DNA from: Aeromicrobium sp.
Lineage (GTDB): Bacteria; Actinomycetota; Actinomycetes; Propionibacteriales; Nocardioidaceae
Assembly (NCBI RefSeq): GCF_014378035.1
Contig: NZ_JACMOM010000187.1
Location: forward strand, 1-37,522
Direction of reading: 5' to 3'
DNA: 37,522 bases
Below the pieces are notes generated by a model, which saw only the letters and a list, made by a program, of their open reading frames with translations, had not been told where the DNA came from and made no database searches. Position numbers and translations under genes: made by a program. How positions within the stretch are numbered: position 1 is the stretch's first letter; every line of letters begins with the position of its first letter. Shown piece by piece: positions 1-37,522 of the stretch.

Positions 1-369
1 AGAGTTCACGGGAACGAAGTTGGCGCTGCTGTTCTGGTCGATCAAGATCCCGTAGATGGTCAGCAGGAGATATACCGCTGCACCGCCGAGGAGGTACGGG
101 ACGACCTGCCGCACCTGACGCGCAGCCGCGAGCCCGGCGACTCCGAAGAGCAGGTGCACGATGTTGTGCAGGATCGACACCTGGAACAGTCCCAGCAGCT
201 TGGCTCCGCTGTCGTGGCTGGCGAACGTCAAAGTGTCGTAGTTGGTCGTGATGCCGGGGACAAACCCCAAGATGCCCACGAGGAGGAATGTCCCTCCAAC
301 GGCTGTAGCAACCGCTTTGACGGACTTCTCGACTGAACGATCAGTGTGGGGGGTTCTGTCGGTAGCCAT
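1..369 (-). CDS. DUF4383 family membrane protein (3' part beyond window)
   Basis: Reading leftward from an ATG at 369, the frame stays open for 123 codons to the window edge, so the C-terminus is missing. The product begins MATDRTPHTDRSVEKSV and has hydrophobic segments at about residues 20-38, 65-82 and 90-106. The block with 'GLFQVSILHNIVHLLFG' is typical of DUF4383, a small four-helix membrane protein family of actinobacteria with unknown function. An AAGGAG ribosome binding site sits about 7 bases upstream of the ATG, which fixes the start. The family assignment rests on recalled sequence pattern. No pathway can be inferred from the neighbours. Confidence 0.8.
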   Translation of the reverse strand, partial: MATDRTPHTDRSVEKSVKAVATAVGGTFLLVGILGFVPGITTNYDTLTFASHDSGAKLLGLFQVSILHNIVHLLFGVAGLAAARQVRQVVPYLLGGAAVYLLLTIYGILIDQNSSANFVPVNS

Positions 370-667
370 GAGTCCTTCTCCTTTGGTTGTCGTTCTGTCT
401 GGAGCGGTTTTACCCCTCCCCGGTCGTCTTAATCTCAGCCGATGCGTGGCGTGGTTGAGTCGTACAGCCCGATCAATTCGGCGTTTGACCGCTGCCCGCG
501 GTCCTCTCCGCTCATCTACATGTCGGACGCCAGAAGGGAGCGCTGTGACCAGACAACCGAAGCGGTGCCGCTGAAGCTGTCCCAGGACGGACCTGTCCCC
601 CACACCCGGACTGACGCTCTCTCCTGGGACAGTCACAAGGCTGCCGTCCGAGAGCACGCGCGCAGCG
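370..667. other. Intergenic region between SulP gene and DUF4383 gene, with inverted repeats
   Basis: About 300 bases without a convincing gene. Short open frames here lack ribosome binding sites and any recognisable family. The stretch contains a perfect 11-bp inverted repeat (577-587 with 622-632) and a second 9-bp inverted repeat (610-618 with 664-672) that interleave. They may act as the SulP terminator or as alternative RNA structures; no U-tract follows them. Confidence 0.5.
577..632. repeat. Long-loop inverted repeat downstream of SulP gene
   Basis: Arms CTGTCCCAGGA (577-587) and TCCTGGGACAG (622-632) are perfectly complementary over 11 bp with a 34-nt loop. A second pair, ACTGACGCT (610-618) and AGCGTCAGT (664-672), overlaps the first loop and reaches into the SulP stop codon, so the two hairpins would be mutually exclusive in RNA. 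A role in termination or 3'-end stability is inference. Confidence 0.5.
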
Positions 668-2188
668 TCAGTGACTTGTGAGGCCGCCGGTCAGTCGTCC
701 GTGGCGCTCGGCACTGGGGGCGTTCAGACCGATGATCTCCACCGTCTTGCCCTTGCGTTCGTACTTGGTTGTGATGGCGTCCAGCGACGCGACGGTGGAT
801 GCATCCCAGATGTGGGACTGGGTCAGGTCGATCACGACATGGTCGGGATCATCGGCGTAAGAGAACTGTGTGTACAGCTCGTTGCTGGAGGCGAAGAACA
901 ACTCACCGGTGACGGTGTAGACCGCCTGCGAGGTCCCGTCAGTGTTCTCCACGATGGCCCTGTGGGTCTCGGTCAAGTGCGCCACCCTGCGGGCGAACAG
1001 AGTCATGGCGACCAGGACGCCGGTGACGACGCCGATGGCGAGGTTGTGGGTCAGGACGGTGACGACCACGGTCGTGATCATGACGGTGCTCTCGCTCTTG
1101 GGCATCTTGCGCAAGGTGACGAGCCGGATCGAGTGCCAATCGAACGTGCCTACCGAGACCATCACCATCACGGCGACCAGTGCTGCCATCGGGATGAGTG
1201 CCACGACGTCTCCGAACCCGACGACCAGGATGAGCAGGAACACACCGGCGAGGAAGGTCGAGAGGCGGGTGCGGGCACCCGAAACCTTCACGTTGATCAT
1301 GGTCTGGCCGATCATGGCGCAACCGCCCATGCCTCCGAAGAATCCGGTGATCATGTTCGCGGCGCCTTGGCCCCACGCTTCGTGGGTCTTGCTCGAGCCG
1401 GTGTCGGTGATGTCATCGACGAGCTTGGCGGTCAGCAGAGATTCGAGGATGCCAACCAGAGCCATCGCCAGGGCGTAGGGGGCGATGATCTTCAGGGTCG
1501 CGAGGTCGAACGGGACGTCCGGGAGAAACCAGGTCGGCAGGCTGACGGGCAGGGCGCCCTCGTCGCCGACGTTCGGCACGTTGATGGCTCTGACGACGGT
1601 GAACGCGGTCAACGCGACGATCGCCACCAGCGGCGCAGGGATGATCTTGTTGACGCGCGGGAACCCCACCATCACGGCGATGCCGGTCGCCACCATCGGG
1701 TAGACGGCCCAGGGGACGTCGATCATGTGGTCGATCTGGGCCTCGAAGATGAGGATGGCCAAAGCGTTCACGAACCCGACCATCACTGAGCGTGGGATGA
1801 AGCGCATGAGCTTGGCGACTCCGGCGACGGCGAGGATCACCTGGATGAAGCCACCGAGCAGGACGGTCGCGATGAGGAAGTCGTACCCGTAGTCATGCAT
1901 GACCGGCGCGATGACCAGGGCGACGGCGCCGGTGGCCGCGGAGATCATGGCGGGGCGGCCACCGAGGAACGAGATGGCCACCGCCATCGTGAACGACGCG
2001 GACAGGCCGACGCGAGGGTCCACGCCGGCGATGATGGAGAACGAGATCGCTTCGGGAATGAGGGCGAGCGCGACGACGAGGCCAGCAAGGGCCTCGGTGC
2101 GCAACATCGTGGGTGAGCGCAGGGCATGGCGAACAGTGGGTTCGAGCGCCGCGGATTCGTGGCGCTTGTCGGGCGCAGCGGCTGTCAA
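668..2188 (-). CDS. SulP-family inorganic anion transporter with C-terminal STAS domain
   Basis: 506 residues, the usual length for bacterial SulP carriers. The membrane domain (about residues 25-395) begins with '[20 protein letters not shown]', the conserved first SulP helix, and continues with many hydrophobic helices. The C-terminal part (about 420-500) is a STAS domain with '[20 protein letters not shown]', the loop that carries the conserved Asp-x-Ser/Thr region. SulP proteins exchange or symport sulfate, bicarbonate or other anions across the cytoplasmic membrane; the substrate cannot be read from the sequence. The start used is TTG at 2188, preceded by CGGAG at a fair distance; a later ATG (MLRTEAL) is possible. 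It is divergent from a MerR regulator across a palindromic operator, so MerR control is likely but inferred. Confidence 0.9.
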
Positions 2189-2291
2189 AGGGGTGCTCCG
2201 TTCGGGGAATGCCTGGCCGAGGACGGCTGCGTGAGCAGGCGTGCGGCCTGGGCAGAGAGGATGGGACGGTTGCGGCCTGTGGGCACGCGAA

Positions 2292-2307
2292 CCGGCAAGA
2301 TTGCCGG
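2292..2307. promoter_or_regulatory. Near-perfect 16-bp palindrome in the SulP/MerR divergent region
   Basis: CCGGCAA and TTGCCGG are exact complements separated by two bases. The site lies in the leader side of the SulP gene, about 17 bp from the larger palindrome at 2324-2349. It could be an independent operator or an RNA hairpin in the SulP leader. No regulator is recognised. Confidence 0.4.
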
Positions 2308-2323
2308 CGGAAGTCTGTGATCA

Positions 2324-2349
2324 ACTCTACCCTCACGTGAGAGTAGGGT
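2324..2349. promoter_or_regulatory. MerR-type operator within a candidate 20-bp-spacer promoter
   Basis: Two 10-base arms, ACTCTACCCT and AGAGTAGGGT, match at 8 of 10 positions around a central CACGTG. On the minus strand a TTTCCA (2350-2355) and a TAGAGT (2324-2329) are separated by exactly 20 bp. Over-long spacers bearing the dyad are the hallmark of MerR-activated promoters, here facing the SulP gene. The palindrome is seen; assignment to the adjacent MerR protein is inference. Confidence 0.6.
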
Positions 2350-2378
2350 TGGAAACGGTTCGAGTGAGAGAGGTCACG

Positions 2379-2849
2379 ATGGTCAGCGAAGCAGCACCGA
2401 CTGAGCCTCCGGCCACGGGCGCGATGCATATCGGCGAGGTCGGAGCACGAACCGACCTGTCGCTTCGCAGCCTTCGCCACTGGGAGGAAGTCGGTCTCCT
2501 TGAGCCGTCCGGTCGTACTGATGGTGGGTTCCGGCTCTACACCGAGGACGACGTCGAGAAGATCCTGCTCATCCGGCGCATGAAGCCGCTCGGATTCAGC
2601 TTGGATGAGATGAAGGCCACGATGGCGAACTTGGAGACGCTGCGCGATCCGGCCGCTCTCGCGTCAGCTCGCAAGCGGGCCGTGGCCGAGCTGGCAGACG
2701 TGAAGGATGACGCCGGTCAGCGTCGCGAAAAGCTTGTACGTCAGCTCGGGATGGCTGATGAGTTCATCGGTCTTCTTGTCCGGGAAGTGACTCAACCTGA
2801 GCAGGAGAGCGCCGTGAGGCAGGCAGCCAGCCTGGCCGAACGGCACTGA
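2379..2849 (+). CDS. MerR-family transcriptional regulator
   Basis: 156 residues from ATG 2379, which has AGAGAGG about five bases upstream; the frame is open further upstream but that part has no family similarity and crosses the operator. Residues 16-85 form a winged helix-turn-helix with 'HIGEV', 'LSLRSLRHWEEVGLL' and 'GGFRLYTEDDVEKI', all typical of MerR. The C-terminal half is charged and helical, fit for the antiparallel dimer coil. It contains no cysteine, so a thiol-bound metal sensor is unlikely. MerR proteins untwist promoters with long spacers; the palindrome at 2324-2349 is the probable target and the divergent SulP gene the probable regulon. Its stop lies 3 bp from the rhomboid stop on the other strand. 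Confidence 0.9.
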   Translation: MVSEAAPTEPPATGAMHIGEVGARTDLSLRSLRHWEEVGLLEPSGRTDGGFRLYTEDDVEKILLIRRMKPLGFSLDEMKATMANLETLRDPAALASARKRAVAELADVKDDAGQRREKLVRQLGMADEFIGLLVREVTQPEQESAVRQAASLAERH

Positions 2850-2852
2850 GCG

Positions 2853-3443
2853 CTACCGCCGCGACCCGTGTCGCCGCGCGAGCAGCCAGGCAGCGAGCGC
2901 GCCGGCAACGGCGCCGAACAGGTGACCCTGCCACGAGACACCGGGCCGCCCCGGCAGTACGCCCCACAGGACGCCGCCGTACGTCAGAAGGACGACGACA
3001 CCGAGCGCGATCTGCCTGAGACTTCGGGTGAAGATGCCCCGCACGATCAGGTAGGCCAGCCAACCGAAGACGACACCTGACGCACCGATGTGGTTCGTGC
3101 CGGAGCCGGCGAACAGCCAGACGCCTGCTCCGCCCACCACCCACACGATCGCGGTGACGCGCACCCAGGTACGGGCGCCGGACAACGCCACGAGGAAGCC
3201 CAGGACGAGCAACGGCACGGTGTTGGCGATGAGGTGTCCCCAGCCGCCGTGCAGCAACGGCGCGAACACGATCCCGTCGATGCCGCCCACGCTGCGGGGG
3301 TGCACGCCGTACCGGTCGAGGCGGCCGGACAACGTCGTGTCGATCATCTCGATGACGTACAGCACCGCGACGAACCCGCCGGCGAGCGCTCCTGCGCGTG
3401 CCGGTACCGACATCAGTCTGGATTTGGTGCCCTGCGTGCTCAT
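2853..3443 (-). CDS. Rhomboid-family intramembrane serine protease
   Basis: 196 residues from ATG 3443. The frame is open upstream into the phospholipase gene but loses all similarity there. About six hydrophobic helices carry the rhomboid signatures: 'HGGWGHLIANTVPLL' in helix 2 with His70 and Asn74, 'GASGVVFG' with the nucleophile Ser122, and 'GHLFGAVAGALAAWL' with His174. The Ser-His dyad is therefore intact and the enzyme should cleave transmembrane helices of substrate proteins in the cytoplasmic membrane. Substrates are unknown. A TACGAT hexamer ends exactly 6 nt before the ATG with no ribosome binding site, suggesting leaderless transcription from its own promoter. It lies downstream of the phospholipase C gene on the same strand and converges on merR. 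Confidence 0.9.
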   Translation of the reverse strand: MSTQGTKSRLMSVPARAGALAGGFVAVLYVIEMIDTTLSGRLDRYGVHPRSVGGIDGIVFAPLLHGGWGHLIANTVPLLVLGFLVALSGARTWVRVTAIVWVVGGAGVWLFAGSGTNHIGASGVVFGWLAYLIVRGIFTRSLRQIALGVVVLLTYGGVLWGVLPGRPGVSWQGHLFGAVAGALAAWLLARRHGSRR

Positions 3444-3449
3444 GAGCCG

Positions 3450-3455
3450 ATCGTA
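3450..3455 (-). promoter_or_regulatory. Candidate -10 box for leaderless rhomboid mRNA
   Basis: TACGAT lies 6 nt upstream of the ATG at 3443, the spacing expected when transcription starts on the start codon. No ribosome binding site is visible and no clear -35 is seen. Confidence 0.45.
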
Positions 3456-3507
3456 TGCGCTCACGTGAACTGCGGGGTTCAGCCGATCTCGCGAGAGCCG
3501 GCAGCTC

Positions 3508-5622
3508 CTAGGCCGTGAGCGTGGGCCTTCCGGTCTCGACGCGGCCGGTGAGCCGGCGACGGAAGGAGTCGTCGTCAGGTGAGGTGATCTGGATGTCGTG
3601 CCATCCTCTGTCGGTCGGCCAGGGCAGGTCCTCACGGCCACCGGGACGCAGCCGGACCAGCCGCCGCTGGCCGGAGTAGTCCCCCGGCTCCAGCAGCAGG
3701 CTGACGGCGTGCCGGGAGCCGTTGACCAGCTCGAGCGCGAGCCCAGAACGCCAAGGCCTCGCGGAGGCGCGGACGTCGACACCGGCCGCCCGACCGGCGA
3801 GCGAGCCGGCCAGCTCGCACCAGAATCCGTTGGGTCCTTGCACGGCCAGGTCCCAGCGACCGTCGAGTGGTTCGACGCGCAACTGCTCACGGCCCCGCTC
3901 GACCGGCACGAAGACCGGATCTGCCGGGCCACCGGTGTACGGGTAGACGGTGAACGAGAGGGCCTGCCGCCCGCCGTTGGCCAGCACCAACGCCAGCTGC
4001 CCGCGCTCGACCGAGGCTGAGACGGACGGCTGGTAGGGCAGCGGCCGAGCCGGCCGACGTCCTCGCTCCTGTGTCGGCACGTCCTGATCGGCGGGGGGTT
4101 CCGGCCGCCATCGGTCGATGGCCTTGGGCACGGGACCCGGCAGGGTCACCTCGGGCCGACGGGCGTGGCCGTCCCAGTCGAAGGCGGTGGTCAGGTCTGA
4201 GCAGATTCGTCGGCGCCACTGGGAGATGTTGGGCTCGGCGACCCCCGTCACTGCCTCAAGGAAGCGGATCGTTGAGGTGTGGTCGGCCACGGATGAGTCG
4301 ACGAACCCGCCCACCGTCCAGGGCGACACGATCGTCATCGGCACCCGGGGGCCGAGACCGACCGGCCTGCCGTCGTACCAGTCGTCGTCGTTGCCCGAGG
4401 CAGGCCGCGGCGCCACCGGTGGGGGCACGTGGTCGAAGAAGCCGTCGTTCTCGTCGAAGTTGAGCAGCACCGCACTGCTCGCCCAGGTCTCGCGGTCAGA
4501 GGCGACCACGTCGAGCAGGTCGTAGATCAGGTTGGCGCTCCCTACCGGCGTCGACACGCTGGGGTGTTCGGACAGGGCTGCTGGCGGCACCAGCCACGTC
4601 ACGGTCGGCAGGGTGTCGGCCTTGACGTCGGCCCCGAACCGCTCGAGCATCGTGCCCGGCCGGCTGCGGTACATCGCCTTGTCGAAGAGGCCCCGCTCCG
4701 GGGGGCTCAGCTTCGCCCGGCCCGTCTCGAGCTGCGCGAGGAGGGCGTCCTGCTCGGCGGAGGACTTGCCGTGCAGCGAGTCGTAGAACTCCTCGGTGGT
4801 CCGGTAGGTGCCGGTCACGTGCGCGAGCATCTTGGTGCCGATCCGTTTGAACGGCGTGAAGTACTCGACGGCGTTGTCGGTGAAGTTGTCCCACTCCTGA
4901 TAGATCTGCCAGCTCACACCCGCTGCCTCGAGACGCTCGGGATACGTCGTCCATGAGTAGCCGGCGTGATCGTAGGAGTACGCCGCATTGCTCACGGCAC
5001 GCTTGACGCTGTCAGGCTCGTGGCCAGTCGTGCCGGTCCAGAAGTAGTTGCGGTTCGGGTTGGTGGAGCCGAACACCGAGCAGTGGTAGGCATCCAGGGT
5101 GGTGAAGGTCTCGGAGAGCTCGTACTGCAGCGGCACATCAGCGCGGTCGTAGTAGGTCATCGACGCCTTGCCCTTGGCCGGCACCCACCGGTCCCACCAC
5201 CCCTTCGACCAGGCGTCGGTCGCGTCGGTGAAGCCGTGCGGCAGGGCGTCGAGGTACTGGATGTCACCGACGGGCCGGCCTGCCGCGACTGCCGCCTCCC
5301 GCAGCGAGAACGGCAGCACGTGAGCGACCCCCTCCCCTGTTCCGGCCGCCACCTTCTGGGCCAGCACGCTCGAGCCGTCACGCTGCCGCAGCAGGTGTCG
5401 GTCGCCGTACCCCCGCACGCCGCGCAGACGTCCGTAGTAGTGGTCGAAGGAGCGGTTCTCCTGCATCAGGAGGATGACGTGCTCGACGGCGCGCAGACCG
5501 CCGCGGCGCGGACTGGCGGCCATCGCCTGGTGCACCGAGGCGGGCAACAGGGAGCCGGCCGCGAGCACCGCCCCTCCGGCCTTGAGCACCTGGCGACGAC
5601 TGGGACCCGAGAGCTGTGTCAT
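3508..5622 (-). CDS. Tat-exported phosphocholine-specific phospholipase C
   Basis: 704 residues from ATG 5622 (a GTG at 5631 would add three residues). The N-terminus has a twin-arginine signal, SRRQVLK at residues 8-14, then a hydrophobic core and an AMA cleavage site near residue 35. The catalytic phosphoesterase domain follows with 'HVILLMQENRSFDHYYG', 'NPNRNYFWTG' and 'LLNFDENDGFFDHVPPP', the metal- and nucleophile-bearing blocks of the PLC/acid phosphatase family. The last 200 residues hold two beta-rich repeats (DUF756 type) found in the phosphocholine-specific PLC branch. It should hydrolyse phosphatidylcholine or sphingomyelin outside the cell to phosphocholine and a diglyceride. tatA and tatC are encoded at 27-28 kb. 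Downstream, same strand, is the rhomboid gene. Confidence 0.92.
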   Translation of the reverse strand: MTQLSGPSRRQVLKAGGAVLAAGSLLPASVHQAMAASPRRGGLRAVEHVILLMQENRSFDHYYGRLRGVRGYGDRHLLRQRDGSSVLAQKVAAGTGEGVAHVLPFSLREAAVAAGRPVGDIQYLDALPHGFTDATDAWSKGWWDRWVPAKGKASMTYYDRADVPLQYELSETFTTLDAYHCSVFGSTNPNRNYFWTGTTGHEPDSVKRAVSNAAYSYDHAGYSWTTYPERLEAAGVSWQIYQEWDNFTDNAVEYFTPFKRIGTKMLAHVTGTYRTTEEFYDSLHGKSSAEQDALLAQLETGRAKLSPPERGLFDKAMYRSRPGTMLERFGADVKADTLPTVTWLVPPAALSEHPSVSTPVGSANLIYDLLDVVASDRETWASSAVLLNFDENDGFFDHVPPPVAPRPASGNDDDWYDGRPVGLGPRVPMTIVSPWTVGGFVDSSVADHTSTIRFLEAVTGVAEPNISQWRRRICSDLTTAFDWDGHARRPEVTLPGPVPKAIDRWRPEPPADQDVPTQERGRRPARPLPYQPSVSASVERGQLALVLANGGRQALSFTVYPYTGGPADPVFVPVERGREQLRVEPLDGRWDLAVQGPNGFWCELAGSLAGRAAGVDVRASARPWRSGLALELVNGSRHAVSLLLEPGDYSGQRRLVRLRPGGREDLPWPTDRGWHDIQITSPDDDSFRRRLTGRVETGRPTLTA

Positions 5623-5732
5623 GTCCCTCACCCGATCAGAGCGGCATGGCCAGCGGGTGAACTCCGGATGTCGTCTCGCCTCACAGAGACCCGGAGGGGG
5701 TCACTGGGTGTCGGCGAGGGCGTGGGCCCGGG

Positions 5733-8123
<2,391 letters not shown>

Positions 8124-8294
8124 CGAGCTTCAGCTGATCTCGTTGACGCGGAGCAGCAGCACGAGGTCGAGCAGTGTCGTGCCGCGGCAGGTGTGCTGGT
8201 CACGAGCGAGATCTTGCCACGTCACGCCGGGGGCGCCCAGCGCCATCGGACGGCCAGCGCCGCCGGGCCGCAGGAATTGCGGAGACAGAAGGCC

Positions 8295-9482
8295 TCAGAC
8301 GCTCTTTGCACTGAACGCGCCACCGTCGCCGAACATCATCGCCGCGAACCGTTCGCCGATGCGACGGTGCGTTGCGGCGTCCGGGTGGAGCTGGTCGGGC
8401 AGCGGCAGCTCAGCGAAGTCCTTCTCTCCGTAGAGCCTGCGACCGTCGAGATAGTGCAGGTTCAGGTCATCGACCGCTCGTTGTGCCGCGATGCGGGAAA
8501 GTTCCTCCCGGATGATGGAGAGGGTCAGACGGGTGCCGTCCGAGGGGTCACCCGTGGCCCTGAACTGCACCTTCCCAGCAACGAGATTGGTCAGATCGGG
8601 GGCCGAGGGGCCGGGGACGTTCTCGTGGATGGGACACAGCACTGGCGAGACGACCAGCAGCGGCGTGGCGGGGTGACGATCGCGGATCGTGTCAAGGAAG
8701 CCGTGCACCGCAGGGCCGAAGGCGCGCAGCCGCATCAGATCGGTATTGACCAGGTTGATGCCGATCTTGACGCTGATCATCGTGGCGGGGGTGTCCCGCA
8801 TCGCTCGGGCGACGAACGGATCGAGCAGGGCGCTGCCGCCGAAGCCCAGATTGATCAGGTCCACGTCACCTCGGGAGGCAGCCAGCGCCGGCCATGTCGT
8901 GGTGGGGCTCTCCGCGTCTGAGCCGTGGCTGATCGAGCTGCCGTGATGCAGCCACACGCCACGCCCGCGGTCAGACGCGGGCTCGACAGGGGCGTTGGTG
9001 CGCAGCGTGACGAGCTCGGTGACCTCCCTGAATGTCAACCAGATCTCGACATCCTTCAGGTCGGCGGACAGGTCGGCGAAACGGACTGTGCTGACGTCGC
9101 CGGGCCGGGTGACCGTGGACCCGGTGGACATGTCCACGGTCAGGACGTTGCCGCCTGGCGCGATCGCCCGGCCAGTGAGACGGCCGTCGACCAGCAGGTC
9201 GTACACGCCGTCCGGGCGGGGAGGTGCGCCCACGTAGGCAATCTTGGTGGGAAGCACGTCGAGCTCCATGGTGGTGGCCCTCGTACGGAAGACCAGCCGT
9301 ACGCCGGAGGGTTGTGCCTCCGCCATGGCCAGCTGTCCATCGGGAATCTGCTGGCGCGCCCACGCTGGGAGTCGATGCGGCAGGACACCGTGCTCGGTGT
9401 GTTGTAGGTCGAGGGCGCCCCGCAGGATGTCTGTCGTGATGGGCGTGGTGATCCAGTCGGCCGGGACGGGCTGGGAGTTCAT
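8295..9482 (-). CDS. SGNH/GDSL-type hydrolase
   Basis: 395 residues from ATG 9482. An N-terminal beta-rich domain (about 1-195) precedes an SGNH hydrolase domain. In it, 'HHGSSISHGSDA' holds the nucleophile Ser block, 'NLGFGGSALLDP' the Gly block, 'IKIGINLVN'-like 'VKIGINLVN' the Asn block, and 'DQLHPDAATH' the Asp-x-x-His catalytic pair. Such two-domain proteins are esterases, often deacetylating carbohydrates; no signal peptide is visible, so it is probably cytoplasmic. The frame stays open upstream to an ATG at 9590, but that extension is only an 18-bp tandem repeat translated as Ser-Trp-rich 6-mers and is not likely part of the enzyme. The FMN split-barrel gene lies upstream on the same strand. 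Confidence 0.85.
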   Translation of the reverse strand: MNSQPVPADWITTPITTDILRGALDLQHTEHGVLPHRLPAWARQQIPDGQLAMAEAQPSGVRLVFRTRATTMELDVLPTKIAYVGAPPRPDGVYDLLVDGRLTGRAIAPGGNVLTVDMSTGSTVTRPGDVSTVRFADLSADLKDVEIWLTFREVTELVTLRTNAPVEPASDRGRGVWLHHGSSISHGSDAESPTTTWPALAASRGDVDLINLGFGGSALLDPFVARAMRDTPATMISVKIGINLVNTDLMRLRAFGPAVHGFLDTIRDRHPATPLLVVSPVLCPIHENVPGPSAPDLTNLVAGKVQFRATGDPSDGTRLTLSIIREELSRIAAQRAVDDLNLHYLDGRRLYGEKDFAELPLPDQLHPDAATHRRIGERFAAMMFGDGGAFSAKSV

Positions 9483-9488
9483 GCCCTC

Positions 9489-9553
9489 ACTGTGCCAACT
9501 GCTCCTACTGTGCCAACTACCCCCACTGTCCCAACTATCCCCACTGTGCCAAC
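9489..9553. repeat. 18-bp tandem repeat, about 3.6 copies, upstream of SGNH hydrolase
   Basis: Consecutive units start at 9489, 9507, 9525 and 9543. Each begins ACTGT(G/C)CCAACT and ends in a short C-rich variable part; the fourth is truncated at ACTGTGCCAAC. The array begins only 7 bp upstream of the hydrolase ATG. The conserved core on the coding strand is AGTTGGCACAGT. It may be a regulator array, a polymorphic minisatellite, or, if translation began at 9590, an in-frame six-residue repeat. Confidence 0.85.
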
Positions 9554-9617
9554 AGAGTGCTGGGGGGGAGAAGCCGGGAACACCCTTCATCAGCGGTGAA
9601 GGCGATGACCATCTCGG

Positions 9618-10067
9618 TCAAGGACGTGGTGTGGCCACGCTGGGATCAGAGACTCTCCGCCCAGCCACCGATGTGGGCCGCACCTCGATCACTGTCGACC
9701 GAACGCCGCCTGCCCACGGGTGGAGGTGCGTGTCGCCCAGGACCTTGTTGATGGTCGCGCGGTCCTCGACCTCCCTGGCGCTTCCCTTGGCCGTGACGTT
9801 CCAGCCCGTGCGGGAGGCGACCTCGTAGTGATCGACGCCGAAGGCCACATCGTCGTGCCCGCGAGACAACTCGGACAAGAGTCCGGTGTACACGGTCCGG
9901 AAGTAGATGAGGCCATCAAGCACGATGAAATTCACGGGGATCAACTGTTGGCCGTCGGCATTGACGAACGCGATACGTCCGACTGCCGTGGTGCTGAGAA
10001 GCTCGAGACACTCCGCTTCGGCCATCTCCGTCAGGGTGCCGGCCAGACCATTCTTCGTCTCGGTCAT
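9618..10067 (-). CDS. Pyridoxamine 5'-phosphate oxidase-like FMN split-barrel protein
   Basis: 149 residues from ATG 10067, which has GGAAGG 6 nt upstream; an upstream open extension has no similarity. 'CLELLSTTAVGRIAFVNADGQQLIPVNFIVLDGLIYFRT' is the usual start of the small PNPOx-like family, followed by 'VAFGVDHYE', 'GWNVTAKGSAREVED' and a C-terminal 'STVIEVRPTSVAGRRV'. These proteins bind FMN or F420 and reduce varied substrates; the true substrate is unknown. They are frequent in actinobacterial stress regulons, which is family knowledge and not visible here. It reads toward the SGNH hydrolase with 135 bp between them. Confidence 0.85.
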   Translation of the reverse strand: MTETKNGLAGTLTEMAEAECLELLSTTAVGRIAFVNADGQQLIPVNFIVLDGLIYFRTVYTGLLSELSRGHDDVAFGVDHYEVASRTGWNVTAKGSAREVEDRATINKVLGDTHLHPWAGGVRSTVIEVRPTSVAGRRVSDPSVATPRP

Positions 10068-10765
10068 GTGGATCCTTCCATTCCCGCCATGCTTCTGAGG
10101 CCTCGCGGTTCCTGCGAAGCCTGCCCGGCCACCATGAGCGTGTCGTGGTGGCTGGACCGGCCGCCTGCCCTCATCGTGACGATGTTGCGTCGGCGCGGCC
10201 ACCGCCGTTGGTCCCGAATCGGGAGGACTTCGGGGGCGCTCGCGTTCGGGTCGCCTACGCGCGGGATCCCGCTGGCTCGACGTAGGCGAGTGTCAGTGAC
10301 GTGAGCTCGCCGATGAACCGCTCGCGCGAGATCGGCGGCTCCTCCAGGACGTGCTGGACTGTGAGGTGATCAACCAGTCGGAACGCTCCGCGACTCGCGG
10401 GTTGTTCAACGGCGCACTGCTCGCCAACGACATCGTCAGTGCGCAAGCACGGCTTCACCTCGCTCGTTTCGCCCGGGTCAGGAGGACGTTCGCCCGAGCG
10501 AGGCTGCTCAGCATGCCGCGACCCTTCCTTGGACGCCAAGGGATGCGAGACCTCGACCTTCCGGTGCGACTCCCGTGGGCCACTGCGGCGATCATCCCGG
10601 TCAACCTCTGGCATCATCACCCGATCGGCCGGACTGCGTGGGGAGAACGGAGGCTGCAGGACCCGGCTGTGCGTCAGCGGCGTGCCCTGACGACGCGGTA
10701 CGTCGGAGATAATGAGCCGGACGTGGCGACGTTGTCGATCCCGTTCGGCGCGGGTCGATCAGACG
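10068..10765. other. 700-bp region without a supported gene
   Basis: Open frames on both strands run through this stretch, but none has a ribosome binding site together with a recognisable domain. A small dyad (TCCCGA and TCGGGA with one base between) lies near 10216-10228. The only protein-like signal is the 43-residue tail at 10255-10386 on the minus strand, listed separately. This may be a decayed gene plus the promoter regions of the two flanking divergent genes. Confidence 0.5.
10255..10386 (-). pseudogene. Possible C-terminal remnant of a TetR-like regulator
   Basis: The last 43 codons of a minus-strand frame read 'FRLVDHLTVQHVLEEPPISR' followed by 'ERFIGELTSLTLAYVEPAG'. This amphipathic pattern resembles the last helix of TetR-type regulators. 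The frame upstream (to 10620) is polar and shows no helix-turn-helix, so if the match is real the gene is broken. Identification is weak and rests on pattern alone. Confidence 0.2.
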
Positions 10766-10771
10766 TAGACT
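10766..10771 (+). promoter_or_regulatory. Candidate -10 box for leaderless DUF2630 mRNA
   Basis: TAGACT ends 6 nt before the ATG at 10778, with no ribosome binding site between. This fits transcription starting at the start codon. Confidence 0.45.
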
Positions 10772-10777
10772 CCCCGC

Positions 10778-11026
10778 ATGACGACAGATCAAGGGATCCA
10801 CGAGCACATCACCGCGTTGGTCGCCGAAGAGAAGATCCTGCGTGAGCAGCTGGGCAAGCACGAGGTCTCCCAGGGCGAGGAGCAGGCGCGACTGAAGCAG
10901 ATCGAGATCGAGCTCGACCAGGCATGGGACCTGCTCCGTCAGCGCAAGGCGCTGCGAGAGACCGGGGGCTCCCCTGACAACGCCTCCGAGCGCACCGGCG
11001 ACGTCGTGGAGAAGTACCTCAACTGA
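10778..11026 (+). CDS. DUF2630 family small coiled-coil protein
   Basis: 82 residues. 'IHEHITALVAEEKILREQL', then 'LKQIEIELDQAWDLLRQRKALRE' and a terminal 'VVEKYLN' are the DUF2630 pattern, conserved in length and sequence among actinobacteria. The chain is almost entirely charged helix and is probably a two-helix coiled coil in the cytoplasm. Function is unknown. The ATG has a TAGACT hexamer 6 nt upstream rather than a ribosome binding site. It converges on the esterase gene, with 10 bp between stops. Confidence 0.85.
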   Translation: MTTDQGIHEHITALVAEEKILREQLGKHEVSQGEEQARLKQIEIELDQAWDLLRQRKALRETGGSPDNASERTGDVVEKYLN

Positions 11027-11036
11027 CCGCGGCCTG

Positions 11037-11933
11037 TCAGGTGATGGGCTCTGCCGCCAGGGCGTTGCGCAGGTGCGCAGCGAGGACGTCGAGCACCGCC
11101 CGGGCCTCCCGCGGGTTGCCGTCGAGGAAGTAGTGGTCGCGCCCTTGAACCACCCGGTGCTCGACGAGCAGCCCCGCGTCGGCGAGGCGTGCGGCGTAAG
11201 CATCGCCCTCGGCACGTAGGGCATCGTGCTCGGCCGTGACGACGACCGTGGGCGGCAGCCCGGTGACATGGTCGACGAACAACGGTGAGGCGTAGGGCTC
11301 CGTACGTCGCGACGCATCTTTGAAGTAGGTCGCACGCACCAGCCTGAGGAGGCCTGGTCCGATCATCGGGTCGGCCACGGTCGACGGCTTGGAGTGGATG
11401 TCCCCCGCGACGTCGAGCGACGGCACGCCGAGCAGCTGCAGGCGAGGTTTCGGGGTGCTCCGGTCTCGGATCTGCAGACAGGCAGATGCGGCAAGGTTGC
11501 CCCCGGCGCTGAAGCCCCCGATCGCGAGACGCTCGGGGTCGAGGCCCCACTCCCCTGCGTTCTCGGCAAGCCAGGCGTACACGTCGTGCGACTGCTCCTG
11601 AGCGACGGGATAGCGCACCTGGGGGGCGACGTCATAGTCGACGTTCACCACAGCGACGCCCGCCTCGGCCACCACGAAACGGCAGAAGAAGTCGTCCATC
11701 TTCGGGAAGCGCATCACGAATCCGCCACCGTGCAGGTGCACATAGACGGGTGGTCGCTCAACACCGGGTGGCAGGTAGAGGTCGACCCGCACCCGTCCGT
11801 GGCGGGTCGGGACCCGCCGCTTGAGTGGTGCCGGCAGGTCTGCGCCGCTGAAGACCAGGCCGTCTCCATGTCGTGCGGTGCGCTTGGCGGCAGCCTGCAT
11901 CATGAGTGCGGTCACGTCCGATGTCAGTCCCAT
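11037..11933 (-). CDS. Alpha/beta hydrolase, hormone-sensitive-lipase type esterase
   Basis: 298 residues, normal for the family. The oxyanion-hole motif HGGG sits at residues 68-71, the nucleophile elbow is GFSAGG near residue 145 (Phe where GDSAGG is usual), the acid is in 'AEHDALR', and the catalytic His is in 'QGRDHYF'. Together these define a bacterial HSL/family IV esterase acting on acyl esters, probably in the cytoplasm, as no signal peptide is present. The substrate is unknown. The start is ATG 11933, close to the beginning of the divergently transcribed MBL-fold gene, so the two genes share a roughly 50-bp promoter region. Confidence 0.88.
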   Translation of the reverse strand: MGLTSDVTALMMQAAAKRTARHGDGLVFSGADLPAPLKRRVPTRHGRVRVDLYLPPGVERPPVYVHLHGGGFVMRFPKMDDFFCRFVVAEAGVAVVNVDYDVAPQVRYPVAQEQSHDVYAWLAENAGEWGLDPERLAIGGFSAGGNLAASACLQIRDRSTPKPRLQLLGVPSLDVAGDIHSKPSTVADPMIGPGLLRLVRATYFKDASRRTEPYASPLFVDHVTGLPPTVVVTAEHDALRAEGDAYAARLADAGLLVEHRVVQGRDHYFLDGNPREARAVLDVLAAHLRNALAAEPIT

Positions 11934-11980
11934 GTCCGTGCTTCGACACCACCGGCCCCGATGTTGGGTGCGGGTGCAAG

Positions 11981-12634
11981 ATGGACGCCATGCAGATCAC
12001 TCGCTTCGGACACGCAGCCGTCCTCGTGGAGGCGGCCGACACCCGTGTCCTGATTGATCCGGGCATGTTCAGCCTCTCCGAGGTCTTCGAGCTGGAAGAC
12101 CTCGACGCCATCGTGGTGACGCACCAGCATCCCGACCACATCGATGGCCAGCGCGCTCCGGCCCTGCTCGAGCGCAACCCCGGCGCCGTCCTGATCTCCG
12201 ACCCGCACAGTGCGACATCGCTGGGGTTCGGTGACTGGCAGCCCAACGCCGATGGGCTCGACACCCACATCAAGGGTGTGACGGTCTGCGGTGTCGGGGC
12301 CGAGCACGCGGTGATCCTGCCGATGATCCCCCGCGTGGCCAACATCGGCGTGTTGCTCGCTGCAGAGGGCGAGCCGACGTTGTTTCACCCCGGCGACTCC
12401 TACGAGCACGCGCCTCCTGGCGTCGACATCCTGGCGCTCCCTGTCTCCGCGCCGTGGGCCAAGGTCAGCGAGACGATTGACTTCATCACCCGCGTCGCGC
12501 CGAAGACGCTGTTCCCCATCCACGACTGCACGATCTCCGAGGTCGGATACGGCGTCTACTGGCAGCAGATCGTCGGCTTCGGTGGCGTGGACGACAGCCG
12601 CCGACTTGGTCAGGCTGACTCGATCGTCGTCTGA
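11981..12634 (+). CDS. Metallo-beta-lactamase-fold hydrolase (UlaG/YtkL-like)
   Basis: 217 residues from ATG 11981; an ATG at 11990 gives 'MQITRFGHAAVLVE', which looks equally like the family N-terminus. The metal-binding block THQHPDHIDG gives H-x-H-x-D-H, and later ligands are in 'FHPGDSYEH' and 'LFPIHDC'. Small proteins of this type are Zn-dependent hydrolases of undefined substrate, probably cytoplasmic. It is divergent from the esterase gene and ends 73 bp before the XRE-MurA gene, which has its own promoter. Confidence 0.85.
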   Translation: MDAMQITRFGHAAVLVEAADTRVLIDPGMFSLSEVFELEDLDAIVVTHQHPDHIDGQRAPALLERNPGAVLISDPHSATSLGFGDWQPNADGLDTHIKGVTVCGVGAEHAVILPMIPRVANIGVLLAAEGEPTLFHPGDSYEHAPPGVDILALPVSAPWAKVSETIDFITRVAPKTLFPIHDCTISEVGYGVYWQQIVGFGGVDDSRRLGQADSIVV

Positions 12635-12644
12635 CATTCCGGTG

Positions 12645-12700
12645 TTGACCTCCCTCCATCCCAACTGGACAATTGAGTTATCTCACAACAGAGATAAGGT
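12645..12700 (+). promoter_or_regulatory. Two overlapping candidate promoters of the XRE-MurA gene
   Basis: TTGACC (12645-12650) and GACAAT (12668-12673) are 17 bp apart. A second pair, TTGAGT (12673-12678) and TAAGGT (12695-12700), is 16 bp apart and ends 7 nt before the ATG, fit for a leaderless start. The perfect dyad at 12678-12697 covers the initiation zone of the first and the spacer and -10 of the second. Confidence 0.55.
12678..12697. promoter_or_regulatory. Perfect dyad operator upstream of XRE-MurA
   Basis: TTATCTC and GAGATAA are exact complements separated by six bases, and lie 11 nt from the ATG. The first protein domain encoded downstream is an XRE-type helix-turn-helix, so autoregulation is the simplest reading. 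The dyad is seen; the regulator is inferred. Confidence 0.65.
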
Positions 12701-12707
12701 GGAACAC

Positions 12708-14243
12708 ATGACTGTGCGCGATGACTACCTGAGCCGGATCGGTGCCCTCATCAGGGACGCCCGACACCACAGCGGACTCACCCAGGCCGAGCTGGCCCTC
12801 GAGCTCAAGACCAGCCAGAGCGCGGTCAATCGCATCGAGAAGGGCCAGCAGAACCTCACTCTCGACATGCTTGCCCGCATCGGCAGCGCTCTGGACTCCG
12901 AGCTCGTGACGGTCGGCACCTCCGGCCCCAGCCACCTTCGCGTTGCCGGCGGAACCACGCTCTCCGGTGCCATTGACGTCAAGTCGAGCAAGAACGCGGG
13001 CGTCGGCCTGCTCTGCGCCTGTCTCCTCAACGCCGGCACCACCGTGCTCCGCAAGGTTGCGCGCATCGAAGAGGTCAACCGTCTGCTGGAGGTGCTGACG
13101 TCGATCGGCGTCAAGGCCACCTGGCTCAACGACCAGAACGACCTCGAGCTGATAGTGCCGGCGACCCTCGACCTCGCCGCGATGGACGCCGATGCAGCCC
13201 GTCGCACGCGCAGCATCATCATGTTCCTCGGCCCGCTGATGCACCGCTACGACGACTTCGAGCTGCCGTATGCGGGCGGCTGCGACCTCGGCACGCGCAC
13301 CGTGGAGCCGCACATGACTGCTTTGCGCCCCTTCGGTCTGAAGGTCGTGGCAACAGATGGCAGCTATCACGCAACCCACGCCGCGGGCGTCGGGCCGGAG
13401 CGGCCGATCGTGCTCACCGAGCGCGGGGACACCGTCACGGAGAACGCGCTGCTCGCTGCCGCCCGCTACGACGGCGTCACCACGATCCGCAACGCCAGCC
13501 CCAACTACATGGTGCAGGACCTGTGCTTCTTCCTCGTCAAGCTGGGAGTCGGCATCGAGGGCATCGGCACGACGACGTTGCGCATCACCGGCAAGCCGGT
13601 CATCAACTGCGATGTCGACTACGCGCCGAGCGAAGACCCCATCGAGGCCATGAGCCTCATCGCTGCCGCGATTGTCACCAAGTCAAGCATCACGGTCCGC
13701 CGGGTGCCGATCGAGTTCATGGAGATCGAGCTCGCCCTGCTGGAGGAGATGGGATTCCAGTACGACCGGACCGAGGAATATCCGGCAGAGAACGGCGCCA
13801 CCCGTCTGGTCGACATCACGACGCACCCTTCGGCCTTGCACGCCCCGATCGACAAGATCCACCCCATGCCCTTCCCGGGCCTGAACATCGACAACCTGCC
13901 GTTCTTCGCCGTCATCGCCGCGACGGCCGAGGGTCAGACGATGCTGCACGACTGGGTGTACGAGAACCGGGCCATCTACCTGACCGAGCTCAACAAGCTC
14001 GGGGCACAGGTCAAGCTGCTCGATCCGCACCGGGTGCTCATCGAGGGACCGACCCACTGGAGCGGTGCCGAGCTGATCTGCCCTCCGGCGCTGCGTCCCG
14101 CCGTCGTGATCCTGCTAGCCATGCTCGCCGCGAAGGGCACTTCCGTGCTGCGCAGCGTGTACGTCATCAATCGCGGCTACGAAGACCTCGCCGAGCGCCT
14201 CAACGCCCTCGGTGCGCAGATCGAGACGTTCCGCGACATCTGA
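12708..14243 (+). CDS. XRE helix-turn-helix fused to UDP-GlcNAc 1-carboxyvinyltransferase (MurA-like)
   Basis: 511 residues. Residues 8-63 are an XRE/Cro HTH ('LIRDARHHSGLTQAELALEL', 'SQSAVNRIEKGQQNL'). From residue 77 on, an EPSP-synthase/MurA fold follows with 'SGAIDVKSSKNAGV' (Lys95, Asn96 at the PEP/UDP-GlcNAc site) and 'YAGGCDLGTRTVEPH', in which Cys192 corresponds to the fosfomycin-target cysteine of MurA. Length after the HTH, about 435, equals a normal MurA. The enzyme would transfer enolpyruvate to UDP-GlcNAc, the first committed peptidoglycan step. HTH-MurA fusions are known in actinobacteria, usually as a second copy; whether it is catalytic, regulatory or both is unsettled. A dyad operator overlaps its promoters. 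Confidence 0.9.
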   Translation: MTVRDDYLSRIGALIRDARHHSGLTQAELALELKTSQSAVNRIEKGQQNLTLDMLARIGSALDSELVTVGTSGPSHLRVAGGTTLSGAIDVKSSKNAGVGLLCACLLNAGTTVLRKVARIEEVNRLLEVLTSIGVKATWLNDQNDLELIVPATLDLAAMDADAARRTRSIIMFLGPLMHRYDDFELPYAGGCDLGTRTVEPHMTALRPFGLKVVATDGSYHATHAAGVGPERPIVLTERGDTVTENALLAAARYDGVTTIRNASPNYMVQDLCFFLVKLGVGIEGIGTTTLRITGKPVINCDVDYAPSEDPIEAMSLIAAAIVTKSSITVRRVPIEFMEIELALLEEMGFQYDRTEEYPAENGATRLVDITTHPSALHAPIDKIHPMPFPGLNIDNLPFFAVIAATAEGQTMLHDWVYENRAIYLTELNKLGAQVKLLDPHRVLIEGPTHWSGAELICPPALRPAVVILLAMLAAKGTSVLRSVYVINRGYEDLAERLNALGAQIETFRDI

Positions 14244-14281
14244 GCCTCGGGACGGGGGTTCTCGCTGAGCCAGTGAGGGCA

Positions 14282-14287
14282 TAGCGT
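14282..14287 (+). promoter_or_regulatory. Candidate -10 box for leaderless glycerophosphodiesterase mRNA
   Basis: TAGCGT ends 6 nt before the GTG at 14294. Just upstream, CTCGCTG (14261-14267) and CAGTGAG (14271-14277) can form a 7-bp hairpin with one G-U pair and a 3-nt loop that could be a weak terminator for the MurA-like gene. Confidence 0.4.
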
Positions 14288-14293
14288 GATCGT

Positions 14294-15067
14294 GTGTCCG
14301 GCTTCCTCGACTCCCCCACACCACTCGCCTTCGCGCACCGGGGTGGTGCCATGACCACGGAGAACGTCGGCATCGAGAACTCGCTCGCCGCGTTCGCGCA
14401 CGCCTACCGGCTGGGTTACCGGTACTTCGAGACTGACGTCAGGTGCTCGGCAGACGGGGTTGTCTACGCCGTGCACGACAAGGCTCTCGATCGACTGACC
14501 GGCAGCCCCGACCTCGTCGGGTCGATGGGCGCCGAGCAGCTCGACCTGCAGCGCCTCGACCAGCGCGAGCCGTTGACCCGACTGGGCGCCATCTACGACG
14601 CCTTTCCCGAGGCCAGGCTCAACATCGACGTGAAGTCCGACGAGACGCTCGAGGCGACCTGTGCGGTCGTCGAGGCACATGACGCTGTGCAGCGCACCTG
14701 CCTCGCCTCGTTCTCTCATCGACGGCTCCGCCGCCTCCGACGCAGGCTCCCGGGGGTCGCGACGTCCGCGTCCATGGTGGAGGTCATCGTCTTCATGATG
14801 CTGCCGACCTTCGCACTCAAGATGCTCCGACGCTCACAGCCGGTGTGCCTCCAGGTGCCTCCCAGGAGCAGAGGGGTCAGGGTCGTCACCCGACGCTTCA
14901 TCGACCGGGCGCACGCGCTCGGCCTGCAGGTGCACGTCTGGACCATCGACGACGCTCTTCAGATCAACCGGCTCCTCGACCTCGGCGTCGACGGCATCAT
15001 CACCGACCGGACCGACGTCCTCAAGGACGTCCTGATCGCCCGAGGCATCTGGAGGGACCACGCATGA
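14294..15067 (+). CDS. Glycerophosphodiester phosphodiesterase
   Basis: 257 residues from GTG 14294. The GDPD TIM-barrel signatures are in order: 'AFAHRGG' (His15, Arg16), 'GIENSLAAF', 'YFETDVRCSADG' (Glu46, Asp48), 'AVHD' (His61), 'NIDVKSD', and near the end 'HVWTIDDALQINRLLDLGVDGIITD'. The metal and catalytic residues are complete. It should cleave glycerophosphodiesters to glycerol 3-phosphate and an alcohol; no signal peptide is visible, so it is likely cytoplasmic or membrane associated through the hydrophobic stretch near residues 155-170. Its TGA overlaps the ATG of the UMF1 transporter (ATGA), so the two are translationally coupled, a pairing that suggests transport and turnover of a related metabolite. 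Confidence 0.9.
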   Translation: MSGFLDSPTPLAFAHRGGAMTTENVGIENSLAAFAHAYRLGYRYFETDVRCSADGVVYAVHDKALDRLTGSPDLVGSMGAEQLDLQRLDQREPLTRLGAIYDAFPEARLNIDVKSDETLEATCAVVEAHDAVQRTCLASFSHRRLRRLRRRLPGVATSASMVEVIVFMMLPTFALKMLRRSQPVCLQVPPRSRGVRVVTRRFIDRAHALGLQVHVWTIDDALQINRLLDLGVDGIITDRTDVLKDVLIARGIWRDHA

Positions 15068-16416
15068 GCGTCAAGGCCAACCCGGAGCAGAAGGCGTGGT
15101 TCTTCTACGACTGGGCGAACTCCGCCTACATCACGACGATCGGCACCGTCCTGTTCGCTCCGTACCTCACGAGCGTCGCCGAGAGGGCCGCCTGCGGGTT
15201 CGTCGGCGACGAGGACCGCAAGTGCACCGAGAACCTCTCGGTTCTGGGGCTGTCGGTCTCGGCGGGCTCGTTGGTCTTCTACGTCGTGACGATCTCGACC
15301 GTCCTGTCGGCGTTCATCCTGCCCATCGTCGGGGCGATCGCGGACCGGTCAGAGTCCAAACGCACCATGATGGCTCGCCTCGCCTGGGGCGGAGCGGCCG
15401 TTGCGGCCCTGATGTTCTTCGTCACCGGCTCCAACTGGCAGCTCGGCGCCGGTCTGCTGCTCGTGGCGAACATCTTTTACGCCTCCTCGATCGTGGTGTA
15501 CGACGCGATCCTCATCGAGGTTGCCGGGCCCGACGAACGAGATCGCATCTCATCGCAGGGCTGGGCATTCGGCTACCTCGGCGGCGGGTTGCTGCTGGCC
15601 ATCAACCTGGCACTCGTCACAGTGCTCCCGTTCGGTCTCTCAACGGAGATGGCGGTGCGCATCAGCCTGCTCTCGGCGGCGGTGTGGTGGGCCTACTTCA
15701 CCTTCATCCCCTACCGCGGCATCAAGGACAGGGCGCCGCGCGGGGCCGTGCCGGTCGAAGGAACAACGCTGCTGCAGCGCAGCTTCGGGCAGCTGTTCCG
15801 CACGCTCCGCGAGCTCCGCAACTATCCGCAGACGCTGCTCTTCCTTGCCGCCTACCTGCTCTACAACGACGGCATCCAGACGGTGATCTACTCGGCGTCC
15901 GTCTACGGCGACAAAGAGCTCGGGTTCGGCACCAGCGTCCTGATCGCCATCATCCTGATCGTCCAGTTCGTGGCCTTCGCCGGTGCGCTGATCTTCGGCC
16001 GGCTCGCGGCGCGGATCGGGAGCCACCGCACCATCATGGGCGGACTCGTCGTCTGGGTGTTCGTGGTGTGCGCCGGCTACTTCCTGCCGGAGAAGCAGAT
16101 CGTGCCTTTCTTGTTGCTCGCGGTGGCCATCGGTCTCGTTCTCGGTGGAACGCAGGCACTGTCGAGGTCGTTCTTCTCCCAGCTCATCCCGCGCGGCCGG
16201 GAGGCGGAGTACTTCAGCCTCTACCAGGCGTGCGAGCGGGGGACGAGCTGGCTCGGCACCCTGGTCTTCGGTGTCGTCCACCAGCTCACCAACTCCTACC
16301 GACCCGCCATCCTCGCGCTGATCCTGTTCTTCGTGGTGGGTGGCGGACTGCTCTACAGGCTCGACCCGCGCAAGGGAATCATCGAGGCCGGCAACGAGGT
16401 TCCCGCGATCGTGTGA
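15064..16416 (+). CDS. UMF1-family MFS transporter (Atg22-like)
   Basis: 450 residues from ATG 15064; an in-frame extension upstream lies inside the glycerophosphodiesterase gene and is rejected. 'AWFFYDWANSAYITTIGTVLFAPYL' split over the first helix is the UMF1 hallmark. About twelve hydrophobic helices follow, with the 'ADRSESKRTMM' loop between helices 2 and 3 and 'GGTQALSRSFFSQLIPRGRE' in the C-terminal half. Members are related to the yeast vacuolar effluxer Atg22; the bacterial substrate is unknown. It sits in the cytoplasmic membrane and overlaps the upstream GDPD gene by 4 bp. Two cysteines in the first outer loop (Ala-Cys-Gly, Lys-Cys-Thr) could pair. Confidence 0.88.
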   Translation: MSVKANPEQKAWFFYDWANSAYITTIGTVLFAPYLTSVAERAACGFVGDEDRKCTENLSVLGLSVSAGSLVFYVVTISTVLSAFILPIVGAIADRSESKRTMMARLAWGGAAVAALMFFVTGSNWQLGAGLLLVANIFYASSIVVYDAILIEVAGPDERDRISSQGWAFGYLGGGLLLAINLALVTVLPFGLSTEMAVRISLLSAAVWWAYFTFIPYRGIKDRAPRGAVPVEGTTLLQRSFGQLFRTLRELRNYPQTLLFLAAYLLYNDGIQTVIYSASVYGDKELGFGTSVLIAIILIVQFVAFAGALIFGRLAARIGSHRTIMGGLVVWVFVVCAGYFLPEKQIVPFLLLAVAIGLVLGGTQALSRSFFSQLIPRGREAEYFSLYQACERGTSWLGTLVFGVVHQLTNSYRPAILALILFFVVGGGLLYRLDPRKGIIEAGNEVPAIV

Positions 16417-16465
16417 CGCATGGGACCTTCGCGTGACCCACTGGTCAGAACCACTTACCGTTCAG

Positions 16466-16492
16466 GGGAATCTCACGTGGGTCCGATACGTT
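16466..16492 (+). promoter_or_regulatory. SigR/SigH-type promoter of rbpA
   Basis: GGGAAT (16466-16471) and GTT (16490-16492) are 18 bp apart, the exact SigR/SigH consensus for disulfide-stress ECF sigma factors. The start codon is 31 bp downstream. rbpA is a known SigR target in Streptomyces, which supports the call. Confidence 0.75.
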
Positions 16493-16523
16493 AAAGTTGG
16501 TACGGCAACGAGAGGGGACTCAC

Positions 16524-16904
16524 ATGGCTGAACGTGCATTGCGAGGCGCGCGACTCGGAACACAGAGCTTCGAGGACGAGCGTGGCGTGGAGATGGCTCC
16601 CCGTCAACAGGTCGAGTACGTGTGCCCCGATGGGCACTCGTTCTCGGTCACCATGGCGGACGAGGCAGAGATTCCGTTCGAATGGGAAGACCCCAAGACA
16701 GGCCAGATCGGCCGCCAGCTCAATGGCGTCAAGCCAGAGGGCAAGGCTGAAAAGCCAGTGCGCACACACTGGGACATGTTGCTGGAGCGTCGTTCGGTCG
16801 ACGAGCTGGAAGAGATCCTCACCGAGCGGCTCGACCTGCTCCGTCGTGGAGAGATCGGCCCGCCGCACCTGCACCGCGCCAGCAAGAAGAAGAAGAGCGC
16901 TTAA
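16524..16904 (+). CDS. rbpA: RNA polymerase-binding protein RbpA
   Basis: 126 residues from ATG 16524, with GAGAGGGG about 6 nt upstream; a longer frame start is rejected because it runs into the promoter. 'RALRGARLGTQSFEDERGVE', 'VEYVCPDGHSFSVTMADEAE', 'PFEWEDPKTG' and the C-terminal sigma-interaction domain 'HWDMLLERRSVDELEEILTE' are near-invariant in RbpA, and the length is normal with a lysine-rich tail. RbpA binds the principal sigma factor and core RNA polymerase, stabilises open complexes and affects rifampicin tolerance. Only one Cys (in Val-Cys-Pro) remains of the RbpA zinc site type seen in some actinobacteria. Its promoter is of the thiol-stress SigR class. Confidence 0.97.
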   Translation: MAERALRGARLGTQSFEDERGVEMAPRQQVEYVCPDGHSFSVTMADEAEIPFEWEDPKTGQIGRQLNGVKPEGKAEKPVRTHWDMLLERRSVDELEEILTERLDLLRRGEIGPPHLHRASKKKKSA

Positions 16905-16937
16905 ATCACCGGGGTGGCCGTCACGCACTGCTGCCCC

Positions 16938-16975
16938 ACACCGAAAGACCCCGGCCCCGGCCGGGGTCTTGGTGT
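16938..16975. terminator. Strong bidirectional terminator between rbpA and ppm1
   Basis: Arms of 12 bp (16945-16956 and 16959-16970) pair perfectly around a 2-nt loop, with an outer ACACC/GGTGT pairing that extends the stem beyond a 2-nt bulge. It lies between convergent stops and has short T or A runs on each side, so it should act in both directions. Confidence 0.9.
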
Positions 16976-16982
16976 TTCACCC

Positions 16983-17732
16983 TCATACCGAGGTGGAGTG
17001 CGGTGTCCGATCTCGGCGCAGCGACCGTGGGACGAGCCGTGCAAGGCCCCACACCGTGACCCGCCACAAGGCCTCACGCACGATCGCGCCGCTCATCTTG
17101 GACTCCCCGCGCTCGCGCTCGACGAACGTGATCGGCACTTCGACGATCGACATGCCCTCGGCCAAGACGCGCCTGGCCATGTCGATCTGGAAGCAGTAGC
17201 CCTGCGAGGCGACCTCGTCGAGCGGGAGTCGCTCGAGGGTTGCCCGTCGGAAGGCGCGGTAACCGCCCGTGGCGTCGCGCACGTGGATTCCCAGCATGAT
17301 TCGGGCGTAGAGGGTTCCCCCGCGCGAGATCATGCGTCGGTGCCACGGCCAGTTGACGACTCCGCCGCCGGGCACCCAGCGTGAGCCGAGCACGAGGTCG
17401 GCGCCTGCGGCACTGGTGCTGAGGAGTCGTTCGAGCTCCTCGGGCAGATGCGAGCCGTCGGCATCCATCTCGACCAGCACGTCGTAGCCACGGTCGAGGC
17501 CCCAGGCGAATCCGGCCCGATACGCCGAACCGAGGCCCTGCTTGGACTCGCGATGCAGAACGTGGACCCGCGGGTCCACGGCAAGACGGTCGGCGATGTC
17601 ACCGGTGCCGTCAGGCGAGCCGTCGTCTGCAACCAGGATGTCGACGCCGGGCTGGCAGGTGTGGACCCGGTTCACGATGAGCTCGAGATTGGCCGACTCG
17701 TTGAACGTCGGGATGATGACAAGCGTCCGCAC
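16983..17732 (-). CDS. ppm1: Polyprenol monophosphomannose synthase (GT2)
   Basis: 249 residues from GTG 17732, with GGGGTGAGG just upstream inside the lnt 3' end. A GT2 fold is clear: 'VIIPTFNESANLELIV', 'ILVADDGSPDGTGDIAD' (nucleotide-sugar Asp residues), 'KQGLGSAYRAGF', 'VEMDADGSHLPEEL' (metal DxD), 'GSRWVPGGGVVNWPWHR' and 'DATGGYRAFRR'. The enzyme transfers mannose from GDP-mannose to polyprenyl phosphate at the inner membrane face, making the donor for lipoglycan and protein mannosylation. In Mycobacterium tuberculosis this domain is fused to Lnt, whereas here the two are adjacent genes 6 bp apart, as in M. smegmatis. The downstream side ends at the strong terminator shared with rbpA. 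Confidence 0.93.
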   Translation of the reverse strand: MRTLVIIPTFNESANLELIVNRVHTCQPGVDILVADDGSPDGTGDIADRLAVDPRVHVLHRESKQGLGSAYRAGFAWGLDRGYDVLVEMDADGSHLPEELERLLSTSAAGADLVLGSRWVPGGGVVNWPWHRRMISRGGTLYARIMLGIHVRDATGGYRAFRRATLERLPLDEVASQGYCFQIDMARRVLAEGMSIVEVPITFVERERGESKMSGAIVREALWRVTVWGLARLVPRSLRRDRTPHSTSV

Positions 17733-17738
17733 GATGCC

Positions 17739-19271
17739 TCACCCCTTCTTGCGTCGTGTACCGAGGAACCATGCTCCCAGACCCAGGGTCAGGAGCAGAT
17801 ACTGCAGCGGTTCTGCCAGATGCTGCGCAGGTGTCGTGCCCGAGGCGAGCGTCACCTTGGCACTGAGTGTCGCAGGCTGGTGCAGGGGTGCCCGCTGCAC
17901 AGGGTTGCCTTCGGGATCGACAACTCCGCTGATGCCGTTGGTCGACGGCACGAGCACCCATCTCCCGGTCTCGATGGCGCGCAGCCGCGAGATGTCCCAC
18001 TGCTGCTCGGGCTGGGACGTGCCGGTGAAGCTGGCGTTGCTGGTCTGTACCACCAGTACCTGCGCCCCAGCGTTCACCGCCTCGTGGATGGCGCCGTCGT
18101 CGGCGATGTCCCAGCAGATGGCGTCGCCCACCACCGTGTCACCGATCGTCAGTGCTCCGGGCTTCTTGCCGGGCAGCATGTCCCGCGGGATGTCGCGAGA
18201 CAGGCGAGGCACGACCGACCCCAGCAGCTTGCGAAAGGGGACGTACTCGCCGTAGGCGACCACGTTGCGCTTGACGTAGCGGTCGCCCGGCCCGTTGGCG
18301 TCCCACACGACGCCGGCGTTGTAGGACGTGTCGACGGTGGGTCCGTCAAAGATCCCGCCGACCAGGATGGGCGCCTCCAGCCTGGACGAGAGGCCTTGGA
18401 TGCGGGCGCGCACGTAGGCGTCGTGATACGGGTCGATGTCGGTCGAGTTCTCCGGCCACAGGACCATGTCGGGACGTGGCACTTTGCCCGCCTCGATGCG
18501 CGCTGCCAGCTTGTCAGTCTCGGCGGCGTGCAGATCGAAGATCTCGCCGCGGGGCCAGGTCAGGAAGACGCCCGGGACGTCGCCCTGGACGAGCGCCACC
18601 TGCCGTGTGCCGTCGGCCCCGGCGATGCCAGTGGGCAGGATGATGGCGAGGAGAGTGAGGCCGACAATGCCGAGCGCGGCGAGGCCGCGCTGACGCCATG
18701 CGGGGCCGGTGACGGCGAGAAGGAGAAGTGCCGCAACGACGAACATCACGGCGCTCGTGCCGGAGGTGCCGAGCAGCCGGGCATAGGACGAGAACGGTGT
18801 GTCGATCGACGTGTGCGCGAGTCGGCCCCAGGGGAAGCCCCCGAACGGCACCGACCCACGGACGTACTCGCCGAGCACCCACACGGCCGCACCCCACAAC
18901 GGCCATGCCCGGAGGCGCACCGCCGCCCGCATCGCGAGCATGAGCGGTGCGTAGAAGGCCGCCTCGACCGGCACGAGACCGATGTAGGCACCGAGGCTCA
19001 CCGCCTTCATCCAGAAGATCAGCGGCAACATGAAGCCGAGCCCGTAGGAGAACCCGACGAGGGCGACGGTGCGCTTGCGCGCGGCGTCGAGTCGCTTCGC
19101 GAGCCAGACAAGCCCGGCCACGGCGACGACCATCGCGTACGGCAGCGCAACCGGCTCGAAGGCGAGCGACGAGAGGACGCCCAGCCCCGCGGCGAGCGGA
19201 AGGGCGAACCGCCTGCTGATCAACACTCCCCCCGTCGCCACACGCATGCGCGTCCGCAGGGTCTCGGTCAC
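17739..19271 (-). CDS. lnt: Apolipoprotein N-acyltransferase
   Basis: 510 residues. Residues 1-215 hold about seven membrane helices with 'LGEYVRGSVPFGGFPWGRLAH'-type Lnt loop; residues 225-475 are a nitrilase-like domain outside the membrane, then a final helix before the basic tail. Catalytic residues are seen in order: Glu in 'MVLWPENSTD', Lys in 'RYVKRNVVAYGEYVPF' and Cys in 'GDAICWDIAD'. The residues after the Cys are Trp-Asp where E. coli has Tyr-Glu, a conservative but notable change. Lnt adds the third acyl chain to lipoproteins such as the FKBP protein at 30-31 kb. The GTG start overlaps the M24 peptidase stop by 4 bp (GTGA), and ppm1 follows after 6 bp, so the three are one operon. 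Confidence 0.93.
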   Translation of the reverse strand: MTETLRTRMRVATGGVLISRRFALPLAAGLGVLSSLAFEPVALPYAMVVAVAGLVWLAKRLDAARKRTVALVGFSYGLGFMLPLIFWMKAVSLGAYIGLVPVEAAFYAPLMLAMRAAVRLRAWPLWGAAVWVLGEYVRGSVPFGGFPWGRLAHTSIDTPFSSYARLLGTSGTSAVMFVVAALLLLAVTGPAWRQRGLAALGIVGLTLLAIILPTGIAGADGTRQVALVQGDVPGVFLTWPRGEIFDLHAAETDKLAARIEAGKVPRPDMVLWPENSTDIDPYHDAYVRARIQGLSSRLEAPILVGGIFDGPTVDTSYNAGVVWDANGPGDRYVKRNVVAYGEYVPFRKLLGSVVPRLSRDIPRDMLPGKKPGALTIGDTVVGDAICWDIADDGAIHEAVNAGAQVLVVQTSNASFTGTSQPEQQWDISRLRAIETGRWVLVPSTNGISGVVDPEGNPVQRAPLHQPATLSAKVTLASGTTPAQHLAEPLQYLLLTLGLGAWFLGTRRKKG

Positions 19272-20347
19272 AGCTCGACGAGCCCTCGTGGCGTGTTGTT
19301 GAGAACCTCGAGACCGTCAGCCGTGCAGACCACGATGTCCTCGATGCGGGCGCCGAATCGGCCCTCGGTGTAGATGCCGGGCTCGATCGAGAAGGCCATG
19401 CCTTCCTCGAGCACCAGGTCGTTGCCCTTGACGATATAGGGATCTTCGTGGGTCTCCTGGCCGATGCCGTGCCCGGTTCGGTGGATGAAGAGCTCGCCGA
19501 ATCCCGCCTCGTCGATGATCGCACGGCCAACGGCGTCGACCGACTCAGCGGTGACCCCCGGCCGGGCGTGATCGCGCTGGGCCTGCTGGGCGGCCTCGAG
19601 CACGGCGTATGCGTCGAGGTAGTCACTCGGCACGGTGCCGCCGGCGAGGTAGTTGCGCGTCGAGTCCGAGCAGTAGCCCAGCGCTGTGGTGCCGCCGATG
19701 TCGACGACCACGGGGTCGCCCGGCTCGATGACCCGGTCGGACACCTCGTGATGCGGCGAGGCGCCGTTCGGCCCGGAGCCGACGATGACGAAGTCGACGG
19801 TCACGTGGCCCTCGTCGATGATGGCGCGCGCGATGTCGGCGCCGACCTCACGCTCGGTGCGCCCGGGGCGGAGCCACTCCCCCATGCGACGGTGCACACG
19901 GTCGATCGCGAGACCGGCGTCGCGCAGTGCGGCCACCTCGTCGTCGTCCTTGCGGATGCGGAGCTGCTGCACGAGGGGACCGGCGAGCACCTGCTGCGCC
20001 GTGGGGAGAGCATCGCGCAGCGAGAAGACCCGGGTGGCCCACATGTGGTCGTCCAGACCGACCATGGCAACGTCGCCCACGAGCGACGCGACGAGGGCAA
20101 ACGGATCGTCTGCCTCCTTCCAGGAGGCGATCTCGATGTCGACGCCTGATGCCACGGCGGCCGCCCTTTCGAGCGCAGGAACAACGAGGGTGGGCTCGCC
20201 GCGCGCCGGCAGCACCAGGCACGTCAACCGTTCGAGCGGTAGCGCGGTGTAGCCGGTGAGGTATCGAAGGTCGGCCCCCGGGGTGATGAGGAGGGTGTCG
20301 ATGCCCTCGGATGCGGCCAGTTGCTGTGCCTTGCGCCATCTGCTCAC
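19268..20347 (-). CDS. M24 family metallopeptidase (Xaa-Pro dipeptidase-like)
   Basis: 359 residues from GTG 20347, where 'SRWRKAQQLAASEGIDTLLI' begins the creatinase N-terminal domain; the frame is open further upstream without similarity. The pita-bread catalytic domain (about 135-350) has all five metal ligands: Asp in 'VVVDIGG', Asp in 'CSDSTRN', His in 'HRTGHGIGQETHEDP', Glu in 'SIEPGIY' and Glu in 'ARIEDIVV'. It should remove N-terminal residues from X-Pro dipeptides or small peptides in the cytoplasm, with two Mn or Co ions. A TATCGT hexamer 6 nt before the GTG points to a leaderless mRNA that also carries lnt and ppm1. Confidence 0.92.
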   Translation of the reverse strand: MSRWRKAQQLAASEGIDTLLITPGADLRYLTGYTALPLERLTCLVLPARGEPTLVVPALERAAAVASGVDIEIASWKEADDPFALVASLVGDVAMVGLDDHMWATRVFSLRDALPTAQQVLAGPLVQQLRIRKDDDEVAALRDAGLAIDRVHRRMGEWLRPGRTEREVGADIARAIIDEGHVTVDFVIVGSGPNGASPHHEVSDRVIEPGDPVVVDIGGTTALGYCSDSTRNYLAGGTVPSDYLDAYAVLEAAQQAQRDHARPGVTAESVDAVGRAIIDEAGFGELFIHRTGHGIGQETHEDPYIVKGNDLVLEEGMAFSIEPGIYTEGRFGARIEDIVVCTADGLEVLNNTPRGLVEL

Positions 20348-20353
20348 GTGACG

Positions 20354-20359
20354 ACGATA
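20354..20359 (-). promoter_or_regulatory. Candidate -10 box for leaderless M24-lnt-ppm1 operon
   Basis: TATCGT on the minus strand lies 6 nt upstream of the GTG at 20347. No ribosome binding site is present. Confidence 0.45.
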
Positions 20360-20404
20360 CCTGCGTGAAGGTGATGCCCGTTCATGTGCAGGATGCAACC
20401 AACC

Positions 20405-20433
20405 GTGACAGACCGCCGGAGCAGCCCTAGGTT
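20405..20433 (+). promoter_or_regulatory. Vegetative promoter of the M28 peptidase gene
   Basis: GTGACA (20405-20410) and TAGGTT (20428-20433) are 17 bp apart, close to the principal sigma consensus. The predicted start near 20440 leaves a leader of about 33 nt containing a GGGGGA ribosome binding site. Confidence 0.6.
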
Positions 20434-20472
20434 TGTCCCACTCTGTCAACAACGAGGATCGGGGGATCCCAC

Positions 20473-22026
20473 ATGCGCAAGACTCTGACATCCGTGGCTG
20501 CCGTTGTCGTGGCAGCTGGTCTCGTGACCGCCACGCCGGCGGTGGCGAGGGACAAGAAGCCGCAACAGGTCGACACCAGCAATCTCACCAAGGCCGTCAC
20601 GGTCAACGGCATCCTGCAGCATGAGCGGCAGCTGCAGGTCATCGCCAACCGCAACGAGGGCACGCGTGCCTCGGGCCTTCCGGGTCACACCGAGTCGGCC
20701 GACTACGTCGCGAAGATGATGCGCAAGGCTGGCTACACGGTCAAGCGCCAGACCTTCACGTTCCCCTTCTCGCGCGAGCTTGCGCCCGCGACTCTCGCCG
20801 AGGTCACGCCCAACGCACGGGACATCGAGACAGCGACGATGGACTATTCCGCCTCCGGTGACGTCACCGGGGTGGTCGTGCCCACCAATGATGTCGTGGT
20901 CCCCCCATCGTCGGAGCCGGGCAGCACCTCCGGGTGTGAGGCGTCCGACTTCCCGGCCGCTCCGACCGGCCCGGCGATCGCGCTGATCCAGCGCGGTACC
21001 TGCAGCTTCGAGGCCAAGGCCACCAATGCGGTCGCCGCCGGTTACGACGCCGTCATCGAGTTCAACGAGGGCCAACCGGGTCGCGATGAGCTGCTGACGG
21101 GCACGCTCGGGAACCCCGCCACAGTCCCGGTCGTCGGCATCTCGTACGCCGACGGTGCCGCACTCGTCGCGGGGGCGAAGACCGCACCCGTCACCGCCCG
21201 CGTGACGACCTCCACCGAGGTCGACCTCAACCGCCAGACGGAGAACGTCATCGCCGACCTGCCCTCGACGGGCAAGACGGTCAAGAACGCTGATCAGGTC
21301 GTCGTCGTCGGAGCCCACCTCGACAGCGTCGCCGCCGGACCTGGCATCAACGACAACGGTTCGGGCTCGGCGGCGATCCTGGAGACCGCGGAGCAGATGT
21401 CCCAGCTGAAGCTCACCAAGAAGCTCGAGCGGCCCGTGCGGTTCGCCTTCTGGGGTGCGGAGGAGGCCGGCCTGCTGGGCGCGACCCACTACGTTGGTGC
21501 TCTGTCAGACGCCAACCGGTCCAAGATCTATGCCAACCTCAACTTCGACATGCTGGGCTCGCCCAACTACGCCCGTCTCGTGTATGACGGTGACGGGTCC
21601 GATGGTGACGCGGGTCCTCCGGGTTCCGACGCGATCGAGAAGGTCTTCACCGACTACTTCGACAGCAAGCAGCTCGCGACCGAGCCGACCGCGTTCGACG
21701 GACGATCCGACTACGGACCGTTCATCGAGGCCGGGATCCCGGCCGGTGGGCTGTTCAGCGGTGCCGAGGAGATCAAGACGCCGGAGCAGGTCATCAAGTT
21801 CGGTGGCACGGCCGGTGTCCCGTTCGACTCCTGCTACCACCAGGCGTGCGACACCATCGACAACCTGAACGTCAAGGCTCTCGACGAGCTGGGCGACGGT
21901 GCGGCTCATGCCACGGCGGTGCTGACCCTCTCCAAGACCGGGTTGTTCCCCGATGGAAGCCGCAAGGCACTGCGCGAGGCGGCGGCATCGAACGCGCCCC
22001 CATCGGGGCACGCGGTCTTTCGCTGA
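20473..22026 (+). CDS. Secreted M28 family aminopeptidase with PA domain
   Basis: 517 residues. A Sec signal peptide (MRKTLTSVAAVVVAAGLV, cleavage near AVA at 23-25) is followed by an M28 fold interrupted by a protease-associated domain at about 150-245 ('IALIQRGTCSFEAKATNA', 'VPVVGISYADG'). Zinc ligands are present: 'VGAHLDSVAAGPGINDNGSG' gives His, Asp and the bridging Asp; 'WGAEEAGLLGA' gives the catalytic Glu pair; 'NFDMLGSP' gives Asp; 'CYHQACDT' gives the last His between paired cysteines. This is the aminopeptidase S/Y layout, cleaving N-terminal hydrophobic residues outside the cell. The last 40 residues carry no anchor. A hairpin terminator follows 15 bp after the stop. Confidence 0.93.
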   Translation: MRKTLTSVAAVVVAAGLVTATPAVARDKKPQQVDTSNLTKAVTVNGILQHERQLQVIANRNEGTRASGLPGHTESADYVAKMMRKAGYTVKRQTFTFPFSRELAPATLAEVTPNARDIETATMDYSASGDVTGVVVPTNDVVVPPSSEPGSTSGCEASDFPAAPTGPAIALIQRGTCSFEAKATNAVAAGYDAVIEFNEGQPGRDELLTGTLGNPATVPVVGISYADGAALVAGAKTAPVTARVTTSTEVDLNRQTENVIADLPSTGKTVKNADQVVVVGAHLDSVAAGPGINDNGSGSAAILETAEQMSQLKLTKKLERPVRFAFWGAEEAGLLGATHYVGALSDANRSKIYANLNFDMLGSPNYARLVYDGDGSDGDAGPPGSDAIEKVFTDYFDSKQLATEPTAFDGRSDYGPFIEAGIPAGGLFSGAEEIKTPEQVIKFGGTAGVPFDSCYHQACDTIDNLNVKALDELGDGAAHATAVLTLSKTGLFPDGSRKALREAAASNAPPSGHAVFR

Positions 22027-22040
22027 CTGATCTGCAGCAT

Positions 22041-22076
22041 CCGGGCGCCATCACCCTTTGCGGTGGTGACGCCCGG
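22041..22076 (+). terminator. Rho-independent terminator of the M28 peptidase gene
   Basis: CCGGGCG pairs with CGCCCGG and, past one mismatch, CATCACC pairs with GGTGGTG around a 6-nt loop, giving a 15-position stem. Downstream is TTGT with no long U-tract, as is usual in high-GC genomes. Confidence 0.8.
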
Positions 22077-22160
22077 TTGTCTGCCCGCAATGCCCCATGA
22101 GTCTGACCCTCAGCGTGTGATGATGGGTATTCGTGGGACGTGAGCAGGAGGAGAGCGGTC

Positions 22161-22574
22161 GTGCCGCTGCTGGATGGAATGCTCGGCTTCGTCGTTTTCG
22201 GTCTGTGGATCTTCTGCCTTCTCGACATCATCACGTCCCCAGCAGGCTCGTGTCGCAACCTCGGCAAGTCCGTGTGGTTGATCCTCGCCTTCCTCCTCCC
22301 GGGCATCGGCTCGATCGTCTGGCTGGTGGCCGGGCGGCCGATCGCCGACAGGACGGCCGGGAGGCGCGACCAGGGCAAGGACAGATCGAGCTGGCACGGC
22401 CACCCGTCGACGTTCTCCGATCGGGAACGTCCCCGCCACTGCGTTTCGTCGAGTCCTGATGATCACGAGGTTTTCCTGCGCGGTGTCCGTGAGCGTGCGG
22501 AGCAGCAGCGTCGGGCCTATCAGGCGCAGAAGCGTCTCGAGCTCGGCGAAACGGACCCGATGCACGACTCATAG
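22161..22574 (+). CDS. Small PLDc_N-domain membrane protein
   Basis: 137 residues from GTG 22161. This start is chosen because AGGAGGAG lies 7 nt upstream, inside what would be coding if an earlier GTG at 22140 were used. Two hydrophobic helices at about 7-27 and 39-58, the second with 'LILAFLLPGIGSIVWLVAGRP', match the phospholipase-D-nuclease N-terminal (PLDc_N) domain. The remaining 75 residues are hydrophilic and charged, probably cytoplasmic, ending in a helical 'RERAEQQRRAYQAQKRLE'. No phospholipase domain follows, as is common for these short actinobacterial proteins. Function is unknown. Confidence 0.82.
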   Translation: MPLLDGMLGFVVFGLWIFCLLDIITSPAGSCRNLGKSVWLILAFLLPGIGSIVWLVAGRPIADRTAGRRDQGKDRSSWHGHPSTFSDRERPRHCVSSSPDDHEVFLRGVRERAEQQRRAYQAQKRLELGETDPMHDS

Positions 22575-22606
22575 GGTTCGAACAGCTCGGGAGTCCGAAC
22601 AACGCC

Positions 22607-22612
22607 TAGGGT
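22607..22612 (+). promoter_or_regulatory. Candidate -10 box for leaderless exonuclease mRNA
   Basis: TAGGGT ends 6 nt before the ATG at 22619. A related stretch, TAGGGTTCGAAC, also occurs 35 bp upstream over the previous stop codon, forming an imperfect direct repeat. Confidence 0.45.
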
Positions 22613-22618
22613 CGAACC

Positions 22619-23533
22619 ATGGCCAACGGACGTCTGCTCCTGCTCGACAGCGCAAGCCTCTACTACCGGGCATTCTTCGGTATCCCCGACACTCTCAAGG
22701 CTCCTGACGGCACCGTCGTCAACGCGCTGCGAGGCCTGCTCGACTTCGTGTCGGCGCTCAGCACCCAGTACGAGCCAGAGGCAGTCGTCGCCTGCTGGGA
22801 CGATGCCTGGCGACCACAGTGGCGTGTCGATCTCATCCCGACCTACAAGACACAACGGCTCGGTGACGACGGGGGCGAGGCCGATACGACCAAGGGGCTC
22901 CTCGGTCCCCAGGTGCCGCTCATCGCCGAGGCGCTCGGGCTGGTGGGTATCCCGGTGGTGGGGGCGAAGGACGCCGAGGCGGACGATGTCATCGGCACGC
23001 TGTCGTCACGGTGGGATGGTCCGGTAGACGTCGTGACGGGAGATCGTGACCTCTTCCAGCTCGTCAATGACACCGCTGGGGTGCGAGTGCTCTACACGGC
23101 GCGCGGCGTCTCGAAGCACGACGTCGTCGACGAGGCCTGGATCCGCTCGAAGTACGCCATCGATGCGTCCCGCTACGTCGACTTCGCCGTGATGCGTGGC
23201 GATGCGTCCGACGGACTGCCGGGAGTTGCAGGCATCGGCGACAAGACCGCAGCCGCGTTGCTGGAGGAGTTCGGTGACCTCGACGGGATCCTCGCCGCGG
23301 CACAGGACGACAGCTCGTCGATCAAGCCACGGGTGCGGCAGTCGCTGATCGACTCGGACGACTACATCGCCGCGGCGCGCATCGTCGTCGCGGTCAAGAA
23401 GGACGTCTGCGAGCCACCGACGTACGAACGGACGCCGCTGTCGGACAAGCAGGTGCAGGCGTTCAGGGAGTTCGGCACGACATGGGGGCTGGGTGGCGCG
23501 GCCGAACGAGCGCTCAAAGCCGTCAGGCGCTGA
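22619..23533 (+). CDS. 5'-3' exonuclease (FEN/Pol I N-terminal domain type)
   Basis: 304 residues, normal for stand-alone bacterial 5' nucleases. 'LLLLDSASLYYRAFFG', 'ACWDDAWRPQWRVDLIPTYK', 'EADDVIGTL' and 'VVTGDRDLFQLV' supply the acidic metal ligands and helical arch, and 'ASDGLPGVAGIGDKTAAALL' is the H3TH DNA-binding motif. The enzyme removes 5' flaps or RNA primers from DNA. No polymerase domain is attached. The start has a TAGGGT box 6 nt upstream and no ribosome binding site. The 3' end overlaps the 3' end of helY on the opposite strand by 11 bp. Confidence 0.93.
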   Translation: MANGRLLLLDSASLYYRAFFGIPDTLKAPDGTVVNALRGLLDFVSALSTQYEPEAVVACWDDAWRPQWRVDLIPTYKTQRLGDDGGEADTTKGLLGPQVPLIAEALGLVGIPVVGAKDAEADDVIGTLSSRWDGPVDVVTGDRDLFQLVNDTAGVRVLYTARGVSKHDVVDEAWIRSKYAIDASRYVDFAVMRGDASDGLPGVAGIGDKTAAALLEEFGDLDGILAAAQDDSSSIKPRVRQSLIDSDDYIAAARIVVAVKKDVCEPPTYERTPLSDKQVQAFREFGTTWGLGGAAERALKAVRR

Positions 23534-26249
23534 TGCTCGTGTAGGCGACAACCCCGTGGCGCAGCAGGTCGAGCGACTCGCGCGCGGTGTCTCGCAGGGG
23601 TCCCGGGCCGGCCGCGTCGGCAACCTGGGCGACGACGTCGATGAGCTGCTTCATGGCCCGGACGAAGTCACCTGCCGCGAGATCCATCTGCCCGAGGACG
23701 TCATCGAGCGAGGCGCCGTGCGACCACTGCCAGACCGCCTGGGCGAAGCCGAAATCGGGCTGGCGCAAAAACTTCACCCGGTGCTCGCGCTCGAGTCGTT
23801 GCAGGTCGGTGCACAGGTCCGTCATGGTGTCGGCCACCTCGCGCACCTGCAGGGTGGGGATACGGGGGGTCGGGGCGTCGTCGGAGTTGCGAGACGCGAA
23901 GGTGAGGCCACTGATGACGGCGGCAAGCTCGGGGGCGTCCAGGCCCTTCCACACCTCACCGCGCAGACATTCGCTGACCAGGAGGTCGAGCTCGCTGTAA
24001 AGACGCTTGAGGCGCTTGCCGTCGGGCGTGACCTCGTCGCCGTCGAGGTAGCCGAGGACGTCGAGCACCTCGCACACGCGGTCGAACTGGCGTGCCACCG
24101 TGTTGGTGCGTTGGTCGATCCGCCCACGTTGGTTGCCGGTGTCGCGCTCGAGCTTGAGGTAGCGCTCGGCCCATCTGGCGTGCGACTCGCGGTCGGGGCA
24201 GCTGTGACACGCGTGGTTGCGCATCTTGTCGCGCAGTGACTCGATGCGAGGGTCCTGGTGCGAGCCGCTCTCGCGATAGGGCTTGTCAGGCCTCCACGCA
24301 ACACCCTCGGCCCGGCTGCGAAGCGTCGAGGCGAGATCGCGACGTGACTGCGGGTTGCGCGGGTTGAACGACTTGGGGATGCGCATCGTGGTGATGGGTT
24401 GGACGGGAATGTTGAAGTCGACCATCGCGAGCCTGCGCGCGTGCCGGTTGGCCGTCAGCACCATCGGCCGGGGGCCCTCGTTGTCGGCGCGGCTGCCGGG
24501 ATCGAGGACGACGGCGATCCCTGCCCAGCGACCCACCGGGACGTTGATGACGTCACCGGGCCGCAGCGTGAGGAGTGACTCGATGACGACCTCTCGATCG
24601 GCCACCTTGCGGGCCTTGGAACCTGACGCCTCGATATCGCTCAGCTCGCGGCGCAGGGCGGCGTACTCCATGAAGTCGCCCTTGTCGCACTGCGCCGACT
24701 CGGCGTACCCCGACAACGCCTCCTCGGCCTTGCGGATCTGCCGGGACATGCCGACCACGGCGCGGTCAGCCTGGAACTGCGCGAAGGACTGCTCGAGCAG
24801 CTCGCGGGCGATCGTTCGCCCGGTCTGGCCGACGAGGTTGACGGCCATGTTGTACGACGGCTGGAACGATGAGTTGAGGGGGTATGTGCGAGTGCTCGCC
24901 AGTCCAGCGACCTGCTTGGGGTCCAGGCCTGGCTGCCACAACACGACGCCGTGACCTTCGATGTCGATGCCGCGGCGGCCGGCTCGACCGGTGAGCTGGG
25001 TGTACTCCCCCGGGGTGATGGTGGCGTGGGTCTCGCCGTTCCACTTGGACAGCTTCTCGATGACGACCGACCGGGCCGGCATGTTGATGCCCAGCGCGAG
25101 GGTCTCGGTGGCAAAGATGATCTTGACGAAGCCCCGGCTGAACAGCACCTCGACGCACTCCTTGAACGTCGGCAGCATGCCGGCGTGGTGCGAGGCGACA
25201 CCGCGCACGAGCGCGTCGCGGAAATCGTAGAACCCGAGCACGTGGAGGTCGTCCTCGGGCAGGTGGGCGCAGGTCGCGTCGACGACGGCACCGATCTCGG
25301 CCTGCTCCTCGGCGGTCGTGAGGCTCAGCCGGGCATCGAGGCACTGCTTGACCGCGGCGGCACAGCCGGCCCGGCTGAAGATGAAGCAGATCGCGGGCAG
25401 CAGGCCTTCCGCATCAAGCTTCTCGACCAGCTCGATCCGACTCGGTGTGCGGTGGCGGCTGCGGGGACGCTTGCCACCCTTGCTCCGGTGCCCCTTCTGC
25501 ATGCGGGTGAACTGCCAGTCGTCGCGGGCGATGCGCTCAAGAGCGTGGTTGACCTCCACCCCGTCGTCGTCCGCGGGCGACTCGAACAGGGGGAACAGCT
25601 TGCGCCCGACGAGCACGTGCTGGTGCAGGGGCACCGGTCGCCTTTCCTCGACGATCGTCACGTTGGTGCCACGGACCTCGGCCAGCCAGTCACCAAAATC
25701 TTCGGCATTCGACACCGTCGCTGACAGCGACACGACGGAGACCGACTCGGGGAGGTGGATGATGACCTCTTCCCAGACCGCACCGCGGATGCGGTCGGCG
25801 AGGTAGTGGACCTCGTCCATGACGACGTAACCGAGGGTGTTGAGGGTGCGCGAGCCTGCGTAGAGCATGTTGCGCAGCACCTCGGTGGTCATGACGACGA
25901 CCGGCGCCTCGCCGTTGATGGTGTTGTCGCCGGTGAGGAGGCCGACATTCTCGGCACCGTGACGCGCGACCAGGTCGGCGTACTTCTGGTTGGACAACGC
26001 CTTGATGGGGGTTGTGTAGAAGCACTTGCGCCCGGTCGCGAGGGCCATGTGCACAGCGAACTCACCGACGATGGTCTTGCCGGAACCGGTCGGTGCAGCG
26101 ACCAGCACGCCACGGCCGTCCTCGACGACCTTGCAGGCCTCGATCTGGAACGGGTCGAGCGCAAAGGTGTAGTGCTCACGGAACTCGGCCAGGTGCGGAT
26201 GCTGCCGGTCGGCGCGAGATCTGGCGTATCGCTCGGCCGGGGAGTTCAT
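23523..26249 (-). CDS. helY: DEAD/DEAH-box RNA helicase, HelY/Ski2-like
   Basis: 908 residues, the normal HelY length. The helicase core has 'LVAAPTGSGKTIVGEFA' (motif I, near residue 55), 'TTPIKALSNQK' (Ia), 'VVMDEVHYLAD' (DEVH, motif II), 'VSLSATVSN' (III) and 'GRAGRRGID' (VI). The C-terminal half has an SH3-like insertion ('LRPGDVINVPVGRWAGIAVVLDP') and the DSHCT domain ending at the stop ('VAQVADAAGP'), as in Mtr4/Ski2 helicases. It should unwind structured RNA for turnover. It is the last gene of the leftward pafBC-tat block; this order is conserved in actinobacteria. TAGGCT 6 nt before the ATG suggests an extra leaderless promoter. Confidence 0.94.
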   Translation of the reverse strand: MNSPAERYARSRADRQHPHLAEFREHYTFALDPFQIEACKVVEDGRGVLVAAPTGSGKTIVGEFAVHMALATGRKCFYTTPIKALSNQKYADLVARHGAENVGLLTGDNTINGEAPVVVMTTEVLRNMLYAGSRTLNTLGYVVMDEVHYLADRIRGAVWEEVIIHLPESVSVVSLSATVSNAEDFGDWLAEVRGTNVTIVEERRPVPLHQHVLVGRKLFPLFESPADDDGVEVNHALERIARDDWQFTRMQKGHRSKGGKRPRSRHRTPSRIELVEKLDAEGLLPAICFIFSRAGCAAAVKQCLDARLSLTTAEEQAEIGAVVDATCAHLPEDDLHVLGFYDFRDALVRGVASHHAGMLPTFKECVEVLFSRGFVKIIFATETLALGINMPARSVVIEKLSKWNGETHATITPGEYTQLTGRAGRRGIDIEGHGVVLWQPGLDPKQVAGLASTRTYPLNSSFQPSYNMAVNLVGQTGRTIARELLEQSFAQFQADRAVVGMSRQIRKAEEALSGYAESAQCDKGDFMEYAALRRELSDIEASGSKARKVADREVVIESLLTLRPGDVINVPVGRWAGIAVVLDPGSRADNEGPRPMVLTANRHARRLAMVDFNIPVQPITTMRIPKSFNPRNPQSRRDLASTLRSRAEGVAWRPDKPYRESGSHQDPRIESLRDKMRNHACHSCPDRESHARWAERYLKLERDTGNQRGRIDQRTNTVARQFDRVCEVLDVLGYLDGDEVTPDGKRLKRLYSELDLLVSECLRGEVWKGLDAPELAAVISGLTFASRNSDDAPTPRIPTLQVREVADTMTDLCTDLQRLEREHRVKFLRQPDFGFAQAVWQWSHGASLDDVLGQMDLAAGDFVRAMKQLIDVVAQVADAAGPGPLRDTARESLDLLRHGVVAYTSISA

Positions 26250-26255
26250 GTGACC

Positions 26256-26261
26256 AGCCTA
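26256..26261 (-). promoter_or_regulatory. Candidate -10 box for leaderless helY mRNA
   Basis: TAGGCT on the minus strand lies 6 nt upstream of the ATG at 26249. It partly overlaps the stop codon region of the diacylglycerol kinase gene. Confidence 0.4.
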
Positions 26262-27140
26262 CGTGGGCGAGGGTGGTGCATAGATGTGGAGCGCCCCGGG
26301 GCTGATGCGGGTCGTCATGGGCAGTGGTCCCAACCGCTCACCGTCGCCGTAGGCCACGATGCCCGGTGAGGAGAGCGTCACCTCGCGCACGCGGTGACGC
26401 TCGAACTCAGGCAGCGCCGTGTGCGTGCCCCGGTAGAGCTTCGGGAAGACTGTCAGGAGCTTGAGCTTGCTGACGGGGTTGATGACGACGACGTCGAGCA
26501 GGCCGTCGTCCATCAGGGCGCCCTCGCAGATGCGCAGGCCGCCGCCGAACGAGGGACCGTTGCCCACCGCGACGAGCATCGCCTCACGCTCGATGGTCGT
26601 GCCATCGAGGGTGAGCGTGAACTCCAGCGGCTCGAAGCTGCGCAGCTCGGCCACCGTCGAGAGGTGGTAGCGCATGTTGCCCCGCGGCCATGTCATGGCG
26701 TCGGCGCGCTCATTGACCTTGGAATCGAAGCCGGAGGCGATGACGGTGGCGACGTAGGCCTCGTCGGTACGGGCCAGGTCGATCGTGCGGATGTGTCCTG
26801 CGATCACGAGGTCGACTGCGGCGTCGACGTCCTTGACCGGGATGCCGAGCGAGCGGGCGGTGTCGTTGCCCGTGCCGGCCGGAATCAGACCGAACACCAG
26901 GTCGGAGTCGGCGACGTGGTCGAGCACTGCGTGCAGTGCGCCGTCGCCACCGACGACCAGCACGCCGTCGAGCCCGGTGTCGATGGCCTTCTTGAGTACG
27001 TCACGAGCCTCGGCGGCATCGGTGCCCTGGATCGTGCTCGTGGAGTGACCGGCGTGGCGGAGGCGTTCGGAAGCCCGCGAGGCTATCGACTCACCGAGTC
27101 CTTTGCCAGAGGTCGTGTTGACCACGATCGCGAAGTGCAT
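26259..27140 (-). CDS. Diacylglycerol kinase family lipid kinase
   Basis: 293 residues. 'IVVNTTSGKG' near the N-terminus, 'VLVVGGDGALHAVLDHV' with the GGDG nucleotide loop, and 'GLIPAGTGNDTARSLGI' define the DAGK/YegS/DgkB catalytic domain; 'VGNGPSFGGGLRICEGALMDDGLLDVVVI' in pieces gives the second, beta-sandwich domain. It phosphorylates diacylglycerol or a related lipid with ATP at the cytoplasmic membrane face. It lies between tatC and helY, 52 bp after tatC and 9 bp before helY. TACGAT is 6 nt upstream of the ATG. Confidence 0.92.
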   Translation of the reverse strand: MHFAIVVNTTSGKGLGESIASRASERLRHAGHSTSTIQGTDAAEARDVLKKAIDTGLDGVLVVGGDGALHAVLDHVADSDLVFGLIPAGTGNDTARSLGIPVKDVDAAVDLVIAGHIRTIDLARTDEAYVATVIASGFDSKVNERADAMTWPRGNMRYHLSTVAELRSFEPLEFTLTLDGTTIEREAMLVAVGNGPSFGGGLRICEGALMDDGLLDVVVINPVSKLKLLTVFPKLYRGTHTALPEFERHRVREVTLSSPGIVAYGDGERLGPLPMTTRISPGALHIYAPPSPT

Positions 27141-27146
27141 GACCGA

Positions 27147-27152
27147 ATCGTA
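27147..27152 (-). promoter_or_regulatory. Candidate -10 box for leaderless lipid kinase mRNA
   Basis: TACGAT on the minus strand ends 6 nt before the ATG at 27140. No ribosome binding site is visible, and the 52-bp gap after tatC leaves room for a promoter. Confidence 0.45.
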
Positions 27153-27192
27153 ATGCCCGCCGTTGCCCGCGAAGGCAGGTTCGGTTCGGGCG

Positions 27193-28017
27193 TCAGTCGT
27201 CGAGCGACGACAGCTCGTCGTCGGCGAGCTCTTCCGGCTCCTTCTTGCTACGTCGCCGGTCGGTGAGCTTCGCGATGAGCTCGGAGATGAAGTACAGGAT
27301 CGTCATGGGTGCCGCGAGGAAGAGCATCGTGAGCGGGTCGGTGCTGGGCGTGGCCACGGCCGCGAAGACGAAGATGCCGATGACGGTCCAGGGTCTGGCC
27401 TTGGCGAGCTGCTTCGCGCTCACGATGCCGAGTCGGTTGAGCATCACGACCACCAGTGGTATCTCAGCCGCGATGCCGAACACGAGCATCGTTCGCAGGA
27501 CGAAGTTCAAGTAGTCGCTCAGCGACGTGAGCGAGTCGACCGACTGGGGGACGAACCCGATCAGGACCTCGATTCCCTTCGGCAGCACGAGATAGCCGAC
27601 GTAGATGCCGCCGACGAACAACGGCACGCCGGTGGCGGTGAGCAGGTAGGCCCACCGCTTCTCGTTGCGGTGCAGTGCCGGCAGCACGAACCGCCAGATC
27701 TGGTTGATCCACACCGGGCTCGCCAGCACCAGTCCGATCGCCAGCGCGAGCTTGAGGCGGAAGCTGAAGGCACTGCCCACGCCGCCGGTGATCACGATCT
27801 TGGCATCGATGCCCTTGGTCTTCAGCAGGTCGGTGATGCCGCTCTCGTAGGGCTGCTTCAGGAGCTCGAAGATGGGGCTGAAGAAGTACCACCCAAGGGC
27901 GGTGCCGACCAAGATCGCGAGGACCCCGATGGTGAGGCGACGTCGGAGCTCACGAAGATGCCCGACGAGCGGCATCGTGCCGCCCGGGGAGGGTGGCGTG
28001 CCGCGGCGAAGCGCCAA
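27193..28017 (-). CDS. tatC: Twin-arginine translocase subunit TatC
   Basis: 274 residues from a TTG at 28017, 3 bp after the tatA stop; an ATG at 27975 ('MPLVGHLRELRRRL') is the alternative and may be the true start since it begins directly at the conserved N-terminal motif. Six membrane helices follow with 'LKLALAIGLVLASPVWINQIWRF' in two parts and 'FGIAAEIPLVVVMLNRLGI', with the conserved Glu in the third loop, and 'FAAVATPSTDPLTMLFLAAPM'. The tail is highly charged. TatC is the receptor for twin-arginine signals; the phospholipase C at 3.5-5.6 kb is an evident client. The order pafB-pafC-tatA-tatC is conserved in actinobacteria. Confidence 0.95.
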   Translation of the reverse strand: MALRRGTPPSPGGTMPLVGHLRELRRRLTIGVLAILVGTALGWYFFSPIFELLKQPYESGITDLLKTKGIDAKIVITGGVGSAFSFRLKLALAIGLVLASPVWINQIWRFVLPALHRNEKRWAYLLTATGVPLFVGGIYVGYLVLPKGIEVLIGFVPQSVDSLTSLSDYLNFVLRTMLVFGIAAEIPLVVVMLNRLGIVSAKQLAKARPWTVIGIFVFAAVATPSTDPLTMLFLAAPMTILYFISELIAKLTDRRRSKKEPEELADDELSSLDD

Positions 28018-28020
28018 GCG

Positions 28021-28257
28021 TCAGCTCTGTTCGGGCTTCTTGTCCAACTCGGTCGACTCGACGGTCTCGAGCGACGCAGGCTTGGAGGGCTTGTCAGGAT
28101 CGTCATCGTCGCCCGACAGGCTCTTGACCTCGGTCTTGAAGATCCGCAACGCCTTGCCGGACCCCCTGGCCAGCTCGGGAAGCTTCTTGCCGCCGAACAG
28201 CAGCAGCACCACACCCAAGATGATGAGCACCTCGGTCGCACCGATCTGATGGAACAT
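28021..28257 (-). CDS. tatA: Sec-independent translocase subunit TatA
   Basis: 78 residues from ATG 28257 with AAGGAG 6 nt upstream. A short N-terminal helix 'TEVLIILGVVLLLFGGKKLP' ends in the Phe-Gly hinge, followed by the amphipathic helix 'LARGSGKALRIFKTEV' and an acidic tail. This is the complete TatA plan. It oligomerises to form the transport pore with TatC. Start lies 2 bp after the pafC stop, so co-transcription with pafBC is near certain. tatB is not in this window. Confidence 0.95.
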   Translation of the reverse strand: MFHQIGATEVLIILGVVLLLFGGKKLPELARGSGKALRIFKTEVKSLSGDDDDPDKPSKPASLETVESTELDKKPEQS

Positions 28258-28259
28258 GG

Positions 28260-29234
28260 CTACTCCTTCGAAGACGAGTCGATTTCATCGTACGCGCGGA
28301 GCGCAAGGGCAGCCTGACCGGCCACGTCCGCAGCGAGATGTGCCGGTTCGACGACGGTGACCGACCCCGCATTGCGCAGCACGAGCCGGCGCAACCACGC
28401 CCAGTCGGCACCGTAGAGCTTGGCCCGCCACACCCCGTCGCTGCCCTCCTCGAGGAGGTCGACCTGGTAGTACTCGGACAGCCAGTGTGCTCGTGGGTGC
28501 AGGTCGACGAGAGCGTAGGGCGTCTGCTCCCCCACCGTGAAGATGCCGTCCGACAGGTCGCGGGGTGTGACGTCGTGGTCCTCGGCGTCGAGCGCTGTCA
28601 GCTCGGCCCCGACGATGCGATCGAGCCGGAAGAAGCGCAGGTCCTCGGCCTTGAGGCACCACGCCTCGAGGTAGAGCTTGCCCTGCTCGGTGAAGAGTCG
28701 TCTCGGGTCGACCTGCCGGTCGGACACCTCGTCGCGTGACGCAGTGGAATAGGTGAGCTCAAGCCGTTTGCCGGCAGCCAGCGCGTGCACGATCGTCGAG
28801 TGGATCGTGGGGTCGACCTCGTCGAGGAGCACGTCGACGGGGGCCGAGACGGTGTCGCCGACGGCACTCTCGAGCTTGGCCAGCGCACTATCGATCACGG
28901 TGAGCTCCGACCCGCTCGCCGAGGCACGGAGCGTGCGCAGCGCGACGATCAGGGCGATGCCCTCGCGGGTGCTGATGCGCAGCGGGCGGGTCATGAACTC
29001 GGCGTCACGGATGTGAACGACGCCGTCCTCCTCGAGCGCGGTGAGGTCGAAGTCGATGAGCTCGCCGGGGTACTCCCCCGTGCCGGTGTACATCAGCAGG
29101 CGCAGGTCGTCACGGATCTGCTTCGGCGTCACGCCGAACTCGTGTGCGACGTCGTTGACCGGTACTCCGTCGTTGCCCTGCAGGTAGGGCACGAGGGCAA
29201 GCATCCGGATGACTTGCTGCCGCGAGCGGCTCAC
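28260..29234 (-). CDS. pafC: PafC, WYL-domain transcriptional activator
   Basis: 324 residues from GTG 29234, overlapping the pafB stop by 4 bp. An N-terminal winged HTH ('QQVIRMLALVPYLQGNDGVP', 'EFGVTPKQIRDDLRLLMYTG') is followed by the WYL domain (about 150-230: 'LTYSTASRDEVSDRQVDPR', 'LYLEAWCLKAEDLRFFRLDR') and the WCX extension with 'HPRAHWLSEYY'. PafB and PafC form a heterodimer that activates the RecA-independent DNA damage regulon in mycobacteria; despite the name (proteasome accessory factor) they are not part of the proteasome. The signal bound by the WYL domain is thought to be nucleic acid. Confidence 0.94.
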   Translation of the reverse strand: MSRSRQQVIRMLALVPYLQGNDGVPVNDVAHEFGVTPKQIRDDLRLLMYTGTGEYPGELIDFDLTALEEDGVVHIRDAEFMTRPLRISTREGIALIVALRTLRASASGSELTVIDSALAKLESAVGDTVSAPVDVLLDEVDPTIHSTIVHALAAGKRLELTYSTASRDEVSDRQVDPRRLFTEQGKLYLEAWCLKAEDLRFFRLDRIVGAELTALDAEDHDVTPRDLSDGIFTVGEQTPYALVDLHPRAHWLSEYYQVDLLEEGSDGVWRAKLYGADWAWLRRLVLRNAGSVTVVEPAHLAADVAGQAALALRAYDEIDSSSKE

Positions 29235-30202
29235 GTCGTTGCCTCGAGCGTTCCGCCAGCGGCGGCCCTCAGCCGCTGGACGACCGTGTCACGAACCTCC
29301 TGGGGCGACACCACGACGACGTCGGGGCCGTACGAGGCCACCTCCGACGCGAGCTCCCATCGCGAGGAATAGCGAATCTCGACCTCGTCGGTGCCGTCGC
29401 CGCGAGGCGTCACCCGGTCGGCTAGCCGCCGTAATGATTGGCCGCGCCCCGCCCGTATGTGCAGCACCGCCGCCTCGGCCGGCGGCGTGGGGAACAGACT
29501 GCGGGCGATGGTCTTCATGTCGATGCCCTCGGGCACGTCGTACGAACCGGGGTCGCCGGTCGTCCTGACCTCGCCGATGACCCGTGACAACCGAAAGATG
29601 CGAGCCTCTCCCCGGTCGAGGTCGTGACCGCCCACGTACCAGCGGTCGTGCCACGAGATGATTCCCCACGGCTCGAGGTGGCGCTCCATGGCACTGCCGC
29701 CGGGCCTGGCGTAGACGAACGACACGGGGATGCGTCGTGTGACGGCCTCCCACATGGCGTCGAACGATGGCTCGTCGGTCGAGAGCCGCGGCTCGGCCAT
29801 GCGCAACACGCTCGTGTCGACGTCGACACCGATGGCCTTGAGCTTGACGAGGGCGGTGGTCGAGTCGCTTGCCAGGCCGGCGTGCTCCCACACCTGGGTG
29901 GCGAGACCGATGACGGCCGCCTCCTCGCGAGTCAGCTCGAGGTCGGGCAGCTCAGCCTCGTCACGACGGATGCGGTAGCCCGGCTCGTCGCTGAAGTATT
30001 TGTCGTTCTGCCCCATCTCGACGGTGATGCCGAGCTCACGCAGCTCTTCCTTGTCGCGCTCGAACTTTCGATCGAACGCCTGGGGAGTCGAGCCACGGTA
30101 GTCGGCGATCGACTCCCGGATCTGCTCCTTCGTGAGGTACTGACGACTCACGAGAAGAGCGAAGATGAGGTTCATCAACCTCTCGGTCTTGCGCTCGGCC
30201 AT
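29231..30202 (-). CDS. pafB: PafB, WYL-domain transcriptional activator
   Basis: 323 residues. 'MAERKTERLMNLIFALLVS', then 'YLTKEQIRESIADYRGS' and 'AFDRKFERDKEELRELGI' form the HTH half; the WYL half contains 'SFVYARPGGSAMERHLEPWG' and 'HDRWYVGGHDLDRGEARIFR', with the WCX tail to residue 323. Partner of PafC, encoded with a 4-bp overlap. Upstream, 12 bp away, is the FKBP lipoprotein stop. CATCCT lies 6 nt before the ATG, a weaker match to the leaderless pattern seen at neighbouring genes. Confidence 0.94.
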   Translation of the reverse strand: MAERKTERLMNLIFALLVSRQYLTKEQIRESIADYRGSTPQAFDRKFERDKEELRELGITVEMGQNDKYFSDEPGYRIRRDEAELPDLELTREEAAVIGLATQVWEHAGLASDSTTALVKLKAIGVDVDTSVLRMAEPRLSTDEPSFDAMWEAVTRRIPVSFVYARPGGSAMERHLEPWGIISWHDRWYVGGHDLDRGEARIFRLSRVIGEVRTTGDPGSYDVPEGIDMKTIARSLFPTPPAEAAVLHIRAGRGQSLRRLADRVTPRGDGTDEVEIRYSSRWELASEVASYGPDVVVVSPQEVRDTVVQRLRAAAGGTLEATT

Positions 30203-30214
30203 GACCGAAGGATG

Positions 30215-31132
30215 TCAGGAAGCGTCGAGCAAGTCGATGGCGAAGATCAGCGAGTCGCCGGCCTTGATCTTGCCGCCGGCAGGGGGCTTGGCGCCGTAGG
30301 CCTTGTCAGCCGGGCACACGAGCACCACGCGGGTGCCGAGCTTCTGACCGACGAGCTGGTCGTCCCAGCACTTGATGAGCTGTTTGCTGCCGACCTGGAA
30401 CGTACGTGCCGAGCTCGACCACGACTCGTCGAAGATCGCGCCATCCGGGTAGACCTGGCCGACGTACTGGGCCGTGAGGGACTGTCCGGCCTTGACGGTG
30501 GCGCCCTTGCCCTGGATCACGACGTTCGCGCTCTCCTTCGTGGGCGCCTTGGCGGTCTTGGCGGTCTTGGCGAACTTCGACGGATGACCCTGGGCGTCGA
30601 GCTGCATCGAGGGCAGGTCGGACGGGAGCTTCTGGGCGGTACCGGTGACCTCGGTGGGGATCTTGGCGACGATGTCGAAGAGGAACACCATGGTGTCGTT
30701 CTTCTTGACGCCCAGGTCCTTCTGACCCTTGCCGAAGCCGTCCTTGGGCGGGATGGCGACAAGCACGCGGCTGCCGATCTTCTGCCCCGACAGCCCCTTG
30801 ATGAAGCCCGGCAAGATCGAGTTCTTCACGAGCGTCAGGGTGAGGGGCTTGTTGCTCGTGAACGAGCTGTCGAACTGCTTGCCGCTGCGTCCGTTGACGG
30901 CGACGTAGTTGACCTTGACGGCATCGCCGGACTTGATGGCGTCGCCGCTTCCCTTGTTGGGCACCTTGGTGCCGGTCTTCGTCGCCGAGAAGCCCTTCGC
31001 GACGGTGACCTTGGGGCTCGCAGACGAGCTGACCTTGATGGAGCCGAGGTCGCCACCACCGGAGGTGTCGCTACCACCGCATCCCGCCAGCAGGAGGCTT
31101 GCGGCAGCGGTGACCAGGAGAATACGACGCAC
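30215..31132 (-). CDS. Lipoprotein with two FKBP-type peptidyl-prolyl isomerase domains
   Basis: 305 residues from GTG 31132, chosen because GAAGG lies 8 nt upstream and the result is a compact signal 'MRRILLVTAAASLLLAGC' with a lipobox ending at Cys18; a GTG at 31159 is also open. Domain one (about 60-165) has 'VKVNYVAVNGRSGKQFDSSF' and 'LPGFIKGLSGQKIGSRVLVAIP'; domain two (about 205-303) has 'LTAQYVGQVYPDGAIFDESW' and 'DKAYGAKPPAGGKIKAGDSL'. Both keep FKBP Tyr, Phe-Asp and Ile/Leu positions, so both may isomerise prolines. It should be anchored outside the membrane by lipids added via Lgt and Lnt. It sits between pafA and pafB, a placement shared by many actinobacteria. Confidence 0.92.
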   Translation of the reverse strand: MRRILLVTAAASLLLAGCGGSDTSGGGDLGSIKVSSSASPKVTVAKGFSATKTGTKVPNKGSGDAIKSGDAVKVNYVAVNGRSGKQFDSSFTSNKPLTLTLVKNSILPGFIKGLSGQKIGSRVLVAIPPKDGFGKGQKDLGVKKNDTMVFLFDIVAKIPTEVTGTAQKLPSDLPSMQLDAQGHPSKFAKTAKTAKAPTKESANVVIQGKGATVKAGQSLTAQYVGQVYPDGAIFDESWSSSARTFQVGSKQLIKCWDDQLVGQKLGTRVVLVCPADKAYGAKPPAGGKIKAGDSLIFAIDLLDAS

Positions 31133-31201
31133 GAGCACGACCTTCAGAGTGGAAAGCACAAATCGTGGCCATGCTATCGACCGCAGCCAAGGGCCCCGAC
31201 G

Positions 31202-32563
31202 TCACATGCCGTCGATGAGCCGCTGCACGCGTTCGTCGTGCGACCGGAACGGATCTTTGCAGAGCACCGTGCGCTGTGCCTGGTCGTTGAGCTTGAGGTG
31301 CACCCAGTCGACGGTGAAGTCGCGGCGTCGCTCCTGGGCCCGTTTGATGAAGTCGCCTCGAAGGCGGGCGCGGGTCGTCTGCGGCGGCACAGACTTGGCC
31401 TGAAAGACGTCCAGGTCGTTGGTGACGCGGGCGACCGCGCCCTTGTTCTCGAGCAGGTAGAAGATTCCGCGATCACGGCGGATGTCGTGGTAGGCGAGAT
31501 CGAGCTGGGCGATCCGAGGGTCGCCCCAGCTGAGGCCGTGGACGGTGCGGTAGCGGTCGAGGAGCTTGTACTTGATGACCCAGTCGATCTCGCGCTCGAC
31601 GAGCGACAGGTCCTCGGACTCGACAGCCTTCAGGGTGCGCTCCCACAGGTCGAGCACCCTGGTGATGGTCGGCGTGTGGAGGCCGTGCTTGTCGACGAAC
31701 TCGGCGGCCTTGCCGAAGTACTCGGCCTGGATCTCCAGGGCCGACAGCTCGCGACCGTTGGCCAGCTGAACCTTGCGGCGACCGGTCATGTCGTGCGAGA
31801 TCTCGCGGATCGCGCGGATCGGGTTGTCGAGGGTCATGTCGCGCATCGACACGCCACCCTCGATCATCCGCAGGACGAGGTCGGTCGTGGCGACCTTGAG
31901 CAACGTCGTCGTCTCGCTCATGTTGGAGTCGCCGACGATGACGTGCAGGCGACGGAAGCGTTCGGCGTCGGCGTGGGGCTCGTCGCGGGTGTTGATGATC
32001 GGGCGCGACCTGGTGGTGGCGCTGGAGACGCCCTCCCAGATGTGCTCGGCGCGCTGGCTCACCGAGAAGATCGTGCCGCGGGGGGTCTGCTGGACCTTGC
32101 CAGCACCACAGATGATCTGGCGGCTGACGAGGAACGGGATGAGGACGTCGGCTAGCTTGCTGAACTCCCCTTGGCGGCTCACGAGGTAGTTCTCGTGACA
32201 CCCGTAGGAGTTGCCCGCGGAATCAGTGTTGTTCTTGAACAAATAGATGTCGCCCTCGACACCGTCGTCCGCGAGCCGCTTCTGCGCATCGATCATCAGG
32301 CCCTCGAGGATGCGCTCGCCGGCCCTGTCGTGGGTCACCAGGTCAACGAGGTCGTCGCACTCGGGAGTGGCGTACTCGGGGTGACTGCCGACGTCGAGAT
32401 AGAGGCGGGCACCGTTGCGCAGGAACACGTTGCTGCTGCGCCCCCACGAGACCACCCGGCGGAAGAGGTAGCGAGCCACCTCGTCGGGCGACAGCCGCCG
32501 CTGACCCTTGAACGAGCACGTGACGCCATATTCGTTCTCGATGCCGAAGATGCGCCTGTCCAT
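31202..32563 (-). CDS. pafA: Pup--protein ligase PafA
   Basis: 453 residues, exact family length. '[20 protein letters not shown]' with Glu9, and '[19 protein letters not shown]' with catalytic Asp57, are diagnostic of the PafA/Dop glutamine-synthetase-like fold. '[18 protein letters not shown]' and '[20 protein letters not shown]' follow without the Dop-specific loop, which supports PafA rather than Dop. It uses ATP to join the C-terminal Glu of Pup to substrate lysines, marking them for the PrcAB proteasome encoded at the right end. pup and dop must lie beyond the window. A TAGGCT box 6 nt before the ATG indicates its own leaderless promoter, needed because the inserted cassette separates it from prcA. 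Confidence 0.96.
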
Positions 32564-32569
32564 TCGTCA

Positions 32570-32575
32570 AGCCTA
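32570..32575 (-). promoter_or_regulatory. Candidate -10 box for leaderless pafA mRNA
   Basis: TAGGCT on the minus strand ends 6 nt before the ATG at 32563, with no ribosome binding site. Confidence 0.45.
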
Positions 32576-32936
32576 GTCGCGGGCCGTCCATCGCGCGGCG
32601 TGGCGCGCGAAAACGACGTCTGATGAACAAAGACTCCGGGGCACACGACGACAGCGCGAGGCTGGACGAGCGTGCGAAGCGGACCGGCGAGTTTTCGACG
32701 ACCAGCCCGGTGGGTTCTTCGATGTCTGCGGAATCGTCGGAACGCGAATAATCGCCTCAGCGTTTCAAAAATTGAGGACTTTAGTCCCGGACTTATAGCC
32801 CGTTGGGATGGTTTCTGACGGTTGGTCACACCCTGTCACGTAGAACACATATCATTGTCCGTGGGAGTAGTCCTGCGCGACTTGCGCGGATGACATGTCA
32901 CTATCGGGCGCGTGCGCCCGTTCACCAGGGAGCAAC
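32576..32936. other. 360-bp intergenic promoter region between pafA and the surface cassette
   Basis: No gene is supported here. The middle part (about 32,735-32,860) is clearly more AT-rich than the rest of the window. It contains a DosR-like palindrome with an adjoining half-match, and a TATCAT hexamer at 32850-32855 that could be the -10 of the rightward cassette. A GGGAG ribosome binding site precedes the ATG at 32937. Confidence 0.6.
32772..32801. promoter_or_regulatory. DosR/DevR-like box with an adjoining imperfect copy
   Basis: The 20-mer TTGAGGACTTTAGTCCCGGA (32772-32791) matches the DosR consensus (GGGACT-WW-AGTCCC with TTS/SAA flanks) at 18 of 20 positions. A second, weaker match with four mismatches in the 14-bp core (32788-32801) overlaps its end. 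TTGAGG (32772-32777) and TATAGC (32794-32799) also form a possible promoter with the box in its spacer. The regulator gene is not in the window, so function is inferred from the motif. Confidence 0.6.
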
Positions 32937-33542
32937 ATGAACAATCCATCTCGGCGTGCCCGAAAGATCGGCACCGTCGTCGTCACCCCGATCGCGATTC
33001 TCGCCGCCGCCGCCCTCGTGTGGCAGTCGTCGTACGCGGCGTTCAGTGGCACGACGCGCAACTCCGGCAACAGCTGGTCGACCGGCTCGGTGGCCCTGAC
33101 AGATGACGACTCCGGCTCGGCGCGGTTCCAGGCAGCCGAGATGGTTCCGGGTGCCACAGAGACAAAGTGCATCGCGGTCACGGCGAACGCCACGGTTCCC
33201 GGCGTCGTCAAGGGGTATGCCGTGAACCCCGTCGTCTCAGCCGCCAAGCTGGCGGACTACGTGAAGGTCTCGGTCAGGTACGGCACCGGTGGCGGCTTCG
33301 GCTCGTGCACCAACTTCGTTTCGGCGGGTGTGTCGATCCCGGAGACGTCACTCACGACGCTCGCACTCTCTAAGGACTACGCCACCGGCGCGGGTGCATG
33401 GTCGGTCATTGCGGGCACCCAGACGCGCACGTACGAGATCACCTGGAAGTTCGACACCACGGGGTTGACACAGTCCCAGCTCGATGCGCTGCAGGGTGCG
33501 CAGACCGGCATCGACTTCCAGTGGGAGCTGCAGAGCAGCTGA
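32937..33542 (+). CDS. TasA/camelysin-like protein with SipW-dependent-type signal
   Basis: 201 residues from ATG 32937 with AGGGAG 5 nt upstream. The N-terminus has a basic start, a hydrophobic helix (13-29) and a predicted cleavage Ser-Tyr-Ala34|Ala35-Phe-Ser. The mature start, 'AAFSGTTRNSGNSWSTGSVA', followed by an acidic 'LTDDDSGSARF', is the pattern of SipW-dependent TasA/camelysin proteins. The rest is beta-rich, with cysteines in 'ETKCIAV' and 'GSCTNF' that may pair, and ends in 'GIDFQWELQSS' as expected for the fold. Relatives form extracellular fibres or are surface proteases; which applies is unknown. The next gene encodes the matching signal peptidase, so the pair should be enzyme and substrate. 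Confidence 0.8.
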   Translation: MNNPSRRARKIGTVVVTPIAILAAAALVWQSSYAAFSGTTRNSGNSWSTGSVALTDDDSGSARFQAAEMVPGATETKCIAVTANATVPGVVKGYAVNPVVSAAKLADYVKVSVRYGTGGGFGSCTNFVSAGVSIPETSLTTLALSKDYATGAGAWSVIAGTQTRTYEITWKFDTTGLTQSQLDALQGAQTGIDFQWELQSS

Positions 33543-33613
33543 TCTGAGCAGTATCGGGTCTGATCATCGTCAGATCTTCAGCATGTTGTCGACGACGCCT
33601 GGAGGGAGCGCCC

Positions 33614-35767
33614 GTGTCGGACACGGCAGAGGCGCCAGACGAAGCCACCCATGCGAGCATCAGCGCCGGGCTCGGGCCCGGCCCGGTGCTCGCCTGGGGT
33701 GGGCTTCTCCTGATCTTGCTGGCGCGCAGCTATCGAGCGTTCATCGTGACGCTGTTGGTCGTGGCAACCATCCCGATGTTGTGGAGCATGCCGAGCCACA
33801 TCATCCGCAGCGAGTCGATGGAGCCGGGCCTGTCGCGCGGCGATGTGGTCATCGGCAAGCCACTGCCAGAGTCCGACCCGGTCCCCGTAGGCCGGGTCAT
33901 GATCTTCACGAACCCCGACACCGCGTCCAAGCACGAGGTGCTCGTCCATCGCGTCGTCGAGAACCTCGGCCACGGTCAGTACACGACCGCCGGTGATGCC
34001 AACCGGAGCAATGACAGCACCTCGGTTCCGGCCCGCAACTTCACGGAACGCGCCGTCATCTGTGTGCCCTTCGTGGGCCTGCCGGTCGTGTGGCTGGCCG
34101 AGCACGACCGGGGCCGGCTGCTGGTCTGGCTGGTCTTGACGGTCCTGGCGCTCTACTTCTCCTCGCGTCCGCCGTGCGACCCGCGGCACCGGCGCCGCAA
34201 GGAGCTCAGCAAGGCGCGCCGCGCCGCTGAGCGCGCGGGCACACTGGTGCGTCGGGCGGCCCTGCCGATCGCCGGCGCGGTGGCACTTGTCGTGGCCGCA
34301 ATCGTCGGCGCGCCCCTGGCACAGGCCGACGCTGCCTTCACGTCCATCACGGTCAACCCCGCCAGCACGTGGCAGGTGTCGACCACGATCGCGCAGAGCA
34401 TTGTCCTGTCCGATCCCGGTGACATCGTCCGCGGCTCGGTCCCGCTGACGGTGACTCTCGGCAATGTCGGCAACCTGTCGTACTCCGTGCGCATCGAGTA
34501 CTCCGTCGCCGGGTCGGGCAACTGGAAGACACTGTGCACCAAGGCATCGGCGCCCTACGCGTGCAGCTGGGCGACCACGGGGTTCGCGAACGGCGACTAC
34601 GACCTCCGGGCCATCTCGACGTCCGGGTCCACGACCTTCACCTCGAGCACCGTCGCCGACGTCATGGTCGACAACGGCGCGCCGACGGTGACCATGCAGG
34701 ATCCGGGCACGCCGCTTCGGGGCACTGTCACGCTCGCGGCAGCCGTAAGCGACACCCAGTCGGGCGTGTCTCGAGTCGTCATCCAGCGCGCAATCACGGG
34801 CAGCTCTGTGTGGACGGACGTCTGCACGATCATCGATGCACCGTACTCGTGCCGGTTCGACACCACGTCGATCGCGGGCGGCACCTACTCGTTCCGAGCG
34901 GTCGGCACCGACGTTGCGGGTAACTCCGCCACGTCGACAGCAGTGACGAATCGCGTCGTCGACAACTCTGTCTCAGCGGTGTCGATGGAAGACCCTGGCG
35001 CCAATCTCGCCGGCACCGTGACGCTGCTCGCCTCGGCGAGCTCGACAGCGGGCATCACCTCCGTGCGGATCCAGCGAGCGCCCGCGGGGACGACGACCTG
35101 GACCGATGTGTGCACCGATACGTCGTCGCCGTACTCATGCGTCTGGAACACGACCCTCGGCCCCGACGGGTCTTACGACCTGCGGGCCGTCCTGCTGGAC
35201 AATGCCGGCAAGACCACGACCTCGGCGACCGTCTCCGGACGTCGCGTCGAGAACAGCCCGCTGCGGGCCTACGACGTTCAGACGACCAACGGCGGCTACA
35301 CGGCGGGCAAGCTCGAGCCCGGCGACTCGATGACGTTCACCTACAGCGAGCAGATCACGCTGGCCAGCGTCATGTCCGGGTGGAGCGGCGCCGCGACACC
35401 CGTGACGCTACGCCTTCGCGATGGCGGCGTGCTGGGCCTGAGCAGCACAAGTGACACCGTCGACCTCCTCCGCAACGGTTCGGCAATCAACCTCGGCTCG
35501 GTCAACCTGCGCCAGGACTACATCAAGAGCAGCCGCACGTCACAGTTCGCTGCCACCATGACCGCCTCGACGGTCACCGTCAACGGCGTCACAGCCACGA
35601 AGGTGACGGTGGCGATCGGAGGCCAGACAAGCGGCCAGGCCGTGCGCACGGCTTCTCTCACCTCGACAATGGTGTGGACACCCTCCGCCCTCGTCACCAA
35701 CCTGTTTGGTCGCGCGTCGGCGACGACACCGACCTCTGAGCTGGGAAACCTCGACCGCGAGTTCTGA
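33614..35767 (+). CDS. SipW-like signal peptidase I fused to Ig-like repeat surface protein
   Basis: 717 residues from GTG 33614, with GGAGGGAG 5 nt upstream. Two helices (about 26-37, 42-58) precede an ER/SipW-type signal peptidase domain: 'IIRSESMEPGLSRGDVVIGK' with Ser68, 'VLVHRVVE' with His112 and 'TTAGDANRSNDS' with Asp128 and Asp134. A helix at 168-183, a very basic cytoplasmic loop (185-214) and a fourth helix (215-236) follow. The fourth ends Ala-Asp-Ala240|Ala241-Phe-Thr, like a SipW-dependent cleavage site. Outside lie three Ig-like repeats of exactly 96 residues, with Cys pairs 308/317, 404/413 and 500/509, and a C-terminal domain (about 550-717) ending 'ELGNLDREF'. No LPXTG anchor is seen. 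The single-chain fusion of enzyme and probable substrate is unusual; self-cleavage is inferred. Confidence 0.85.
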   Translation: MSDTAEAPDEATHASISAGLGPGPVLAWGGLLLILLARSYRAFIVTLLVVATIPMLWSMPSHIIRSESMEPGLSRGDVVIGKPLPESDPVPVGRVMIFTNPDTASKHEVLVHRVVENLGHGQYTTAGDANRSNDSTSVPARNFTERAVICVPFVGLPVVWLAEHDRGRLLVWLVLTVLALYFSSRPPCDPRHRRRKELSKARRAAERAGTLVRRAALPIAGAVALVVAAIVGAPLAQADAAFTSITVNPASTWQVSTTIAQSIVLSDPGDIVRGSVPLTVTLGNVGNLSYSVRIEYSVAGSGNWKTLCTKASAPYACSWATTGFANGDYDLRAISTSGSTTFTSSTVADVMVDNGAPTVTMQDPGTPLRGTVTLAAAVSDTQSGVSRVVIQRAITGSSVWTDVCTIIDAPYSCRFDTTSIAGGTYSFRAVGTDVAGNSATSTAVTNRVVDNSVSAVSMEDPGANLAGTVTLLASASSTAGITSVRIQRAPAGTTTWTDVCTDTSSPYSCVWNTTLGPDGSYDLRAVLLDNAGKTTTSATVSGRRVENSPLRAYDVQTTNGGYTAGKLEPGDSMTFTYSEQITLASVMSGWSGAATPVTLRLRDGGVLGLSSTSDTVDLLRNGSAINLGSVNLRQDYIKSSRTSQFAATMTASTVTVNGVTATKVTVAIGGQTSGQAVRTASLTSTMVWTPSALVTNLFGRASATTPTSELGNLDREF

Positions 35768-35814
35768 TTCTGCCGGGCGCCGGTCCCAGCTCAGGGACAG
35801 GGAGCGGAGACGCC

Positions 35815-36714
35815 GTGGCGGCTGCGGCCATCTGCTCGACAACGACCTGCGCACGACCTGACACTGGATGGATGTTCCGCCCACCAGCCGTTCTCGCCTC
35901 TGCTGTGTTGCTGGTGGGCCTCGCATCCTGCGGTGATGGAACGATGGAGCGCACCCCGTTGCCCGAGGGGATTGTCATGCACGTCGACCAGGCGCGCGTC
36001 GAGCGCAAGGGTCGGCAGGTCTTCATCCGCGTGAAGAACACCATGGCGGAGTCGGTCACCGTCGTGGGGTTCACGATGAGGTCCTCTCGGGTCAGCACCG
36101 TCAGGTGGACCGGTGATGACGTGATCGGTGCAGGCTACGAGACTGATCTGGAGTTCGACATGCCCCTCGGGCGCTGCGGCAACGGCTTCACCGCGGCGGT
36201 CAGCCTGACGTACCGCATCGGGGAGGGCGACGTGCGGCAGTCGATCGGGACGGCGGACGACCCGTACGGCAACATCGACTCGTTGCTCGGTCGCGACTGT
36301 GCGAAGACCACCCTCGCCTCGGCGGCGGTCGTCACCACCGGGATGCCGGTGGTGCAAGGCGTCGGGCTCCGCTCAACCCTTCGGCTCCCGGTCACCCTGA
36401 CGTCAACCGGGAAGCTGCAGGGCGTTCGTTTCGGTGGGTACGAGTCGACCGTGTTGTTCAGGCAGGCACCCGGCTCCCCCGCCGACGTCGACGTGTTTCT
36501 CGGGCGCGCAGACCACCCCATCAACGTCGACATGGTTGTCGTCCCGTCGCGGTGCGATCCGCACGCGCTCGCCGAGGACAAGGTCGGCACGCTGTTCGGG
36601 GTCAAGGTGCTGGCCGACAACGTCGCCGACGGTGCCTCGTTCTATCTCCCGCTCACCCGGCCGCAACGGTCGGCGTACTTCGCGTTCTTCAGCTCGCACT
36701 GCGGGCTTGACTGA
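35815..36714 (+). CDS. Lipoprotein-like hypothetical protein of the surface cassette
   Basis: 299 residues from GTG 35815, with GGAG 5 nt upstream; ATG 35872 would give a textbook lipoprotein signal, 'MFRPPAVLASAVLLVGLASC', but has no good ribosome binding site. The lipobox Leu-Ala-Ser-Cys predicts lipid anchoring to the outer membrane face. The mature part is beta-rich, in two similar-sized halves, with cysteines in 'GRCGNGF', 'GRDCAKT', 'SRCDPH' and the last residues 'SSHCGLD' that may form two disulfides. No known family was recognised. It follows the signal peptidase fusion by 47 bp and is probably cotranscribed. A helper or anchor for the secreted proteins is a guess from context. Confidence 0.75.
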   Translation: MAAAAICSTTTCARPDTGWMFRPPAVLASAVLLVGLASCGDGTMERTPLPEGIVMHVDQARVERKGRQVFIRVKNTMAESVTVVGFTMRSSRVSTVRWTGDDVIGAGYETDLEFDMPLGRCGNGFTAAVSLTYRIGEGDVRQSIGTADDPYGNIDSLLGRDCAKTTLASAAVVTTGMPVVQGVGLRSTLRLPVTLTSTGKLQGVRFGGYESTVLFRQAPGSPADVDVFLGRADHPINVDMVVVPSRCDPHALAEDKVGTLFGVKVLADNVADGASFYLPLTRPQRSAYFAFFSSHCGLD

Positions 36715-36722
36715 CCGGTCAG
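36711..36722. repeat. 12-bp palindrome holding both convergent stop codons
   Basis: CTGACCGGTCAG is a perfect palindrome. It contains the TGA of the cassette lipoprotein (36712-36714) and, on the other strand, the TGA of prcA (36719-36721), leaving 4 bp between the coding regions. Confidence 0.7.
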
Positions 36723-37417
36723 CTGGCGGTGAGGGATGCGGCGATGTCCTCGTCGGTCAGTCGACGAAACTTACGCGGCTGAGGACGAGTACGGGTGAGG
36801 ACCGCCACTTCGAGTGCGGACGACTCGACCTCGCGGGGTGGGTCGACGTCCTGGCCCAGAGCCGTCACGGCAACCCTGATGGCGGCGTTGACGTCGAGGC
36901 CCGGCGTGTAGTGCTCGCCAAGGTAGGCCTCGACCTGCTCGCTCTGGCCACCCATGACACCGAAGCCCTGGATGTCGGCGACCGAGCCGTCGTACATCAG
37001 CCGGTAGACCTGGTCCTGCGAGGCGTCGTCACCGAGCTCGCCGACGAAGATCTCGACCTCGTAGGGCTTCTCGGCCCCGGAGGAGAAGATCGTGCCGAGC
37101 GTCTGCGCGTAGGCGTTGGCAAGCCCGCGGGCCGTGACGTCGCGACGGTCGTAGGAATAGCCGCGGAGGTCGGCGAGGCGGACGCCGGCAATGCGCAGGT
37201 TCTCGAACTCGTTGTAGCGGCCCACCGCGGCAAAGCCGATGCGGTCGTAGATCTCGCTGATCTTGTGCAGGGCACGGGACGGATTCTCCGCCACGAACAC
37301 GATTCCGTCGGCGTACTGCACGACAGCGACGCTGCGTCCGCGGGAGATGCCCTTGCGGGCGAAGTCCGCACGGTCCTTCATGAGCTGCTCGGGCGAGACG
37401 TAGAACTGTTGAGTCAT
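36719..37417 (-). CDS. prcA: 20S proteasome alpha subunit PrcA
   Basis: 232 residues from ATG 37417, with AGAGGAA upstream; the frame is open further into the prcB end but that part is not PrcA. The N-terminus '[20 protein letters not shown]' and '[18 protein letters not shown]' is the alpha-subunit gate and first helix, followed by '[20 protein letters not shown]' and '[18 protein letters not shown]'. Alpha rings cap the PrcB rings and bind the Mpa/ARC ATPase. The lack of a C-terminal catalytic Thr is normal for alpha. It follows prcB by 28 bp in the same operon. The C-terminal tail has a basic segment ([10 protein letters not shown]). Confidence 0.96.
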
Positions 37418-37445
37418 CGAGCCATTCCTCTCGGGAGTCCTGACA

Positions 37446-37522
37446 TCAGCTGGGGGGGGCGGACGGGCCGCCGGGGCGGACGAGTCGGCCGCCGATGACG
37501 TCGTCGGCGATGGCACCGACCT
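37446..37522 (-). CDS. prcB: 20S proteasome beta subunit PrcB, C-terminal 24 codons only
   Basis: The visible end translates to '[18 protein letters not shown]' then 'PSAPPS' and a TGA at 37446-37448. The gene runs off the right edge of the window. Assignment rests on its place directly upstream of prcA on the same strand, the invariant order in actinobacteria, since the catalytic Thr and core lie outside. Confidence 0.75.

Follow-up and report, generated by a model that had tools for sequence, protein, structure and literature searches.

A signal peptidase joined in one chain to its own probable substrate in a SipW/TasA-type export system of Actinomycetota

In a 37,522-nucleotide stretch of an Aeromicrobium sp. 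genome (hereafter the window, meaning the whole stretch of DNA that was analysed), one open reading frame encodes an S26B signal peptidase followed by an exported Ig-like module, with a predicted signal-peptidase site between the two. We consider it likely, from sequence comparison, that the product has two parts and processes itself, as a component of a two-gene export system of the SipW/TasA type. The fusion, the conservation of its catalytic residues, the site, the operon, and a split counterpart are each supported by comparison with relatives. By anatomy and conservation, a conserved protease and its site lie in one chain, as in a polyprotein. The parts are of known kinds; their joined, apparently self-processing form appears to be a new version of the SipW/TasA system. 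We found no description of a signal peptidase joined to its substrate in the open-access literature (titles and abstract starts, with subscription journals mostly outside the search).

Results

An S26B peptidase and an Ig-like module in one open reading frame

The features of the two-gene system are as follows, with the arrow marking the predicted cut.

32937..33542, + strand: exported TasA-like protein of 201 aa, signal of the SipW type (SSYA↓AFSGTTRNSGNSW), presumed first substrate (conserved start, upstream of the fusion)
33614..35767, + strand: S26B signal peptidase plus exported Ig-like module, 717 aa, one open reading frame
33743..34138, + strand: S26B peptidase domain, residues 44-175 (TIGR02228 and SEC11A matches)
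33815..33817, + strand: Ser68, predicted catalytic serine
33947..33949, + strand: His112, predicted catalytic histidine of the ER type
33995..34015, + strand: Asp128 and Asp134, acidic active-site residues
34166..34255, + strand: basic loop, presumably cytoplasmic, residues 185-214, 12 Lys/Arg and 3 Asp/Glu (residue count)
34247..34333, + strand: last membrane helix, read as signal-peptide core and c-region, residues 212-240 (hydropathy)
34325..34372, + strand: predicted cleavage site A238-D-A240↓A241-F242 and conserved early mature stretch to W253 (junction comparisons)
34334..35764, + strand: exported module, residues 241-717, with Big_7 and Big_13 Ig-like repeats and a conserved C-terminal portion that ends in DREF (Pfam, alignment)

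The fusion gene has a GTG start, and by eye a ribosome site, GGAGGGAG, precedes it at 33601-33608. By its motifs and by the curated S26B model TIGR02228, which it passes at 60 bits (cut-off 51.85), the N-terminal domain is an S26B, ER-type Ser-His signal peptidase. Its best match among solved structures is human SEC11A, at E 1.6e-4 with the single sequence and 1.1e-11 for the peptidase domain with a family profile. Ser68, His112, Asp128, and Asp134, which the first-pass annotation had already placed correctly, align with the SMEP, HRV, GDxN, and D motifs of SEC11A, and all four are invariant in 36 of 36 aligned sequences. At residues 125-128 (window 33986-33997), window-type fusions read T-A-G-D-A-N where SEC11A has T-K-G-D-N-N, and many other S26B proteins of the window's genus have K-G-D or Q-G-D. 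The Ala of TAGDAN is nearly invariant within the aligned group.

Hydrophobic segments lie at residues 20-40, 42-61, 145-163, 166-185, and 212-240. Because residues 145-155 align within the SEC11A enzyme domain, we read segment 145-163 as probably part of the enzyme, making no membrane pass. The basic loop and the further helix (hydropathy 2.69 over residues 217-231) are as first described, and the junction that follows reads A238-D-A240↓A241-F-T. The predicted cut falls between 34333 and 34334 and would divide the 74.7-kDa chain into parts of 25.7 and 49.1 kDa. With Ser68 outside the cell and segment 145-163 not crossing the membrane, the positive-inside rule should place residue 240 on the outer face as well. 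That the two sites share this face was an earlier proposal; the positive-inside rule agrees with it, provided that segment 145-163 is noncrossing. The later part of the fusion matches Big_7 (E 7.7e-19) and also Big_13, so that the 477 residues beyond the cut do carry the Ig-like repeats first noticed there. In the aligned fused Ig proteins, the C-terminal part of the module (residues 545-717; window 35246-35764) is conserved and ends in DREF, DRQF, or DRDF. Elsewhere in the genome, near a contig end (G000:C292:25-609), there is a second, partial relative of the module, with 35% identity to residues 509-716.

The fusion gene follows a TasA-like gene

The TasA-like protein encoded upstream has the junction S-Y-A↓A-F-S, of the same type as that in the fusion, as the first-pass annotation had pointed out. 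We place its start at the conserved position 32937, in preference to the earliest ATG in the frame (32895). Across 41 loci (the window and L104-L143), a TasA-like gene stands directly upstream of the fusion in 39. These neighbours have ≈200 codons and a signature like WQ[S/G]SxA↓AF..TRN.GN.W.TG. The family includes at least 729 proteins; among 120 relatives listed, those with a name are mostly called 'hypothetical protein' and a few 'Camelysin metallo-endopeptidase'. Its sequence link to TasA appears weak. Peptidase_M73 (camelysin/TasA) gives weak matches in 6 of 18 relatives (best E 0.0016) and none in the window's own TasA-like protein, and a PDB profile search with the family returned no TasA chain among sequence matches up to E 10.

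Among 396 evenly sampled Actinomycetota genomes, 19 have the TasA-like family at E 1e-10, one of them being the window's genome. Nineteen stretches from the other 18 genomes place an S26B gene beside the TasA-like gene in 17 cases, fused in eight and stand-alone only in nine (tails judged partly by eye). Comparison supports the view that the fusion and the TasA-like gene form a widespread operon with interchangeable exported modules. The first-pass annotation missed the operon, the exchange of modules, and the place of the TasA-like neighbour in it.

The peptidase is conserved and the modules vary

S26B-Ig fusions, for which a search was suggested with the first reading of the sequence, recur in relatives. 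With residues 1-262 as the query, 8000 scored candidates of similar total length yielded 69 matches, namely the window's own protein and 68 others of 445-829 aa. Their precomputed Pfam labels are Big_7 (29), LamG (PF13385; 28), Ice_binding (PF11999; 4), Big_3_2 (1), fn3 (1), and none beyond the peptidase (6), with family names checked on seven of the 69. The exported modules therefore vary (Ig, LamG, ice-binding-like, fn3), and the catalytic residues are kept. A scan of one genome per species, which used the single peptide pattern TAGDAN and is biased to the window type, gave 41 fusion-type loci. Their hosts are Nocardioides, Aeromicrobium, Janibacter, Arthrobacter, Pseudarthrobacter, Paeniglutamicibacter, Kocuria, Cellulosimicrobium, Labedella, Zafaria, Cellulomonas, and others, and in 39 of these loci the open frame extends at least 241 residues beyond the GDAN motif. 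One actinobacterial relative (L177:3359-5293) is a fusion whose module, by eye, looks like RCC1-type repeats.

The junction resembles a SipW-type cleavage site

From 109 fused sequences, two were dropped (L104, cut by a contig end, and P0046, in which the pattern was not found), and 75 below 70% identity were kept; an Oscillospiraceae locus (L144) was excluded from the set. Each junction was anchored on two aromatics, one following the last helix and the other 10 or 11 positions beyond it, and the remaining columns were scored. All but one (P0031) of the 75 could be anchored in this way. P1 is Ala in 67 of the 74, P3 is Ala in 53 and small (AGSTV) in 73, and P2 is Ala in 7. Small residues occupy both P1 and P3, in keeping with the -3/-1 rule, in 70 of 74 junctions vs 33 of 127 similarly spaced aromatic pairs taken as controls from the exported parts of the same proteins; the anchoring misplaces a few junctions (P1 is Lys or Leu in three). 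By module label, the rule holds in 14/14 Ig, 19/19 LamG, 2/4 ice-binding, 30/32 unlabelled loci, and 5/5 others. Leu replaces the aromatic in two fusions (P0031 and L136). The window junction has the small P3 and P1 and the aromatic P2' of a SipW-type site.

A position model built only from the signals of TasA-like neighbours, with each fusion's own neighbour left out, found the best 20-mer of the whole protein within a 90-residue junction interval in 74 of 75 fusions, counting P0061, whose match lies in this wider interval and not at the exact site. With shuffled tails, the figure is 13 of 75. In a narrower run on all 109 sequences, the best match fell off the junction for L104, L105, and P0061. 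The score tops all 50 whole-protein shuffles in 56 of 75 fusions. The window protein is among the other 19: its junction is its best 20-mer, and 7 of 50 shuffles score as high, so the support for this junction taken alone is weaker. The curated SipW-signal model TIGR04088 was considered as proof of the window junction and failed, giving no match to the junction fragment and, in a search of the whole genome, none in the window to either the junction or the TasA-like neighbour. The loop between the last two helices has a positive net charge in 58 of 75 fusions. By a hydropathy cut-off, the released part is free of additional hydrophobic helices in 71 of 73, a count that includes four sequences (L126, L135, L140, and L136) in which the pattern placed the site too far up- or downstream. 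Across the family, these comparisons support the reading that the junction behaves as a SipW-type signal-peptidase site.

Split counterparts and a second type of fusion

Elsewhere in the window's genus, this Ig protein has a gene to itself (43-58% identity over the matched parts). A stand-alone S26B gene lies upstream on the same strand, 7-960 nt from the split Ig gene, in 14 of 17 loci, and for the remaining three (L070, L072, and L080) an S26B is likewise upstream by the listed gene places. Of 16 readable N-termini of the split Ig proteins, 15 show S-[SA]-A-[TS]-[FY] after a hydrophobic core; one has Leu for the aromatic. Because these proteins carry their own signal, the fused gene would correspond to a peptidase joined to an entire secreted substrate with its signal.

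A second cluster of this kind lies on a different contig of the window's genome.

G000:C284, locus L064:2365-5822: second SipW-type cluster of the window's genome

One of its products is exported and passes both TIGR04089 and TIGR04088; others are a stand-alone S26B, a camelysin-like protein that passes TIGR04088 as well as PF12389, and a 338-aa S26B fusion, whose start codon overlaps the stop codon of the camelysin-like gene. A further exported-looking protein is also part of the cluster. By eye, the junction of the 338-aa fusion, QA↓YYTDSATATSGTF, resembles its own neighbour's LA↓YYTDNATLTGGTF, and the window junction likewise resembles the signal of the window's TasA-like neighbour. Among the second-type fusions that a script found in stretches from the genus, the site is present in 25 of 25 (24 by pattern and one by eye). 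On eight of these 25 junction fragments, TIGR04088 passes its cut-off in one, scores below it in four, and misses three.

In a tree of the quick kind, with long branches meeting and five low-scoring S26B-like genes that fail the motif omitted, window-type fusions form a single clade, and second-type fusions, nearly all of them, group in another part. We considered two independent origins of the fusion and make no such claim, since the AU test does not reject a tree that unites both types in a single clade (p 0.676, with four long-branch rows omitted from the test).

Which enzyme would cut the junction

The earlier proposal that the enzyme cuts its own or a sister chain gains from the SipW-type site and from five genomes in which no other S26B was found; it is less secure in the window's genome, which holds two further S26B enzymes. 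Because of these two, cutting of the window junction by the fused enzyme is likely, not forced. A search covering the host genomes of 34 of the 41 loci found the fusion to be the only S26B in five, all Nocardioides, with N. furvisabuli and N. ganghwensis among them. At E up to 10, each of the five has, besides the fusion, one short partial match of 11-19 bits. Each also has one strong member of the TasA-like family, to which one genome adds a weak short match.

We ranked candidate signals with a held-out model that contained no sequence from the five Nocardioides genomes and not the window junction. In every one of the five, the top rank goes to the TasA-like neighbour (E 9e-18 to 8e-16) and the next to the junction of the fusion itself (E 5e-6 to 4e-4), with everything else above E 0.1; up to an E of 1, TIGR04088 finds no signals in these genomes. 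For the window's genome, the TasA-like neighbour is again first and the window junction third (E 0.00125, whole genome). Second there (E 6.8e-5) is the start of a 140-aa open frame on contig 64 (G000:C64:3108-3179), which resembles a TasA-like signal and matches the first 22 positions of the model only.

The chief alternative, which we regard as rather unlikely, is that another signal peptidase, either a stand-alone S26B or a LepB-type enzyme, cuts the junction, and that the fusion only ensures that enzyme and module are made together. The two additional S26B genes of the window's genome suit this account, as do the multiple TIGR02228 matches, often partial, in 29 of the 34 host genomes. It sits poorly with the five Nocardioides genomes and with the likeness, in both fusions of the window's genome, of the junction to the signal of the operon partner. 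The LepB variant is further disfavoured by the residue at P2': according to PMC10269814, Phe at this position hinders E. coli LepB and occurs in the SipW substrate TasA, constituting the TasA/SipW pattern. With no other S26B found, the signal ranking, and Phe at P2' acting against LepB, the fused enzyme is the only evident candidate for cutting its own junction in the five Nocardioides. Taken together, the comparisons make cleavage by the own or a sister chain what we infer to be the best explanation.

Alternatively, the chain might stay uncut, with the last helix as a permanent anchor and the Ig module displayed beside a peptidase that processes only the TasA-like neighbour. A helix followed by an exported module is indeed also the anatomy of an anchored protein, but this account leaves unexplained both the Ala residues at P1 and P3 with a variable P2 across unrelated modules and the same kind of signal in the split relatives, and we judge it improbable. 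Although the window's assembly is fragmented (400 contigs), we reject a merging of two genes through sequencing or assembly error as extremely improbable, given the 68 further proteins that match the peptidase part and the continuation beyond GDAN in 39 of 41 loci in other genomes.

Discussion

A probable self-processing export module

In the self-processing reading, the topology, the cut, its assignment to this enzyme, and the role in assembly that we infer would fit together as follows. The S26B enzyme would be membrane-bound with its active site outside the cell, and its last helix would lead through the basic cytoplasmic loop to a second crossing by what is, in effect, the signal peptide of the exported protein. 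The enzyme would cleave its own chain, or that of a sister molecule, after A240 and would also cut the TasA-like neighbour after A34. The 477-residue module would then be released outside the cell with a free N-terminus of the TasA donor-strand type and could join or cap the TasA-like assembly. In the fusions, the two aromatics used as anchors stand at P2' and 10 or 11 positions beyond it, and the TasA-like neighbours show the same pattern. We take residue 28 of TasA to lie directly after the SipW cut, which fits Phe29 as P2'. In PMC9674648, TasA residues 28-38 are described as a donor strand linking subunits, with contacts made by F29, I32, and F39, and TapA as a possible supplier of the first donor strand. 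The aromatic spacing and the operon suggest that cutting may free a module able to join or cap a TasA-like assembly.

More tentatively, and with somewhat less than even confidence, we suggest that Actinomycetota have made of SipW/TasA secretion a two-gene self-maturing kit in which one gene supplies the filament subunit and the other a peptidase joined to an interchangeable end module. Enzyme and module would be produced 1:1, and self-cutting at the start of a TasA-like donor strand would free the module at the place of emergence of the TasA-like subunits, to cap, nucleate, or decorate the filament.

Relation to known systems

LexA/signal-peptidase superfamily self-cleavers likewise unite a peptidase with the site that it cuts in a single chain. 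LexA-type proteins inactivate themselves by self-cleavage, whereas the cut in the window fusion would set an exported partner free. Protease and product also share one chain in viral polyproteins that have a protease built in; unlike them, the window fusion is cellular and membrane-embedded, and its cut would be a signal-peptide cut. The split S26B and Ig loci of the same genus encode the same Ig protein with an S26B adjoining, but as two genes, and their S26B comes from another branch of the family tree than the window fusion. The Bacillus tapA-sipW-tasA operon, as described in PMC9674648 and PMC10269814, resembles the system described here in its ER-type Ser-His peptidase, in a substrate with Phe at P2', and in the TasA-like partner in the operon. 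Bacillus SipW is a separate protein, however, whereas the window peptidase is joined to one substrate. The Bacillus SipW model NF046067 (cut-off 190) is passed by neither the window fusion (39.8 bits) nor the second fusion (62.8 bits).

If the self-processing reading is true, the fusion offers a direct test case for how signal peptidases choose their cut, in cis or in a sister chain, and bears on why TasA-type proteins need a dedicated peptidase. It would also provide a natural scaffold for the release of swappable surface modules and would give a role to many actinobacterial entries named 'signal peptidase I' or 'hypothetical protein'.

Genomic surroundings

The gene downstream of the fusion (35815-36714, same strand) may or may not belong to the operon; it has, by eye, a lipoprotein-like start (LASC) and matches no Pfam family above cut-off. 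Within window 28260-37516, the two-gene system sits amid Pup-proteasome genes, with pafC/WYL regulators, an FKBP, and the Pup ligase on one flank and a proteasome subunit on the other.
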